Of a stretch of DNA of 64,000 nucleotides, positions 1-64,000 are shown in pieces; position 1 is the stretch's first letter, and each line of letters opens with the position of its first letter. Position numbers and translations under genes: made by a program. The notes beneath the pieces were generated by a model, which saw only the letters and a program-made list of their open reading frames with translations, searched no databases and was not told where the DNA came from. The stretch covers positions 806,001 to 870,000 of the forward strand of contig NZ_JAIQDJ010000001.1 in NCBI RefSeq assembly GCF_020034655.1, given 5' to 3'. The stretch is from Thermomonas beijingensis (GTDB lineage Bacteria > Pseudomonadota > Gammaproteobacteria > Xanthomonadales > Xanthomonadaceae).

Positions 1-438
1 GCGCTCAACCTGCCGGCCAATCTGGGCCCCGTGCGGGTGTTGGCCGCCGATCGCTACAGTCCCTTGTCGGAACTGTTGGCGGATGGTTTGCAGCGTGCCG
101 GCGCGCAGGCGGCTGCGGCCGATGCCACTGAAGGTGTTGCCACCTTGCAGGTGATTTCCGAGCAATGGGCCGATACCCCCATCAGCAACGACCAGTCCGG
201 GCGAGCACAGGAATACGCGCTGCGCTATGCGGTGATTTTCAGCCTGCATCGCGCCGACGGCAGCGTGGCCGTGCCGCAGCAGGCAGTGGAATTGTCGCGC
301 GACTATCTGGCCCCGGCGGTGGACTCCATCGGCAAGGCCAGCGAGCGCGAAATGCTGGTGAAGGAGTTGCGCCGTGATATGGCCGCAGCGATTTTGCGGC
401 GGGTCGATGCGGCATCGAAAGCGGTGGTTGTGCCCTGA
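1..438 (+). CDS. lptE: LPS-assembly lipoprotein LptE, C-terminal part (5' end outside window)
   Basis: The reading frame is open from base 1 to the TGA at 438, so the start and lipoprotein signal lie upstream of the window. The visible 145 residues fit the LptE fold, with strand motifs such as YALRYAVIF and a C-terminal helix rich in E, R and K (KELRRDMAAAILRRV). LptE plugs the LptD beta-barrel in the outer membrane and helps deliver LPS to the surface. The assignment rests partly on position: in this family lptE lies directly before holA, nadD and rsfS, as here. A short 46-bp gap separates it from holA. Internal GTG and ATG codons near the window edge are not the true start. Confidence 0.8.
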   Translation, partial: ALNLPANLGPVRVLAADRYSPLSELLADGLQRAGAQAAAADATEGVATLQVISEQWADTPISNDQSGRAQEYALRYAVIFSLHRADGSVAVPQQAVELSRDYLAPAVDSIGKASEREMLVKELRRDMAAAILRRVDAASKAVVVP

Positions 439-484
439 TCCGGGCGCAACCCGGCTCTGTGGCTGGCGTATGGAGCGCTGACAG

Positions 485-1525
485 ATGGAACTAAGCGCCG
501 ACCGGTTGCCCGCACAGCTTGCGGCGGAGCCGCTACGCCCGATCTATCTGGTCGCGGGCAGTGAAGCGTTATTGGTATTGGAAGCGGCCGACGCCGTACG
601 TGTGGCGGCGCGCAAGCAGGATATCAGTGAGCGTGAAGTGCATGACATGGACGGCCGCGATGCCGACTGGGATGCACTGGACGCCAGCATCCATGCCCCC
701 AGTTTGTTTGCCAGCCAGCGCTTGATCGAGGTGCGTTTGCCGACCGGCAAACCCGGCACCGACGGCAGTAAATTGATCACGGGGTTTTGCGCCAATCCAC
801 CCAGTGATGTGGTGCTGCTGGTAATCGCCGCAGAGTGGTCAAAAGCCCATGCCGGCAAATGGAGTGAAGCGATTACCAGGACCGGGCATGTGGTGGTTGC
901 ATGGCCGGTCAAGCCGCATGAGTTGGTTGGCTGGATGGGCGCACGTTTGCGTAGCCGCGGCCTCAAGGCGACGCCGGATGCGGTGACGCGGCTGGCGCAA
1001 CGGGTGGAAGGCAATTTGCTGGCGGCGGCGCAGGAAGTGGATAAGTTGGCGCTGCTGCTGCATGGTAGTGGCGAAGTGCTGGATGTCGAGCGGATGGACG
1101 CGTTGGTCGCCGACTCTGCCCGCTTCGACGTGTTTCGACTTGCCGATGCCGCGTTGAACGGGCAGGCCGCGCAAGTGGCCCGCATCATCGCTGGCCTGCG
1201 CGCGGAAGGTGAAGCCATCCAGGCGTTGATGGGCATGGTGGTCAAAGAGTTGGGCACGGTGGCAGCGCTGGCGCAGGCGCGCAATTTTGCCGCCGAGTGC
1301 AAGGCGCAGCGCATCTGGGATTCGAAGCAAGCGGTGTACAAGCGTGCCTTGGCGCGCCATTCGCCGGAGCGTTGGCAGCGGTTTCTGAGCGATGCCGGCC
1401 GCGTGGATCGCATCTCCAAAGGCCGTGCTCGCCTGGGTCAGGAAACTACCGACGCGTGGCAGCAATTGGAACGCCTGCTGCTGGCGGTGGCGGATAAAGG
1501 CGCGCTGCGCTTGCTGGCCCCGTGA
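485..1525 (+). CDS. holA: DNA polymerase III subunit delta (HolA)
   Basis: The 346-aa length is typical of HolA, the delta subunit of the clamp loader that opens the beta sliding clamp during replication. The N-terminal half is the AAA+-like region (around residues 1-140, containing the conserved-looking SLFASQRLIEVRLP), followed by a lid and a helical C-terminal collar domain. No functional Walker A is seen, as expected, because delta does not hydrolyse ATP. It starts with ATG 46 bp after lptE and its TGA overlaps the GTG start of nadD, suggesting translational coupling. The name follows from the sequence pattern and the conserved lptE-holA-nadD order. Confidence 0.95.
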   Translation: MELSADRLPAQLAAEPLRPIYLVAGSEALLVLEAADAVRVAARKQDISEREVHDMDGRDADWDALDASIHAPSLFASQRLIEVRLPTGKPGTDGSKLITGFCANPPSDVVLLVIAAEWSKAHAGKWSEAITRTGHVVVAWPVKPHELVGWMGARLRSRGLKATPDAVTRLAQRVEGNLLAAAQEVDKLALLLHGSGEVLDVERMDALVADSARFDVFRLADAALNGQAAQVARIIAGLRAEGEAIQALMGMVVKELGTVAALAQARNFAAECKAQRIWDSKQAVYKRALARHSPERWQRFLSDAGRVDRISKGRARLGQETTDAWQQLERLLLAVADKGALRLLAP

Positions 1526-2220
1526 GCCGTTTGCGCATTTGCTATGGCGGAAGCTTCGACCCCGTGCATAACGGGCACCTGGCGGTAGCCACGGCCGCCC
1601 GTGATGTATTCGCGGCCGAGGTGTTGATGCTGCCGGCGGGCGATCCGCCGCATAAGGGCATCACCCATGCCGATGCCGAGCAACGCGCGGCGATGCTGGC
1701 ATTGGCGCTTGCCAATGTGACTGATATTGCGTTGGATCGCCGCGAGCTGCACCGTGCTGGCCCGTCCTACACGGTGGATACCCTGCGCGAGCTGCGCGAC
1801 GAATGGGGCCCACGCACACCCATCGCATGGTTGATCGGTGCCGATTCCCTGTTGCAATTACACACATGGCACCGCTGGCGCGAATTGTTCGACTTCGCCC
1901 ACATCCTGTGCGTGCAACGCCCTGGCTCGCAATTGGATGCGAAACGTCTGCGCACCGCAGCGCCCGAGGTGTTGGCGCAAATCAATGGCCGCTGGCTGCC
2001 ACCGGCGGCACTGGTGGAGGCGGCCACAGGTGGATTTGCACTATTGCCGCTGCCGCAGTTGCGCCCGGAATCGTCCAGCGAGCTGCGTCGGCGAATTGCC
2101 AGCGGTCACGAATGGCAGTCGTGGGTGCCGCCGCCGGTTGCGGCCTATATCGTCCGTCAAGGACTGTATGGGGGGGACGCCGCTATACTGCCACCATCTT
2201 TATCGAGCGATCGCCCTTGA
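1522..2220 (+). CDS. nadD: Nicotinate-nucleotide adenylyltransferase (NadD)
   Basis: NadD transfers AMP from ATP to nicotinate mononucleotide, giving deamido-NAD in NAD biosynthesis. Residues 9-19 ([11 protein letters not shown]) form the nucleotidyltransferase signature with the HxGH catalytic histidines, and SSSELRRRI near the C terminus matches the second conserved motif (SSTxxR). The length of 232 aa is normal. The start is a GTG at 1522 overlapping the holA stop by four bases. The stop TGA overlaps the TTG start of rsfS. This chain of overlapping non-ATG starts suggests that holA, nadD and rsfS are translated as a coupled unit. Confidence 0.96.
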
Positions 2221-2624
2221 CTACCGCCGCCCAAGTTATCAAAACCAGCCTGCCCACCCCGCCGCCGTCCGTGGATGTGCTGCTCAAGTCCGTGCACGAC
2301 GGGCTGGCAGAACTCAAAGCCAAGGATGTGGTTGAAATCGACGTGCGTGGCAAAAGCAGCGTCTGCGATTACATGGTGGTTGCCTCGGGCACCTCCACCC
2401 GCCACGTGAAATCGGCAGCCGATGAAGTGGTGCGGTTCGCCAAGCAACTTGGCGTCATGCCCCTCGGCGTGGAAGGCGAGCGCGAGGCCGAATGGGTGTT
2501 GGTGGATCTGGGTGATGTGGTGGTACACGTCATGCTGCCGCGCGTGCGCGAGTTCTATGCGCTGGAACGGCTGTGGTCGGTGGGCGATCAACACCCGGGC
2601 GATGGCGCGGCCGACGTTGCCTGA
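2217..2624 (+). CDS. rsfS: Ribosomal silencing factor RsfS (YbeB/Iojap family)
   Basis: RsfS binds ribosomal protein L14 on the 50S subunit and blocks subunit joining when nutrients are scarce. The 135-aa product contains the family core [19 protein letters not shown], then HVKSAADEV and [20 protein letters not shown], all typical of the Iojap fold. An upstream ATG in the same frame lies deep inside nadD. I chose the TTG at 2217, which gives [13 protein letters not shown] and overlaps the nadD stop as TTGA. The C-terminal extension after RLWS is short and variable. It is followed by a 32-bp gap and rlmH, the usual partner. Confidence 0.93.
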
Positions 2625-2656
2625 GCGTCTTCCCCCTGAAGGGGATCGCTTGAAAC

Positions 2657-3127
2657 ATGAAAGCGCGCCTGATCGCTGTCGGTGAACGCGCCCCTGGCTG
2701 GGTTGCACAGGGCTTTGCCGAATACCAGAAGCGCCTTTCCCACGGGCTGCCATTGGAGCTGGTGGAAGTGGAACCCGGCGTGCGCGGGAAAGGGCGCGAC
2801 ACTGCGCGTGCGATGAGCGATGAAGGTGCGCGGGTACTCGCCGCGCTATCCAAAAACACGCATGTGGTGGCGCTGGATGGCCACGGCAAAATGCATTCCT
2901 CGGAGCAACTTGCCGCGCGGCTGGAATATTGGCGCAGCCAAGGCCGCGACCTGACCTTCCTGATTGGCGGCCCCGAAGGCCATGCCGCCGACGTCATCAC
3001 GCGTGCGGATGAACACTGGTCACTCGGCCCACTCACCCTCCCGCACATGCTGGTGCGGCTGGTGCTGGCAGAGCAGCTGTATCGTGCCACCGCACTATTG
3101 AGCAACCATCCCTATCATCGCGCTTGA
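2657..3127 (+). CDS. rlmH: 23S rRNA (pseudouridine1915-N3)-methyltransferase RlmH
   Basis: RlmH is a SPOUT-class methyltransferase that uses SAM to methylate pseudouridine 1915 in helix 69 of 23S rRNA, acting on the assembled 70S ribosome. The 156-aa length is exactly usual. FLIGGPEGH (SAM-binding knot) and the C-terminal LPHMLVRLVLAEQLYRA with SNHPYHR are diagnostic. ALDGHGK is the other conserved stretch. The gene follows rsfS, so a ribosome-silencing factor and a rRNA-modifying enzyme are co-transcribed. Its TGA overlaps a TTG that would extend tsaE. Confidence 0.97.
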   Translation: MKARLIAVGERAPGWVAQGFAEYQKRLSHGLPLELVEVEPGVRGKGRDTARAMSDEGARVLAALSKNTHVVALDGHGKMHSSEQLAARLEYWRSQGRDLTFLIGGPEGHAADVITRADEHWSLGPLTLPHMLVRLVLAEQLYRATALLSNHPYHRA

Positions 3128-3159
3128 GCAGGCACGTTGATTTGCCGCACGATAGGCAA

Positions 3160-3615
3160 ATGAACGAATACTTTCTTCCTGATCCCGCAGCCACCGATGC
3201 GTTGGGCGCGCAGCTTGCGCAAACCTTGCCGGAACGCGCCGTTATCCATCTGCAGGGTGATTTGGGAGCGGGCAAATCCAGTCTGGCGCGGGCATTGTTG
3301 CGCAGTCTTGGGGTTACCGGGACCATTCGCAGCCCCACCTACACCCTTGTCGAGCAATATCCGTTAGCGCAGGGTGGCTTGGCGGTGCATCTGGATCTGT
3401 ACCGCATCGGCAACCCCGGCGAGCTGGAATTTCTGGGGCTGGATGGCGGCGAGGCACGGTTATGGCTGGTGGAGTGGCCCGAGCGCGGGCAGGGCGCGCT
3501 GCCGCCGGCGGATCTGGAGATCGCACTTCAGACCGAAGGTTTAGGACGGCGCTGCAGGCTGCAGCCACATAGCCCTTGTGGCAAGGCTTGGCTGGATGCA
3601 CTGGCGTCAGGGTGA
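3160..3615 (+). CDS. tsaE: tRNA threonylcarbamoyladenosine biosynthesis ATPase TsaE
   Basis: TsaE is the P-loop ATPase that works with TsaB and TsaD to make t6A37 in ANN-decoding tRNAs. Walker A is GDLGAGKSS (residues 33-41 of the 151-aa form), followed by SPTYTLVEQYPL, HLDLYRI and VEWPERG, all standard for the family. The frame could start at a TTG at 3124 overlapping the rlmH stop, but the extra 12 residues do not look like the family. The ATG at 3160 (MNEYFLPD) fits the usual N terminus, though its Shine-Dalgarno is weak. It lies upstream of amiC and mutL, an order common in gammaproteobacteria. Confidence 0.94.
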   Translation: MNEYFLPDPAATDALGAQLAQTLPERAVIHLQGDLGAGKSSLARALLRSLGVTGTIRSPTYTLVEQYPLAQGGLAVHLDLYRIGNPGELEFLGLDGGEARLWLVEWPERGQGALPPADLEIALQTEGLGRRCRLQPHSPCGKAWLDALASG

Positions 3616-3722
3616 GCTTTCAGGCATTCAGTTCAGTGATGGCGCATGAATGTCTTGCAGGTTGCGGATTTTGAAGGGAAAAGTACTTGCAAACACGGGT
3701 TGCAGGTGGTTTACTCCGGGCC

Positions 3723-5267
3723 ATGCGCACCAAGCGGAACTGCTCTCAGCTCTGGATGTCAGCGGCCACGTTGCTGGTTGCGCTCAGCTGTGTCTCGGCA
3801 AATGCCTCTGAAATCAAGCAATTGCGTTTGGATGTCGGGGTTACGGGGACGCGCGCCGTGGTGCAGCTGGATAAGCCCGGCAGCTACAAGTTGATTCGCT
3901 TGTCCAACCCGGAGCGGTTGGTGGTGGATTTCCCTGACAGTCATCTGGCCCGCAATCTGGCAGTGCCGGCGGCCTCCGGGATCGTCAAAGCCGTGCGCAC
4001 CGGACAGCCCGTGGCAGGCACGGTGCGCGTGGTGTTTGACCTGTCCAGCCCGGTCGCGGCCATCCCCACTCTGGTGGACACCGCAACCACGGGGGCCCAG
4101 CTGCAACTGGAATGGCCTGGCGATGGGGTGGCGGGCAAGCCCGACGTGGGGGCGCAACCGCAACTGCAGAAACCACCGGTTGTGCTACCGCAAACGGCCA
4201 GCTTGGCGGCACCGTTGGCCACTGCCGAAAGCAAGGCCAAATCGGGTTCGAAGCCTGAAGCAAATGTTGTTGCGAATGCGCAGCTCGATGCCAGCAAGCC
4301 AAGCGCGAAGCCAATTCTTGCGGCAACCACCAAACCCGCGCTCGACCCCATTGCCGAATTGGCGAAGCAGGTGATGACGGCGGGGCCGGTGGCCGTGGAA
4401 CCGACCAGCAAACCACAGCCGGATGTGCCGGAAGCGACGACGCAGCCACCTGCCCCGGTTTTGCCGAAAACACCGATGCAAAAGGGCATGCGCCCCCTGA
4501 TCGTAGCCATTGATGCCGGCCACGGCGGGCAGGACCCGGGTGCGCACGGGTTGAATGGTGCGCGTGAAAAAGATGTCACCTTGGCCATCGCCCGGGAACT
4601 GGCGCGGCAGGTCAATGCCACGCCGGGGTTGAAGGCCTATCTGACCCGTGATGCCGATGTGTTCATCCCGCTGGAATATCGCGCCCGTCGCGCCAGCGCC
4701 AACAAAGCCGACATCTTCCTGTCCATTCACGCCGATGCCGCTGAAAATCGCGGCGCACGCGGCTCATCCGTATATGTGTTGTCCACCCGTGGCGCGTCGT
4801 CGCAGCGCGCACGCTGGCTGGCCGACAAGGAAAACGCCGCCGACGTGATTGGCGGCGGGCGCGTGAAAGTGGCCGACAATACCTTGACGTCGGTGCTGCT
4901 GGATTTGACCCAAAGCGGCAATATGAAAGCCTCGGAAGATGCTGCCGACCATGTGTTGGGCGGCTTGAAGCGGGTGGGCAATAACCACAAGCCGGATATC
5001 GAGCGCGCCAATTTCGCGGTGCTGCGCACGTCCGACAAAATGCCGGCGATGCTGGTGGAAACCGCCTTTATTTCCAATCCGGATGAAGAAAAGCGGCTCA
5101 CCGACCCCACCTTCCAGCACACCTTGGCGGGTGCGATCTTGGACGGCATCGACACCTATTTCTCGCGCCAGCCGCCGCCGGGCACGTTGTACGCCGCGCG
5201 TGCGCAGGCCGCACAATCGGCACAATCGGAAACCCCCGTTCGCGGTGGTATTGGCGGCAGCCGCTAA
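3723..5267 (+). CDS. amiC: N-acetylmuramoyl-L-alanine amidase, AmiC type (AMIN + Amidase_3)
   Basis: This periplasmic zinc amidase cleaves the stem peptide from MurNAc during daughter-cell separation. From the ATG at 3723 the protein is 514 aa: a signal peptide ending near VSANAS, an AMIN septum-targeting domain (about 32-125), a long Ala/Pro/Lys-rich linker, and a catalytic domain (about 255-500). Zinc ligands appear in AIDAGHGG (His about 266), the Glu of REKDVTL (about 281) and FLSIHAD (His about 335), with LVETAFISNP near the end. An upstream TTG at 3687 would add 12 residues before the signal peptide and is less likely. The degenerate LytM protein at 23457-24311 is a candidate activator. 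Confidence 0.93.
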   Translation: MRTKRNCSQLWMSAATLLVALSCVSANASEIKQLRLDVGVTGTRAVVQLDKPGSYKLIRLSNPERLVVDFPDSHLARNLAVPAASGIVKAVRTGQPVAGTVRVVFDLSSPVAAIPTLVDTATTGAQLQLEWPGDGVAGKPDVGAQPQLQKPPVVLPQTASLAAPLATAESKAKSGSKPEANVVANAQLDASKPSAKPILAATTKPALDPIAELAKQVMTAGPVAVEPTSKPQPDVPEATTQPPAPVLPKTPMQKGMRPLIVAIDAGHGGQDPGAHGLNGAREKDVTLAIARELARQVNATPGLKAYLTRDADVFIPLEYRARRASANKADIFLSIHADAAENRGARGSSVYVLSTRGASSQRARWLADKENAADVIGGGRVKVADNTLTSVLLDLTQSGNMKASEDAADHVLGGLKRVGNNHKPDIERANFAVLRTSDKMPAMLVETAFISNPDEEKRLTDPTFQHTLAGAILDGIDTYFSRQPPPGTLYAARAQAAQSAQSETPVRGGIGGSR

Positions 5268-5304
5268 GCCCCAGTCATCGCGCGGCAGCGGCTAAACTTG
5301 GCGG

Positions 5305-7098
5305 GTGAATATCCGTCAACTCCCCGAAGTTCTCATCAACCAGATTGCCGCCGGCGAAGTCGTTGAACGCCCCGCCTCGGTGGTCAAGGAATTGGTTGAA
5401 AATGCGCTGGATGCCGGCGCGCAACGTATCGACATTGACCTGGAAGAAGGCGGGGTGCGGCTGATCCGCATCCGCGACGATGGTGGCGGCATTGCCCCCG
5501 AGCAATTGCCACTGGCGGTGAGCCGGCATGCCACCAGCAAAATTGCATCGATCGATGATTTGGAATCTGTGGCCACGTTGGGCTTTCGCGGCGAAGCACT
5601 GCCGTCGGTGGCCTCGGTCAGCCGTTTCCGGCTGGTGTCACGCGCACGCGATGCGCAGCATGGCGCGGAGTTGCGCATCGATGGCGGCAGCCTTGGCGAA
5701 GTGGTGCCGCAGGCGCATCCGCAAGGCACCACGGTGGAAGTGCGCGATCTGTTTTACAACGTGCCGGCGCGGCGCAAATTCCTGCGCGCCGAACGTACAG
5801 AGCTTGCCCATATCGAAGACTGGCTGCGCACTTTGGCACTGGCGCGGCCGGATGTGGAATTGCGCGTCACCCACAACGGCAAGCCGTCGCGGCGTTGGAA
5901 AGGCGAGGGTGACCTGTTGTCGGAGCTGCGTCTGCACGAGGCGTTGGGCGAAGACTTTGCGCGCAATGTGCTGCGCGTGGACCACAGCGCTGCCGGGATG
6001 CGCCTGCATGGCTGGATCGCGCAACCGGCCTACAATCGCGCCAGCACCGACCAGCAATATCTGTACGTCAATGGCCGCAGCGTGCGTGACCGCAATGTGG
6101 CCCATGCGGTACGGCAAGCGTATAGCGACGTGCTGTTTCATGGCCGCCACCCGGCCTATGTACTGTTTCTCGAACTCGATCCGCGCGGCGTGGACGTCAA
6201 TGTGCACCCCGCCAAGCATGAGGTGCGCTTTCGTGAATCGCGGTTGGTGCATGAATTTGTCTATCGTGCCCTGCACCAGGCGCTGGCTGAAACCCGCGCC
6301 GGCAATGGGCAAACGGTGTCGGGTGCTAATACGGGTGCTGCGGCGCAAGCTTGGCCACTGCCGCAAGTCCCGCAGCAACAACCGATGGGCCTGCGTGTCA
6401 GCGATGCGCCTGCCGCCTATGCCGCGCTGTATGCGCCGCGTGGTGGCGCTGCGGTCATGCCATCGGCACCGCTGGCAGCCATGGCGGCGATACCCGAAGA
6501 CGCACCTGGCGGCATGCCGCCGCTGGGCTTTGCCATCGCGCAACTGCACGGTATTTATATCTTGGCCGAAAACGCCGAGGGCTTGATCGTGGTGGATATG
6601 CATGCCGCACACGAGCGCATTGGTTACGAAGCGTTGAAAATGGCGCATGACGGCGCCGGCCTGCGCACCCAACCGCTCTTGGTGCCCAGCCGTTTGGCGG
6701 TGTCCGAACGCGAAGCCGATGTGGCTGAACGCGAGGCACAGACGCTGTTGGAACTGGGCTTTGAAGTGCAGCGCAGCGGGCCGCAATCGCTACTATTGCG
6801 CAGCGTGCCGGCACTGCTGGCGCATGGCGATGCCGAGGCCTTGCTGCGCGACGTGCTCACCGACCTGCGCGAACACGGCAGCACCCGACGGGTGGCCGAA
6901 ACCCGTGACGCATTGCTGGCCACCATGGCCTGCCATGGCGCGGTACGCGCCAATCGGCGGCTAAGCATCCCAGAAATGAACGCCTTGCTGCGCGACATGG
7001 AAATCACCGAACGTTCCGGCCAATGCAATCACGGCCGGCCTACGTGGACGACATTCAATTTGGCGGAGATCGATAAATGGTTCTTGCGCGGACGTTGA
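5305..7098 (+). CDS. mutL: DNA mismatch repair protein MutL
   Basis: MutL couples MutS mismatch recognition to strand incision. The N-terminal GHKL ATPase shows [20 protein letters not shown] and [13 protein letters not shown], followed by a variable linker (around residues 335-390) and a C-terminal dimerisation domain. Residues 431-442, [12 protein letters not shown], resemble the metal-binding DQHAx2Ex4E motif of endonucleolytic MutL proteins with Gln replaced by Met. QCNHGRPTW lies near the end. The start is a GTG at 5305. The last 22 bases overlap the following lipoprotein gene. The 597-aa length is within the normal range. Confidence 0.96.
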
Positions 7099-8045
7099 AG
7101 TACGCTGGCATCGTGCTGGTTGCGGGAGTCACAATGGCTGCGTGTCATCGCCCACCGCCGAAACCATCAATGGACGAAGCAGCACGGATTGAAGCGGCCG
7201 CAAAACAATATGCGCATGCGCAATTCATGTGGCGTGGCCGGCGCGTGATTGCACTCACCCGCGCCGATGGTTGGACCAGTCTGATTGGGCTGCACTGGCT
7301 GGACCCTGGCCCCCATCGGGTGGGCAGTAGTCAGGACAACGGCATTCGCTTGGCGATGGGTCCGGCGCATCTGGGTTTGCTCAATGTGCGCGATGGCAAG
7401 GTCAGCTTCACCGCCGATACCGAGGTGACCATCGATGGTTTCCCTGCGCGCAGCGGTGTGCTGCGCAGCGACCACGATCCAAACGGCGCCAGTGTGTTGG
7501 GGTTTGATGGCGATAAAGGTCAGGCCACGGTGATCGAGCGCGGCGGCAGACTTGCATTGCGGGTCAAACACGTCGATGCCGATAGTCGCGTGCATTTTGC
7601 CGGCCTGACCTACTGGATCGGTGGGCAAGATTGGCAAATCCCGGCGCGTTTCATCGCCCATGCACCCGGCAAGACTTTGCCGATTGCCAACATCATCGGC
7701 AGCACGGATGACATCCCCAACCCCGGCGTGGTGGAATTTGTTCGCGGTGATAAAACCTATCGGTTGGAAGCTTTGGATGAAGGCGAAGGCACCTTGTTTT
7801 TGGTGTTTGCTGACCGCACCAGTGGTCACGGCAGTTATGGCGCCGGTCGCTTCATCGATGCCCCCAAGCCCGATGCAAAAGGCCGGCTGGTGATCGATTT
7901 CAACCAAGCCTACAACCCGCCGTGTGCGTTCACGCCGTTCGCCACCTGCCCATTACCGCCGCCGGAAAATCGCCTGGATCTGAGTGTGGAGGCTGGCGAG
8001 AAGGCCTACGCCAAGCCCGCAACCACTGCCAAGGATGCCCCATGA
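7077..8045 (+). CDS. DUF1684 family lipoprotein
   Basis: The 322-aa product begins with a hydrophobic segment and a lipobox-like TMAAC around residue 22, so it is probably a lipoprotein. The body matches DUF1684, with the signature [11 protein letters not shown] and [11 protein letters not shown] near the C terminus and [13 protein letters not shown] near the N terminus. The biochemical function of the family is unknown to me. It overlaps mutL by 22 bases at its start and its own TGA overlaps the ATG of the TraB/GumN gene, so the two secreted proteins are probably translated together. The tail after [10 protein letters not shown] is low in complexity. Confidence 0.85.
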
Positions 8046-8977
8046 CCTGCAAACGACTTGCTCTGCTGCTGTGCGCGCTGCTGCTGCCAGTGGCCCACGC
8101 CGCGCAGCAACCCAGCCCGCCGGTTGCCGCTGCCGCCACGCCTGTGCAGCGCCCGCTGCTGTGGAAAGTGTCGGATGCCGACAATGCCGTGTATTTGCTG
8201 GGCTCGTTCCACTTGTTGAAAGCCGATGACTACCCGCTGCCGGCGGAGATAGATCGCGCATTCGATGACAGCCAACAAGTACTGTTTGAAGTTGACCCAG
8301 CGGCGATGACCGCGCCTGAAACCATGACCAAGATGCAGCACTACATGGGCTATGACAATGGCAAAAGCCTGAGTCAGGTATTGCCCAAACCCACGTTGGA
8401 AAAATTGAACACCCTGCTGGCCGCCGGCGGTGGCTCGGTGCAGGCGGTGGAGCAGCAAGAGCCATGGGCGGTAAATCTGGCCTTGGTGCTCAGCGTCAGT
8501 CAGGCACTGGGTTTTCGCCCCGAGTTGGGGATGGATCGGCAATTGATGGAACGCACCGCCAAAGCCGGCAAGCCCGCCGCAGGGCTGGAAACGATCGACG
8601 CGCAATTGCAGGCGATGGACAGCATTCCGTATGCCGAACAAAGCCAAGGCATCGACGAGTTTCTGGCCGACCCGCAAAAAGCCATCCACCAACTCAATGA
8701 CATGCACGCTTGGTGGCGCGCTGGGGATGTCGAAAAATTAGACAGCGGCATGCGCGCCGACATGGCCGGCAAAACCCCGGAAAGCTACCGCCTGCTGGAT
8801 GTGCAACGCAATTTGAACTGGCTGCCAAACATCCAATCCCGTCTGGATGGCGTGAAATTCGGCAACACCTTGATCGTGGTCGGCGCATTGCATCTGCTGG
8901 GCAATGACGGCCTGCTGGAACTGCTGCGTGGCAAGGGTTACAAGGTCGAGCGGGTGTGTGATCGCTGTGAGTTGTGA
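8042..8977 (+). CDS. TraB/GumN family protein
   Basis: A 311-aa secreted protein with a signal peptide (LALLLCALLLPVAHAA). The TraB/GumN family (relatives of Tiki proteases) is recognised by WKVSDADNAVYLLGSFHLL, FEVDPAAMTAPETM and the C-terminal VVGALHLLGNDGLLELL. The paired GSFH and GALH motifs correspond to the proposed metal-binding positions of the family. The protein ends in CDRCEL, where two Cys may form a disulfide or bind metal. The start is the ATG at 8042 overlapping the DUF1684 stop; an earlier in-frame start would run through the DUF1684 gene. Its substrate is unknown. In Xanthomonas a relative, GumN, sits beside the xanthan genes, but there is no such context here. Confidence 0.85.
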   Translation: MTCKRLALLLCALLLPVAHAAQQPSPPVAAAATPVQRPLLWKVSDADNAVYLLGSFHLLKADDYPLPAEIDRAFDDSQQVLFEVDPAAMTAPETMTKMQHYMGYDNGKSLSQVLPKPTLEKLNTLLAAGGGSVQAVEQQEPWAVNLALVLSVSQALGFRPELGMDRQLMERTAKAGKPAAGLETIDAQLQAMDSIPYAEQSQGIDEFLADPQKAIHQLNDMHAWWRAGDVEKLDSGMRADMAGKTPESYRLLDVQRNLNWLPNIQSRLDGVKFGNTLIVVGALHLLGNDGLLELLRGKGYKVERVCDRCEL

Positions 8978-9016
8978 GGACATTGCTGGTGCGTTCCATT
9001 TGCCATCATTCAACCC

Positions 9017-9226
9017 GGGAGCACAATAACAACCTATGACGCGCTGGGAAACACGATGTCGGTTCGCAATGGCCTCAATCACACCACGTCGTACGCCAGC
9101 CATAGTGGCAATGGTCTTCCCGGGTCTGTCACTGGCCCGAATGGAGATATTCGGGAGTATGTCTACGATGCGCAAGGGCGCGTACAGATATTCAGGACGA
9201 AGTACAACGTGACCTGCCCCCATTAG
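9017..9226 (+). pseudogene. Rhs/YD-repeat protein remnant
   Basis: The frame open from just after the preceding stop to the TAG at 9226 reads TTYDALGNTMSVRNGLNHTT, later GNGLPGSVTGPNGDI and EYVYDAQGRVQIF. These are YD repeats (YDxxGxxxxV, about 20-residue spacing) of Rhs/wall-associated proteins. Only about two repeats are left, with no start codon, no ribosome-binding site and no Rhs core (DPxGxxGG) or toxin tip. I read it as the eroded remnant of a much longer rhs gene. The similarity fades upstream of about 9017, so the left edge is approximate. That it shares a frame with the TraB stop is probably chance. Confidence 0.8.
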
Positions 9227-9296
9227 CCATACCAGCCGTTACTGGGCGTGCGAATAGGCAGGCAAGGCCTACTGATAACTTCCGAGTTGCGTGCCT

Positions 9297-10313
9297 TCAG
9301 TCCGTCGTCGCCACCGGCAAGTGCAAGGTGGCGATGTAGCGGCCGTTTTCGATGCGCGATTCCACCCGGCCGCGGCCGTCGGTCATGGCGTGGACGCGCT
9401 CACGGGTAGAGCTTAGGCCCACGGCATGGCCATCGCTGCGCACACCGGTGGTGGGCAAATCATTGGCCACGATGACTTCAACCGTATTGGCGCTGTGTCG
9501 CACCAGAACATCCAGCTGGCCGCCAGCAGGCAGCCGTTCAATCCCGTGGCGAATCGCGTTTTCGACCAGGGGTTGAATGGAGAGTGACGGCACCGTGATG
9601 GCGGGTACATCAGCTGGCACTTGCCAGTTCAAGCGCAGACGATCGCCGAAGCGAAGCTGTTCGATTTCCAGATAGCGATGAGCCAGCGCCAATTCTTCGG
9701 CTAATGGAATAAGTTGTGGCCCGCGTAATGCGCTGCGAAACAAGTCCGCCAGATCCAGCAGTACACGCTCCGCAGCATCCGGCTGGGCATGCACAAGTGC
9801 GGCCCCGGTATTGAGTGTGTTGAATAGAAAATGCGGCCGAATACGTGCCTGCAAGGCTTCCAGTTCCAATTGTTTGGCGCGTACCGCCAGCTGCCGCGAG
9901 CGCCAATAGTTTTGGTAGGTCAGCAAACCAATCAGGCCCACCACCACGGCCAATGCCAGAATACGCAAGACAAATTCATTGCGCGATTCTGCGGCATTCC
10001 CACTCATGCCCAGCACGCTCCATGCGGCGGTGGCGACCAGCAGGCTCATGCCAAGAAACAAGGCGAGGCACACCCACGCCATGCGCAGAGGCGGCAGCTT
10101 GCCAATCGGCTTGCGCAGCAAGAATAGTGTGCACAACGTACCCAGCACCACCCACTGCACACCTAGCGAGGCCAGTCCAAACTGCACCAGTCGGTCACCG
10201 CTATGGGTGGGTGCCAATGCCAGTAGTGCTGCCAAGGCTTCACCACTGAGCACCACTGCCATCAAGGCGGGTGGTCGCCATAGCGCAGCCAGTGGGTCAG
10301 TGTGGGTGATCAT
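9297..10313 (-). CDS. LytS/AlgZ-type sensor histidine kinase
   Basis: A 338-aa kinase of the His_kinase (PF06580) type. Four hydrophobic segments lie within residues 15-135, followed by a short coiled coil and the phosphoacceptor motif ARIRPHFLFNTLN (His161). The N box is PLVENAIRHGIE (Asn252) and a G-rich lid (GHAVGLSSTRERV) follows. This layout matches AlgZ/FimS, which with the LytTR regulator AlgR controls twitching and exopolysaccharide in pseudomonads and xanthomonads. No LytTR response regulator follows it here; the next sequence is the Rhs remnant. Upstream, ppx ends 68 bp away on the same strand, so cotranscription with ppx is possible. Confidence 0.85.
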   Translation of the reverse strand: MITHTDPLAALWRPPALMAVVLSGEALAALLALAPTHSGDRLVQFGLASLGVQWVVLGTLCTLFLLRKPIGKLPPLRMAWVCLALFLGMSLLVATAAWSVLGMSGNAAESRNEFVLRILALAVVVGLIGLLTYQNYWRSRQLAVRAKQLELEALQARIRPHFLFNTLNTGAALVHAQPDAAERVLLDLADLFRSALRGPQLIPLAEELALAHRYLEIEQLRFGDRLRLNWQVPADVPAITVPSLSIQPLVENAIRHGIERLPAGGQLDVLVRHSANTVEVIVANDLPTTGVRSDGHAVGLSSTRERVHAMTDGRGRVESRIENGRYIATLHLPVATTD

Positions 10314-10381
10314 GTAGGCAAGGGTAGCCGGGAATGCGCGCCAGCGGTAAACCGCAACCGCAGTCCCCGCAACGCATGCGT

Positions 10382-11944
10382 TTAGCCGGTACTGATGCGC
10401 AGTTGAATCCCCAGCCCCAGCATGTCGTCGGGCTCGCTTTCCAAGTCGGCGCGCAGCAAGGGATGGCCTTGCAGCCAGCGCTTGTCGATACGCAAGGTCA
10501 AGAGGTCGTCCTTGGCTTTCAATTGCAGCATGGGTGGCAATTCATCCCCACGTGCACGATGTAACAACACGGCAAGCCGCAACAGGGCAGCACTGCGGCG
10601 GGCATTGGCCAGCAGCCGGTCGGGGATGGCTTCAAACGCCGATTTCGGGATGCTGCGGCGATGGGTACGCACCAGTGCGGCAAGAAAGCGTTGGCCTTGC
10701 TGCGAAAAGCCGACGATATCGGAATTGGCCAGCACATAAGCGCCATGCGTGTGGTAGCCGCTATGCGCAATGGCCAGTCCAATTTCATGCACACAGGCGG
10801 CACGTGACAACATCGCGCGATCATCACTGGTCAGTTGCCATGCACTAGCCACTTGATCGAACAGCAGTAGCGCCGTGTGACTCACCCGTTGCGCTTGCGC
10901 AGGATCCACGCCATAGCGATGCATCAGTGCACTCACGGAAACATCACGCGGATCATCAGCGCCACCACGGCCCAGCAAGTCATACAGCACACCTTCGCGC
11001 AACGCTGCCTTGCTGACTTGCAAACGATCAATCCCTAATGTGGCAAACAGTGCCTCCAATACCAATACGCCACCCGCGATGATCGGGCGACGATCGTCTG
11101 ACAGGCTAGGCAGATCAATGCTGCCGATGCTCTCGGCCTGCAGCAGACGATCGCGGATCTGCGCGATGGCCTCTGCGGTGATTGAGCCCTTGGTCAACTT
11201 CATGGCCACACAAATATTGCCAATGGCCTTGTGTGTGCCGGAAGTGCCGATGGCTTCATCCCAGCCCAGTTGCCGATAGGTAGCAGCAAATTGCTGCATC
11301 TGCGCACTAATCTCGGTCAGTGCGCTGTTCCAGCGCTTGCGTGACAGCTTGCCGCCATCAAAAAACCGCCGGGTACTGGCAATGCAGCCCACTTGCAGGC
11401 TTTCGCGCTCCAGTGGTTCGAAGCCACGGCCGATGATGCATTCGGTGGAGCCCCCGCCGATGTCGATAACCAACCGCTTTTGACCCTCTTGCGGGGGTTG
11501 TTCGTGGGCAACACCAAGATACACCAGGCGCGCTTCTTCGCGCCCTGAAATCACGTCGATAGTGTGGCCCAAGGCGGCTTCGGCGGGGACCAAAAAAGAA
11601 TCCGGCGAACGCAATTGCCGCACGGTATTGGTGGCCACCACACGCACATGGCGCGGCGGGATATTGGCAATACGCTGCCCAAATCGGGACAGGCTGGCCA
11701 AGGCACGCTCGCGCACTGCAGGGGCCAAGCCACCCAGTGCGTTCAAACCTTCGGCCATGCGTACGGTTTCGCGCAGCCGATCCACCACGCGTAGTTGGCC
11801 CAATACGCATTGCGCCACCACGATGTGAAAGCTGTTGGAGCCCAAATCCACGGCAGCCAAGAGGTCACCATCACGTGGAGTGATGGCGGTGTCGGGCAGG
11901 CGCGAAGTCATGCGTGTATTCATGCGGCCGCTATTGTCGCTCAC
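10382..11944 (-). CDS. ppx: Exopolyphosphatase (Ppx/GppA family)
   Basis: Ppx removes terminal phosphates from polyphosphate and may also act on pppGpp. The N-terminal domain shows AAVDLGSNSFHIVVAQ (phosphate loop 1) and VIDIGGGSTECIIG (loop 2), typical of the ASKHA fold, and the C-terminal half has an HD-like helical domain (CVHEIGLAIAHSGYHTHGAYVL). The 520-aa frame starts with a GTG overlapping the ppk stop as GTGA; an ATG seven codons in (MNTRMTSR) is the alternative. The opposing pair ppk-ppx in one operon below phoBR makes polyphosphate turnover part of the phosphate response. Confidence 0.94.
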   Translation of the reverse strand: MSDNSGRMNTRMTSRLPDTAITPRDGDLLAAVDLGSNSFHIVVAQCVLGQLRVVDRLRETVRMAEGLNALGGLAPAVRERALASLSRFGQRIANIPPRHVRVVATNTVRQLRSPDSFLVPAEAALGHTIDVISGREEARLVYLGVAHEQPPQEGQKRLVIDIGGGSTECIIGRGFEPLERESLQVGCIASTRRFFDGGKLSRKRWNSALTEISAQMQQFAATYRQLGWDEAIGTSGTHKAIGNICVAMKLTKGSITAEAIAQIRDRLLQAESIGSIDLPSLSDDRRPIIAGGVLVLEALFATLGIDRLQVSKAALREGVLYDLLGRGGADDPRDVSVSALMHRYGVDPAQAQRVSHTALLLFDQVASAWQLTSDDRAMLSRAACVHEIGLAIAHSGYHTHGAYVLANSDIVGFSQQGQRFLAALVRTHRRSIPKSAFEAIPDRLLANARRSAALLRLAVLLHRARGDELPPMLQLKAKDDLLTLRIDKRWLQGHPLLRADLESEPDDMLGLGIQLRISTG

Positions 11945-14019
11945 ACGTACAAATCTTCCAGCAAGGACAGTTGTGCCGAGAATGGCGCTTCATCCGGACC
12001 GGGTGTGCAACGATGGTAGTGACCATCGGCTCCCATCTGCCACGCATTCTGATTGTCGGCAAGGTAGTTCAACAGGCCTTCGCGATACACGCGCTCGGCC
12101 AGCTGCGGGTCAAGGATGGGGAACGCGGTTTCCACCCGGCGTAGCAGATTGCGTTCCAACCAGTCGGCGGAGGAGCAATACAGCTCCGGGTTGCCGTCGT
12201 TACCAAACCACCACACGCGATGATGTTCCAGAAAACGGCCGACCACCGAGCGCACCCGGATGTTATCCGACACACCGGCAATACCCGGGCGCAATGCGCA
12301 CGCGCCGCGCACGATCAGGTCGATTGCAACGCCCGCTTGCGAGGCCTCGTACAGTGCGCGCACCACTTGCGGCTCATTGAGGGCATTGATCTTGGCGATG
12401 ATGCGCCCGGGCTTGCCGGCTTGCGCCAATGCGGCTTCGCGGGCAATCCGTTCCAGCACACCCTTGTGCAGGGTGAACGGGGATTGCAGCAAGCGGGCCA
12501 GCGTTAATGGTGCAGCCAGCCCTGACAATTGCTGGAAAATCAGGTGCACATCATTGCCAATTTGCGGGTTGGCGGTCATCAGGCTGAAGTCGGTATAAGC
12601 GCGCGCGGTGCCGCTGTGATAGTTGCCGGTGCCCAAATGCACATAGCGCTGCAGCAGCGGGCCTTCGCGGCGCACGATTAACAACATCTTGGCGTGGGTT
12701 TTGTAATTCACCACCCCGTACACCACCTGTACACCGGCATCTTGCAAGCGGTCGGCCAAGCCCAGGTTGGCCTCCTCGTCAAAGCGCGCGCGCAACTCCA
12801 CCACTACGGTCACGTCTTTGCCATTGCGTGCTGCCTGGATCAATTGATCCACGATCAGAGAATCCTTGCCGGTGCGGTACAGGGTTTGCTTGATCGCCAG
12901 CACATCCGGATCGTGCGCGGCTTGTTGGATAAGCTCCAACACCGGAGTGAATGCATCGAATGGATGATGCAACAGGACATCACCTTGCCGAATGGCGTCG
13001 AACATGCAATCCACATCCCGCAGCAGCCGCGGCTGGAATGGGCGGAACTTCAGCTCCGGGCGCTTGACCAGGTCATACACCTGCACCACGCGGTTGAGGT
13101 TGACCGGGCCATTGATTTTGTACACCGCATTGGCCGGCAGCTCGAAATTGGCCAATAGCGAATCCACGACGTCTTGCGGGCATCGCTCGTCGATTTCCAG
13201 CCGCACCGCACGCAGGTAGCCACGCCCCAGCAATTCATCACGCAGCGCCAGCGCCAGATTGTCCATATCGTCCTCATCGACGATGAGTTCGGAATTGCGG
13301 GTCACCCGGAACTGATGCGCGCTTTTGACATGCATGCCAGGGAACAATTCGCGCACGAATTCTGAAAGCACCGAGCTGAGGAAAACGAAGTCATGCAGCG
13401 CATCGCCATCGCCATCGGCATCGGGAAGGCGGATGATGCGTGGCAGTGAACGCGGCGCGCGCACGATGGCCAAGTGACCCTCGCGGCCGAATGCATCGCG
13501 GCCTTCCAGCAGGACTACCACATTCAACGATTTGTTGAGGATCTTGGGGAACGGATGCGCCGGGTCCAGGCCCAGTGGCGAGAGTACCGGCATGATTTCG
13601 TCGATGAAGTATTGGCGCAACCATGCGCGCTGTTCCGTAGTCCATTGCTCACGCTGCAGCAAACGAATCCCGGCCTCCGCCAGTGCTGGCCGCAGCTCGT
13701 CATAAAAGCATCGGTATTGCGCAGCCACCAGCTCGGCGGCACGTTCGTGGATGCGATTCAACAACAGCGAAGGATCGAGCCCGTCCATGCCGGCGGGCAG
13801 GCCGAATTCCACCGCGTGGCGGACGGCACCGCCGCGAATTTCGAAAAATTCATCCAGATTGGTGCAAGAAATGCACAAGTAGCGCAGACGCTCCATCAGC
13901 GGCACGGCGGGGTCTTGCGCCTGCGCCAATACCCGGAAATTGAAATCGAGCTGGCCCAATTCGCGGTTGGCATACAGCGCCGAATCGCGCAGGGGCAGGA
14001 TAGTGCTGTCGCTGGTCAT
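11941..14019 (-). CDS. ppk1: Polyphosphate kinase 1 (Ppk1)
   Basis: Ppk1 polymerises the gamma-phosphate of ATP into polyphosphate. The 692-aa length is normal. The N-terminal domain starts near YANRELGQLDFNFRVL; the catalytic half carries IKQTLYRTGKDS, KTHAKMLLI with the HxK histidine that is autophosphorylated, and HLGTGNYHSGTARAYTD. The start ATG overlaps the phoR stop (ATGA) and the stop overlaps the ppx start, so phoR, ppk and ppx look translationally coupled. This ties polyphosphate synthesis to the PhoBR system. Confidence 0.97.
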   Translation of the reverse strand: MTSDSTILPLRDSALYANRELGQLDFNFRVLAQAQDPAVPLMERLRYLCISCTNLDEFFEIRGGAVRHAVEFGLPAGMDGLDPSLLLNRIHERAAELVAAQYRCFYDELRPALAEAGIRLLQREQWTTEQRAWLRQYFIDEIMPVLSPLGLDPAHPFPKILNKSLNVVVLLEGRDAFGREGHLAIVRAPRSLPRIIRLPDADGDGDALHDFVFLSSVLSEFVRELFPGMHVKSAHQFRVTRNSELIVDEDDMDNLALALRDELLGRGYLRAVRLEIDERCPQDVVDSLLANFELPANAVYKINGPVNLNRVVQVYDLVKRPELKFRPFQPRLLRDVDCMFDAIRQGDVLLHHPFDAFTPVLELIQQAAHDPDVLAIKQTLYRTGKDSLIVDQLIQAARNGKDVTVVVELRARFDEEANLGLADRLQDAGVQVVYGVVNYKTHAKMLLIVRREGPLLQRYVHLGTGNYHSGTARAYTDFSLMTANPQIGNDVHLIFQQLSGLAAPLTLARLLQSPFTLHKGVLERIAREAALAQAGKPGRIIAKINALNEPQVVRALYEASQAGVAIDLIVRGACALRPGIAGVSDNIRVRSVVGRFLEHHRVWWFGNDGNPELYCSSADWLERNLLRRVETAFPILDPQLAERVYREGLLNYLADNQNAWQMGADGHYHRCTPGPDEAPFSAQLSLLEDLYV

Positions 14020-15347
14020 CGGGATGTCCGGGCATAGGTAAGGGGCTTGCGTGCCAATACGCGATCAGCATCAAAACGGCAGACAAATTGGCTGCCCTTG
14101 TTGAGTTCACTGGTAATACACAGGCGCGCGCCGTGCAGGCCCAGCACATGCTTGACGATGGCCAGCCCCAACCCGGTGCCACCACTTTCGCGGGAGCGGC
14201 TGTTGGAGACACGATAGAAGCGTTCGGTCAGGCGCGGCAAGTGTATGGCGGCAATTCCATGGCCAGTGTCGTGGACGCCCAGGCTGACCCCGCCGTCGGT
14301 CTCGTGCGCAAACCGCAAGGTAATCATGCCACCATCGGGGGTGTAACGCACTGCGTTGCTGACAAGGTTTGAAAATGCGCTGTGCAGTTCTTTGTTGGCA
14401 CCCCGCAGATCCACCTGCGCGGTGTCTTCCAGCACGATGTGATGGCGGCCCTGGCTGAGGGCCTCGGCTTCACGTACCAGGCCGGCCAGCAGGGGCGCCA
14501 TTGCGACAACTTCATCTTGTAACCCCTCGCCCGCATCCAGACGTGAAAGCGTCAACAGGTCTTCCACCAGTCGAGTCATCCGCAAAGATTGCCGGCGCAT
14601 TTCTTCCAGAATCGGCGCCCACTGCGGGTCGTCACCTTCGTCCAACATTTCCAGATAGCCATGCACCACGGTCAGCGGCGTGCGCAGTTCGTGCGAGACA
14701 TTGGCCACAAAGTCGCGCCGCATCTGTTCGACACGCATGGTGTTGGTGATGTCGCGGGCAATCAGCAGCCAGAAGTCTTCCGAATACGGCAGCAGGCGCA
14801 GATGCAGGCGCAGCTCGGGGTTGGCCGGCGAGGGCGCGTCCGTCATGGGCTCGGCATTGCGGCCTGCAGCCAGCCACGGTGCCATCGGCAAGTCTTTGAG
14901 CGCGCTGGCCACCGGGGCGTTGCGATGCAGTGGATGCTGCAGACCCAGCAAAGTGGTGGCCGCAGCGTTGAACCACAGGATGCGTTGCTGATTGCGATCC
15001 ACCACCACGACCGCATCGGGCAAAACGTTGGCGGCGGCGCGATAGGTGCGCAACATAGCCAGCAGGCGTAATTTGCGAGTACGCATTTCCATCTGGCCGC
15101 GATACAGCAATTGATCCAATTGATTCCAGACCCCTTGGCCTTGCTTGGGTTCAAGCCGGCGGCGCGCAGTCAGCCGTTGTTGCACGCCATGCAGCTTCCA
15201 ATAATGCCAAGCCACCACGCCGAGTGAGGCGACGGTCAGGGCTGGCCACGGGTGATCGATGAGCAGCCCCATCAGCAGCGCAACCAGCAGGACGGCTGCG
15301 AGCTGGGACAGTGTGCGAAACCAGGCATTGTCGAAAGTGGAGGGCAT
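14016..15347 (-). CDS. phoR: Phosphate regulon sensor histidine kinase PhoR
   Basis: PhoR senses phosphate status through the Pst/PhoU system and phosphorylates PhoB. The 443-aa form from the ATG at 15347 (MPSTFDNAWFR) begins with two hydrophobic segments (around 13-45), then a linker and PAS domain (VVVDRNQQRILWFNAAA), then the H box FVANVSHELRTPL, the N box NAVRYTPDGGM and the G boxes DTGHGI and GGTGLGLAIVKH. A longer reading frame upstream to 15500 runs back through the phoB C terminus and is rejected. phoB lies 49 bp upstream on the same strand. Confidence 0.95.
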   Translation of the reverse strand: MPSTFDNAWFRTLSQLAAVLLVALLMGLLIDHPWPALTVASLGVVAWHYWKLHGVQQRLTARRRLEPKQGQGVWNQLDQLLYRGQMEMRTRKLRLLAMLRTYRAAANVLPDAVVVVDRNQQRILWFNAAATTLLGLQHPLHRNAPVASALKDLPMAPWLAAGRNAEPMTDAPSPANPELRLHLRLLPYSEDFWLLIARDITNTMRVEQMRRDFVANVSHELRTPLTVVHGYLEMLDEGDDPQWAPILEEMRRQSLRMTRLVEDLLTLSRLDAGEGLQDEVVAMAPLLAGLVREAEALSQGRHHIVLEDTAQVDLRGANKELHSAFSNLVSNAVRYTPDGGMITLRFAHETDGGVSLGVHDTGHGIAAIHLPRLTERFYRVSNSRSRESGGTGLGLAIVKHVLGLHGARLCITSELNKGSQFVCRFDADRVLARKPLTYARTSR

Positions 15348-15396
15348 GCGCCGAGTATCCGTTTTTATCGCATCCCCTGCATATGGGGAATGCTGG

Positions 15397-16098
15397 TTAC
15401 ACGGCAGTCGAGAACCGGTAGCCGGCACCGCGCACGGTTTGCACCATTGCATCCAGGCGGTGCGGCTCCAGGGTTTTGCGCAAGCGGCGGATATGCACAT
15501 CCACCGTGCGTTCTTCCACGTACACGCTGCCGCCCCAGACGTGATCGAGTAACTGGGTGCGGGTATAGACGCGTTCGGGATGGGTCATGAAAAAATGCAG
15601 CAGCCGGTACTCGGTGGGGCCCATCGGGATCGGTTGCGCCGTGCCAGCCTCGTCGGCAAACACCCGGTGTGCTGCGCCGTCAATGCGCAGTGCGCCGACT
15701 TGCACGCTGCCATCTTCGTCATCCTCGCGTGATCGCCGCAAGACCGCTCGAATTCGCGCCAGCAATTCGCGTGCAGAAAATGGCTTCACCACATAGTCAT
15801 CGACCCCGGCTTCCAGCCCGCCAACGCGGTCGTTCTCCTCGCCGCGTGCGGTCAGCATGATGATCGGGATGGCGCGGCTAGTGGCGTCACGCCGCCAGCG
15901 TCGTGCCAGTTCCAGCCCGCTGCTGCCGGGCAGCATCCAATCGAGCAGGATCAGGTCGGGCACGCGCTCTGCAATGCACTCCTGGGCTTGCCGGCCATCG
16001 GCGGCACAGATCGGAACGAAATCTCCCTTGCGCAAGGCAAAGGCCAGCATGTCGCGGATCGCAGGCTCGTCTTCAACAATCAGGATGTGCTTTTGCAT
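15397..16098 (-). CDS. phoB: Phosphate regulon response regulator PhoB
   Basis: A 233-aa OmpR-family regulator. The receiver domain shows IVEDEPAIRDML (acidic pocket), the phosphoacceptor Asp in LILLDWMLPGSSG, TARGEE and DDYVVKPFSARELLARI. The winged-helix domain has TEYRLLHFFMTHPERVYTR, QLLDHVWGGSVYVEERTVDVHI and RRLRKTLEP. PhoB activates genes with Pho boxes when phosphate is low. A Pho-box-like repeat lies 52-68 bp upstream, which fits autoregulation. The start is the ATG at 16098. Confidence 0.96.
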   Translation of the reverse strand: MQKHILIVEDEPAIRDMLAFALRKGDFVPICAADGRQAQECIAERVPDLILLDWMLPGSSGLELARRWRRDATSRAIPIIMLTARGEENDRVGGLEAGVDDYVVKPFSARELLARIRAVLRRSREDDEDGSVQVGALRIDGAAHRVFADEAGTAQPIPMGPTEYRLLHFFMTHPERVYTRTQLLDHVWGGSVYVEERTVDVHIRRLRKTLEPHRLDAMVQTVRGAGYRFSTAV

Positions 16099-16143
16099 GA
16101 GCGAGAGGACGTGTCCAGTCAGATGACCCAGCCATTACACGAC

Positions 16144-16166
16144 GGATTCGTGACAGTTTGGTGACG
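16144..16166 (-). promoter_or_regulatory. Candidate Pho box upstream of phoB
   Basis: Read on the minus strand, CGTCACCAAAC is followed directly by TGTCACGAATC and then CGTCG. This gives TGTCA-like 7-mers repeated every 11 bases, the layout of PhoB half-sites. The block sits just after the bepA stop and 52-68 bp before the phoB start. The site is predicted from pattern only. Confidence 0.5.
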
Positions 16167-16169
16167 TTG

Positions 16170-17792
16170 TCACCTTGCGATGACCGAAGCCCCCCAGCTC
16201 AGCTTGCCACCACGCACTTCTTCGTCATGCACGCCCTGGCGACGGAGTTCCAGTACGGTGGGGGTGATGGCGGCGATACGCGCATCGACGCGCGCACGCG
16301 CGTAGTAATCCAGGGCCTGGTTTTTCTTCAGATTATTGAGCTGCACCAGTGCCTGCTCCGGGCGGCCAGATAAATAGGCGGCTTCGGCCCAGGCTTCACC
16401 GGCACGCGCAGGATCGCCAGCAATTTCGTTGGCACGCGCATAGGCCTGCTGGAACGGCAGGTCGTTGCTGGCATTACCCAACAGCGGGCGCAGCACAGCC
16501 ACGGCGCGTTGCCCGGCAGCATGGGTGTTGCGCTCCCCCAGCAGGCGCGCATAACTCAGCGCCAGTGCGCGATGGGTGGGCATGCGTGCCAGCATCGATT
16601 CGAAGCGGCGGTCGGCTTCAGCCGCCTTGCCGGTATGCGCCTCGGTTTCTCCTAGCGCAATTTGCAGCCACAAATTGTTGGGGTGGGCCTGCGCTAGCGG
16701 CGTGAGCTCCTGCAGCGCATCGCTATTCTGGCCGATCAGTTGATGGGCCAGCGCCAAGCCATAGCGCTGGGATTCATTGAGTGGCTGCTTGGCCCGCATC
16801 TGCTGATATTCGCGGATCGCCTGCATTGGGGTGCTGGCGCTGAACACCCGCAGTCGCTCGCGTGCCCAGCCGTAATCACCGGTATCGCCGCGCACTTGTC
16901 GGGGATTGGATGGCAGGGTGAGTTGCATGCCAGCAGGGAGCAGTGGATTGTTGCCGGGCAGTGCCGTAGGCGTGTTCTTCAAGTTGGCTTCCAGCTTGGC
17001 GGCGCGTTCACGCGCTTCGCTGATGCGGGCCAGTGTGAGCGGGTGGGTTTGCAGATAGCCGGGCACCGCGGCACGCTCGTCGCCTTGATTCATCCGCACC
17101 ACACCTTGCAGGGTTTGGAAGAAGTCGGCCATGGCTTCCGGGTTGTAGCCGGCGTTGGCCAGGGTGCGAATACCAATGCGATCGGCTTCGGCTTCGTTGT
17201 CGCGGGTGTAGTCGATCTGGCGTTGTTGCAGCAGCCCCATGCCGGTCATCAAGGCAGCCGAGGTGGCATCACCAGTGGAATTGCCGCCGGCTTTTTGCGC
17301 GGCGATGATCGCGCCCAAGGTGGCCAGCAGGATGGGCAGGCTCTCGCGCTGGGCTTTTTCTGCTCCGCGCAGAACGTGCTGCTGGGTGACGTGGGAGATT
17401 TCATGGGCCAGCACGCCGGCCACTTCGTCCTCCTCGTCAGCTGCCAGAATCAACCCGGAGTTCACCGCCACATAGCCACCCAAGGTGGCAAAGGCGTTGA
17501 TCTGGCGTTCGCGCAGCAAAAAGAAGGTGAACGGTTGCTGCGGTTTATTACTGGCAGCGGCCAGCCGCTGCCCGACATCGTTCAACCAACCGTCCAGCAG
17601 CGGGTCATCCAGCACATAACCTTCGTGGCGGAGTTGGGCCAGCACCATCGCGCCGTATTCGGCCTGTTTGGCGGGCGACAGCACGCTGCCAGCCGAGGAG
17701 CCGATATCCGGCAGGCTGCGATCCTGTGCGGCGGCACCGGCGGTGATGGCAAGCGCACAAGCAAAGGCGATGGGCAGTAGGCGTGGTTTCAT
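16170..17792 (-). CDS. bepA: BepA/YfgC-type periplasmic M48 metalloprotease with TPR domain
   Basis: BepA promotes assembly of LptD and degrades stalled outer-membrane proteins in the periplasm. From the ATG at 17792 the 540-aa protein has a signal peptide (AFACALAITAGAAAQ), the zinc motif VLAHEISHVTQQH (HExxH), the downstream Glu ligand region NEAEADRIGIRTLANAGY, and a C-terminal half rich in TPR-like helices. The reading frame extends 29 codons upstream without a good start. Its divergent neighbour is grxC, and phoB follows 71 bp downstream on the same strand. A sigma-E-like promoter upstream fits the known envelope-stress control of bepA in E. coli. Confidence 0.93.
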   Translation of the reverse strand: MKPRLLPIAFACALAITAGAAAQDRSLPDIGSSAGSVLSPAKQAEYGAMVLAQLRHEGYVLDDPLLDGWLNDVGQRLAAASNKPQQPFTFFLLRERQINAFATLGGYVAVNSGLILAADEEDEVAGVLAHEISHVTQQHVLRGAEKAQRESLPILLATLGAIIAAQKAGGNSTGDATSAALMTGMGLLQQRQIDYTRDNEAEADRIGIRTLANAGYNPEAMADFFQTLQGVVRMNQGDERAAVPGYLQTHPLTLARISEARERAAKLEANLKNTPTALPGNNPLLPAGMQLTLPSNPRQVRGDTGDYGWARERLRVFSASTPMQAIREYQQMRAKQPLNESQRYGLALAHQLIGQNSDALQELTPLAQAHPNNLWLQIALGETEAHTGKAAEADRRFESMLARMPTHRALALSYARLLGERNTHAAGQRAVAVLRPLLGNASNDLPFQQAYARANEIAGDPARAGEAWAEAAYLSGRPEQALVQLNNLKKNQALDYYARARVDARIAAITPTVLELRRQGVHDEEVRGGKLSWGASVIAR

Positions 17793-17871
17793 GCGGACAG
17801 CATGCAGCTTCGGGCACAGTTTGGGGTGAATGCGGCTTGAGCAACTGGAAATTTGCGCAACAATCCCCATA

Positions 17872-17899
17872 TCCGACACCGATCCCGTCCAGATGTTCC
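17872..17899 (-). promoter_or_regulatory. Candidate sigma-E (RpoE) promoter for bepA
   Basis: On the minus strand GGAACAT (17899-17893) is followed after 16 bp by TCGGA (17876-17872), close to the RpoE consensus GGAACTT-N16-TCTGA. The predicted transcript start is about 70 nt before the bepA ATG. Only one mismatch is seen in each box. Sigma-E control of bepA (yfgC) is known in E. coli; here it is inferred. Confidence 0.5.
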
Positions 17900-17908
17900 G
17901 GAGCCCCC

Positions 17909-18187
17909 ATGAGCGCCACCGAATTACCGACCGTCACGATCTACAGCACCGCCGTGTGCCCGTATTGTGTGATGGCCAAGAACTTCCTGAAAAGCAAAGG
18001 CCGCGAGTGGGTGGAAGTGCGCGTGGACGCCGATCCAGCCGAGCGTGAAAAGATGGTGGCGCTGACCCGCCGCACCAGCGTGCCGCAGATTTTTGTGGGC
18101 GATGTGCATGTGGGCGGCTATGACGACATGATGGCGCTGCAGCGCGCAGGCAAGCTCGAACCGCTGCTGGAGGGCAAGCCCGCATGA
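17909..18187 (+). CDS. grxC: Glutaredoxin 3 (GrxC)
   Basis: A 92-aa dithiol glutaredoxin with the active site CPYC (residues 17-20) in the context YSTAVCPYCVMAKNFL. The GSH-binding features TSVPQIFVGDVHVGGYDDM (TVP-type cis-proline and GG motif) are present. It reduces disulfides and glutathionylated proteins in the cytoplasm. The ATG at 17909 is preceded by GGAG; the frame runs 42 codons further upstream but through the divergent promoter of bepA. Its TGA overlaps the ATG of the following AhpD-like gene, so the two thiol proteins are coupled. Confidence 0.95.
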   Translation: MSATELPTVTIYSTAVCPYCVMAKNFLKSKGREWVEVRVDADPAEREKMVALTRRTSVPQIFVGDVHVGGYDDMMALQRAGKLEPLLEGKPA

Positions 18188-18570
18188 GCAGTGCCGATGA
18201 TCGGGTGAAGCAGTTCACCGAGTTTCGCCAGCGCATGAATCAGCGCATCCTGGACGAGCCCAACCAAGTGGTGCGGCGCTTTTTCGCGCTGGATACGCAG
18301 ACCTATCAGGCCGGCGCATTGGACGTCAAAACCAAGGAATTGATGGGGCTGACGGCCTCGATGGTGCTGCGCTGCGATGACTGCATCAGCTACCACGTGG
18401 CGCAGTGCAAGGAAGCGGGTGTCAGCCGCGAGGAAATGTTCGAAGCGTTCTCGGTGGGCTTGGTGGTGGGCGGTTCCATCGTCATTCCGCATCTGCGGCG
18501 GGCGGTGGATTTTCTTGATCAGTTGGAGCAAGGCGAAGCCGCTGCGCCGGACGTTCACGACCATGGCTGA
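18184..18570 (+). CDS. Carboxymuconolactone decarboxylase/AhpD-fold protein
   Basis: A 128-aa protein of the CMD/AhpD superfamily. It carries the complete AhpD core pattern E-x11-C-x2-C-x3-H: Glu52, Cys64 and Cys67 (RCDDC) and His71. In AhpD this is a peroxidase/disulfide reductase site, so a thiol redox role is more likely than decarboxylation. It overlaps grxC by four bases, which fits a paired function with glutaredoxin. The Asp/His-rich tail (APDVHDHG) is family-variable. The substrate is not known. Confidence 0.88.
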   Translation: MSSADDRVKQFTEFRQRMNQRILDEPNQVVRRFFALDTQTYQAGALDVKTKELMGLTASMVLRCDDCISYHVAQCKEAGVSREEMFEAFSVGLVVGGSIVIPHLRRAVDFLDQLEQGEAAAPDVHDHG

Positions 18571-18680
18571 ACCCTTGCCGCCATACGCCGCAGCACGGCA
18601 TCTGCCATAATCGGCAGTTATCTAGCCCCCACTGATCCCACGCCAGGTGCGCGGGATCGCTTGCGATTTGGAAAACGACA

Positions 18681-19685
18681 ATGACAACGATCACGGTGAT
18701 TCGCGGCGACGGTATCGGCCCGGAAATCATGGATGCCACCTTGCACGTGCTGGATGCGATGCAGCTGGGTTTGACCTACGAAGACGCCGACGCCGGCATG
18801 GTGGCGTTGGACAAGCATGGCGAGCTGCTGCCGCAGGCCACCATGGATTCGATTCGCAGGAACAAGATCGCGTTGAAGTCGCCGTTGACCACGCCCGTTG
18901 GCGGTGGGTTTTCTTCGATCAATGTGGAGCTGCGCAAGCGCTTTGACCTGTACGCCAATGTGCGCCCGGCCAAGTGCTTCCCGAATACCAAGTCGCGTTT
19001 CAGCAGCGGTGTGGATCTGATCACCGTGCGTGAAAACACCGAGGGTGCATACATCGGGGAAGGCCAAGAGGTCTCGGCCGATGGCGAAACCGCCGTGCTG
19101 ACCCAGAAGGTGACGCGCAAGGGCTCCGAGCGCATCGTGCGCTACGCCTTCGAGTTGGCGCGCAAAACCGGCCGCAAGAAAGTCACGATCGTGCACAAGG
19201 CCAATATCCTGAAATCGACCTCGGGCCTGTTCTTGAAGACCGCGCGCGAAGTGGCTGCACACTACCCCGACATCGAGTGCAATGAAATGATCGTGGACAA
19301 CACCTGCATGCAGTTGGTGATGCGTCCCGAGCAGTTCGACATCATTTGCACCACCAATTTGTTCGGCGACATCATTTCCGACCTGTGCGCCGGTTTGGTG
19401 GGCGGTCTGGGGCTGGCCCCGGGCGCGAATATCGGCACCGACGTGGCGATCTTCGAAGCCGTACACGGCTCCGCACCGGACATCGCCGGCAAGGGCGTGG
19501 CCAATCCCTGCGCCTTGCTGCTGGGTGCCTGCCAGATGCTGGATCACCTCGGTCGACCGGAGCAGGCCATGCGCCTGCGCGATGCCATCATCGCGACCTT
19601 GGAAGCCAAGGATTCGCTGACTCCAGACCTGGGCGGTAGCGGCAATACGATGGGCTTTGCAAAGGCCATTGCAACGCGGTTATAA
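18681..19685 (+). CDS. icd: Isocitrate dehydrogenase, NAD-dependent type (IDH3/IPMDH-like)
   Basis: A 334-aa beta-decarboxylating dehydrogenase. It begins with TVIRGDGIGPEIMDATL, has NVRPAKCFPN and TVRENTEGAYIG (substrate loop with Arg and Ser/Thr region), the YAFELARKTGRKKVTIVHKAN block, and TTNLFGDIISDLCAGLVGGLGLAPGANIG with the metal-binding Asp residues. The short length and the NAD-type sequence separate it from the 416-aa NADP enzyme of E. coli. It converts isocitrate to 2-oxoglutarate in the TCA cycle. Xanthomonads are known to use this type. A homoisocitrate or isopropylmalate role is possible but less likely without leu or lys genes nearby. Confidence 0.88.
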   Translation: MTTITVIRGDGIGPEIMDATLHVLDAMQLGLTYEDADAGMVALDKHGELLPQATMDSIRRNKIALKSPLTTPVGGGFSSINVELRKRFDLYANVRPAKCFPNTKSRFSSGVDLITVRENTEGAYIGEGQEVSADGETAVLTQKVTRKGSERIVRYAFELARKTGRKKVTIVHKANILKSTSGLFLKTAREVAAHYPDIECNEMIVDNTCMQLVMRPEQFDIICTTNLFGDIISDLCAGLVGGLGLAPGANIGTDVAIFEAVHGSAPDIAGKGVANPCALLLGACQMLDHLGRPEQAMRLRDAIIATLEAKDSLTPDLGGSGNTMGFAKAIATRL

Positions 19686-19724
19686 GTGGCCCTGGTGCGT
19701 GCCGGACACGTCGCCACCAACAGC

Positions 19725-19753
19725 AAAAAAGGGCACCGCATGGTGCCCTTTTT
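19725..19753. terminator. Bidirectional intrinsic terminator between icd and the Bax-inhibitor gene
   Basis: GGGCACC and GGTGCCC pair around a GCAT loop. The stem is preceded by six A and followed by five T, so it works on both strands. It sits at the convergent junction of icd (+) and the YccA-like gene (-). Confidence 0.9.
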
Positions 19754-19775
19754 CGTATCCGGCAACATGGATGCG

Positions 19776-20543
19776 TCAGTTGCGCGATTGCAATTTGCCC
19801 AGCAGGCGCAGAATTTCCAGATACAGCCATACCAAGGTCACCAGCAGACCAAATGCGGCGTACCACTCCATGTACTTGGGCGCGCCTTGTTCTACGCCTT
19901 GTTCGATGAAGTCGAAATCCAGTACCAGATTCAGCGCGGCCACGATCACCACGCCCACGCTGAACAAAATACCAATCGTGCTGGAGCCGTTGATGAAGCT
20001 CATGCCGTGGAAGCCAAACAGGTTCATGCCCAGCTGTGCCAGATACAGCAGCGCAATCCCGCCGGTGGCGGCCACTACACCCAGTTTGAAGTTTTCGGTG
20101 GCTTTGATCAGTCCACTGCGATACGCCAGCAGCAGGGCCGCCAAGGTGCCAAAGGTCAGCCCCACCGCTTGCAGCACGATGCCGGGGTAGCGCAGCTCGA
20201 ACATCGCCGACGCCGCGCCCAGGAACAGGCCTTCCAGCACCGCATACACGGGCGCAGTGAACATCGCCCATTCTTTTTTGAAGATGGTGATCAGCGCCAC
20301 CACAAAGCCGCCAATCGCGCCGCCCCAGACATACGGCATGATCGCCCCGGGGTTGCCGGCCGCCATTGCGCTGGAGAACTGCGACCAGCTGAACAACGCA
20401 CCGGTCAGGCACAGCACCAGCAACAGTGCAGTCTTGTTGACGGTGCCGTTGAGGGTCATCGCCCCGGCATCACCGCGCACCACGGTGCCGCTGCCAAGGT
20501 CGAGGAAGGTATTTTCGGAAAGGGCGGGGTTGCCGCTGCGCAT
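19776..20543 (-). CDS. Bax inhibitor-1/YccA-like integral membrane protein
   Basis: A 255-aa protein with about seven hydrophobic segments after a cytoplasmic N terminus of some 35 residues (MRSGNPALSENTFLDL). The sequence fits the Bax1-I (PF12811) branch, with SGNPAL near the start and PKYMEWYAAFGLLVTLVWLYLEILRLLG at the end (given here as a position cue around residues 222-250). Relatives in bacteria modulate FtsH proteolysis or calcium leak, but the role of this branch is not established. The start is the ATG at 20543; a longer frame crosses the tRNA gene and is rejected. Confidence 0.85.
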   Translation of the reverse strand: MRSGNPALSENTFLDLGSGTVVRGDAGAMTLNGTVNKTALLLVLCLTGALFSWSQFSSAMAAGNPGAIMPYVWGGAIGGFVVALITIFKKEWAMFTAPVYAVLEGLFLGAASAMFELRYPGIVLQAVGLTFGTLAALLLAYRSGLIKATENFKLGVVAATGGIALLYLAQLGMNLFGFHGMSFINGSSTIGILFSVGVVIVAALNLVLDFDFIEQGVEQGAPKYMEWYAAFGLLVTLVWLYLEILRLLGKLQSRN

Positions 20544-20603
20544 GGCGTCGATCCTGTCAAGATCCGGCGGAATGCCGTCCTTGCAGGATAGCCCGTTGCA
20601 CGC

Positions 20604-20688
20604 TGGTGCGAAAGGCGGGACTCGAACCCGCACGCCTTGCGGCACTGGAACCTAAATCCAGGGCGTCTGCCAATTCCGCCACTTTCGC
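20604..20688 (-). tRNA. tRNA-Leu (anticodon UAG)
   Basis: On the minus strand the 7-bp acceptor stem GCGAAAG/CTTTCGC closes an 85-nt gene with encoded CCA. The D-loop region TGGCGGAATTGGCAGACGC, the anticodon loop ATTTAGGT with TAG, a long class II variable arm and the T-loop GGTTCGAGTCC are all visible. The type II form and the A-box pattern match bacterial tRNA-Leu(UAG), which reads CUN codons. It is between the Bax-inhibitor gene and the Smr gene. Confidence 0.97.
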
Positions 20689-20743
20689 GAGCGCGCATTG
20701 TAGCTGGCAATGCGCAGTTTTTCTGCTGCTGTGGTGCAGTGGG

Positions 20744-21298
20744 TCAGTCTTTGTCCAGCAATACCAGCACCGCGCCGGTACCCCCTTGTTTGGCTGGCGG
20801 TGAGTGAAACGCCAGCACATCGGCACGCTGGCGTAGCACGCGATCCACCAAATTCTTGAGCACCGGCAGGCGTTCTTCGGAATTGCGGCCTTTGCCATGG
20901 ATGATGCGCACGCAGCCCACCCCATGCAGTCGGCAATCGCGCAGGAATTGACGCAGCAGGGTTTCCGCCGAATGCGCCGGCAAGCCATGCAGATCCAGTT
21001 CTTCCTGCGCGGCGTATTCGCCGCGAGCCAGCTTCTTCAATATTTGCGGGTTGATTGCATCGCGCCGAAAGCGCAACACATCACCTGTTTCCAGACTGGA
21101 CAGCAGGATGTGCTGCAATTCGTTGCGTGCGGCAGCCTCATCTCGACGTGCCATATGCGCGGCGGGTTTGGGCTTGGGCGCAGACGGTGGCGGCGTTGCG
21201 GCGGGCAGGACGCGGACATGGCCACGATTGACGCCGATGGCATCGCGAAACAGGCTGGCATCGTCACGGTCGTCGGTAGTTGGCGGAGCTTTGCGCAT
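20744..21298 (-). CDS. Smr domain protein
   Basis: A 184-aa protein with a C-terminal Smr domain (around residues 95-184). The hallmarks are [16 protein letters not shown] (LDxHG), the CVRIIHGKG motif (HGxG) and [19 protein letters not shown]. Smr domains are nicking nucleases, and SmrB in E. coli cleaves mRNA at collided ribosomes; which role applies here is not decided by the sequence. The N-terminal 60 residues are charged and low in complexity. The start is the ATG at 21298. A longer frame to 21667 is antisense to surE and is rejected. Confidence 0.9.
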
Positions 21299-21371
21299 GC
21301 GTGCACAGGGTACCGCGAAGCGGCGACGGCATCTTGTATCATGGCCACATGCAGACAGTGTTGATGACGTG

Positions 21372-22160
21372 ATGCGGGTATTGGTCAGCAATGATGATGG
21401 CGTTGACGCCCCGGGCATCCATGCATTGGCGCGCGGCCTGCGCGATGCCGGCCATGAGGTGTTGGTGGTGGCCCCCGACCGCGACCGCAGTGGTGCCAGC
21501 AATTCGCTGACGCTGGATGCACCGATTCGGGTGGTGCAATTGGATGCCTGTACCTGGAAGGTGTACGGCACGCCAACCGACTGCGTGCATGTGGCGGTGA
21601 CCGGCATGTTGGAGACCTTGGGGTTGGTGCCGGATATCGTGGTGTCGGGAATCAACACGGTCGCCAACCTGGGGGATGACGTGATTTATTCGGGCACGGT
21701 GGCCGCGGCGATGGAAGGGCGCTTCCTTGGCCTGCCATCGGTGGCAATGTCACTGGTCAGCAATAGCCACCAAGGCCAACATTACGAGAGTGCGGCGCGT
21801 GCGGCGGTGGCGATCATCGCCCGCTTGCGCAGTGACCCACTGCCCGCATCCACCATTCTCAATGTCAATGTGCCGGACCTGCCGTGGGATCAAATCCGTG
21901 GGTTTGAAACCAGCCGCTTGGGGCAGCGACATCGTGCCGAACCCTGCCAATCGCAACAAGACCCACGCGGTCGCCAGTGGTGGTGGATTGGTGCTGCCGG
22001 CGATGAACAAGATGCCGGGCCGGGGACGGATTTTCATGCGGTGCGCAGCGGCTATGTGGCAATCACCCCGATCCATGTTGACCTGACGCGCTATCAAGCC
22101 TTGGAGCAGGTGGCCGGCTGGGTGGGGGGCTTGTCGGCTTGCATGGAGTCGTCGGCATGA
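21372..22160 (+). CDS. surE: 5'/3'-nucleotidase SurE
   Basis: SurE is a metal-dependent nucleotidase acting on nucleoside monophosphates under stress. The 262-aa protein starts [15 protein letters not shown], with the metal ligands Asp8 and Asp9, then [14 protein letters not shown] and [23 protein letters not shown], the classic motifs. The ATG at 21372 is chosen because the family starts right at this strand; the frame extends further upstream through the Smr gene. The stop overlaps the pcm start (ATGA). The order surE-pcm-yqaA-nlpD is the classic cluster that precedes rpoS in other gammaproteobacteria. Confidence 0.96.
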
Positions 22161-22834
22161 CGGTGCGTTTGCGCCTGCACCCGGCAGACGTGGGATCAGG
22201 TTTGACCAGCCAGCGCGTGCGCGATCGTTTGATTGAGGATCTGCGCAAGATGGGCATTGTCGATGAGCGCGTGCTGAATGCGATTCGTACGGTGCCACGG
22301 CATCAATTCGTGGACGAAGTATTGGCTACGCGGGCGTACGAAAACAATGCCTTGCCGATTGGTTTCGGGCAGACCATTTCGCAGCCGTATGTGGTGGCGA
22401 AAATGACCGAAGCGCTGCTGCAATGCGCGCCCAGGCGCGTGTTGGAAGTGGGTACCGGCTCTGGCTATCAGGCTGCAGTCCTGGCCGCGCTGGGGGTGCA
22501 GGTATACACTGTCGAGCGCATCGGCGAGCTATTGCGCACGGCGCGCAAACGCTTCCGCGGGCTGGGCCTGCAGGTGCGCAGCAAGCATGACGATGGCCGC
22601 ATTGGTTGGCCGGAAGAAGCGCCATTCGAAGGCATCATCGTGACCGCCGCCGGGCCGGCGTTGGTGGATGCGCTGATCGACCAATTGGCGGTGGACGGTG
22701 TGTTGGTGGCCCCGGTTGGGCCGGCAGCCAATCAATCACTGCTGTGTCTGCGCAAGCAGGCCGATGGCGGCATCGAACAACATGATTTGGGGGCGGTGGT
22801 GTTTGTGCCCTTGTTATCCGGGATGACCGATTGA
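22157..22834 (+). CDS. pcm: Protein-L-isoaspartate O-methyltransferase (Pcm)
   Basis: Pcm uses SAM to methylate isoaspartyl residues of aged proteins, starting their repair. The 225-aa sequence has [20 protein letters not shown] (substrate side), the SAM motif [25 protein letters not shown] and the [19 protein letters not shown] block. The ATG at 22157 overlaps the surE TGA; an upstream in-frame ATG at 22139 adds six residues and is less likely. Its stop overlaps the next gene as TGATG. Confidence 0.96.
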
Positions 22835-23436
22835 TGAAAATTTTCGGGCCGATGTACCAGCGTGCATTGGGGTGGTCGCGGCATCCCCGCGCGCCGGCAT
22901 TGCTGGCGGGGTTGAGCTTCGTTGAAGCCATCGTGTTTCCGGTGATGCCGGAGGTCATGTTGGGACCGATGTGTCTGGCACAACCCAAACGCGGGTTTCG
23001 ATTTGCCAGCATCAGTTTGCTGTTCTCGTTACTGGGTGCGGTGGTTGGTTATTTGCTTGGCCACTTCGCGTACGAGGCGGTCAAACCGGCACTGGCGGCG
23101 CTGGGCTGGCTGGACAAGATCGATGCGCAGGTCGCACATCTGCGGGAGGTGGTGGCGCAGTCACCGTGGAAGGCGTTTTGGCTCTTGGTGCTCGGCGGGT
23201 TTGCGCCGATCCCGATGAAAGTATTCACTTGGGCCAGCGGAATTGTGGGCGTACCGATGCTGCCGTTTTTGTTGAGCATGGGGGTTGGTCGCGGCAAGCG
23301 CGTGTACTTGCTGGCGCTGGCCATTCGGCTGGGCGGTGAGCGTGCTGAGAAAGCCTTGCATCGCTGGATTGAGCCGATTGGCTGGATTGCCCTGCTACTG
23401 CTGGCCGCATTGGTGGCTTGGTTTGTGTTGCGCTAG
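22834..23436 (+). CDS. YqaA/DedA-like membrane protein
   Basis: A 200-aa integral membrane protein with hydrophobic segments around residues 22-45, 55-75, 108-135 and 175-198. FVEAIVFPVMPEVMLGPMCLAQP and the GGFAPIPMKVFTWASG block are typical of the YqaA family in the SNARE-associated/VTT superfamily, whose better-known members flip undecaprenyl phosphate or other lipids. The exact cargo is unknown. The start ATG overlaps the pcm stop (TGATG), and the gene sits at its normal place between pcm and nlpD. Confidence 0.88.
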   Translation: MKIFGPMYQRALGWSRHPRAPALLAGLSFVEAIVFPVMPEVMLGPMCLAQPKRGFRFASISLLFSLLGAVVGYLLGHFAYEAVKPALAALGWLDKIDAQVAHLREVVAQSPWKAFWLLVLGGFAPIPMKVFTWASGIVGVPMLPFLLSMGVGRGKRVYLLALAIRLGGERAEKALHRWIEPIGWIALLLLAALVAWFVLR

Positions 23437-23456
23437 TCAGGCGCAGGATGAGGGCA

Positions 23457-24311
23457 ATGACGAGCATGTGCATTGGGCAATACCTGTCAGTGAGGCACCA
23501 CACCCAGCGGATGCTGGTATTGGCCGTGGCGGTTGGCGTGTTGGCCGGTTGCGGGCATAGTCGGGTGGTACGTCCGCCGGCACCGGCAAAGCAATCTGCG
23601 CGCACAACCGCCAAACCGTTGCCACCTGCACGTAGCTCGCAGCCCAAGTACGGGGCCATGGCGGTGGTGCGGCCAGGGCAAACGGTGTATCGAATTGCCA
23701 CTGAAAATGGCATCACCGCGTTGGATCTTGCATTGTGGAATGACATTCCGCCGCCTTACACCATCCACCCGGGCCAGAGCTTGCGCTTGTATCCACGCGA
23801 TGGGCATGAACCTGCCGCCAAGGTAACGGCATCAGCATCAGCTGCGCCCCCCGTCAAACCCGGCACGACGGTCACCCCGCCAACTGCAAAACCGGTTGCG
23901 GCGACCTCACCCAAGCCTGCACCAACATCATCCAGCAGCACGTTGGAATGGCGCTGGCCGGCCGATGGTGTGGTGGTGTCCGGTTTTGCTGCTGGTGATC
24001 CCACCCGGCAGGGCGTGGATATCGCCGGCAAGGCCGGACAACCGGTGCGTGCCGCCGCCGACGGCGTGGTGGTGTATTCGGGCTCGGGCTTGGTGGGCTA
24101 TGGTGAGCTGGTCATCGTCAAGCACAACGACCAATGGTTATCGGCCTATGGCCACAACCGTGCACGCATGGTCAACGAGGGTGCTTTGGTCAAAGCCGGG
24201 CAACAAATCGCGGAAATGGGCCGCAGTGGGGCCACCCGTGACATGCTGCATTTCGAGATTCGCTATAACGGCAAGCCGGTGGATCCGCAGACTTACCTGC
24301 CGATACGCTAA
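23457..24311 (+). CDS. nlpD: NlpD-like lipoprotein with LysM and degenerate LytM (M23) domain
   Basis: The protein is about 284 aa: a lipoprotein signal ending VGVLAGC, a LysM domain (GQTVYRIATENGITALDLAL), a Pro/Ala/Thr-rich linker and a C-terminal M23/LytM domain. The zinc ligands of active LytM enzymes are missing: the HxxxD site reads RQGVD, and the HxH site reads MLHFEIR, so the first His of each is lost. This is the state of NlpD, which activates cell-division amidases rather than cutting peptidoglycan. Starts at 23448, 23457 and 23466 are possible; I prefer 23457, nine bases after AGGA. Confidence 0.9.
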   Translation: MTSMCIGQYLSVRHHTQRMLVLAVAVGVLAGCGHSRVVRPPAPAKQSARTTAKPLPPARSSQPKYGAMAVVRPGQTVYRIATENGITALDLALWNDIPPPYTIHPGQSLRLYPRDGHEPAAKVTASASAAPPVKPGTTVTPPTAKPVAATSPKPAPTSSSSTLEWRWPADGVVVSGFAAGDPTRQGVDIAGKAGQPVRAAADGVVVYSGSGLVGYGELVIVKHNDQWLSAYGHNRARMVNEGALVKAGQQIAEMGRSGATRDMLHFEIRYNGKPVDPQTYLPIR

Positions 24312-24346
24312 ACATTGGGTCTGGTTGGGTCTGGTCCGGTTGCAGC

Positions 24347-25018
24347 TTAGTGCACCGAGCGCAAGGTCAGCTCCAGCTCGTCCTTGCCATCCTTGCGTTG
24401 CAGAATGCGAGCCGGGGTGGGAATGCCATCCACCACCCAAACAATGACTTGTTTGCCATCGCTGTCACGGCCCACCTTGGTGGCATTGCGCGTTTGCCCG
24501 GCAATCGTGACCGTGTCCTTGCCCATGTTCTGATAGGTCTGCGGGCGCGCCACGCCGTTGTCCACCATGCGATAGTTCATGGACTTGCCAGCAGCCACAT
24601 CGCGCACGATGGCCAGGTTGATCAGCATGCCGTCGAGGTCACCTGCTTGCAGCTTGACCGGGCCACTGCGATCCGGCTTGACATCACCAGTCCAGCGCGC
24701 TTCGTTCTGCGTCCAGTCATACGTTGCATTTTTCTGCATTTTCTTGAACAGCAGTTGGGTGCTATCCACCCCAGACAGCGGCCGCAGCGTGTCGCCCTGC
24801 TCGTCGAACACGGTGATCTGGCTGCTGCTGCCCAGGCTGTTGTTGATACTCAATTCGTAGTTCCAGCGATTGCCGGTGGCTTGGCTCAGACTGATCTGCG
24901 CTTTGGCAGATACGCCTTTCCAGTTGGCGTTGTAGTCGGCCACGAAGGGTTTGATCGCAAATACCGGAGCGGCGGCAAGCAACAAGGACAGTGCAAGTGC
25001 GGTACGCAGGATGTGCAT
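24347..25018 (-). CDS. DUF3108 periplasmic protein
   Basis: A 223-aa secreted protein with a clear signal peptide (ALALSLLLAAAPVFA). The mature part fits DUF3108, with KPFVADYNANWKGVSAKAQI and GKQVIVWVVDGIPTPARILQRKDGKDELEL near the end (around residues 190-220). The family is found beside purN and purM in Xanthomonadaceae, as here, but its function is unknown to me; a beta-rich lipid- or envelope-binding fold is possible. The stop lies 35 bp from the nlpD stop on the other strand. Confidence 0.82.
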   Translation of the reverse strand: MHILRTALALSLLLAAAPVFAIKPFVADYNANWKGVSAKAQISLSQATGNRWNYELSINNSLGSSSQITVFDEQGDTLRPLSGVDSTQLLFKKMQKNATYDWTQNEARWTGDVKPDRSGPVKLQAGDLDGMLINLAIVRDVAAGKSMNYRMVDNGVARPQTYQNMGKDTVTIAGQTRNATKVGRDSDGKQVIVWVVDGIPTPARILQRKDGKDELELTLRSVH

Positions 25019-25049
25019 GGACTGGTCTCACCAACGATGGCGTGGGCCA

Positions 25050-25694
25050 TCAGCAATGGGGGCACTGTAACGACAGTGGTGTAAACAATGGCTGACCATC
25101 CAGCCGGGCGTTGCCGTCACACGCGGCAATGCGATCGGCGGCGGCCAGCTGAAGCACCTGCAACAACAGCGGATGTTCGCAAGCCAGCACGCGTGCGGCC
25201 AAGTCTGCGACGGTGTCATCCGCATGCACGGGAATGCGTGCCTGTGCGATCACCGCGCCACCGTCCAATTCTGCTGTCACAAAATGCACGCTGGCACCGT
25301 GTTCGGTGTCGCCCGCTTGCAGTGCGCGTTGGTGGGTGTGCAGGCCTTTGTATTTGGGTAGCAATGAAGGGTGGATATTGAGGATACGGCCGTGGAAGCG
25401 CCGAATGAACGCCTCACCGAGGATGCGCATGTAGCCCACGCAGACCACCCAATCGGGATGGGATGCCGCGACGGCATCCGCCAAGACCGTATCGAAGGCC
25501 TCGCGGCCGCCGCAGGATTTTGGCGTGCGCGACCAACGCAGTGCTTCCGGTACGCGTAGCAAGGCCTGTGCATCGGGTTTGTCGGAAAACACGCCGGCGA
25601 TCTCGGCCTCCAGCGTGCCACTGGCAATAGCGTCGAGAATGGCTTGCAGGTTGCTGCCGCGACCCGACGCCAGAATGGCAAGGCGGCTAGCCAT
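25050..25694 (-). CDS. purN: Phosphoribosylglycinamide formyltransferase (PurN)
   Basis: PurN transfers a formyl group from 10-formyl-THF to GAR in step three of purine synthesis. The 214-aa protein shows LASGRGSNLQAIL (phosphate binding), GYMRILGEAFI, NIHPSLLPKYKGLHTHQRAL with the catalytic Asn-His pair, and HFVTAELDGGAVIAQA with the catalytic Asp region. The ATG at 25694 overlaps the purM stop as TGATG; a GTG one codon earlier is an alternative. purM-purN is the standard pair. Confidence 0.96.
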   Translation of the reverse strand: MASRLAILASGRGSNLQAILDAIASGTLEAEIAGVFSDKPDAQALLRVPEALRWSRTPKSCGGREAFDTVLADAVAASHPDWVVCVGYMRILGEAFIRRFHGRILNIHPSLLPKYKGLHTHQRALQAGDTEHGASVHFVTAELDGGAVIAQARIPVHADDTVADLAARVLACEHPLLLQVLQLAAADRIAACDGNARLDGQPLFTPLSLQCPHC

Positions 25695-26740
25695 CACACG
25701 ATGCGCAAGCGTTCACCATCACGCGCTGGCGTCACTTGCCCGATCTGCCAATGCGCCAGGCCCAGCCGATCCAGATCCGCCGAAATGGCAGACACCACGC
25801 CGGGATCCACCATCAGCACATAGCCCACGCCGCAGTTGAAGGTGCGCCACATTTCTTCACGCGCCACGTTGCCTTCGCGTTGCAGCCAGTCGAATACCGG
25901 AGGTTGCGCCCAGGCCGAGGTGTCGATATCCAACCCCAGTGGTGCGGGTACCACGCGGATGATTTTTTCCACCAGCGCACCGCCCGTCACATGGGCCATG
26001 GCGTGAATTTCATGCTTGGTCAGCAGTTCCAGTACCGGCTTGACGTAGATCCGTGTGGGCGCCATCAGCGCATCGGCAAGCGTGACGCCGCCCAGGTCAA
26101 GGTCCAGAGGATTGCCCGCGCGCTGCAGGATCTTGCGAATCAGCGAATAGCCGTTGGAATGCGGGCCGCTGGAGGCGATCCCGATCAGCACATCGCCGGC
26201 GCGCAGCTTGCTGGAGTCGATCAGCTTCGATTTCTCCACCGCGCCAACGGTGAAGCCGGCCAGGTCGTATTCTCCCGGCGGATACATGTCCGGCATCTCC
26301 GCGGTTTCGCCGCCAATCAGCGCGCAACCGGCGATTTCGCAGCCCTTGGCAATGCCGCCGACCACATTGACCGTGGTGTCCACGTCGAGCTTGCCGGTGG
26401 CGAAATAGTCGAGGAAAAACAGCGGCTCGGCGCCTTGCACCAGCACGTCGTTCACGCACATCGCCACCAAATCCTGGCCGATGCTGTGGTGGCGGTTCAG
26501 TTGCTTGGCCAGAATGAGCTTGGTGCCCACACCGTCGGTGCCGGATACCAGCACCGGCTCGCGGTAGCGGCTGGAGAGGTCGAACAGGCCGCCAAACAGG
26601 CCCACCCCACCCAGTACTTCAGGGCGCATGGTGGCGCGAACCAGCGGCTTGATGCGTTCAACGACTTCGTTGCCGGCATCGATATCAACGCCGGCATCAC
26701 GGTAGGTCAGGCCGGGGGAAGCGGTGGATTGGGTGGTCAC
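25694..26740 (-). CDS. purM: Phosphoribosylformylglycinamidine cyclo-ligase (PurM, AIR synthetase)
   Basis: PurM closes the imidazole ring, making AIR from FGAM with ATP. The 348-aa sequence starts with [20 protein letters not shown] and has [50 protein letters not shown] and [11 protein letters not shown], which are the signature blocks. It is divergent from the DUF2066 gene with a 123-bp promoter region; on the minus strand TAAAAT (26776-26771) is a possible -10. A long antisense frame covers it and is rejected. Confidence 0.97.
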
Positions 26741-26863
26741 GGCAAACTCAAGCAGGCGCGGGAGCCCGTAATTTTAACAGTCATGCGGCTCAGACATGGA
26801 CGTGTTCGCCCGCCTGCGGCACCATTCCCGGTTACAGGCCGGATTTGCCGGCGAGGAATACCG

Positions 26864-27988
26864 ATGCAAGCAAGGCAGCGACGGATGGCACGCGGATGGC
26901 TGGGTCAGTGGATGGGCCTGTGGTTGACAGGCCTGCTGTTGCTGGCGGGAAATGCCCTGGCACAACGGGTGGAGGGCGATCGCGCGGCTGCACAAGGGGC
27001 TTATGAGGCCGAGGTGCCGGTGCACAATCAGACCGATGGCGAGCGCGATAAGGCGTTTGCGCGCGCCTTGGCGCAGGTATTGGGCAATGTCACTGGCGAT
27101 CGCGGCGCAGCAGCGCGCGGCGGGGTGCGTGAAGAATTGGCCAAAGCCAAGAATTATGTGGATGGCTATGACTATCGCCAGGACGAGGGCGTGTCGGCTA
27201 CCGGGGCTCCCAGCTTCCAGACCACCCTGGTGGTGCGCTTCAAGCCAGCGGACGTGGATGATTTGGTTGCGATGCTGGGCCTGCCTAGCTGGCCATTGCC
27301 GCATCCCAAACCGGTGTTGTGGCTGGGGATTGACGATGGCAGCGGGCCACGGCTGGTGGGTTTGGGGCAGGCCAACGCGGCGCGCTCGGCATTGGACCAA
27401 GCCAAGCTGCGTGGCTATGCCTTGGGTCTACCGGCAGGCAACGCCGCCGAACAAGCGGCCATCGGTGCGATCTGGCGTGGCGACACCGCTGCCGTGACTG
27501 CATTGTCCAAACGCTACAGCCCGCCGATGCAGCTGATCGGCAAGCTGCGCCGGAGTGGTTCGGGCTGGGTGGCGGACTGGACATTCGTGGACAACGGCAA
27601 GGTGCTGGGGAGTTGGCAATCGAGCAATGTGGATGCGCGTCGGGCGATGGCCGGGGGGGCCGACGGTGCGGCAGATGCTTTGTTCAAGCGTTATGCGCGT
27701 GCGGGGAGTAGTGGCACCCCAGGGGTGTATCGGGTGCAGGTGCTGGGGATTCATGGGACGGATGACTACCTGCGCCTTGCGGGTTATCTGGATAGCGTGT
27801 CCATCGTCCGTCGTGTGGTGCCGGTAAGCGCCAACCCCGACAGATTGGAGTTGGACCTGGAGCTGACCACCGGAGTTGCCAATTTCAGCAAATATGTTGC
27901 ACGAGGCAGCGTGCTGAGCGTGGTGCCAGCAGGGGATGCCGATAGTAGTGCATCCGCCATCAGCATCTACCAGATGGCAGGGGGTTAA
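26864..27988 (+). CDS. DUF2066 domain protein
   Basis: A 374-aa exported protein: a signal peptide (GLWLTGLLLLAGNALAQ) and a DUF2066 body with YEAEVPVHNQTDGERDKAF, ALAQVLGNVTGD and YDYRQDEG. Function is not established. The start at 26864 has GAGGA seven bases upstream. The reading frame continues far upstream (to 25736) but there it is antisense to purM. The gene sits between purM and the AI-2E-type permease gene, which starts two bases after its stop, so the two are cotranscribed with hda. This purM/DUF2066/permease/hda neighbourhood is common in gammaproteobacteria. Confidence 0.85.
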   Translation: MQARQRRMARGWLGQWMGLWLTGLLLLAGNALAQRVEGDRAAAQGAYEAEVPVHNQTDGERDKAFARALAQVLGNVTGDRGAAARGGVREELAKAKNYVDGYDYRQDEGVSATGAPSFQTTLVVRFKPADVDDLVAMLGLPSWPLPHPKPVLWLGIDDGSGPRLVGLGQANAARSALDQAKLRGYALGLPAGNAAEQAAIGAIWRGDTAAVTALSKRYSPPMQLIGKLRRSGSGWVADWTFVDNGKVLGSWQSSNVDARRAMAGGADGAADALFKRYARAGSSGTPGVYRVQVLGIHGTDDYLRLAGYLDSVSIVRRVVPVSANPDRLELDLELTTGVANFSKYVARGSVLSVVPAGDADSSASAISIYQMAGG

Positions 27989-27990
27989 TC

Positions 27991-29151
27991 ATGCATCGCG
28001 ACGAAGATCTGGCCACGATCGCCACCTTCTACCGGCGGGTGCAGTGGTCGGCGCTGACGGTAGGGGTGTTGTGGGTGGTGTGGCTGTTGGCCCCGATTCT
28101 CAGTCCATTCGTGATTGCAGCGATCCTGGGATGGCTGGGGGATCCGATGGTGGATCGGCTGGAAGCGCGACGGATCAGCCGCAATACCGCGGTGATTCTG
28201 GTCTTCGGGGCAATGACCGTGGTACTGCTGGTGGTGGCCGTGCTGTTGATCCCGGTGCTGGAAGATCAGGTCATGACCCTGATCAATTCACTGCCAGGCT
28301 ATCGTGATTGGTTCGTGGGGACAGCATTGCCTTGGGTGGAGCATCGTACCGGTCTGCAAATCCTGTCATGGCTGGATCCGGAGCGTCTGTTCGTGCTGAT
28401 TCGCGAACATTGGCAGAGCGCCGGTGGTGCGGCAAGCACGCTACTGGGGTATGTCTCCCGTCCCGGATTTGCCTTGCTCGGCTGGCTGGCCAATATCGTC
28501 CTGTTGCCGGTGTTGAGCTTTTTCTTCCTGCGGGATTGGGACTTGATCATGGGCCGGATCGGCTTGCTGGTGCCGCGCGATCATTTCGATACCGTGCGCC
28601 GGCTGGCACTGGAATCCAACGAAGTCCTGGGTGGATTCCTGCGTGGGCAGATGTTGGTAATGCTGATTCTGGGCTTGCTGTACGCGCTGGGTTTGTGGCT
28701 GGTGGGTCTGGACTTGGGCATCCTGATCGGGCTGCTTGCTGGGCTGCTGACCTTTGTGCCGTATCTGGGGCCGGCGTTCATCGTGCTGTTTGGTGGTATT
28801 GCCGCGTTGGTGCAGTTCGGGGACTGGCAGCATTTGGCTGGGGTCGGCGTGGTGTTTGCCGTTGGCCAGTTGGTAGAGAGCTTTGTGCTGACCCCCATGC
28901 TGGTGGGCGATCGCATTGGCCTGCACCCGATGGCGGTGATCTTTGCGGTGATGGCCGGTGGCACCTTGTTCGGTTTCCTCGGCATGTTGCTGGCGTTGCC
29001 GGTAGCGGCAGTCGTCAATGTGCTGCTGCGCTATACGCAAGAGCGTTATCGGCAAAGCCGGCTGTATGCCGGTGACACTCCCGTGATCTTGCTGGATGCC
29101 GGATTGTCGGAAGCATCAATCGAAAGTAATCACGACGCCTCCGAAGCTTGA
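27991..29151 (+). CDS. AI-2E transporter family (PerM-like) permease
   Basis: A 386-aa inner-membrane protein with about eight hydrophobic segments, paired near the N terminus (around 17-40 and 65-90) and clustered in the C-terminal half. VLSFFFLRDWDLIM, GGFLRGQMLVMLILGLLYALG and FVPYLGPAFIVLFGG are typical of the UPF0118/AI-2E exporter family. The family name does not prove an AI-2 substrate; other members are Na+/H+ antiporters. It is tightly packed after the DUF2066 gene and its stop is one base from the hda start. Confidence 0.9.
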   Translation: MHRDEDLATIATFYRRVQWSALTVGVLWVVWLLAPILSPFVIAAILGWLGDPMVDRLEARRISRNTAVILVFGAMTVVLLVVAVLLIPVLEDQVMTLINSLPGYRDWFVGTALPWVEHRTGLQILSWLDPERLFVLIREHWQSAGGAASTLLGYVSRPGFALLGWLANIVLLPVLSFFFLRDWDLIMGRIGLLVPRDHFDTVRRLALESNEVLGGFLRGQMLVMLILGLLYALGLWLVGLDLGILIGLLAGLLTFVPYLGPAFIVLFGGIAALVQFGDWQHLAGVGVVFAVGQLVESFVLTPMLVGDRIGLHPMAVIFAVMAGGTLFGFLGMLLALPVAAVVNVLLRYTQERYRQSRLYAGDTPVILLDAGLSEASIESNHDASEA

Positions 29152-29152
29152 A

Positions 29153-29851
29153 ATGAACCATTCCGTACCGCAGTTGCCGCTGGCGCTGCGTTATCCACCT
29201 GAACAGCGCTTCGACACTTATCTGCAGGCACCGGTTGGCTTGCAGGAACACTTGCGGGCGTTGGCCGAAACACAGCAAGGGGATGCCATATTCCTGCATG
29301 GGGAGACCGGAGCCGGCAAAACACATTTGCTGGTGGCCGCCTGTGCTACTGCCGGTGCGTTGGGGCATATGCCGGCCTATTTGGGCTTGAAGCACTTGCG
29401 GGGAAGGTTGGCGACCGCCTGCGAGGGGTTGGACAACGCGGCACTGGTGGTAGTGGATGATGTGGATGCGATCGCCGGTGTGCGCGAGGATGAAGTCGCG
29501 TTGTTCCATCTTCACAATCGCATGCGTGATGCCGGTTATGCGTTGCTGTATGCGGCCACCTTACCCCCAAATGAGATGCCGCTGGTATTGCCGGATTTGC
29601 GCTCGCGTTTTGCCCAATGCTCGTGCTGGGCTTTGTCACAATTGGACGATGCCGGGCGCACCGAATTACTGCGTCAGCGTGCCGCTGCCCGTGGCCTGGA
29701 TTTTGACGATGCCGCGCTGGAGTGGCTGCTGCGCAGGGCCAGCCGCGATCTTGGTAGTTTGACTGCGATCTTCGAACGGCTCGACCACGCCTCGCTGGCT
29801 GCGCAGCGGCGCTTGACCGTGCCGTTTTTGCGGCAGGTGTTGGGGGGGTAG
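29153..29851 (+). CDS. hda: DnaA regulatory inactivator Hda
   Basis: Hda binds the DNA-loaded beta clamp and stimulates ATP hydrolysis by DnaA, preventing re-initiation. The 232-aa AAA+ protein has the N-terminal clamp-binding motif QLPLAL (residues 7-12), Walker A GETGAGKTHLL (50-60), Walker B VVVDDVDAI (Asp102/103), sensor region PDLRSRFAQ with the arginine finger, and a short lid. The start ATG is 2 bases after the permease stop; the longer frame overlaps that gene and is rejected. It converges on murU, with a stem-loop between. Confidence 0.94.
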   Translation: MNHSVPQLPLALRYPPEQRFDTYLQAPVGLQEHLRALAETQQGDAIFLHGETGAGKTHLLVAACATAGALGHMPAYLGLKHLRGRLATACEGLDNAALVVVDDVDAIAGVREDEVALFHLHNRMRDAGYALLYAATLPPNEMPLVLPDLRSRFAQCSCWALSQLDDAGRTELLRQRAAARGLDFDDAALEWLLRRASRDLGSLTAIFERLDHASLAAQRRLTVPFLRQVLGG

Positions 29852-29856
29852 CAAGC

Positions 29857-29874
29857 CTTCCCTTGCAAGGGAAG
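29857..29874. terminator. Stem-loop between hda and murU
   Basis: An 18-bp perfect palindrome (CTTCCCTTGCAAGGGAAG) begins five bases after the hda stop and ends nine bases before the murU stop on the other strand. There is no T-run on either side, so it may be a weak terminator or RNA-stabilising hairpin. Confidence 0.55.
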
Positions 29875-29882
29875 CAGAGCCG

Positions 29883-31591
<1,709 letters not shown>

Positions 31592-31633
31592 GGGCAAAGG
31601 GTAAACTGCCACATCGATTCCAGCGAGGCAGAC

Positions 31634-33037
31634 ATGACCCCACTTCAACCCGTATTGCTCTCTGGCGGCTCCGGCACGCGGTTGTGGCCGTTGTCGCGGG
31701 AAGCCTATCCCAAGCAGTTTTTGCCGCTGGTGGGCAACGACACCATGCTGCAGGCCACATGGCAGCGCGTGCAGGCGATTGCCAGTTGTGCGCCGATTGT
31801 GGTGGCGGGTGAAGACCACCGCTTTCTGGTGGCCGAGCAACTGCGTCAGATTGGCGCACCCACACCTGCCATCGTGTTGGAACCGATGGGCCGCAATACT
31901 GCGCCGGCCATTGCTGCGGCCGCGCTGCAAGCGATGGCTGCGGGCCAGGACCCGGTATTGCTGGTGTTGCCATCCGATCATGTGGTGCGCGATGCCGCAG
32001 CGTTTCGTGCGGCCGTACAGCAAGCCTTGCCGGCGGCGGAAGCGGGTGCGCTGGTGACGTTCGGCATTGTGCCCAATGCGCCGGAAACCGGGTTTGGTTA
32101 TATCCAGGCCGAGGCCGGTCAGGGGGTGTGCAAGGTGTTGCGGTTCGTCGAAAAGCCTGATGCCGTCACCGCGCAGCACTATCTGGACGCAGGTAGCTAC
32201 TTCTGGAATAGCGGCATGTTTTTGCTGCGTGCTTCGCGCTATCTGCAGGAACTGGCACGTTTTCGGCCGGACATCGTGGACGCGGTGCGCACGGCGTTTG
32301 CAAGCGCGGCACGCGATGGCGATTTCATCCGGCTGGACAAGGCGGCATTCGCACAATGCCCGTCTGATTCGATCGATTATGCGGTGATGGAACATACCGA
32401 TGCTGCCTGCGTGTTGCCGGTGGATATCGGCTGGAATGATGTGGGTTCGTGGTCGGCGCTGTGGGAGGTCAGTACCCAGGATGGCGAGGGCAATGCGCAC
32501 CACGGCGATGTGATTGCAATCGACAGCCGCAATAGCTATGCCTATGCGCGGCGGTTGGTGGCGCTGGTAGGGGTGGACGATCTGGTGGTGGTGGACACCG
32601 ACGATGCCGTGCTGGTGGCGCACAAGGACAAGGTGCAACAGGTCAAGGACGTGGTGGCCAAACTCAAGGCCGAGCAGCGTTCGCAAGCGGTGCTGCATCG
32701 CGAAGTACACCGGCCGTGGGGCAGCTACGACTCGATCGACATGGCGGATGGCTTTCAGGTCAAGCGCATCAAGGTCAAACCCGGTGCGCGCCTATCCCTG
32801 CAATCGCATACCCGCCGCGCCGAACATTGGGTCGTGGTACGCGGCACTGCGCGGGTGACCCGCGACAACGACGTGTTCGAACTGTTCGCCAACCAGAGCG
32901 CCTACATCCCGATCGGCGCCAAGCACCGGCTGGAGAATCCCGGCGGCGAGATGCTGGAACTGATCGAGGTGCAGTCCGGCGATTACCTGGGCGAGGACGA
33001 CATCGTCCGCTATGAGGATGTATACGGGCGTTCGTAA
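31634..33037 (+). CDS. manC: Mannose-1-phosphate guanylyltransferase/mannose-6-phosphate isomerase (XanB/ManC)
   Basis: A 467-aa bifunctional type II enzyme that isomerises fructose-6-P to mannose-6-P and makes GDP-mannose for exopolysaccharide and LPS sugars. The N-terminal domain starts VLLSGGSGTRLWPLSREAYP, with PKQFLPL and FVEKPDAVTAQ; the C-terminal cupin isomerase has RPWGSYDSIDMADGF, QSHTRRAEHWVVV and IPIGAKHRLENPG. The length matches XanB of Xanthomonas. The ATG at 31634 follows GAGG. The frame upstream to 31214 is antisense to amgK. A GTAAACT just upstream could serve as -10. Confidence 0.95.
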   Translation: MTPLQPVLLSGGSGTRLWPLSREAYPKQFLPLVGNDTMLQATWQRVQAIASCAPIVVAGEDHRFLVAEQLRQIGAPTPAIVLEPMGRNTAPAIAAAALQAMAAGQDPVLLVLPSDHVVRDAAAFRAAVQQALPAAEAGALVTFGIVPNAPETGFGYIQAEAGQGVCKVLRFVEKPDAVTAQHYLDAGSYFWNSGMFLLRASRYLQELARFRPDIVDAVRTAFASAARDGDFIRLDKAAFAQCPSDSIDYAVMEHTDAACVLPVDIGWNDVGSWSALWEVSTQDGEGNAHHGDVIAIDSRNSYAYARRLVALVGVDDLVVVDTDDAVLVAHKDKVQQVKDVVAKLKAEQRSQAVLHREVHRPWGSYDSIDMADGFQVKRIKVKPGARLSLQSHTRRAEHWVVVRGTARVTRDNDVFELFANQSAYIPIGAKHRLENPGGEMLELIEVQSGDYLGEDDIVRYEDVYGRS

Positions 33038-33065
33038 CGGTGTGTGGTGCGTGCGTTCTCTCGCG

Positions 33066-33171
33066 GCCGCGTTCCCGCGGGCACTGCCTTCCGCGAATGT
33101 CCCCCGGCATTGGCCGGTGGCCAATGCCTCCTCCTTGATTTCGCTGCAGGCAGCGCCCGCGGGAACGCGGC
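33066..33171. repeat. Nested inverted repeat (REP/BIME-like or small mobile element)
   Basis: Outer arms of 24 bp (33066-33089 and 33148-33171) are inverted copies with one mismatch and start GCCGCGTTCCCGCGGGC. Inside them lies a second perfect 10-bp inverted repeat, GGCATTGGCC (33106-33115) and GGCCAATGCC (33119-33128), with a GGT loop. No coding frame fits. It lies between convergent manC and cysK, a usual home for REP/BIME elements. I saw no second copy in the window. Confidence 0.7.
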
Positions 33172-33200
33172 TTGGGAGATTGCGGCGTGTGAAGTATGTG

Positions 33201-33223
33201 CCCCTCCCGCATCGCGGGAGGGG
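33201..33223. terminator. Terminator-like hairpin between manC and cysK
   Basis: CCCCTCCCGC and GCGGGAGGGG pair perfectly around ATC, with TTCTTGT on the + side. The GC-rich 10-bp stem sits between convergent genes, 28 bases beyond the cysK stop, and could end transcription from both sides, though the T-run is poor. Confidence 0.75.
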
Positions 33224-33250
33224 TTCTTGTCCGCTGCGGATTGGGGTGGC

Positions 33251-34210
33251 TCAGCCCAGGCTGGCCAGCCACTCGTCGTCGCTGCCCTCGTTGATGTCGG
33301 CGAACAGCGGGCTGGAGAAATAGCGCTCGCCGGTGTCCGGCAGCATCGCCAGCAGCACGCTGCCTTCCGGTGCGGTTTCGGCGATCTGCAGCGCGGTGGC
33401 GGCAGTGGCGCCGGCGGAGATGCCGACGAAAATGCCTTCCTCGGTCGCCAAGCGGCGTGCGGTGGCGAAGGCGTCGTCGTCGCTGACGGTGCGCAGTTCG
33501 TCATACGCATTGCGATTGAGCACGGCAGGTACGAAGTCCGGCGTCCAGCCCTGGATTTTGTGCGGCTTCCATTCGTCGCCTTTCAGCAGTGCCGCGCCGG
33601 CAGGTTCAGTACCGATGATGCGCACATCCGGGCGCGCCACTTTCAACACTTCGCCGACGCCGGTCAGAGTGCCGCCACTGCCCCAACCACTGACGAAATA
33701 ATCCAGCCGCTGGCCGGCGAAATCGCGCAGGATTTCGGTGGCGGTGGTGCTGCGGTGATAGGCCGGGTTGGCGGGATTGGTGAATTGACTGGCCCAGAAC
33801 CAACCGTGTTTTTCGGCAAGTTCCTTGGCTTTTTCCACCATCCCGGTACCGCGGGCGGCGGCGGGGGTCAGGATGACTTTGGCACCGTAGGCGCGCATGG
33901 CCTTGCGGCGCTCGATGGAGAAGGTTTCGGTCATCACCGCCACGAATTTGTAGCCGCGTGCCGCCGCCACCATCGCCAGCGCAATGCCGGTGTTGCCGGA
34001 GGTGGCTTCCACAATGGTATCGCCTGGCTTCAGCAGGCCGCGCTGTTCGGCATCCAGCACGATCCCCAGCGCCAGCCGGTCCTTGACCGAGCCACCGGGA
34101 TTGAAGGCTTCGGCCTTCACATAGACGCTGACATGCGCAGGTGCCAGCCGATTGAGTTTGATGATGGGGGTGTTGCCGATGGTGGCGGTGATGCTGTTGT
34201 AGAGGGCCAT
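33251..34210 (-). CDS. cysK: Cysteine synthase A (O-acetylserine sulfhydrylase)
   Basis: CysK makes cysteine from O-acetylserine and sulfide using PLP. The 319-aa protein starts MALYNSITATIGNTPIIKLN, with the PLP lysine in NPGGSVKDRLALG (Lys43), EATSGNTGIALAM (phosphate cup) and the VSGWGSGGTLTGVGEVL loop. Start ATG at 34210. A longer frame upstream reaches cysG and is rejected. It lies 40 bp downstream of cysG on the same strand, so siroheme synthesis and cysteine synthesis are likely one operon facing cysB. Confidence 0.96.
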   Translation of the reverse strand: MALYNSITATIGNTPIIKLNRLAPAHVSVYVKAEAFNPGGSVKDRLALGIVLDAEQRGLLKPGDTIVEATSGNTGIALAMVAAARGYKFVAVMTETFSIERRKAMRAYGAKVILTPAAARGTGMVEKAKELAEKHGWFWASQFTNPANPAYHRSTTATEILRDFAGQRLDYFVSGWGSGGTLTGVGEVLKVARPDVRIIGTEPAGAALLKGDEWKPHKIQGWTPDFVPAVLNRNAYDELRTVSDDDAFATARRLATEEGIFVGISAGATAATALQIAETAPEGSVLLAMLPDTGERYFSSPLFADINEGSDDEWLASLG

Positions 34211-34250
34211 GTGGGCGGTGTCCTTGTGATGGCGAATGCGGGAAGAAAGA

Positions 34251-35708
34251 TCAGGCGGCGTGGGCGAGCAGCGGCGGTTGACAGCGCGCATCGGCAGCGG
34301 TCAGCGGCGGCGCGCCAAACCAATGCAGCTGGGTGGCCAATGCGGCCACTTCGCCGATGATGAGCAGTGCCGGTGCCAGCACGGCGTGAAGCCGGGCCAG
34401 CTCGGGCAGTTCAGCCAAGCTGCCGGCCACCACGCGCTGCTGTGGGCGGCTGCCGTGTTCGATCAAGGCAAACGGCGTGCTGACTGCGCAGCCGTGGGCG
34501 ATCAATTTGTCGCGCAGGGCAGACAGGCCTGTCACGCCCATGTAGAACGCCAGGGTTTGCTGCGGTTTGGCCAGCGCGGTCCAGTCGTGTTCGGTCGCGC
34601 CGGATTTGCCTTGTGCGGTCAGGATGCGCAGCGATTGCGCATGCGCGCGATGGGTCAGCGGGATCCCTGCATACGCCGCGCAAGCCACTGCCGCGGTGAT
34701 GCCGGGGACCACTTCATAGCCGATGCCTGCGGCGCGCAGGGCTTGCAGTTCTTCGCCGCCGCGGCCGAACACGAACGGATCGCCACCTTTCAAACGCACC
34801 ACGCGCTTGCCGGCATTGGCCAATTCAATCATCAGTGCGTGGATGCGCGCCTGGGTGGCATCGTGATCGCCGCCAATGTGTTTGCCCACTTCAATTCGCT
34901 CGGCATCGCGGCGTGCCAACGCCAGTACCTCGGCACTGACCAGGCGGTCGTGCAGGATGACATCGGCATCATTCAACACCCGCAGCGCACGCAGTGTCAG
35001 CAGGCCGGGGTCGCCGGGACCTGCACCCACCAGCGCCACGCTGCCTTGCACATACCTTGCACCAGCGTACAACTCGGCCTCGATTGCGTGCTGCGCCGCC
35101 ACTGCTTGGCCGCGCCGCAGCAGCGCCTGCGCCGGGCCAGTCAATACCCGCCGGAAGAATGTGCGGCGTGCGGACAGGTCCGGCAGGCGGTTGCGAATGC
35201 GGCCGCGCAATTGGCTGAGCAATTGCGCCAGTGCGCCCACCGCATCATCAAACTGAAGCTCCAATTGCTCGCGTAGATGACGCGCCAACATGGGCGATGC
35301 GCCGCCGCTGGAAATGGCAATCTGCAACGGCCCGCGTTGCACCCGCGCCGGCAGCTGCGCGCTGGCCAGTGCGGCATCGTCCACCACATTGGCCCACACC
35401 TGCCGCGCCTGCGCAGCATCGGCCACGGCGCGGTTGACGCCGGCATCGTCGGTGGCGGCAATCACCAGCCATGCGCCCTCCAGTTGCGTGGGGGCGAAGG
35501 TGGTGGCGAGGTGGGTGATGTGCCGGTGCGATACCAGCGCCGCCAGCCCTGGTTCCAGTGCATTGGCCACCACCTGCACGGTGGCCCCCGCCTCCAGCAA
35601 GGCCGCGATTTTGCGGGCTGCAACGGCACCGCCACCGACCACCAGCACGCGGCGGCCGCGCAGGTCGAGAAACAGCGGAAACAGCGGGGGCGGGGGTGCG
35701 GTTTGCAT
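34251..35708 (-). CDS. cysG: Siroheme synthase CysG (multifunctional)
   Basis: A 485-aa fusion that makes siroheme for sulfite reductase. The N-terminal dehydrogenase/ferrochelatase domain (about 1-205) begins [21 protein letters not shown] and includes [19 protein letters not shown]; the C-terminal SUMT domain (about 215-465) has [46 protein letters not shown] and [20 protein letters not shown]. Its siroheme product is used by CysI encoded 2 kb away. The start ATG is 151 bp from the divergent cysB start. Confidence 0.96.
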
Positions 35709-35761
35709 CCCGTCACGCTAGGCCTGTTGGCGGGGACATGGAAATAGCGGGCTGGATTTTA

Positions 35762-35782
35762 CTTATGCACTTATGGCATAAG
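35762..35782. promoter_or_regulatory. LysR-type operator between cysG and cysB (candidate CysB box)
   Basis: CTTATGC (35762-35768) and GCATAAG (35776-35782) form a perfect inverted repeat with a 7-bp centre, fitting the T-N11-A pattern of LysR-type sites. It lies in the divergent cysG/cysB region, about 50 bases upstream of the cysB -10 box, so it could serve both autoregulation of cysB and activation of cysG-cysK. Confidence 0.6.
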
Positions 35783-35811
35783 CCTTGACTAGGAATGCTT
35801 GCAGACTCCGA

Positions 35812-35843
35812 TATAATCAATCGCTATATTCGAATGTAGCGAT
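35812..35843 (+). promoter_or_regulatory. cysB promoter -10 and downstream inverted repeat
   Basis: A perfect TATAAT is present at 35812-35817. The only good -35 match, TTGACT (35785-35790), is 21 bp away, too far for a strong sigma-70 promoter, suggesting activator dependence. Just after it, ATCGCTA (35820-35826) and TAGCGAT (35837-35843) form a perfect 7-bp inverted repeat in the predicted leader. Confidence 0.5.
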
Positions 35844-35859
35844 ATATGAGTGCCATGCC

Positions 35860-36831
35860 ATGACCCTGACCCAGCTTCGCTATCTTGTTGCCATCGCCGA
35901 TTCCAACTTCAACATCACCCAGGCGGCCGAGCGCGTGCACGCGACCCAGCCGGGGCTGTCCAAGCAGCTCAAGCAGCTGGAAGATGAGTTGGGTTTCCAA
36001 TTGTTTTTGCGCAAGGGCCGCAGCTTGGAAGGGGTGGCTCCGGCGGGCGTCAAGATCATCGACAGCGCCCGCAAGATCCTCGCCGAGGCGGCCAATATCC
36101 GCAGTTATGCGTCCAACGAGCGCGGCGAATTTCGCGGCCGCCTGTTGCTGGCCACCACCCACACGCAAGCGCGCTATGTGTTGCCGAAGGTGATTGCCGA
36201 CGTCACCCGTCGCTACCCGCACGTCAGCGTGGACTTGTTTGCCGCCGGTGATGCCGAGGTGTTGGAGAAATTGGACGAAGCCGATTTCGGCCTGATCAGC
36301 ACCGCCGGCAGTACCCCGCAAACCAATGGCGTAGCGGTGCCGTTGTTCCGCTGGCGGCGCGTGTTGCTGGTGCAAAAAACACACCCGTTGGCGACCAGGA
36401 AGCGGGTGCCCACCTTGCTGGAATTGGCGCGCTATCCGTTGATTTCGTATGAATCTTCGACCTTGCCGGAATCCTCCTTGCAGCGTGCGTTTGCGGCGGT
36501 AGGCGTGCAGCCCCAGATTGCGATGACCGCGCGTGATGCCAACCTGATCAAGGCCTACGTACGCACCGGACTGGGTGCGGGCTTGCTGGCCGAAATGGCG
36601 GTGGGTGAGCGGGAAGACGATGACCTGCGGGTGATCGACGCGCCGCTGGAGCTCCCCGAGTGCATCACCTGGGCGGTGGTGCCGCGTGGCCGCGTACTGC
36701 GCGAATACGCACTGGAGCTGTTGCATGGCCTGGCCCCGCACATGGATCGGCATGACTTGCGCCGTATTCTGGAAGGCAACCAGCCGCCGGAGTGGCCGGA
36801 ATTGCCGCGTTGGCAGGCGGAACAGTCATAG
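35860..36831 (+). CDS. cysB: LysR-family sulfur regulator CysB
   Basis: CysB activates the sulfate-assimilation genes and responds to N-acetylserine and sulfide. The 323-aa protein has an N-terminal winged HTH: MTLTQLRYLVAIADSNFNIT, QAAERVHATQPGLSKQLKQL, ELGFQLFLRKGRSLEGV; the LysR substrate domain follows, with ATTHTQARYVLPKVIADVT (the Thr-His-Thr loop that binds the ligand). These match CysB/Cbl rather than other LysR families. The start at 35860 removes 25 unlikely residues. It is divergent from cysG-cysK and convergent with cysH, whose stop is 5 bp away. Confidence 0.95.
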   Translation: MTLTQLRYLVAIADSNFNITQAAERVHATQPGLSKQLKQLEDELGFQLFLRKGRSLEGVAPAGVKIIDSARKILAEAANIRSYASNERGEFRGRLLLATTHTQARYVLPKVIADVTRRYPHVSVDLFAAGDAEVLEKLDEADFGLISTAGSTPQTNGVAVPLFRWRRVLLVQKTHPLATRKRVPTLLELARYPLISYESSTLPESSLQRAFAAVGVQPQIAMTARDANLIKAYVRTGLGAGLLAEMAVGEREDDDLRVIDAPLELPECITWAVVPRGRVLREYALELLHGLAPHMDRHDLRRILEGNQPPEWPELPRWQAEQS

Positions 36832-36836
36832 CGCCC

Positions 36837-37598
36837 TCACAAATCAAAATGCAGCCCGCATTCGCGGCGCAGGCCGAAGAAGCGGGTGCTGGAGGCGTCC
36901 ATGCCCGGTTGCAATGGGCGAGTGGTGTGCACGTCTCCTACCGAGACGTAGCCTTGTTGCAGTAGCGGGTGTTCGGGCAAGTCGTGTTGCAGGATGTAGG
37001 CGCCGATATCGATATCCGACCAGTCTGCAATCGGGTGGAATTTGAAGCGGCCATCCTTGATTTCAAGAATGGCGATGTGCTTGCGCGATGCCGATTGCTC
37101 GCGGCGCAGGCCGGCATGCCAGCAGCGCACATTCAAATCTTGCAGGGCACGTTGCATCGGTTGCACTTTGCGCAGCTGGTTGTAACGGGCGATGCCGTCG
37201 CTGCCGGCGTCCCACAGCTTGCCCAGGCGGGTTTCCATCCAACTGCTACTCAGCTGTGCTTGATAGACCTGCAAGTTCAGCCCGAGCAGGCCAGTGAGTT
37301 GGTCGGCGTAGCGGTAGGTTTCCGGAAACAGATAGCCGGTATCGACCATGATCACGGGGATGTTGGGCGCAGTCGTTGCAAAAAGATGCAGCGAGACCGC
37401 CGACTGCACACCAAAACTGGTCGAAAGTGCGTGCACGCCGGGCAGGTGTTGCAGTGCCCATTGGATGCGTTGTTGTGCATTCAATGGAATGAGCGTGGCA
37501 TTGAGTTCGGCCAAATCGTCTGCGGTGAGCGATGCCGGGTCAAGTGCGCGTGCAGACACGGAAACGGGGGCGAGATGTGGGGCGAGTTGGGCGTTCAT
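36837..37598 (-). CDS. cysH: Phosphoadenylyl-sulfate (PAPS) reductase
   Basis: CysH reduces PAPS to sulfite with thioredoxin. The 253-aa sequence shows [15 protein letters not shown] (P-loop-like PP-motif), [36 protein letters not shown] and the catalytic C-terminal ECGLHFDL (Cys247). The CC and CxxC cluster ligands of APS reductases are missing, so it is the PAPS type and requires an APS kinase, which is not in the window. The ATG overlaps the cysI stop, so it is the last gene of cysJIH. Confidence 0.95.
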
Positions 37599-39304
37599 GG
37601 CGACACGTGGGGTACAACGCGAACATGGGTGGGATAGGGTGGCAGCGCGACGACTTCGGCGCGATGCAGGAAGTCGCCGAAGTGTTCATCGGGCTGGCGT
37701 TCTGCGGCATAACGGGCCAGCAGCGGGTCAAGGGCTTCGATGATCTGTGCTTCGGTGATGTTGTCACGGTACAAGGTGTTGAGCCGGGTGCCGCGATGAT
37801 CGCCGCCCAGCATCAGGCTGTAGCGGCCAGGGGCCTTGCCGACCAGCGCAATTTCCGCCAGGTACGGGCGCGAGCAGCCATTCGGGCAGCCGGAAATGCG
37901 CAGCACGATGGGCGTATCGCGCAGGCCGTGTTTGACCAACAGCGGCTCCATCACGGCGAGCAAGGTGGGCAGGTAGCGTTCGGCTTCGGCCATCGCCAAG
38001 GCGCAAGTGGGCAGCGCCACGCAGGCCACGGCGCTGCGCGCCAGCGCGGTGGGGGCGTTGTTCTCGCGATCCAGCTGGTACTGCGCGACCAAGGCGTCGA
38101 TCTGTGCGCGCTGGGCCTCGGGGACGCCGGCGATGATCACGTTCTGGTTGCAGGTCATGCGAAATTGCCCGGTATGTATCTTGGCGATTTCACGCAGGCC
38201 GGTGAGCAGCGGGCGACCGTCTTCAAAGTCGGCAATGCGCCCGGACGGCAGTGACAGGGTGAGGTGCCACAGCCCGTTTTCGCCTTCCACCCAACCAAAG
38301 CGGTCGCCGTTGTGGTCGAAGTGATACGGGCGTGCGGCTTGCAGGGTGAAGCCGGCGCGTGCTTGCATCATCGCCACGATCTTGTCGCTGCCGTGATCGT
38401 CGATGGTGTATTTGAAGCGGGCGTGCTTGCGGTCCTCGCGGTCACCCAAATCCCGTTGCACGGTAATGGCGGCTTCGGCGATGGCGAACACTTGCTCGGG
38501 GCTGACAAAACCAATCACATTGGCCACGCGCGGGTAGTGTGCGGCGATGCCGTGGCTGGCACCCATGCTGCCGCCAATGGCGACATTGAAGCCGCTCAAG
38601 TTGCCGGTTGCATCAACGATGGCAATCAGGCCCAAGTCATTGGCGAACACGTCCACATCGTTCAGTGGGGGCACTGCCACCGCGATTTTGAATTTACGTG
38701 GCAGGTAGGCATCGCCGTAGATCGGTTCGTGCTCAACACCGCTTTCGGCAACCTTGTCTTCGTCCAACCAGATTTCATAATACGCACGCGTGGCGGGTTT
38801 GAAATGCGCGGACAAGCGTTGTGCCCAATCGTGTACTTGCGCATGCAATGCCGATTGCTGCGGGTTGCTGGAGGCCAGTACATTGCGATTGACATCGCCG
38901 CAAGCGGAAATGGTGTCCATCGCCGCCGCATTGATCGCGGCCATGGTGGCTTTCAGATCCCGCTTGATGACGCCATGGATCTGGAAGGTCTGGCGGGTGG
39001 TGACGCGCAGCGAATGGTTGGCATACGTCGTGGCGATGGCGTCCAGCCCCAGCCATTGCTGCGGTGTGAACACGCCGCCCGGCGCGCGGATGCGGATCAT
39101 GAATTGATGCGCAGGTTCCAGTTTCTGGCGGCGACGTTCGTCACGCAGGTCGCGGTCGTCTTGCTGGTAGCTGCCGTGAAACTTGATGGTGCGCTGGTCT
39201 TCAAACCCCAGCGAGCCGGTGCTGGCATCGTGCAAGCCCGCGACCATGCCGCCACGCAGATGGCGACTTTCCAGTTTGATTTTTTCGACGGAAGGATGGC
39301 TCAT
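37595..39304 (-). CDS. cysI: Sulfite reductase hemoprotein beta-component
   Basis: CysI reduces sulfite to sulfide in six electrons using siroheme and a 4Fe-4S cluster. The 569-aa protein has the active-site loop [28 protein letters not shown] and [10 protein letters not shown]; the cluster/siroheme Cys residues are in [20 protein letters not shown] and [13 protein letters not shown] use the ATG at 39304 ([18 protein letters not shown]), which matches the usual N terminus; a TTG at 39328 overlapping the cysJ stop would add eight residues. Its TGA overlaps the cysH start. Confidence 0.96.
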
Positions 39305-39324
39305 GGTGTTGTTCTCGTTGCGGC

Positions 39325-41169
39325 TCAATACACATCGCGGGCGTAGCGCCCTTCGCGTTGCAGTTGGCTCAAATATTCGGATGCCGCATCGGCATCGCCA
39401 CCGTTGTGAGTGCTTGCGATGTCAAGCAAGGCCTCATGCACATCCTTGCCCATGCCAATCGCGCCGCAAACATACAGATGCGCGCCGCGTTGCAGCCAGT
39501 CATAGACCTCGCGACCGTGTTCGCGCAGGCGGTCTTGCACGTAGATTTTTTGCGATTGATCGCGCGAGAACGCCAGGTCCAGACGATGCAGTTCGCCTTT
39601 GGCCAATGCCTCTTGCCATTCGGTTTGATACAGAAATTCGGTATTGAAATGGCGCGCACCGAAGAACAGCCAGTTGCGGCCGGTTGCGCCGGTTTCGGCG
39701 CGTTCCTGCACAAAACCACGGAACGGCCCCACGCCGGTGCCGGGGCCAATCATCAGGATGTCGCGGCTGCTGTCGGCGGGGACGCGGAAGCGCTCATTGG
39801 GCTCGATAAACACCGGCACGCTGGCATCTTCATCCAGCGCAGCGAGAAAGTTGCTGGCCGCGCCGAGGTGATCAGTACCGTGTGCCGAATAGTGCAGTAC
39901 ATCGAAGGTCACATGCGCTTCTTCGCCCACCCGCTTGCGGCTGGAGGCGATGGAATACAAGCGTTGCACTTGCGGGCGCAAGCTGGCCACCAAGGTTGCG
40001 GCCTCCCATTGCGCTGGCCAGCGCCGCAGTACATCGATTACTTGGTGCGTACCCAGCAACGTGGCAAGTTCGGCATTGCCAGGTTGCAGCAGTTGCGCCA
40101 AGTCCTGCGCGCCGCTGCGTTCGGCCACGCTGGCAAGCAGCGGGCGTGACAGCCTGGTCAACTCACGATGACTGCTCAACCATTCCGAAAGCGGCAGGCT
40201 GTGGCCGTCGTGATCGACCAAGGCATCGCCGTGCAGGCCGGTTGCGACCAATACCGCGGCCACCAAGCACTGCGGGTTGCGATGCCGAATGCCCAGTGCG
40301 TCGCCGGGTTCATAGCTCAGGCCCGAGCCTTCCAGTGACAGCTCAAGATGACGGATATCCTTGTCTACCAATGCATACCGGCGGAACCCGGTGCCTTTGA
40401 ATTCGCGTCCGGTGATGCGTTGATTGGCCAACACGCTGGCGGCAAACGGGGCGTCCTGTGTCCATGTGGGTGCTGCATGCGGACGCAGCGGTGTCACCGT
40501 TGCAAGATGCGCGGGTGCTGCGGGTTTCAGGAATTCCTTGGCGTGCGCCAGTGCGTGTTCGCGCCACGGCGTGGCGATGCTGTCGATGTCCAAATCGGCT
40601 TCGCCCAACGGCAGCACGCGGCTGGCACCGAGTTCGGCCAAACGTGCATCCAGCGTGCGGGCGATGCCGCAAAAGTCGGCATAACTGGAATCACCCAAGC
40701 CCAGCACTGCAAATTTGAGCTGCGGTAATTTTGGTGCGCGCTTGCCCAGCAGGAATTCGGTGAAGCCAATCGCGTCATCCGGCGGGTCCCCTTCACCTTG
40801 GGTGCTGATGATCAGGTACAGCAGCTTTTCATTCGCCACTTCACGGGTGGCATAGGCATCGGCACGCAGCAGCCGCGCCGGCAGGCCGGCGGCTTCCAAT
40901 TGTGCATGCAGTGCTTCGGCGGCGCGCTTGGCATTGCCGGTCTGGCTGCCATACACAATGGTGGCTGGCTGCACTGCAATTGGCGTGGGCTGTGCCGCAG
41001 CGGTCGCCAGTGCCAGGCCGGTGGGTGTGAGTGCACGCGCCATCCCGGCCAAATAGCCAGAGGCCCACAGCAGGGCGCTGCGGTCGGCATCGGCGGCAAA
41101 TTGCGAAAGCAATCGGGCTTGATCGCCGGTCAACGGCGCAGGTAGTGGGGCGGCAGTGGCGTGCGACAT
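39325..41169 (-). CDS. cysJ: Sulfite reductase flavoprotein alpha-component
   Basis: CysJ passes electrons from NADPH through FAD and FMN to CysI. The 614-aa protein has an N-terminal flavodoxin domain ([50 protein letters not shown]), an FAD domain ([20 protein letters not shown]) and a NADPH domain ([19 protein letters not shown], ending [14 protein letters not shown]). The ATG at 41169 is the first plausible start; the ORF runs 35 codons further upstream. It heads the cysJIH operon. Confidence 0.96.
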
Positions 41170-41446
41170 GGCGGCAGGGCGTGAAGGATGCCGATGCAGG
41201 CTAGGCGCTGGCTTGTCGCAGGGGAAAGGAGGGCTGGTTATGCCGATATGGGATATGGCATGCATTGCTGGCATAGCGTGGGTGCGTGCGGGGTTTTCTT
41301 ACGTCATGGCGAGGCAAACACGGGGGGGCGATGTGCGTTATTCGCCGATCGTCTGGACATCGGCACAGCGCGATGCTGTCCCTGCCGGCCCGCACCCCGC
41401 GCCGCCGGATCACCTAAACCGCACTACAACCTGCAAGGAATCCGTC
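41170..41446. other. Divergent intergenic region cysJ / comEA-like
   Basis: These 277 bp hold no convincing gene; the reading frame on the + strand (41183-41446) looks like random sequence. Visible signals are the GGCAT-type repeats at 41238-41277 and a good Shine-Dalgarno (AAGGA, 41435-41439) for the comEA-like gene. Promoters for both divergent genes must lie here. Confidence 0.6.
41238..41277. promoter_or_regulatory. Candidate CysB-type operator upstream of cysJ
   Basis: ATGCC (41240-41244) and GGCAT (41257-41261) form an inverted repeat with inner ATAT arms, and TGGCAT repeats again at 41269-41274. The motif resembles the one between cysG and cysB. It lies about 70-110 bp before the cysJ start, a usual place for a CysB activator site. 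It is predicted by pattern only. Confidence 0.45.
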
Positions 41447-41800
41447 ATGAAATTTCTGAACACGTTGCTGTCCACCCTGGTGTTGTCGCTGGCGCTGGCC
41501 GGCGCCGCCATCGCTGGCGAAACCGTCAATATCAATAGTGCCGACGCCGCCACCCTCGATCGCGTACTGGTCAATATCGGCCCATCCAAAGCGCAGGCCA
41601 TCGTGGAGTACCGCAAGGCCCACGGCGCATTCCGCAGTGCCGAGCAACTGGCCGAAGTCAAAGGCGTGGGCCTGAAGACGGTGGAAAAAAACCGCGATCG
41701 CATCAGTTTGGGGGGGGCTGCGCCGGCACGCCCGGCAGCCACCGCCAGCCGCCCGCAACAAGTCGCCAGTGCGCAGCCCAAGCCGGTGGCGCGGCGCTGA
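41447..41800 (+). CDS. ComEA-like helix-hairpin-helix DNA-binding protein
   Basis: A 117-aa exported protein: a signal peptide (LLSTLVLSLALAGAAIAG), then a tandem helix-hairpin-helix domain, ETVNINSADAATLDRVLVNI (residues about 24-43) to KGVGLKTVEKNRDRI, and a Pro/Ala/Arg-rich basic tail (ARPAATASRPQQVASAQPKPVARR as a position cue, residues 93-117). It is the type of periplasmic DNA-binding protein that pulls incoming DNA during transformation. No other competence gene is nearby. The start ATG follows AAGGA by seven bases. Confidence 0.9.
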   Translation: MKFLNTLLSTLVLSLALAGAAIAGETVNINSADAATLDRVLVNIGPSKAQAIVEYRKAHGAFRSAEQLAEVKGVGLKTVEKNRDRISLGGAAPARPAATASRPQQVASAQPKPVARR

Positions 41801-41860
41801 ACATTGGCGTGCTCCGCTGCTGGGATCTGTGGGGAACAGCACCCGGCAAGGCAAGCCCGG

Positions 41861-41890
41861 ACGCGCCTGACCGCAGTGGGTCAGGCGCGT
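41861..41890. terminator. Perfect 12-bp stem-loop between comEA-like and TonB-like genes
   Basis: ACGCGCCTGACC (41861-41872) and GGTCAGGCGCGT (41879-41890) pair perfectly over a GCAGTG loop, at the convergent junction. There is no T-run, so it may act as a rho-independent-like or RNA-stabilising hairpin in both directions. Confidence 0.75.
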
Positions 41891-41897
41891 TGCCGTG

Positions 41898-42614
41898 TCA
41901 GCGACGCAGATTGAATTCGATCGGCACCAACCCCAGTGCTTGCACGGCCTTGCCGTTTTGGGTCGCCGGCTGGAAGCTCCAGCGCCTCAGCACTTGCAGC
42001 CGCGCCGCTTCGTCCAATTCACGGTGGCCACTGCTGCGTGAAATGCTGACCTCGATCGGCTGGCCATTGATATCCACCAGCACCTGCAATAACACCGTGC
42101 CGCTCAGCTGACGCTGCAAGGCCGCACGCGGATACACCGGTGGCGGGGCATTGCGATACGCCAGTTGCATGGGCGTGGGGGGAACGTTGGGCGGAATGAG
42201 GCTATCGCCATGCGAGTCCCCGTCATCGGCTGTTAGCGTGGTGATCTGAGTGTTGCCGGTATCACTGATTACCTGAGCCGCCGGCGTGGTGTCCGGGCTG
42301 CGCGTCACGCTGGGATGAGCCGGTGGGTTGATCGGCTGCGGCGGTTGCGGGTGCGTGATCGGGGTGATCTCCACAATCACCGGTTCCGGTGGCTTGACGA
42401 TGCTGCGCACCACAGGGTTGTGACTGGGAGGATCCTGCGCCGGGGTCAGTGGAATTGACATCGGCACCATCAGCAGGCCGAACAGGATCAGATTGAACGT
42501 CAACGTTCCACTCATGGTGAAAATGCGGGACGGATCCAGCTTGGGTTTTGCAGCTGGGTTCAACAGTGCAAAACCGGTGGCGCGGGATAGGGCAAAGGCA
42601 GGTGCGCGAACCAT
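41898..42614 (-). CDS. TonB-like energy transducer
   Basis: A 238-aa protein with one N-terminal transmembrane segment (around 36-55, LTFNLILFGLLMVPMSIP), a Pro-rich periplasmic spacer (EITPITHPQPPQPINPP) and a C-terminal TonB domain (YPRAALQRQLSGTVLLQVLV; ARLQVLRRWSFQPATQNGK). TonB domains bind the TonB box of outer-membrane receptors and pass on proton-motive force. The ATG at 42614 follows AGGAGAT by six bases; a longer frame to 42662 lacks a ribosome site. No exbB or exbD is next to it, so it must share these or serve another role. Confidence 0.85.
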   Translation of the reverse strand: MVRAPAFALSRATGFALLNPAAKPKLDPSRIFTMSGTLTFNLILFGLLMVPMSIPLTPAQDPPSHNPVVRSIVKPPEPVIVEITPITHPQPPQPINPPAHPSVTRSPDTTPAAQVISDTGNTQITTLTADDGDSHGDSLIPPNVPPTPMQLAYRNAPPPVYPRAALQRQLSGTVLLQVLVDINGQPIEVSISRSSGHRELDEAARLQVLRRWSFQPATQNGKAVQALGLVPIEFNLRR

Positions 42615-42852
42615 GGTCGATCTCCTGTGCAGGTGGACGTACGCTGTACACAAACCATGCAACGGGCGAGCATGTGCAATGGGGTTAGGACGCCACCGTT
42701 TGCACGCTTTGACGCTGCGCCATTACGTGCGCCGTGCAAAGCAGTGAACGATGATCGGTCGTGTTTGTACGACGAGCGGCGGTTGTCATCCGGATTTGGT
42801 GAGAACAGATCTCTGTCCGTTGGCCGGTGGGTACGCGCAGCTTTTCGTGCAA

Positions 42853-42868
42853 GGCATAAGCGCATGCC
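42853..42868. promoter_or_regulatory. GGCAT-N6-ATGCC repeat upstream of the Rrf2-sulfate cluster
   Basis: GGCAT (42853-42857) and ATGCC (42864-42868) are inverted repeats. The octamer GGCATAAG (42853-42860) is identical to the right half of the cysG/cysB operator (35775-35782). It ends ten bases before the -35 box of the Rrf2 promoter, a usual place for an activator such as CysB. Confidence 0.5.
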
Positions 42869-42878
42869 AATCGGGATA

Positions 42879-42906
42879 TTGACAAGCCGAAATGATTTCC
42901 TATAAA
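42879..42906 (+). promoter_or_regulatory. Sigma-70 promoter of the Rrf2-led sulfate cluster
   Basis: TTGACA (42879-42884, perfect -35) is followed after 16 bp by TATAAA (42901-42906, one mismatch from consensus). Transcription would start near 42913, only about five bases before the ATG at 42918. It is the best -35/-10 pair I saw in this region. Confidence 0.7.
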
Positions 42907-42919
42907 AAATATAGGAAAT
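42895..42919. promoter_or_regulatory. Perfect palindromic operator over the Rrf2 promoter and start
   Basis: ATTTCCTATA (42895-42904) and TATAGGAAAT (42910-42919) are exact inverted repeats with an AAAAA centre. The site covers the -10 box, the predicted transcript start and the first two bases of the ATG. It is AT-rich and symmetric like known Rrf2-family (IscR, NsrR, CymR) sites, and its position predicts autorepression. Confidence 0.7.
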
Positions 42920-43373
42920 GCTGACAAACAAAGCCAAATACGGACTTCGCGCAATGTGTGCGCTGGCTGCACTGCCTGCAGGCGAGCGCATGCAGGCGCA
43001 TGTGCTGGCCGAGCGCGCCAACATCCCGGCCAAATTTCTGGAGGCTATCTTGTTGGATCTGCGGCGTGCCGGTTTTGTTGCCAGTCGGCGTGGCGCGCAG
43101 GGCGGGCATGCACTGGCCAAACCGGCGCAAGACATCATGGTGGGTGATCTGATTCGTGCCATCGATGGGCCACTGGCGCCGGTGCGCTGTGCCAGCATGA
43201 CCGCTTATGCGCCTTGCACGGATTGCGCCGATCCTGACACCTGCGCGATTCGGGCATTGATGTGGGAAACCCGGCAAGCGTTGTGCAGTGTGCTGGATCG
43301 GCGCAGCTTGACGGTATTGAGTCGACGTGCAGGCAACGAAGCATGGATGCGTCAGTTGGGGGGCTCGCCATGA
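42918..43373 (+). CDS. Rrf2-family transcriptional regulator (sulfate cluster)
   Basis: A 151-aa regulator with the Rrf2 winged helix: MLTNKAKYGLRAMCALAALP, AERANIPAKFLEAILLDLRR and FVASRRGAQGGHALAKPA. Four Cys (91, 100, 103, 109) lie in the cluster-binding region. Their spacing (C-x8-C-x2-C-x5-C) differs from the IscR C-x5-C-x5-C, so an Fe-S cluster is possible but not certain. The gene begins almost at its predicted transcript start, has a palindrome over its promoter and overlaps the YezD gene by four bases. It heads the sulfate uptake cluster, so a CymR-like sulfur-sensing role is likely (inference). Confidence 0.88.
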   Translation: MLTNKAKYGLRAMCALAALPAGERMQAHVLAERANIPAKFLEAILLDLRRAGFVASRRGAQGGHALAKPAQDIMVGDLIRAIDGPLAPVRCASMTAYAPCTDCADPDTCAIRALMWETRQALCSVLDRRSLTVLSRRAGNEAWMRQLGGSP

Positions 43374-43564
43374 CATCAATCCAGCCCGATGCTACCCGGA
43401 TGCCGGTGGCTGCACTGCATTCGCCACTCGAAGCGGAGGTGCTGCGTGCGATCCGCGACACTGCTTACGGCACGATTGAGGTGGTTGTTCATCAGTCGCG
43501 TATTGTCCAGATCACCCGCAGTGAGAAACTCCGTTTCGATTCACCGCAGCACGACCCACGCTGA
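43370..43564 (+). CDS. YezD/DUF2292 family small protein
   Basis: A 64-aa protein starting MTSIQPDATRMPVAAL, whose ATG overlaps the stop of the Rrf2 gene. The C-terminal core, EVLRAIRDTAYGTIEVVVHQ followed by SRIVQITRSEKLRF, has the YGxxxxxVxxxxIVQIxRxEK(I/L)R pattern of the DUF2292 (YezD) family: one helix and a small beta hairpin. The function of the family is unknown. As I recall, members often sit next to sulfate or sulfonate genes, and the close coupling to Rrf2 here supports a sulfur role. Reading it from the upstream start at 43262 would cut into the regulator and is rejected. Confidence 0.8.
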   Translation: MTSIQPDATRMPVAALHSPLEAEVLRAIRDTAYGTIEVVVHQSRIVQITRSEKLRFDSPQHDPR

Positions 43565-43637
43565 GCGCCGCGTCCCAACTCTGCCGACCGGACCACCGGA
43601 GGCATGTCTTCCACCTTCAATAGCAGGAATCGAAGTC

Positions 43638-44855
43638 ATGCCGTTTCACTTCCTATCGCGGCCACCCCAATCTCCGCATCCGCGTCTGGTTGCGCTTGTC
43701 ATTACCCTTGCCTTGGCCCCATCGCTGGGGCACGCAGGTGAGATCAAGCTGCGCGGATTGGTACAGGCCGATACCCGTAGCTTCATGAATGACTCCGCAA
43801 AAAACGATGGATTCTTGTGGCGACGGCTGGAGCCCAGCATTGAGGGCAATTGGGGCACATGGCTGGGGTTCCGGGTTAATCCACAGTTCGCTGGTGACAG
43901 GGTCACCCTCAATGAGGCGTATATCGATTTGAAATTTGATCCGCGTGCCACAGTGCGGATTGGCAAATCCAAACCACCCTTCGGGTTGGAGCGTTTGCAG
44001 TCGAGTACAAGTACTGCACAAGTGGAGCTGGGGCTGCCGTCGGAACTTGCACCAGGCCGTGACATCGGGGTGCAATTGCAGGGCAGCGTACTGGGTGGTG
44101 CCCTGGATTACGGGATCGGGGCATTCAATGGCACGGTTGATGGGCGCGATGCTGTTGCCGGCAATCCCGACGGCGAATTCGAATATGCAGGCCGGTTGTT
44201 CTGGCAGCCACGCAAGCACGCACGCGGTGAGTGGGGCAACCTGGGGTTGGGTGTGGCCGCTACTGTTGGTAATACCCATGGCAATGGAAGCAACTTCTTG
44301 CCGCGTTATCGCACGCCGGGGCAGGCGCAATTTTTTGGCTATGGAAGCAATGTGGCTGCCGATGGCCAACGGTTACGCAAGACCGTGCAGGGGTATTGGT
44401 ATCGCGGGCCGTTGGGGTTGCTGGGTGAATGGGTCAGTAGTGCGCAGACGCTACGCGTGATCAGTGGAGCCGGTGCAGGGTCACGTGCCACGTTGGATAA
44501 CCACGCTTGGCAGATCGCGGCGGGCTGGGTGTTGACTGGCGAGGACGCGGGCTATCGGGGTGTGGTGGCACCGGCGTCTCCATTTGCGATCGGACAACCC
44601 GGATGGGGGGCATTGGAGGCGACCGTGCGCTATGGCCAGCTGCAGATGGATGCTGCTGCATTTCCTTATTTCGCCAATGGCGCGACATCGGCACAGGCGG
44701 CGCATGGCTGGGGGGTGGCACTCAATTGGTACTTGACCGGCAACCTCAAACTGATGGCCAACTACACCATGACCAAATTCGATGGGTGTGCCGCCGCCGG
44801 CGGTCGCCGCCCGCAAGAGCGGGTGCTGTTCACCCGCGCACAGCTGACTTTCTGA
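43638..44855 (+). CDS. OprO/OprP-type phosphate-selective-like porin
   Basis: A 405-aa outer-membrane protein with signal peptide (LVALVITLALAPSLGHAG). The mature part is rich in alternating beta strands, with FMNDSAKNDGFLWRRLEPSI, AYIDLKFDPRATVRIGKSKP (a typical OprP signature) and a C-terminal aromatic residue for Bam recognition (TRAQLTF). OprP-type porins favour anions such as phosphate or polyphosphate. Its place between yezD and the sulfate-binding protein gene suggests sulfate instead. The ATG at 43638 follows AGGA; the frame upstream belongs to another gene and is rejected. Confidence 0.87.
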   Translation: MPFHFLSRPPQSPHPRLVALVITLALAPSLGHAGEIKLRGLVQADTRSFMNDSAKNDGFLWRRLEPSIEGNWGTWLGFRVNPQFAGDRVTLNEAYIDLKFDPRATVRIGKSKPPFGLERLQSSTSTAQVELGLPSELAPGRDIGVQLQGSVLGGALDYGIGAFNGTVDGRDAVAGNPDGEFEYAGRLFWQPRKHARGEWGNLGLGVAATVGNTHGNGSNFLPRYRTPGQAQFFGYGSNVAADGQRLRKTVQGYWYRGPLGLLGEWVSSAQTLRVISGAGAGSRATLDNHAWQIAAGWVLTGEDAGYRGVVAPASPFAIGQPGWGALEATVRYGQLQMDAAAFPYFANGATSAQAAHGWGVALNWYLTGNLKLMANYTMTKFDGCAAAGGRRPQERVLFTRAQLTF

Positions 44856-44920
44856 AGCATTCGTTCGCAACCTGAGCACTGGCTATCCAGTGGCCTGATG
44901 ACATCCCGGGAAATACGACG

Positions 44921-45943
44921 ATGAACAAATTCGGATACAACGTGGCAGGTGTCCTGCTGTTTACATTGCTGGCTTTGCTGCCGGCAGCTTCCTATGCGGC
45001 AGCGAAGGACAAGGAGTTGCTGAATGTTTCTTATGACCCCACCCGTGAGCTGTATGCCGATATCAACCAGGCCTTCGCCGTGGACTGGAAGCGGCAGACA
45101 GGTGAGTCGCTGACACTGCGCGCCTCGCACGGCGGCTCTGGCAAACAGGCGCGTGCCGTGCTGGATGGCCTGGACGCCGATGTGGTGACGTTGGCGCTGG
45201 CGGCCGACATCGATGTGCTGGCCGAGCAAGGCAAGTTGTTACCCATCAACTGGCAAACCCGGTTGCCGCATAACAGTGCGCCTTACACATCGGCCATCGT
45301 GTTTTTGGTGCGCAAAGGCAACCCCAAGGGCATCAAGGACTGGGGTGATCTGGTCAAGCCGGGGATCGGGGTGATCACGCCTAATCCGAAGACTTCAGGC
45401 GGTGCGCGCTGGAATTATCTGGCGGCTTGGGTATGGGCCTCACGCCAGTATCGCAGTGGCAGCAAGGTGCTGGAGTACATGGGGAAATTGTTCCGCAACG
45501 TGCCGGTACTGGATACGGGAGCACGCGGAGCAACCACGACGTTCGTGGAACGCGGAATTGGTGATGTGTTGATCGCTTGGGAAAATGAGGCGTTGTTGAC
45601 CGTCAACGACCCACAGCTGCGTGGCAAGTTCGAGCTGGTGGTGCCTTCGGTCAGCATCAAGGCCGAACCACCGGTGGCGTGGTTGGACAAAAACACCACC
45701 AAGCATGGTACCGGCAAGCAGGCAGAAGCGTATCTGCGGTTTCTGTATTCACCCACAGGGCAACAAATCGCAGCCCGCCATTACTATCGCCCAACCGAGC
45801 CTGCCAATGTGCCAGCCGCGTTATTGAAGCCGTTTGCGCCGATCAAGCTGGTCACCATCAATGATGCGTTTGGTGGATGGAAGAAAGCGCAGGCGGCGCA
45901 TTTCGGTGACGGCGGTTTCTTCGATCGAATCTATCGACCCTGA
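44921..45943 (+). CDS. sbp: Sulfate ABC transporter, periplasmic sulfate-binding protein
   Basis: Sbp/CysP captures sulfate (or thiosulfate) in the periplasm and delivers it to CysTW. The 340-aa protein has a signal peptide ([16 protein letters not shown]) and the family blocks [48 protein letters not shown] and [19 protein letters not shown]. The sulfate is held by main-chain NH and Ser/Gly side chains in HGGSG and TSGGARW. Sequence alone does not say whether it prefers sulfate or thiosulfate. cysT follows 16 bases later. Confidence 0.93.
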
Positions 45944-45959
45944 CCGACGCAAGGTGATG

Positions 45960-46811
45960 ATGGCATTGAACCAATCAGCGGCAGCCGCGCGTGGCCGCAA
46001 TCCGTTACCGGGCTTTGGCCTGAGTCTTGGGTTGGGCATGGCTTGGCTGGGCGTGGTGGTGGTGCTGCCATTGGCTGCACTGGCGGTGCGTGCGACGGGG
46101 ATGGGCGCGCACGCGTGGCTACGCGCAATCAACGATGCACGGGTGCAGGCAGCACTCAAGCTGAGCTTTTCCACTGCATTCTGTGCGGCTGTGGTGGCAT
46201 CGCTGGTGGGTGTGCTGATCACCTGGGTCATCGTGCGTTATCGCTTTCCCGGGCGGCGTTTGCTGGATGCACTGGTGGACTTGCCGTTTGCATTGCCAAC
46301 CGCCGTGGCGGGGATTGCGCTGACTGCGATTTATGCCCCCACCGGCTGGGTCGGCAAGCTGTTGGCGGCCTGCAACTTCAAAATTGCCTATGCCACACCC
46401 GGTATCGTGCTGGCCCTGGTGTTCATTGGTTTGCCATTTGCGGTACGTACCCTGCAGCCGGTGCTGGAAGCATTGGGGCGCGAGCCGGAGGAAGCTGCGG
46501 CGTCGCTGGGGGCCAATCGGGTCACCACGTTTCGGCGTGTCATCATCCCCGAGTTATTGCCGGCATGGTTGACAGGGTTTTCGCTGGCATTTGCGCGAGG
46601 TTTGGGCGAGTACGGTTCGGTCATCTTCATTGCCGGGAACCTGCCCTACAAGACCGAAATTGCGCCGCTGCTGATTACCATCCGCTTGGAAGAGTACGAC
46701 TACAACGGCGCGGTAGCGATTGCCGCGTTGTTGCTGGTCGCTTCCTTCTTGAGCCTGCTGCTGATCAACCTGCTGCCACTGTTATTCCAGCGCGGGGGCG
46801 GACATGACTGA
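45960..46811 (+). CDS. cysT: Sulfate ABC transporter permease CysT (CysU)
   Basis: A 283-aa inner-membrane permease with six hydrophobic segments. The EAA loop that meets CysA is seen as LEALGREPEEAAASLGA, and FARGLGEYGSVIFIAGN is typical of CysT. Two ATGs lie side by side at 45957 and 45960; I use 45960, five bases after AAGG. The long upstream part of the frame overlaps sbp and is rejected. Its stop overlaps the cysW start, so the channel subunits are coupled. Confidence 0.94.
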   Translation: MALNQSAAAARGRNPLPGFGLSLGLGMAWLGVVVVLPLAALAVRATGMGAHAWLRAINDARVQAALKLSFSTAFCAAVVASLVGVLITWVIVRYRFPGRRLLDALVDLPFALPTAVAGIALTAIYAPTGWVGKLLAACNFKIAYATPGIVLALVFIGLPFAVRTLQPVLEALGREPEEAAASLGANRVTTFRRVIIPELLPAWLTGFSLAFARGLGEYGSVIFIAGNLPYKTEIAPLLITIRLEEYDYNGAVAIAALLLVASFLSLLLINLLPLLFQRGGGHD

Positions 46812-47667
46812 GGGGCCTCGATGTAACGATGACCCACTGCGCGAACCCGGATGGTTGCGCTGGTTGCTGATCCTGACTGCGGTTGCGGCGATTGGCTTGC
46901 TGGTGCTGCTGCCGTTGGTCATGGTACTGGGGGCGGCCTTTGGCAAGGGCTTTCATGCCTGGTGGCAGGCACTGGTGGCGCCTGACGCGCGCAGTGCATT
47001 GGCATTGACCCTGTTCACCGCGGCCATCGTGATACCAGTCAACGCCGTGTTTGGTGTGCTGGCGGCGTGGGCACTCACGCGGTTTTCGTTCCGCGGCAAA
47101 CGCGTGTTGCTGGCGCTGATCGATTTGCCATTCGCGGTATCGCCGGTGGTGGCTGGCCTTTGCCTGGTGCTGTTATTTGGCAGTGCAGGTTGGTTTCATG
47201 CATGGTTGCAGGCGCATGACATCAAAGTGCTGTTTGCACGTCCCGGCATTGTTTTGGCGACGTTGTTTGTCACCTTTCCGTTTGTGGTGCGCGAGCTGGT
47301 GCCGTTGATGCAGCAACAAGGTGCCGATGAGGAGCTGGCTGCGCGCTCGCTTGGGGCTAGTGCATGGACGATGTTCCTCCGCGTCACCCTGCCGAAGATC
47401 AAATGGGGTTTGTTGTACGGCGTGCTGCTGTGTGCCGCCCGGGCGATGGGCGAGTTTGGTGCGGTGTCGGTGGTGTCGGGCCATATCCGTGGCATGACCA
47501 ACACCTTGCCGCTGCATATCGAGATTCTCTACAACGAATTTGATGCCACGGCTGCATTTGCAGTGGCCTCCCTGCTGGCAGGGTTATCCCTGCTCACCCT
47601 GGTGTTGAAAGTCTGGCTGGAAGCGCGGCATGGCGACGCGCTTGCGCAATCTCATAGGCGGCATTGA
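46804..47667 (+). CDS. cysW: Sulfate ABC transporter permease CysW
   Basis: A 287-aa permease with six hydrophobic segments and the EAA loop [20 protein letters not shown]. The stretch [19 protein letters not shown] and [20 protein letters not shown] near the C terminus are diagnostic of CysW. It forms the membrane channel with CysT. The ATG overlaps the end of cysT by eight bases, and the stop overlaps a possible TTG start of cysA. Confidence 0.94.
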
Positions 47668-47669
47668 TC

Positions 47670-48701
47670 ATGCAATTGACGATTTCATCCTTGCACAAGC
47701 GCTATCCCGGCGTGGCGGCGCTCGATGGCGTCGATTTGGATATTCGCTCGGGTGAGCTGGTCGCGTTGCTGGGGCCATCGGGGTCTGGCAAGACCACGCT
47801 GCTGCGCGTGATTGCCGGCTTGCTGCATGCCGATGCAGGACGCGTGTTGTTTGGCGAAAACGATGCCACCGGGTTAAGTCTGCGCGAGCGCAATGTGGGT
47901 TTTGTGTTCCAGCATTACGCATTATTCCGGCATATGACTGTAGCCGAAAATATTGCGTTTGGTTTGCGCAGCCGTCCGCGTGCAAAACGCCCAGACAAGG
48001 CCAGTATTGCAAGGCGCGTGCAGGAGTTGTTGCAGCTGGTACAACTCCCCGAGCATGGTGGGCGCTATCCCGATCAGCTCTCCGGGGGACAAAAGCAGCG
48101 CATTGCGCTGGCGCGGGCACTGGCCATTGATCCGGCAGTGTTGCTCCTGGACGAGCCTTTTGGCGCGCTGGATGCCAAGGTGCGCATCGAACTACGGCGT
48201 TGGCTGCGAAAACTGCATGAGCAGACCGGGCAAACCACATTGTTTGTCACCCATGATCAAGAGGAAGCGCTTGAGTTGGCGGATCGGGTAGTGGTGATGC
48301 GGGCGGGCAAGGTCGAGCAGGTGGGTACACCCGATGCCATCTATCGCTCCCCAGCTTCGCCCTATGTGTTCGAATTCATTGGGCGGGCCAATGTATTGCA
48401 TGGGCAGGTGATCAACGGGCGTTTTTGCGCGGCGGGAGTGACGCTGGATGCCGGCGGGGTTGTTGATGGTCCGGCGCGATTGTATGCGCGGCCACATGAT
48501 GTGCAGTTGGCTGCGCCAGGGGCAGATACGTTGTCGCTGCAGGTGCGCGGGGTGCAGCGGTTGGGTGGGCGGCTAACCGCCGAATTTGCGCTGGGTGGGC
48601 AAGCGTTGGAACTGGAGACGTTGAACACTGCGGCCGTGCCGCTGCTGCCGGGTGAGCATGTCACAGTGCGCGTGGCCCGCTACCGGGTGTTTCCAACCTA
48701 G
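47670..48701 (+). CDS. cysA: Sulfate ABC transporter ATP-binding protein CysA
   Basis: The 343-aa ATPase drives sulfate import. Walker A is GPSGSGKTT (residues 35-43), then the Q loop [13 protein letters not shown], the signature [15 protein letters not shown], Walker [13 protein letters not shown] and the H loop [10 protein letters not shown]. The C-terminal region is a TOBE-like regulatory domain ([11 protein letters not shown]). The ATG at 47670 ([12 protein letters not shown]) is two codons inside a TTG that overlaps the cysW stop. It ends the sulfate transport cluster; a terminator follows. Confidence 0.95.
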
Positions 48702-48730
48702 CGGATGCGAGTGTGGGAGCATGGAGCAGC

Positions 48731-48760
48731 AAAAAAACGCCCCGGTAAGCGGCGCGTTTT
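48731..48760. terminator. Bidirectional terminator after cysA
   Basis: Seven A are followed by an AACGC/GCGTT stem with an inner CCG/CGG pair, loop GTAAG and TTTT. It sits 30 bases beyond the cysA stop and 23 beyond the stop of the opposing small membrane protein gene. One C-C mismatch interrupts the stem. Confidence 0.85.
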
Positions 48761-48782
48761 GTGGAAATACCACGCCAGGCGT

Positions 48783-49031
48783 TCAACCCTTCTTGCGCAG
48801 TGCCTCGTACACGGCCAGCAAGACGATCGCAGCACCAATGGCGACCGCCCATTGCATCAGGCTGCTGGTGATGTGCAACATGCCAGAGATGTAGCCGCCG
48901 GCGACCGCACCCACGATGCCCAGTACGATGGTCATGATCCAGCCCAGGGGGTCTGCCCCCGGTTTGAGCAGCCGGGCGAGAACGCCAATGACCAGGCCGC
49001 CGAGGATGTAGCTGAAGATCCCGTTGAACAT
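48783..49031 (-). CDS. GlsB/YeaQ/YmgE family small membrane protein
   Basis: An 82-aa protein with three hydrophobic segments and Gly-rich helices: MFNGIFSYILGGLVIGVLAR, LGWIMTIVLGIVGAVAGGYI and AVAIGAAIVLLAVYEALRKKG as a C-terminal cue. This is the transglycosylase-associated protein (YeaQ/GlsB) family, often general-stress or starvation induced. An excellent Shine-Dalgarno (GGAGGT) precedes the ATG. It is convergent with cysA and has no operon partner. Confidence 0.9.
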   Translation of the reverse strand: MFNGIFSYILGGLVIGVLARLLKPGADPLGWIMTIVLGIVGAVAGGYISGMLHITSSLMQWAVAIGAAIVLLAVYEALRKKG

Positions 49032-49181
49032 GTGTTACCTCCGCTGGGGTGTGGACGAAAATGCGACGGATCAGATGCCAACGCCGGCACTGAGATTAAC
49101 CCATGGCGACCGCAGTTTCCGGTGCGCATGCTTCAGATCATGTGAACTTCGCTGTCGGGTGGGGTGACTTTCAGGGATCGA

Positions 49182-49910
49182 TCAGCGCCCCAGCTCGAAC
49201 ACCATATCCACGCTGACCGAGACGCTGCTTTCGCCGGCGGCGACCGCCGTGTCCTTTGCCATTGGGGCCGGGGCTGCCATCATTCGCATCACCGGCACCG
49301 GCTGCGGTCCACTGCTGCCACCTTCATTGATGCTGACGATGCGCAGCACGCGCATGCCCAGCGTATCGGCATAGGTCTGCGCTTGCGCTTGGGCTTTTTT
49401 CACCGCGGCAATGCGCGCCTCGGTGTAGGCCGGGTCAGGTTTGTCGATGCCAAAGGTTGGTCCGTTGATCTGGTTGGCGCCCTGCGCCACTAGGGTGTCG
49501 AGCACCTTGCCGAGTTTGCCCAGCTCGCGCACCTTCACGTTGACGGTATTGCTGGCCTGATAGCCCACGATGGTGGGTGGCATGTTGTCGGCATATTTGT
49601 ATTGCGGGTTCAGGTTGATGCCGCTGGTCTGGATGTCGCGCTCGGCAAGTCCGGCTGCGCGCAGGGCCGCCATCACTTTGTCCATCTGCACCGCGTTGTT
49701 GCGCATCGCCGTATTGGCTTCGGTGGATTGGGTCACTACGCCAGTGGAAAGGGTGGCGATGTCAGGGGTGCGGCTGGTCTCGGCGCTGGCGGATATCGAC
49801 AGCAAGGTGGTTTGTGGCGCAGCGGCGGCGATATCGGCGGGTTTTGCGTGTGTGGTCATGGGCAGGGCCGTGGCAAGGGCGAGGGCAAGCAGCAAGGGGC
49901 GCAGAGGCAT
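49182..49910 (-). CDS. SIMPL domain (DUF541) periplasmic protein
   Basis: A 242-aa exported protein with a signal peptide (LRPLLLALALATALPMTTHA) and a SIMPL/DUF541 domain: ISASAETSRTPDIATLSTGV, then RDIQTSGINLNPQYKY and a C-terminal block VSVSVDMVFELGR. E. coli YggE, an oxidative-stress related member, is of this family; the exact role is unknown. Three Met codons lie at 49922, 49913 and 49910; GGAG lies three and six bases before the last two, so I place the start at 49910. It is divergent from maf over about 130 bp. Confidence 0.87.
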   Translation of the reverse strand: MPLRPLLLALALATALPMTTHAKPADIAAAAPQTTLLSISASAETSRTPDIATLSTGVVTQSTEANTAMRNNAVQMDKVMAALRAAGLAERDIQTSGINLNPQYKYADNMPPTIVGYQASNTVNVKVRELGKLGKVLDTLVAQGANQINGPTFGIDKPDPAYTEARIAAVKKAQAQAQTYADTLGMRVLRIVSINEGGSSGPQPVPVMRMMAAPAPMAKDTAVAAGESSVSVSVDMVFELGR

Positions 49911-50041
49911 CATGGACTCCATTTGTTGGGGGAACGATTACGTGCTGGGGGTGAACGCACGGTGAGCCGAAATGGGGTTAATTGCGTGAAACGGTGCCGT
50001 GGGGCTGGGGTGCACAGTAGGCCACAGGTTAGACTGCAGGC

Positions 50042-50611
50042 ATGTTGCATCTTGCCTCGCGATCGCCCCGCCGCGCCGAATTGTTGACCCGTCTGGGGTT
50101 GCAGTTTGGCATCCTCGACCTTGCTATTCCCGAGCAGCAGGACGCTACCGAGTCTGCTGCCGACTACGTGCGCCGGGTGGCGCGGGAAAAGGCCGGGGCT
50201 GGCTTGTTGCAGGTAGTGGCAGTGCCCGATGCGGTCGTGCTGGGGGCCGATACCGAGGTGGTTTTGGACGGCGTGGTGTTTGGCAAGCCGGCCGATGCGG
50301 TGGAGGCCGCCGCCATGCTGCGGCGTTTGTCCGGGCGCAGCCATCAGGTCATCACTGCGGTCTCGCTGCTGTCGGCGGCACGCGAAGCGCAAGCGGTGGT
50401 GGTGTCGGAGGTGACGGTGGAAGCGCTGTCCGATGTCGATATCGCCCGCTATCTGGACACGGGTGAATGGCAGGGCAAGGCTGGCGGGTATGCCATTCAG
50501 GGCTGCTTTGAAGCGCACGTCTTGCGGCTGGACGGCAGCTATTCCGGGGTGATGGGCCTGCCCTTGCAGCAGACCGCGCAGGTGTTGCGGCAGTTTGGGT
50601 TGCTGCCGTGA
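50042..50611 (+). CDS. maf: Maf family nucleoside triphosphate pyrophosphatase (YhdE type)
   Basis: A 189-aa Maf protein, which hydrolyses dTTP/UTP and some modified nucleotides to monophosphates. The start MLHLASRSPRRAELLTRLGL contains the SxSPRR motif; VLGADTEVVLDG has the catalytic Asp, then GKPADAVEAAAMLRRLSG and KAGGYAIQGCFEAH. It overlaps rng, and maf-rng is a conserved pair. Confidence 0.95.
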   Translation: MLHLASRSPRRAELLTRLGLQFGILDLAIPEQQDATESAADYVRRVAREKAGAGLLQVVAVPDAVVLGADTEVVLDGVVFGKPADAVEAAAMLRRLSGRSHQVITAVSLLSAAREAQAVVVSEVTVEALSDVDIARYLDTGEWQGKAGGYAIQGCFEAHVLRLDGSYSGVMGLPLQQTAQVLRQFGLLP

Positions 50612-52101
50612 GCGAGGATTTGCTGGTCAATGTGACACCGCGTGAAACCCGCGTGGCGGTGGTCGAAAACGGCATGTTGCAAGAGCTGCACATCGAACGC
50701 GGCAGCCAGCGCGGAGTGGTCGGCAATATCTACAAAGGCAAGGTGCAGCGGGTGATGCCGGGGATGCAGGCGGCTTTTGTGGAGATCGGGCTGGAGCGCG
50801 CCGCGTTTTTGCACGCCAACGATATTTTTCGCGCCGCACCACTGGATGCAGTGGATGGCGATGACGTGCCGGCGGCACCGCCACCGCAGGTGCAAATCCC
50901 CATTATCGACCTGCTGCGCGATGGTGCCGAGATCGTGGTGCAGGTGGTGAAAGATCCGATCGGCAGCAAAGGCGCCCGGTTGACCACCCAGATCAGTATT
51001 CCTTCGCGCTATCTGGTGTTGCTGCCGCGTTCCAAAGTGATTGGTATTTCCGCCCGGATTGAAGATGACGCCGAGCGTAGCCGACTGAAGACACTGATGG
51101 CCGAGTTGACCGCCGGCGGGCCCGGCCACGGCTTCATCGTGCGCACCAATGCCGAAGGTCAATCCGCGGAGGCATTAGCCGAAGATATTGCCTATCTGGG
51201 GCGCGTGTGGGAGCTGATCGAGCGCAATTCCGCTGCCGCAAAAGTGGGTAGTTGCATTTATGAGGATCTCAGCCTGCCACTGCGTGCCGTACGCGATTTG
51301 ATTCGCCGCGACGTGGACAAGGTGAAGGTGGATTCACGCGAAACCTGCGAGCATCTGCGGGAGTTTGCGGCCAAATACATGCCGGCATTGGCCGACAAGA
51401 TCGAGCATTATTCGGGCTTGCGCCCGATCTTCGATATGTACGGCGTCGAGGATGAAATCCAGCGTGCCCTGGATAAGCAAGTGCCGCTCAAATCCGGCGG
51501 CTATCTGGTGATCGATCAAACCGAGGCGATGACCACGGTGGATGTGAATACCGGCAGCTTCCTGGGACAGCGCAATCTGGAAGAAACGGTGTATCGCACC
51601 AATCTGGAAGCGGCGCAGGCGGTGGCACGGCAACTGCGGCTGCGCAATCTGGGTGGCATCATCATCATCGATTTCATCGACATGCACGATGTGGAGCATC
51701 GCCGGCAGGTGCTGCGCACGCTGGAAAAATCCCTCATCAAGGATCACGCCAAAACCACGGTGTATGACTTCTCGCCGTTGGGCTTGGTGGAAATGACCCG
51801 CAAGCGCACGGTGGAATCACTGGAGCGCCAGCTGTGTGAGCCCTGCCACGAATGCACCGGGCGCGGCATGGTCAAGACTGCCGAAACGATTACTTACGAA
51901 ATCTTCCGCGAGATCGTGCGCGCGGTACGCCAGTTTGATGCCGCCCGCTTGCTGGTGATCGCCTCGCCAAAAGTGGTTGGGCGGATTACCGACGAAGAAT
52001 CCAACGCGGTGGCCGAGCTGGAGGAGTTCATTGGCAAGTCGATCCGCTTTCAAGCCGATGCGCAATATCTGCAAGAGCAGTTCGATGTTGTGCTGCTGTA
52101 A
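50608..52101 (+). CDS. rng: Ribonuclease G
   Basis: RNase G cuts single-stranded RNA, including the 16S rRNA 5' end. The 497-aa protein has an S1 domain (GNIYKGKVQRVMPGMQAAFV), the RNase E/G catalytic Asp residues in TTVDVNTGSFLG and IIIDFIDMHD, and a Zn link pattern CEPCHECTGRG (CPxC). The start is a GTG overlapping the maf stop as GTGA. The 497-aa length suits RNase G rather than RNase E. Confidence 0.96.
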   Translation: MSEDLLVNVTPRETRVAVVENGMLQELHIERGSQRGVVGNIYKGKVQRVMPGMQAAFVEIGLERAAFLHANDIFRAAPLDAVDGDDVPAAPPPQVQIPIIDLLRDGAEIVVQVVKDPIGSKGARLTTQISIPSRYLVLLPRSKVIGISARIEDDAERSRLKTLMAELTAGGPGHGFIVRTNAEGQSAEALAEDIAYLGRVWELIERNSAAAKVGSCIYEDLSLPLRAVRDLIRRDVDKVKVDSRETCEHLREFAAKYMPALADKIEHYSGLRPIFDMYGVEDEIQRALDKQVPLKSGGYLVIDQTEAMTTVDVNTGSFLGQRNLEETVYRTNLEAAQAVARQLRLRNLGGIIIIDFIDMHDVEHRRQVLRTLEKSLIKDHAKTTVYDFSPLGLVEMTRKRTVESLERQLCEPCHECTGRGMVKTAETITYEIFREIVRAVRQFDAARLLVIASPKVVGRITDEESNAVAELEEFIGKSIRFQADAQYLQEQFDVVLL

Positions 52102-52158
52102 CTGCCGGATGAGTGCAGTAGTGCATGGTGTGCGATACGGTTTGACCGAGGTTGCGGC

Positions 52159-55100
52159 ATGAGCCAGCCCCGTCGCTGGCGCAGTGTGTGGCGGCACACA
52201 TGGCATGCGCTCGCTGTCATGCTTGCGTTGTTTGCGCTGGGCAATGGCGTGGGCAGCCTGCTGTTGCCGATAGTCGAGCGGCATCCCGAGCGTGTGGCCG
52301 CGTGGCTAAGTGAACGTGCCGGGCGCACGGTCGCGTTTGATCATCTGGATACCCAGTGGACACGGCGCGGGCCATTGTTGCGGCTATCCAATTTGCGCAT
52401 TGGTGATGCGAGAAATCCGCTGCAGATTGGCAATGCCGAGATCCAGATTGCCCAATACGCGGGGCTGTTGCCGGGGCGCTCGTTCACTGAGCTGCGCTTG
52501 CGTGGTTTGGACTTGACCCTGCAGCGTGACGACAACGGGCAATGGCAGGTGCGCGGGTTACCCGGCCAGCAAGCCGGCGGTGACCCGTTGGAGGCACTGT
52601 CGCATTTGGGGGAGCTGCAGCTGGCGCAAGCCAGCTTGCGGGTGCTGGCCCCAGCACTGAAGTTGGACTTGTACCTGCCGCGCATTGATCTTCGCCTGCA
52701 AGTCAATGGCAACCAGGTACGCGCGGGTGCAAGTGCCTGGCTTGGCAATACGGCAACACCGTTCAATATCGCTGGTGTGCTGGATCGTACCAGTGGCGAT
52801 GGTCGCGTCTATGTCGGTAGCCGGATGGTGGATTTGGCCGATTTTGGCGACAAGCTGCCACTTCTGGGCGTGACTGCGGTGACTGGGCGTGGCCGCTTGC
52901 AAGGCTGGGCACAGTTGCGCAGCTACCGGGTGGTCGCTGTGCGGGCCGATGCCGGATTGTTGGATGTGCGTTTGCGGGGGGCGCCGATGCCTGCGGCAAT
53001 GACGACCGCAGCAACCACCACTGCAGCAACCAGCACAGGGGCGACACCTGCAGCCAGCCATGAGGTGGGGGAATTGGTATTGGCGGCCAATTGGTCCGGG
53101 CGCTTGCAGGATTGGAGGTTGCAGGTCAGTCGATTGCGGATTGGCAATGGTGCCGGGCGGCAGATCCTGGATGGTTTGTCATTGGCAGGTGGGCAACGCT
53201 ATGCAATGCACGCTGCACATTTGAATGTCGCGCCACTGTTGCAGTTGGCGGCATTGAGCGATGCCTTGCCTGCGCGGCTGCGGCATTGGGTGCAGACCAC
53301 GCAGCCGGTAGCTGTATTGGACGATGTGGATATCCAGGGCCATACCGGTGGCATGCTGCATGCCAGCGCCCGTATCAGGGGCTTTCGTTTCGATCCGGTC
53401 GGACATGCACCTGGAATGCGGGGCGTCGGTGGTTGGTTGCAGGCCGATCAGGATGGCTTGCGCATGCGCTTTGATCGCACTGCCACGGTTGAATTTGATT
53501 GGCCAGCCGGCTTCGGCGTGGTGCATCGCTTCAAGATGGATGGAGAAGTCGTGCTGTGGCGAGATGTGGCCGGCTGGACCATTCAGACCCCCGGTTTGGC
53601 AATTGATGGCGGGCTGCTGCAAGTACAGGCGCGTGGCGGTATTGGTTTGCAGGATGACGGTAGCCATCCGCATCTGGATATCGCCGCGGATATTGGCGAT
53701 GTGCCGATCTCTTTTGCCCATGGATTCTGGATCCATCACCTGATGCCGAAATCCTCGGTGCAGTGGTTGGATATGGCGCTGCGTGGCGGCACTCTGCGCA
53801 ATGTGCATGCGGTGGTGGCGGGCGATCTGGATGATTGGCCATTTCGCAATGCGCCTGGCATGGCCGGTGCTGGTGTGTTTCGTGCGGACGCACATATCGA
53901 CGATGGCACCATCAAGTTTCAACCCGATTGGCCTGCCGCAGAGCATATGGATGCCGATGTCAGTTTCGTGGCCGACGGCTTCAGCGTGAATGGGCGCGCG
54001 CAATTGGCGCAGATCGCCGCCACCCAGCTACGTGCAGGGATTGACCGCTTTGGTCAAGCCGAGTTGTGGGTGGATGCCGACACCACTGGTGATGCCAGGC
54101 ATTATCTTGACCTGCTGCGCGCCAGCCCGCTGCATAAAGACTACGGTGACACGATGGATCACCTGCAGGTGGCCGGACCTGCGCAAGCACAATTCCATAT
54201 GAAGTTGCCTTTGCATCAGCAAACCCCGGCACCGCCGGTGATTACCGGCAGCGTGAATTTAGGCGGTGCCAAGTTGGCCGAAACGCGCTACCAAGTAGCT
54301 TTTGACCAAGTACGCGGACAAGCCAACTATGACCAATCCGGTTTCGATGCCCCCGCATTGCAAGTGCGCTATGACGGCGCTCCGGGAGTGTTGGCGTTAC
54401 GTGCAGGGCCGCATGTGCAAGACCCAGCGCAGGCATTCGAAGCACAGTTGCAAATGCAGGCCGAGATCGACGGGCTATTGGCCAAGGCCGGCAATTTGGA
54501 TTGGTTAAAGCCATATCTGCGTGGCAGTTCGCAGTGGGTGGTGAGCATGGCGGTGCCACGCCAACTGCGCGCCGGGAGTGCGTTGCCATCGCTGCTGCAG
54601 TTGCGCTCCAATCTGGTGGGTACTGCTTTTGATCTGCCTGCACCCATGCACAAACGCGCGTCAGATGTGTTGCCGGCGACTATTGCAATTCGCTTGCCGC
54701 TGGACAGTGGTGACATCGAGGCCAGCTTGGGCGATGTGTTACGCCTGCGCAGCCACAGCGCGCATCGGCAAACCGGCCTGCGCATGCAATTGGGGGCGGG
54801 CGAGATGGCCGCACCACCGGCACACGGTCTGGTGATCAGTGGCCATGTGGCGCAGTTGGCTGCGCTGGATTGGATCGGGTTGGCCATTGGTGCCAAGGGG
54901 CAGGCCGATTTGCCTTTGCAGCGCATCGACATCCAGGCAGCAAACATGCAGTTACTGGGCGCAGCATTTGCCGACACGCGTGTGCAAATGGTGCCAATAC
55001 CGCAGGGCATCACTGTACAGATACAGGGCAGTGCAATCGCAGGTAATCTGCGTATCCCGGAGCAGGCCGGCGCCAGTGTCAGCGGCCATTTCGATCATCT

Positions 55101-56079
55101 GTACTTGGCATTGCCAGCGGTAGCCGCGTCGGCTGGTACCGGCCGTGTCGCCTCATCGGTATCGGCATCACTCAGTGACAAACCGAATTCTTCAGCGCCC
55201 GCGTCCACCGCATCGATCAACAACATCAACCCCGCCGTCATCCCACCGCTGGCGCTGGATGTGGCTGATTTTCGCTTTGCCGGGACAGCAATGGGCAGCG
55301 CACGCTTTCGAAGTTCGCCAATAACCGGCGGCATGCGAATGGACGAATTTCGTACATCGGGTGGCAAGCAGCGTTTGGCGGCAAACGGCAGCTGGATAGG
55401 TAAGGGCGGTATGGCGCGTACCCAATTCCGGCTGGATGCCGACAGCGACGATGTAGGTGCGTTGCTGACCGGGTTTGGGCTGGGCGGGCAATTGGTGGGA
55501 GGCAAAGGCCGAATGACCGGTGCCGCCAGTTGGAACGGTGGGCCGGAGGCGTTTGATATCACCATGATTGATGCCAGCCTGCGTGCCGATGTGCGCAATG
55601 GCCGTTTGCCGGAAATTGAACCAGGTGCCGGCAGGATGTTGGGGTTACTCGGTGTCAGCCAATTGCGTCGACGGTTGACGCTGGATTTCAGTGATTTGTT
55701 TAGCAAAGGCTTCGCTTTCGATCATCTGCAGGGCGACATTCGGCTGAGTCAGGGCAATGCACACACCGAAAATCTGAGCATCAAAGGGCCCGCCGCCGAT
55801 TTGAATCTGCACGGTGGCGTCAATTTGCGCAGCCAACAGTTCGATCAAACGGTGGAAGTGATGCCTCGTTCCGGAGGTCTGCTCACTGCCGTGGGCGCGC
55901 TGGCTGCAGGTCCCGTAGGGGCGGCAGTTGGCGCTGTGGCCAATGCCGTATTGGATAAGCCAATGTCTGGAATTGGGGCCAAAACCTATCGCATCACCGG
56001 CCCGTGGGCTGCTCCCAAGGTCGAGGTGGTGGCCAAGCACCCTGCGCCGGCGACCGTTCCTTCCGCGGAAGGTGATTGA
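52159..56079 (+). CDS. yhdP: YhdP family AsmA-like transporter (TamB/AsmA superfamily)
   Basis: A 1306-aa inner-membrane anchored protein that in E. coli helps carry phospholipids to the outer membrane. It has one N-terminal transmembrane helix (AVMLALFALGNGVGSLLLPI), a DUF3971 domain and repeated beta-strand modules, and a C-terminal AsmA-like end (LRRRLTLDFSDLFSKGFAFD; FRITGPW-type end). A low-complexity Ala/Thr stretch (around residues 275-305) and a Ser/Ala stretch around 1000-1030 look like linkers. The gene follows rng by 57 bp and precedes tldD, as in other Xanthomonadaceae. Confidence 0.92.
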   Translation: MSQPRRWRSVWRHTWHALAVMLALFALGNGVGSLLLPIVERHPERVAAWLSERAGRTVAFDHLDTQWTRRGPLLRLSNLRIGDARNPLQIGNAEIQIAQYAGLLPGRSFTELRLRGLDLTLQRDDNGQWQVRGLPGQQAGGDPLEALSHLGELQLAQASLRVLAPALKLDLYLPRIDLRLQVNGNQVRAGASAWLGNTATPFNIAGVLDRTSGDGRVYVGSRMVDLADFGDKLPLLGVTAVTGRGRLQGWAQLRSYRVVAVRADAGLLDVRLRGAPMPAAMTTAATTTAATSTGATPAASHEVGELVLAANWSGRLQDWRLQVSRLRIGNGAGRQILDGLSLAGGQRYAMHAAHLNVAPLLQLAALSDALPARLRHWVQTTQPVAVLDDVDIQGHTGGMLHASARIRGFRFDPVGHAPGMRGVGGWLQADQDGLRMRFDRTATVEFDWPAGFGVVHRFKMDGEVVLWRDVAGWTIQTPGLAIDGGLLQVQARGGIGLQDDGSHPHLDIAADIGDVPISFAHGFWIHHLMPKSSVQWLDMALRGGTLRNVHAVVAGDLDDWPFRNAPGMAGAGVFRADAHIDDGTIKFQPDWPAAEHMDADVSFVADGFSVNGRAQLAQIAATQLRAGIDRFGQAELWVDADTTGDARHYLDLLRASPLHKDYGDTMDHLQVAGPAQAQFHMKLPLHQQTPAPPVITGSVNLGGAKLAETRYQVAFDQVRGQANYDQSGFDAPALQVRYDGAPGVLALRAGPHVQDPAQAFEAQLQMQAEIDGLLAKAGNLDWLKPYLRGSSQWVVSMAVPRQLRAGSALPSLLQLRSNLVGTAFDLPAPMHKRASDVLPATIAIRLPLDSGDIEASLGDVLRLRSHSAHRQTGLRMQLGAGEMAAPPAHGLVISGHVAQLAALDWIGLAIGAKGQADLPLQRIDIQAANMQLLGAAFADTRVQMVPIPQGITVQIQGSAIAGNLRIPEQAGASVSGHFDHLYLALPAVAASAGTGRVASSVSASLSDKPNSSAPASTASINNINPAVIPPLALDVADFRFAGTAMGSARFRSSPITGGMRMDEFRTSGGKQRLAANGSWIGKGGMARTQFRLDADSDDVGALLTGFGLGGQLVGGKGRMTGAASWNGGPEAFDITMIDASLRADVRNGRLPEIEPGAGRMLGLLGVSQLRRRLTLDFSDLFSKGFAFDHLQGDIRLSQGNAHTENLSIKGPAADLNLHGGVNLRSQQFDQTVEVMPRSGGLLTAVGALAAGPVGAAVGAVANAVLDKPMSGIGAKTYRITGPWAAPKVEVVAKHPAPATVPSAEGD

Positions 56080-56136
56080 TCTTTCCCCGATCGCCGCCAT
56101 TTCCTTCACTAGCAATTGAACTTGAGTACGCGCTGC

Positions 56137-57579
56137 ATGAATGCATTGACCCTTGCCGAATCCCGCCTGTTGGCCCCCACCGGGCTGGATGCGTCCGCGT
56201 TGTCGCGCGCTTTCGATGCGCTGCTGGGGCCGGGCATTGATTTTGGCGACCTGTATTTCCAGCATGCCCGCCGCGAGGCGTGGAGCATGGAAGACGGCAT
56301 CGTCAAGGACGGTTCGCACAGCATCGAACAGGGTGTGGGCGTGCGTGCAATCTCCGGCGAAAAAACCGGGTTTGCGTATTCCGACGAACTGGATGCGCCG
56401 GCACTCCTGGCCTCTGCGCAATCCGCCCGTGCGATTGCGCGGGATGGTCGCAACCACGGCGCGCATGCCTTGCAACGGACGCATGGCCATGCGCTCTACC
56501 CGGCATTGGACCCGGTGGATGCGCTCGACAACGCCGCGAAAGTGGACGCACTGCGCCGCGTGGACGGCCTGCTGCGCGCGCTGGAACCGCGCGTGCAACA
56601 AGTGATGGTGAGTGTCACCGGCGGCGTGGATACGGTGCTGGTGGCGCGCAGTGACGGCGTGCTGGCGGGCGATGTGCGGCCGCTGGTGCGAATGAATATC
56701 CAAGTGATCGTCGAGCAGAATGGCCGCCGCGAATCGGGCTTTGCCGGGTTTGGCGGGCGCTATGGTTATATCGAACTGCTGGCCGACGACAAGCCGGAAA
56801 AATTCGCCCGCGAGGCGTTGCGCCAGGCCTTGGTGAATCTGCAAGCCATCGACGCGCCCGCCGGGGTGATGCCGGTGGTGTTGGGTCACGGTTGGCCAGG
56901 CGTGTTGTTGCACGAAGCGGTAGGCCACGGGCTGGAGGGCGATTTCAATCGCAAGGGCACCAGCACCTTCGCCGGCCGCATCGGCCAGCGCGTGGCCTCC
57001 AAAGGCGTCACCATCGTCGATGATGGTACCTTGGAAGGCCGCCGTGGCTCGCTCAATATCGATGATGAAGGCACGCCTACCGCCTGCACCACGTTGATCG
57101 AGGACGGTATTCTGGTCGGCTACATGCAGGACACCCACAACGCCCGCCTGATGGGCATGGCCCCCACCGGCAATGGCCGCCGTGAATCGTTCGCGCATCT
57201 GGTGATGCCGCGCATGACCAACACCTACATGCGCGCCGGCAGCCACGACCCGCAAGAGATGATTCGGTCGGTGAAAAAAGGCCTGTACGCGGTCAACTTC
57301 GGCGGTGGGCAGGTGGATATCACCAGTGGCAAATACGTGTTCTCGGCCACCGAGGCCTACCTGATCGAAGATGGCAAGATCACCGCGCCGGTGAAAGGTG
57401 CCACCTTGATCGGCAATGGCCCGGAAACCATGCAGAAGGTGGCGATGATTGGCCATGACCTGGCGCTGGATGACGGCGTCGGCATCTGCGGCAAGGATGG
57501 CCAAAGCGTGCCGGTGGGCGTGGGTCAGCCGTCGCTGCTGATTTCAGAGCTCACCGTGGGCGGGACGCAGGCGGGCTGA
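56137..57579 (+). CDS. tldD: Metalloprotease TldD
   Basis: TldD works with PmbA/TldE in peptide maturation (microcin B17) and antitoxin degradation. The 480-aa protein carries the catalytic motif [14 protein letters not shown] (His259-Glu260, HExxxH) with a Zn cysteine-type region near the end. [20 protein letters not shown] and [15 protein letters not shown] are other hallmarks. The ATG at 56137 gives [12 protein letters not shown]; a TTG seven codons earlier is less likely. Its stop is directly followed by the yjgA stop on the other strand (TGATCA). Confidence 0.95.
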
Positions 57580-58149
57580 TCAGTCGTGGCTGTCTTCGTC
57601 ACCGTCATCCGCATCGGCGCTGGCCTCGCCACCCGCCAACACGTCCCGCAGCTCCCGAAACAGCTCGCGGAAGGCGCGCGGCGGTTTGTTGTGTTTGCGT
57701 TCGTCAAACGTATTGCGCACCAGTTGGCGCAATTTCTGGCGGTCGGCTTGCGGGTGCTGCGCCAGCAAGTCGGTCATCGCGGCATCGCCATCGTCGCCCA
57801 GCAGCGCCTCGCGCAGCACTTCGGCGCGGTGCAGCATGGCAGTGTCGCGCCGTGCCGCCTCGCCGTCTTTGCTCATCGCATCACGGATCGCATCCAGCTG
57901 TGCATCGTCCAGCTTGCGCATCTGCTTGGCCAAAAACGCCAATTGCCGCTTGCGCGCCCCGTGCGAACTCATGCGCTGGGTGTCGCGGATATGCGGCAGC
58001 AGCTCGTCCGGAATCGGCAATTTGCCCAACTGGGTGGCGGTCAGCGCCACCAACACTTCGCCCAATTCCAGCACGTCCAGCGCCGCACGGCGTTGCGCGC
58101 TGCGGCTGGGGCTGAAAAATTCGCCGGTCTCTTCGTCATGTCCTCGCAT
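57580..58149 (-). CDS. yjgA: YjgA/DarP ribosome-associated protein
   Basis: A 189-aa helical, charged protein ([20 protein letters not shown]) that in E. coli (DarP) helps late 50S subunit assembly. The blocks [37 protein letters not shown] and [16 protein letters not shown] are family-typical. The acidic tail ([14 protein letters not shown]) is low in complexity. The start is the ATG at 58149. It is antisense between tldD and pmbA, and its start is only 18 bases from the pmbA start on the other strand. Confidence 0.93.
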
Positions 58150-58166
58150 TGCTACAGGATAAGCCA

Positions 58167-59534
58167 TTGAACAACACACTCACACAGTCCCTGCCCACCG
58201 ATGACAGCACGCAGCGTCAACAGCGGCTGGCCGGCATCGCCCAACAATTACTGGAACGCGCGCGCAGCGCCGGGGCCAGCCAGTGCGAGGTGACCTGCAA
58301 CGAGGATGCCGGGCTTGCGGTCAACGTGCGCATGGGGGATGTGGAAACGGTGGAGGCCACCCGCGACCGTGGGGTGGGCATCACCGTGTACTTTGGCCAG
58401 CGCAAAGGCAGCGCCAGTAGCGCCGATCTGCGCGAAGCCAGCTTGGCAGCGACGGTGGCGCAGGCCTGTGCGATTGCCAAACATACCGAAGCAGACCCGG
58501 CATCCGGCTTGGCCGACGCTGCGCTGATGGCGCAAACCCTGCGCGAGTTCGACAGCTGGCATCCGGCCGCGTTCGATGCCGACCGTGCCATTGATTTGGC
58601 GCTGGCCTGCGAGGCCGCCGGCCGTGCGGTGGATGTGCGCATCGGCAATTCCGATGGCGCATCGGTGAATGCCAATGCCTCGATCAGCGTGTACGCCAAT
58701 TCACACGGTTTTCTCGGCACGGAGCGCAGCACTTCCTACAGCGCAGGCTGCGCCTTGATCGCGGGTGAAGGTGAGGCGATGCAGCGCGACGGCTGGTTCA
58801 GCGTGGCGCTGGCGCAGGACGATCTGGAGACGCCCGAGGCCATCGGCCGCAAAGCCGCGCAGCGCACCTTGCAACGGCTCGATCCCAGGCCGTTGCCCAC
58901 CGGTCAGGTGCCGGTGTTATTTTGCGCGGAAATGGCGCGCTCGTTGATTGGCAGCTTCATTGGTGCGGTCTCTGGCGGCGCGTTGTACCGGCGCGCCAGC
59001 TTCCTGCTGGACAGCGCCGGCACGCGCGTGTTCCCGGACTGGTTTGCGATTGAAGAAGACCCCTTTGTGCTGCGCGGCTTCCGCTCCGCGTCGTTTGATG
59101 GCGAAGGCGTGGCCACCCGCAAATCGATGTTGGTGGATGCCGGCATCGTGCAGCGCTATGTGCTGGGCAGCTATTCGGCGCGCAAGTTGGGGCTTGCCAC
59201 CACCGCCAATGCCGGCGGCGTGCACAATTTGCAGGTCAAGGCCAATGCCGGCGATCTGGCCGCGCAAATCCAGGCGATGGGGCGTGGCTTGCTGGTGACG
59301 GAATTGATGGGGCAGGGCGTGAATGCGATCACCGGTGATTACTCACGTGGCGCGGCCGGGTTCTGGGTGGAAAACGGGGTGCTGGCCTATCCGGTGGACG
59401 GCATCACCATTGCCGGCAACCTCAAAACCATGTTCGCGGCGATTGAAACCGTAGGCAATGATGTGGATGTGCGTTCGCATGTACGCACCGGTTCGATTTT
59501 GATCGGCCACATGACCGTGGCCGGCACCGGTTGA
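58167..59534 (+). CDS. pmbA: PmbA/TldE, partner of TldD
   Basis: A 455-aa member of the TldD/PmbA family that lacks the HExxxH motif and forms a heterodimer with Tld[40 protein letters not shown] and [13 protein letters not shown] are typical, and [12 protein letters not shown] near the C terminus is conserved. I place the start at the TTG at 58167 because AGGA lies seven bases before it; the ORF also contains an earlier TTG at 58149. Its promoter must overlap the yjgA 5' end. Confidence 0.93.
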
Positions 59535-59551
59535 ACATGACAAAAGCGTAA

Positions 59552-59577
59552 CCCCGCGCGCGTCAACCTGCGCGGGG
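59552..59577. terminator. Stem-loop after pmbA
   Basis: CCCCGCGC (59552-59559) and GCGCGGGG (59570-59577) pair perfectly around a 10-base loop, 17 bases after the pmbA stop. No T-run follows, so it may be a weak terminator. Confidence 0.65.
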
Positions 59578-59617
59578 CATGCTGCGTTGGCAGTCGTGTT
59601 CCTCAAGGAGCATGGCG

Positions 59618-61051
59618 ATGGCAACGATGCAACTGACTAACGCGACCGCAAGCGCGGTCAATCGGTTTGGGCTGGGCGCACGCCCGGAAGAGCTGCAGGC
59701 GCTCGGCGATGACCCACGTGGCTGGCTGTTGGCGCAGCTGCAAGGTGCGACACCGATTGCCGCATTCGATGGGCTGCCCGATAGCCGTGCCTATCTGGAC
59801 ATGTACACACGCGTGCAGCAGCAGCGCAAAGCCCTGCGTGAGCAGCGTGCGGCCGGCGCTGCCGACATGCAAAAAAAAGTGGGAGGGCGCGATGAGTTGC
59901 GCAGGGCGCTGCAACAGGACCTGGTGCTGCGCCAAGGGGTTGCGGTCAGCACGGCACAGGGATTTCGCGAGCGCTTGGTGCGGTTCTGGTCCAACCACTT
60001 CGCCATTTCGGTGGATAAACGCATCGCCTCGCTGTTTGCCGCACCGATGGAGCGCGAAGCCATCCGCCCACATGCCACTGGCAAGTTTTCCGATTTACTG
60101 CTGGCAGTGGAACGCCACCCCGGCATGTTGCTGTACTTGGATAACCAGGCCTCGATTGGCGATGATTCACGCGCTGCCATCAATGCCGCACGCCGCAGTG
60201 CGGGCACGCCGAAAGCCGGCAAGCGCGGGCTGAACGAAAACCTCGCCCGCGAAATCATGGAGCTGCACACCCTTGGCGTGAATGCTGGCTACAGCCAAGC
60301 CGATGTCACCGAATTTGCCCGCGCCATCACCGGCTGGAGCGTGGTGCGTCCCAATGATCGCGATGGTGCCGGAAGTCGCGATGGTTTCGTGTTTCGCAAT
60401 GCCGCGCACGAACCCGGTGCACGTCGCGTGTTCGGCAAGACCTACCGGCAAGACGGCGAAATGCAGGGCGTGGCGGTGCTGCACGACTTGGCCGTACACC
60501 CGGCCACGGCACGGCATGTATCACAGAAATTGGCACGGCATTTCATTGCCGATGAGCCCCCGCCAGCACTGGTGGAGCGCATGGCCAGCACCTGGCTGCG
60601 CAGTGGTGGTGACATCGCCGCAGTGTGCCGCAGCATGGTGGAGTCGGATGAGGCGTGGTCAGTGCAAGCGCGCAAGTTCAAAAATCCCGATGACTATTTC
60701 ATATCCGCACTACGTGCCTGCAATCTGCAAGCGCAGGACGATGTGGCGCTGGCGGTACGCTTGCAGGCGCAATTGGGGCAGCCCTTGTTCCAACCGCGCT
60801 CCCCCGCCGGGTTTGGCGATGTTGCAGCCGATTGGGGCGGGCCAGATGCCTTGTTCAAGCGTGTGCAAGCGGCGCAAGCCTTGGCCGATCGCCTGCCCGA
60901 CATGCAAGGCCGTACGCCCTTGCACATGGGCGAAGCGGCGCTCGGCGCAAGCCTGGACCGGCAAACAGCGACGGCCTTGCGGCGTGCCGAATCCGTACAA
61001 CAGGGCGTGGCATTGTTGCTGGCCAGCCCCGCCTTCCAATGGAGGACCTGA
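59618..61051 (+). CDS. DUF1800 family protein
   Basis: A 477-aa protein with the DUF1800 signature: AVNRFGLGARPEEL near the N terminus, RLVRFWSNHFAISVD, PGMLLYLDNQASIGDDS, and NENLAREIMELHTLGVNAGY, followed by GWSV and FVFRNAAHEPGA. No signal peptide is visible at this start. DUF1800 genes are regularly next to DUF1501 genes, as here, but their biochemistry is unknown to me. The ATG at 59618 has AAGGAG seven bases upstream. Confidence 0.87.
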   Translation: MATMQLTNATASAVNRFGLGARPEELQALGDDPRGWLLAQLQGATPIAAFDGLPDSRAYLDMYTRVQQQRKALREQRAAGAADMQKKVGGRDELRRALQQDLVLRQGVAVSTAQGFRERLVRFWSNHFAISVDKRIASLFAAPMEREAIRPHATGKFSDLLLAVERHPGMLLYLDNQASIGDDSRAAINAARRSAGTPKAGKRGLNENLAREIMELHTLGVNAGYSQADVTEFARAITGWSVVRPNDRDGAGSRDGFVFRNAAHEPGARRVFGKTYRQDGEMQGVAVLHDLAVHPATARHVSQKLARHFIADEPPPALVERMASTWLRSGGDIAAVCRSMVESDEAWSVQARKFKNPDDYFISALRACNLQAQDDVALAVRLQAQLGQPLFQPRSPAGFGDVAADWGGPDALFKRVQAAQALADRLPDMQGRTPLHMGEAALGASLDRQTATALRRAESVQQGVALLLASPAFQWRT

Positions 61052-61052
61052 G

Positions 61053-62210
61053 ATGAACTTCGATCGACGTGGTTTTTTGGGGATGAGTGCGGCCTCGTTG
61101 GCGCTGGCCGCCTTGCCCAAATTCGCACTGGCCGCCGCCGGGCGCGGCGACACTCGCTTTTTGTTGGTGCTGTTGCGCGGCGGCTTGGACGGCCTGCATG
61201 CGTTGCAAGCGCCCGGTGACCCCGGCTTTGCCGCGCTGCGTGGCGACTTTGTCAACAGCAAAGGCCAAGCCCCCAGTTTGCAATTGAATGGCGATTTTGC
61301 CCTGCACGGTGCATTGGGCTTCATGGCGGGCCTGTACGCGCAGCAGCAATTGTTGCCGATGGTGGCGGTCGCCCCGCCATACCGGCAACGCTCGCATTTT
61401 GAAGCACAAGATTGCGTGGAAAACGGCACCACTGGCACCAGCGGCACCACCGGCTGGCTCAATCGCTGCGTGGCGGCCATGCCCGGCGGCAAAGGGTTGG
61501 CGATTTCGGCGGTGATGCCGCTGGCGATGCGCGGCAAGGGCGATGTCAGCACGTGGTCGCCACCCTTGGCCAAAGGGGTGGATCCCATCCTGTGGCAGCA
61601 ATTGCAAGTGCTGTACGCCGCCGACCCCAGCTTGGCCCCCACGTTTGCCGGCATCGATGCACGCATGGAAGCGATGGGTGCCGGCAAAAGCCAGAACGGC
61701 TTGAAGTTACCGCAAGCCATGGCGGCAGCGGCCAAATTCATGGCGGCCGCAAACGGGCCGCGGATAGGCTTTGTGGAAGACACCGGCTGGGACAGTCACG
61801 GTGGTGAGTTGGCCTTGCTGGATCGCAAGCTGGCCGAACTCGATGCCGGTGTCAAAGCCTTCCACGCTGGCGCAGAGTCGATCTGGAACAACACCGTGGT
61901 CGTCATCGTCACCGAATTCGGCCGTACCGCGGCCATCAATGGCACCGGCGGCACCGACCACGGCACCGGCGGGGTGGCGTTTGTCGCCGGCGGCGCGGTG
62001 AAAGGTGGACGCATTGCCGGGCAATGGCCGGGGCTGGGCAAAACCCAGCTCAATGAAGGCCGCGACCTGTTGGCGACCACCGACATGCGCGCCTTGTTCA
62101 AGGGCATCCTGCGCGAGCATCTGGAAGTGGGCAGCGACGCACTGGCGCGCAGCGTGTTCCCAGACAGTGCGGGCCTGCCATCGCTGCCGGGGTTGGTGCG
62201 CGCGGGCTGA
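61053..62210 (+). CDS. DUF1501 family protein with Tat-type signal
   Basis: A 385-aa protein whose N terminus, MNFDRRGFLGMSAASLALAA, is a twin-arginine signal (RRGFL). The body fits DUF1501, a branch of the alkaline-phosphatase/sulfatase fold: FLLVLLRGGLDGLHALQAPG, WSPPLAKGVDP, EDTGWDSHGGELALLDRKL, VVVIVTEFGRTAAING and GTDHGTGG (metal-site residues, by similarity of pattern). It starts one base after the DUF1800 stop, so the pair is an operon. Tat export implies a folded, perhaps metal-loaded periplasmic enzyme; substrate unknown. Confidence 0.88.
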   Translation: MNFDRRGFLGMSAASLALAALPKFALAAAGRGDTRFLLVLLRGGLDGLHALQAPGDPGFAALRGDFVNSKGQAPSLQLNGDFALHGALGFMAGLYAQQQLLPMVAVAPPYRQRSHFEAQDCVENGTTGTSGTTGWLNRCVAAMPGGKGLAISAVMPLAMRGKGDVSTWSPPLAKGVDPILWQQLQVLYAADPSLAPTFAGIDARMEAMGAGKSQNGLKLPQAMAAAAKFMAAANGPRIGFVEDTGWDSHGGELALLDRKLAELDAGVKAFHAGAESIWNNTVVVIVTEFGRTAAINGTGGTDHGTGGVAFVAGGAVKGGRIAGQWPGLGKTQLNEGRDLLATTDMRALFKGILREHLEVGSDALARSVFPDSAGLPSLPGLVRAG

Positions 62211-62285
62211 CCTGTTTTTTTCGCAAATGGCGTTATGCTTTGACGAGGGCGCACATCACGCCATAACCCGGGGATATCTAAGCAT

Positions 62286-62627
62286 ATGAATGACGTCACT
62301 GCATCTTCCGAAGACCGCAATCTTGCAATGCTCACGCACCTGTCCGGCATCCTGCTGGGCTTCATCGTGCCGCTGATCATCTGGTTGACCAATAAAGACA
62401 AAACCGACAAGGCTTGGCTGAACACACAGGCAGTGGAAGCGCTGAACTTCCAGATCACTATCGCGATTGCGTATGTGGCAGGTTCGGTATTGATGGCCGT
62501 GCTGATCGGTTTTCTGATCATCCCGGTTGTAATTTTGGTCAACCTCGTTTTTTGCATCCTCGCCGGCATGGCCTGCAATAAAGGTGAAAGCTATCGCTAT
62601 CCGTTCGCACTGCGTTTGATCAAATAA
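62286..62627 (+). CDS. DUF4870 membrane protein
   Basis: A 113-aa protein with three hydrophobic segments: LTHLSGILLGFIVPLIIWL, an inner one around residues 56-85, and a third before residue 100. It has NTQAVEALNFQITI, the DUF4870 (HPP-less Tic20-like) signature. It ends with YPFALRLIK. It is a predicted small multi-pass protein without assigned function. The gene stands alone, with a terminator-like hairpin after it. Confidence 0.85.
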   Translation: MNDVTASSEDRNLAMLTHLSGILLGFIVPLIIWLTNKDKTDKAWLNTQAVEALNFQITIAIAYVAGSVLMAVLIGFLIIPVVILVNLVFCILAGMACNKGESYRYPFALRLIK

Positions 62628-62646
62628 TTGCAGGTGATTTGACAGA

Positions 62647-62673
62647 CAAAAGGCCGGGGTAACCCGGTCTTTT
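62647..62673. terminator. Terminator after the DUF4870 gene
   Basis: GGCCGGG and CCCGGTC pair (one G-T) around GTAA, with AAAA before and TCTTTT after. It lies about 20 bases after the DUF4870 stop and is likely functional on the + strand. Confidence 0.8.
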
Positions 62674-62802
62674 GCTTGCGGACTGGCTATAAACCAGCCC
62701 TACAACATACGCATCAATGCGCGCGCGGTGGATTCGTCGCGGCATCGCGTGCCAACGCGGCAAGACAGGTAAACTGAGCCTCCCTTTTCCGGCTGCGCGT
62801 CC

Positions 62803-63210
62803 ATGTCCGAAATCCTGGTGCCCGTGTCGTTTGGCGAATTGCTGGACAAGATCGCCATCTTGCAGATCAAGTCCGAGCGCATGTCTGATCCTGGCAAGCT
62901 GGTCAATGTGCGCAATGAGTTGGCTGTGCTGGAAACCACGTGGGCGGCGCACCCGGCATCGGCGCAGGACATCACCACGCTGCGTGCCGAGTTGAAGGCG
63001 GTCAACGAGCGGTTGTGGGTGATCGAGGATGACATCCGCCTGCAGGAAAAGGCGCAGGCATTTGATGCCGAATTCGTGCGACTGGCGCGCAGTGTGTATT
63101 TCGAGAACGACGTGCGCGCACGGGTGAAAAAGGACATCAACCTTGCACTGGGCTCGGCCTACGTCGAGGAAAAGTCGTATCAGGATTACGGCACCGGCAG
63201 CGGCGCGTAA
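62803..63210 (+). CDS. DUF6165 family protein
   Basis: A 135-aa protein, MSEILVPVSFGELLDKIAIL, with a helix-rich middle (LRAELKAVNERLWVIEDDI) and FENDVRARVKKDINLALGSA near the end. I recognise the DUF6165 family, seen in Xanthomonadaceae next to LPS glycosyltransferase genes, as here. The role is unknown; a coiled-coil-like partner protein is possible. It converges with the heptosyltransferase gene, 13 bp from its stop. Confidence 0.7.
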   Translation: MSEILVPVSFGELLDKIAILQIKSERMSDPGKLVNVRNELAVLETTWAAHPASAQDITTLRAELKAVNERLWVIEDDIRLQEKAQAFDAEFVRLARSVYFENDVRARVKKDINLALGSAYVEEKSYQDYGTGSGA

Positions 63211-63223
63211 TGGGCTTGTGTCA

Positions 63224-64000
63224 TCAGCTGAAGTCGCTGCGGTAGCGTTCGAATGCAGCGATGGCATCGTTGGCGGTCACCAGATCCATCACGCCTTCGG
63301 CTTCGATTTTGCTGCCCCATTTGAGCGACGATGCGGGCTGTCCACGGTACTTGCGCGCGGCATCGTCATAGCGGTTCACGCAGTAGCGTCGGTCGGAATA
63401 CGGGCCGCTGCGTTCCGGGTTGGTGGCGGCATGCAGGCCCAATACCTTGCTGCCCATTGCGTTGGCGATATGCATCGGGCCCGAGTCTGGCGTCACCACC
63501 AAGTCGGCACGCGCCAGCAATGCGGGCAATTGCTTGAGGGTGTCCTTGCCGATCAGATCCAGTACACGTGTGCGGTTTGGCATGGCCGCCAAGAGGGCAT
63601 CGCCGGTGCTGCGCTCCAGATCGCTGCGGCCGCCACATAAAACCACGCGCCAATCTTGTGCGATGGCGTGTTCGGCCAGTGCTGCGTAGCGCTCTGCTCG
63701 CCAATTGCGCAGCGCATGGCTGGAGCAGGGCGAGATCAGCAGTGTATTGCGGCCATCTTCATCCCACTGCGCATGTGCCCAGGCATGCGCATCGGCCGGA
63801 ACCGGCAATTTCCATGTTACTTGCGAGCGGGTGAGTCCCAGGGGTTCGCAGAAGCGGCCAATGGCATCCAATACATGCCCGTCGATGACTTCGGGGATGC
63901 GTTCATTGACGACCAAGCCGTGGCCTTCCTTGCTGCGACTGCGGTCATAACCAATCTTGCGTTGCGCCGGGATGAACGCCGATAGCAAATTCGCGCGGGT
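63224..64000 (-). CDS. Glycosyltransferase family 9 (heptosyltransferase-type) C-terminal part, 5' end outside window
   Basis: The reading frame stays open to the window end, so the N terminus lies beyond base 64000. The visible part begins TRANLLSAFIPAQRKIGYDR, as in the middle of WaaC/WaaF-type heptosyltransferases, and contains ISPCSSHALRNWRAERYA, LLARADLVVTPDSGPMHIANAMGS and GLHAATNPERSGPYSDR. These form the nucleotide-sugar binding half. These enzymes add heptose (ADP-heptose donor) to the LPS inner core. The exact acceptor cannot be told. A TTG at 63988 is internal, not the start. Confidence 0.9.
   Translation of the reverse strand, partial: TRANLLSAFIPAQRKIGYDRSRSKEGHGLVVNERIPEVIDGHVLDAIGRFCEPLGLTRSQVTWKLPVPADAHAWAHAQWDEDGRNTLLISPCSSHALRNWRAERYAALAEHAIAQDWRVVLCGGRSDLERSTGDALLAAMPNRTRVLDLIGKDTLKQLPALLARADLVVTPDSGPMHIANAMGSKVLGLHAATNPERSGPYSDRRYCVNRYDDAARKYRGQPASSLKWGSKIEAEGVMDLVTANDAIAAFERYRSDFS

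Follow-up and report, generated by a model that had tools for sequence, protein, structure and literature searches.

We describe a conserved palindrome at the start of an rrf2 gene and propose that it is the operator at which the adjoining Rrf2 protein represses the sulfate-uptake operon headed by its own gene, a reading to which we assign a probability of roughly 85% from the sequence and its conservation. In the mechanism that we envisage, an Rrf2 dimer would bind ATTYCCTA-N9-TAGGRAAT, covering both the -10 element and the transcript start, and the bound dimer would block RNA polymerase, so that rrf2 itself and the co-directional oscA-porin-sbp-cysTWA genes would all be repressed. On a drop in a sulfur or Fe-S signal, the repressor would leave or change state and the operon would be transcribed; with transcription beginning about 5 nt before the ATG, rrf2 would be translated from a near-leaderless message. 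The features under discussion are collected in Table 1, with positions numbered along the whole 64-kb stretch of DNA that was analysed (the window).

Table 1 Features of the rrf2 promoter region and the surrounding sulfur genes.
Feature	Coordinates	Strand	Basis and remarks
CysB-like LysR regulator, same sulfur island	35860..36831	+	NF009325 470.9 bits (cut-off 482) and CysB model 268.8 (cut-off 436), both below
GGCAT-N6-ATGCC dyad, conserved upstream element, candidate activator (CysB-type) box	42853..42868	+	motif search
-35 TTGACA	42879..42884	+	sequence; TTGAC kept in several relatives
Candidate operator (Rrf2 box)	42895..42919	.	ATTTCCTA-N9-TAGGAAAT; palindrome, box conservation
-10 TATAAA	42901..42906	+	16-bp spacer, 11 bp from ATG; geometry shared with L003
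Predicted 5-nt leader AGGAA	42913..42917	+	inferred from -10 position; -10-to-ATG distance kept
rrf2, 151-aa Rrf2-family protein with C91, C100, C103 and C109	42918..43373	+	PF02082, TIGR00738, alignment
oscA-like small protein (DUF2292)	43370..43564	+	PF10055 42 bits (cut-off 22); OscA model 36, below 85
Porin_O_P outer-membrane porin	43638..44855	+	profile match; start codon chosen by us
sbp, sulfate-binding protein	44921..45943	+	profile match
cysT permease	45957..46811	+	profile match
cysW permease	46804..47667	+	profile match
cysA ATPase	47670..48701	+	profile match

A candidate operator at the start of rrf2

The palindrome spans positions 42895-42919 and reads ATTTCCTATA-AAAAA-TATAGGAAAT. 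The original prediction had described it as two exact 10-bp arms around an A5 centre, and re-reading the sequence bears this out, with 10/10 arm positions complementary. It had also placed the -10, the transcript start and the first bases of the coding sequence beneath the palindrome; the -10 and the predicted start are indeed covered, but of the ATG only the A and the T are.

Taken singly, the window palindrome is not rare. Perfect palindromes with 10-bp arms and a loop of 0-15 occur five times in the window, whereas 12 first-order Markov sequences contain 1.8 on average (range 0-4); the other four in the window are higher in G+C and hairpin-like. The significance of the palindrome comes from its conservation across genomes and not from the single sequence. 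A search of the host genome for further copies, as originally proposed, found the full palindrome to be single-copy with up to 3 mismatches allowed. The shorter box has one further place there, with 1 mismatch (G000:C6:83446), compared to two places for the reversed control.

Conservation of the box among orthologues

Among 395 genomes we found 52 family orthologues of rrf2 and used the upstream regions of 50 of them (G347 and G352 were left out), adding one order-level locus (L007) and four distant loci (L112, L119, L136 and L170). The four distant loci were chosen from a set of 80 after their scores (12-15) were known, so we report each count both with and without this group. The upstream regions share a 25-bp consensus box, ATTYCCTA-N9-TAGGRAAT, located upstream of the start codon or overlapping it. 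A box matching at least 12 of 16 positions is present in 50/55 regions, and in 32/37 after near-identical regions are dropped. Without the four distant loci these counts become 46/51 and 28/33, compared to 0.4% of mononucleotide shuffles reaching 12/16; the contrast between 28/33 and 0.4% is flattering, because the consensus was derived from the scored sequences themselves; the comparison of genomes with and without the orthologue, below, is less flattering in this respect. Three regions carry weak boxes of 10-11/16 (L052, L056 and L076), and the upstream regions of L068 and L070, scored against the consensus, have no box.

Across the 32 sites that score at least 12, the C at -8 and the G at +8 are invariant. 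The CCTA and TAGG blocks lie 5-8 from the centre, at distance 10 the T is retained in 30 sites and the A in 31, and the central bases vary; the A5 centre and the inner arm bases that make the window copy a perfect palindrome are variable among the orthologues.

These same sites speak to whether the palindrome works as an RNA hairpin (a 5' stabilising stem, an attenuator or a terminator) instead of a DNA operator. The window copy can fold as RNA, with a predicted energy of -8.5 kcal/mol, but over the 32 sites the arm pairs are frequently broken (pairs 9-12 in 16 to 23 sites, pair 2 in 12 and pair 4 in 8) and each half-site nonetheless holds its own consensus. We reject the hairpin reading on the strength of this broken pairing. 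Against it, too, transcription from the predicted start would begin within the right arm and take in only half of the palindrome, and no terminator-like site was found in the interval 42600-43700. A role in RNA is extremely improbable, and the DNA operator remains the preferred reading.

In three genomes (G160, G181 and G230; in the last at G230:C40:115289-115362, in L195), a second Rrf2-type box lies 51 bp upstream of the first. The arrangement suggests paired operators.

The box tracks the regulator and, in part, the sulfate genes

We scanned genomes with the pattern WTYCCTA-N9-TAGGRAW, allowing at most 1 mismatch; the scan took in 36 of the 52 family genomes with an orthologue plus G037, and 30 of 60 genomes without one. 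In raw counts over genomes that share ancestry, the box is present in 31/37 genomes with the orthologue versus 4/30 without it (4/25 for the more complete genomes lacking it), and Sbp is found in 6/6 genomes with the orthologue, the window's own included, versus 11/54 without. The box is located at rrf2 in 30 of the 37 orthologue-bearing genomes, and six of them have no place within 1 mismatch. Within the window's genus, again as raw counts, the box occurs in 4/4 genomes with the orthologue and 2/21 without. Two genomes of that genus (G010 and G018) have Sbp and no orthologue, and in these there is no box within 1 mismatch; their best box scores near sbp are 10 and 11 of 16.

These counts help to decide whether the site might belong to another regulator, for example the second Rrf2-family protein of the genome, with rrf2 merely one of its targets. 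The genome does encode a second Rrf2-type protein (G000:C2:111901-112215, about 33% identical), and Rrf2 operators are of a common general design. However, each of the 30 genomes lacking the orthologue has a weaker Rrf2-type match, and it is in these genomes that the box is scarce (4/30 versus 31/37). The scan of the 37 genomes also reveals no set of boxes elsewhere, which argues against another regulator, as does the inner half-site of the IscR type-1 site, which we take to differ from the box here. Control by a different protein is highly unlikely, and we keep to the adjoining Rrf2 protein as the regulator that would bind the box.

The 37 genomes contain 46 places that fit the pattern, 33 at rrf2 (three of them the second boxes) and 13 elsewhere, while the reversed-pattern control gives 29. 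There is no excess of boxes away from rrf2 in these 37 genomes (13 versus 29 in the reversed control). Because the boxes elsewhere do not rise above that control, the box looks like a local switch, with no sign of a wider regulon in the 37 genomes.

Several perfect boxes away from rrf2 were considered and set aside. Those in G340, G245 and G298 (L085, L087 and L089) were taken as chance, the ORF lists having nothing sulfur-related in a clear promoter position; the boxes of L085 and L087 are found downstream of an apparently SufT-like ORF. Another perfect box comes from a genome that lacks the orthologue (G025, L223:1501-1523); it lies inside a 442-aa reading frame and is probably also due to chance.

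The operon and its sulfur island

In the window, rrf2 heads a co-directional row, rrf2-oscA-porin-sbp-cysTWA, in which the ATG of the oscA-like gene overlaps the rrf2 stop; the row would be transcribed as one operon. It belongs to a sulfate-assimilation island at 33251-48701, where it follows cysK, cysG, the cysB-like gene, cysH, cysI and cysJ. A tonB-like gene on the minus strand (41898-42614) sits between cysJ and rrf2 in the window; in L187 and L188, cysJ and rrf2 are adjacent and divergent.

Sbp adjoins rrf2 in 18 of the 20 family and order stretches that were fetched, and the usual gene order in the fetched stretches is that of the window, with some losses. Among the genes searched, only a cysA-like ATPase stands beside rrf2 in L199 and L200. 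In G070, rrf2 is the last gene of its operon and its own box is missing; there the core CCTA-N9-TAGG can be seen by eye less than about 200 bp before sbp, with a full score below the listing threshold.

The Rrf2 protein and its presumed DNA contacts

The rrf2 product belongs to the Rrf2 superfamily, scoring 118.1 bits against PF02082 (cut-off 30) and 101.5 against TIGR00738 (cut-off 73.3). It misses the NCBIfam equivalog cut-offs for CymR (71.7 vs 195), IscR (63.6 vs 207.55), NsrR (59.4 vs 182) and RirA (49.3 vs 193), and the cut-off for the SUF system regulator TIGR02944 (suf_reg_Xantho; 55.4 vs 110.65). Its predicted structure has a mean pLDDT of 83.6, and the top structural matches are Rrf2 structures, with CymR ranking first (Z 16.4, rmsd 2.0, 126 residues aligned) and other Rrf2 structures within about 2.

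Four cysteines, C91, C100, C103 and C109, are invariant in 20/20 aligned orthologues, with the spacing C-x8-C-x2-C-x5-C; conserved loop cysteines of the kind expected for an Fe-S cluster Rrf2 regulator are thus found in 20/20 orthologues. Leaving its tail aside, the model is least certain where these four cysteines lie. Given that these invariant residues lie in the loop where NsrR holds its cluster (B. subtilis CymR holds none), an iron-sulfur or thiol signal is plausible for the rrf2 product. Our first guess for the signal is an Fe-S cluster or a thiol switch, and our second is a CymR-like cysteine link.

In size, the conserved 25-bp dyad, a putative site, falls within the range of about 23-29 bp for dyads of the Rrf2 superfamily. 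In the Rrf2-DNA complexes described in available excerpts of PMC9338935, base contacts fall about 4-8 from the centre, with IscR Glu43 at the C at -8, and a wing arginine (IscR Arg59, NsrR Arg60) contacts position 10. Residues 2-90 of the window protein match IscR residues 3-91 at equal length, placing E42 and R58 at Glu43 and Arg59, and both residues are invariant in 20/20 orthologues. Assuming a shared numbering register, the kept positions of the box fit the contacts in these excerpted complexes. The link between regulator and site, which had initially been offered as an inference, is well supported by these comparisons: the box tracks rrf2 and the sulfate operon across genera, is mostly missing where the regulator is missing, and fits the contact pattern of Rrf2 proteins.

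Several characterized members of the superfamily resemble this system in part. IscR of E. coli autorepresses its own operon. It shares the Rrf2 fold with the window protein, and E42 and R58 presumably correspond to the residues with which IscR, in the same excerpted account, reads DNA; it differs in its box, its target and its cysteine spacing. NsrR of Streptomyces coelicolor likewise shares the fold (Z 14.8) and has loop cysteines, as the protein here does; its operator has a 23-bp consensus, and it differs in using Cys93, Cys99 and Cys105 (PMC9338935, excerpts). CymR of Bacillus subtilis and Staphylococcus aureus, an Rrf2 repressor of cysteine metabolism, combines the Rrf2 fold with a sulfur-metabolism target, as here. 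In contrast to the protein with four invariant cysteines, however, B. subtilis CymR binds no cluster (PMC9338935, excerpts). A published Rrf2 protein of an unrelated bacterium, proposed as a sulfur-metabolism regulator in the part of its report that was available, where no box is described, is likened to ours by description only.

Promoter geometry and a predicted near-leaderless start

The rrf2 ATG lies at 42918-42920 in the context AGGAAAUG, and the reading frame begins MLTNKAKYGLRAM, with the same start in 20 aligned orthologues (one with GTG). An in-frame TAG at 42912-42914, upstream of this ATG, makes a start codon upstream of 42918 impossible in the rrf2 frame. From the position of the -10 we infer a transcript start near 42913, 7 bp downstream of it, which would leave AGGAA as a 5-nt leader.

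The promoter had been called strong in the original prediction, a label that is overstated for a -10 of TATAAA. By a plain count against the promoter consensus there are 11/12 matches, a level that about 0.1% of shuffled upstream regions attain. A stricter promoter scan leaves the rrf2 promoter unlisted because TATAAA lacks the final T, and lists one weak minus-strand site at 42937-42908.

A TTGACA/TATAAT-type promoter scoring at least 9 is found in 14/37 non-redundant upstream regions, compared to about 4% of shuffles. In 12 of these 14 regions, 7-14 nt separate the end of the -10 from the ATG, and the predicted start falls about 1-8 nt before it; leaving out the four picked distant loci, 11/12 regions have the -10 close to the ATG. 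The geometry of the window promoter is repeated exactly in L003, and the exceptions to a -10 near the ATG are L070 and L170. In the Lysobacter-type regions (L037, L039, L045, L049 and L065), the box lies on the ATG and the promoter scores 6-7 of 12. The near-leaderless start that had been predicted draws support from the promoter-to-ATG geometry that part of the family keeps, and would be a conserved design in that part of the family.

The relation of box to promoter also bears on the sign of regulation, since the Rrf2 protein could be an activator or a dual regulator at this site instead of a repressor. Some Rrf2 proteins, such as IscR, do activate at some promoters, and the box is kept in regions where a TTGACA-type promoter was not seen. 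In the window, however, the box sits over the -10 and the predicted transcript start, where repressors typically bind. Activation or dual control has little chance of being the right account, and repression remains the function that we would assign to the box.

A second conserved element upstream of the box

Unsupervised motif discovery in the sequence ahead of the box (35 regions; L068 and L170 were omitted) found GGCAT-N6-ATGCC-like sites, kept in many orthologues, with a log-likelihood of 152 from 40 restarts, compared to 37-50 in four shuffled control sets that had fewer restarts (12 each). In the two-box regions L036 and L040, the search picked the second Rrf2 box instead. The window copy, at 42853-42868, lies about 52 bp before the predicted transcript start, the usual place for a LysR activator. 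It may be an activator box, for which CysB would be the obvious candidate, and this second element may be important where the promoter is weak, as in the Lysobacter-type regions.

The dyad alone is common, with 22 exact copies in the genome. In a profile scan of the window, the rrf2 copy ranks fourth, and a weaker match before cysJ, at 41237, ranks tenth. Given the number of exact copies and this rank, we dropped the idea of a genome-wide role for the dyad.

A more elaborate reading is possible, although we hold it to be doubtful. The protein would define a distinct Rrf2 subfamily in which a C-x8-C-x2-C-x5-C loop acts as the sensor and couples sulfate import directly to the Fe-S or thiol state of the cell, and which opposes an upstream CysB-type activator on one promoter. 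The right half of the operator would contain the whole 5-nt leader, so that repressor binding, the transcript start and start-codon recognition would share the same bases.

Distant relatives

We also looked at 80 loci with rrf2-like genes, including rhizobial, Agrobacterium and Acetobacteraceae/Rhodospirillales-type loci; several of the named records are apparently already in the genome set and were not recounted. Ten of the 80 reach 13/16 before the gene, and Sbp was found in 18. The rhizobial loci mostly score 8-12, the Rhizobiales being mostly box-less before the gene, and two Agrobacterium loci score 13 by way of a differing sequence that is common to their relatives. L137, L142 and other Agrobacterium loci share a sequence resembling ATTCGCTAAAAACTACTTAGTAAGT, about 81 bp before the rrf2-like gene, with scores of 12-13; a rhizobial relative of the Rrf2 regulator may use it as its box. 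The remaining loci of the 80 are probably paralogues or users of other boxes.

In six Acetobacteraceae-/Rhodospirillales-type loci with Sbp downstream, the best matches within a 330-bp stretch around the start of sbp score 12, 12, 12, 11, 10 and 8, which is suggestive only as support for a box that follows the sulfate genes. One alphaproteobacterial contig (L170) has rrf2-oscA-porin-sbp with the box at -81 from the ATG (L170:922-946), a leadered promoter and a GGAGG-type ribosome site before the ATG. Transfer of the whole operon is a possible origin for this locus.

Discussion

Among the literature matches listed, no paper describes, for this family, a sulfate ABC operon under an Rrf2 regulator, and none deals with leaderless transcripts in Xanthomonas. 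In the excerpts available, a paper on sulfur in X. citri names CysB as the regulator, and the term Rrf2 does not occur (PMC4501297). Self-repression at this promoter would very probably be feedback control of an ordinary bacterial kind; its box is clear, and the branch of the Rrf2 family to which the protein belongs has been little described. For sulfate uptake in Lysobacteraceae, as the named records suggest, and in some other proteobacteria, the candidate operator offers a precisely defined box, and a regulator, that can be put to the test. It also provides a natural example of an operator set flush on a start codon, in which near-leaderless autoregulation may be tested.
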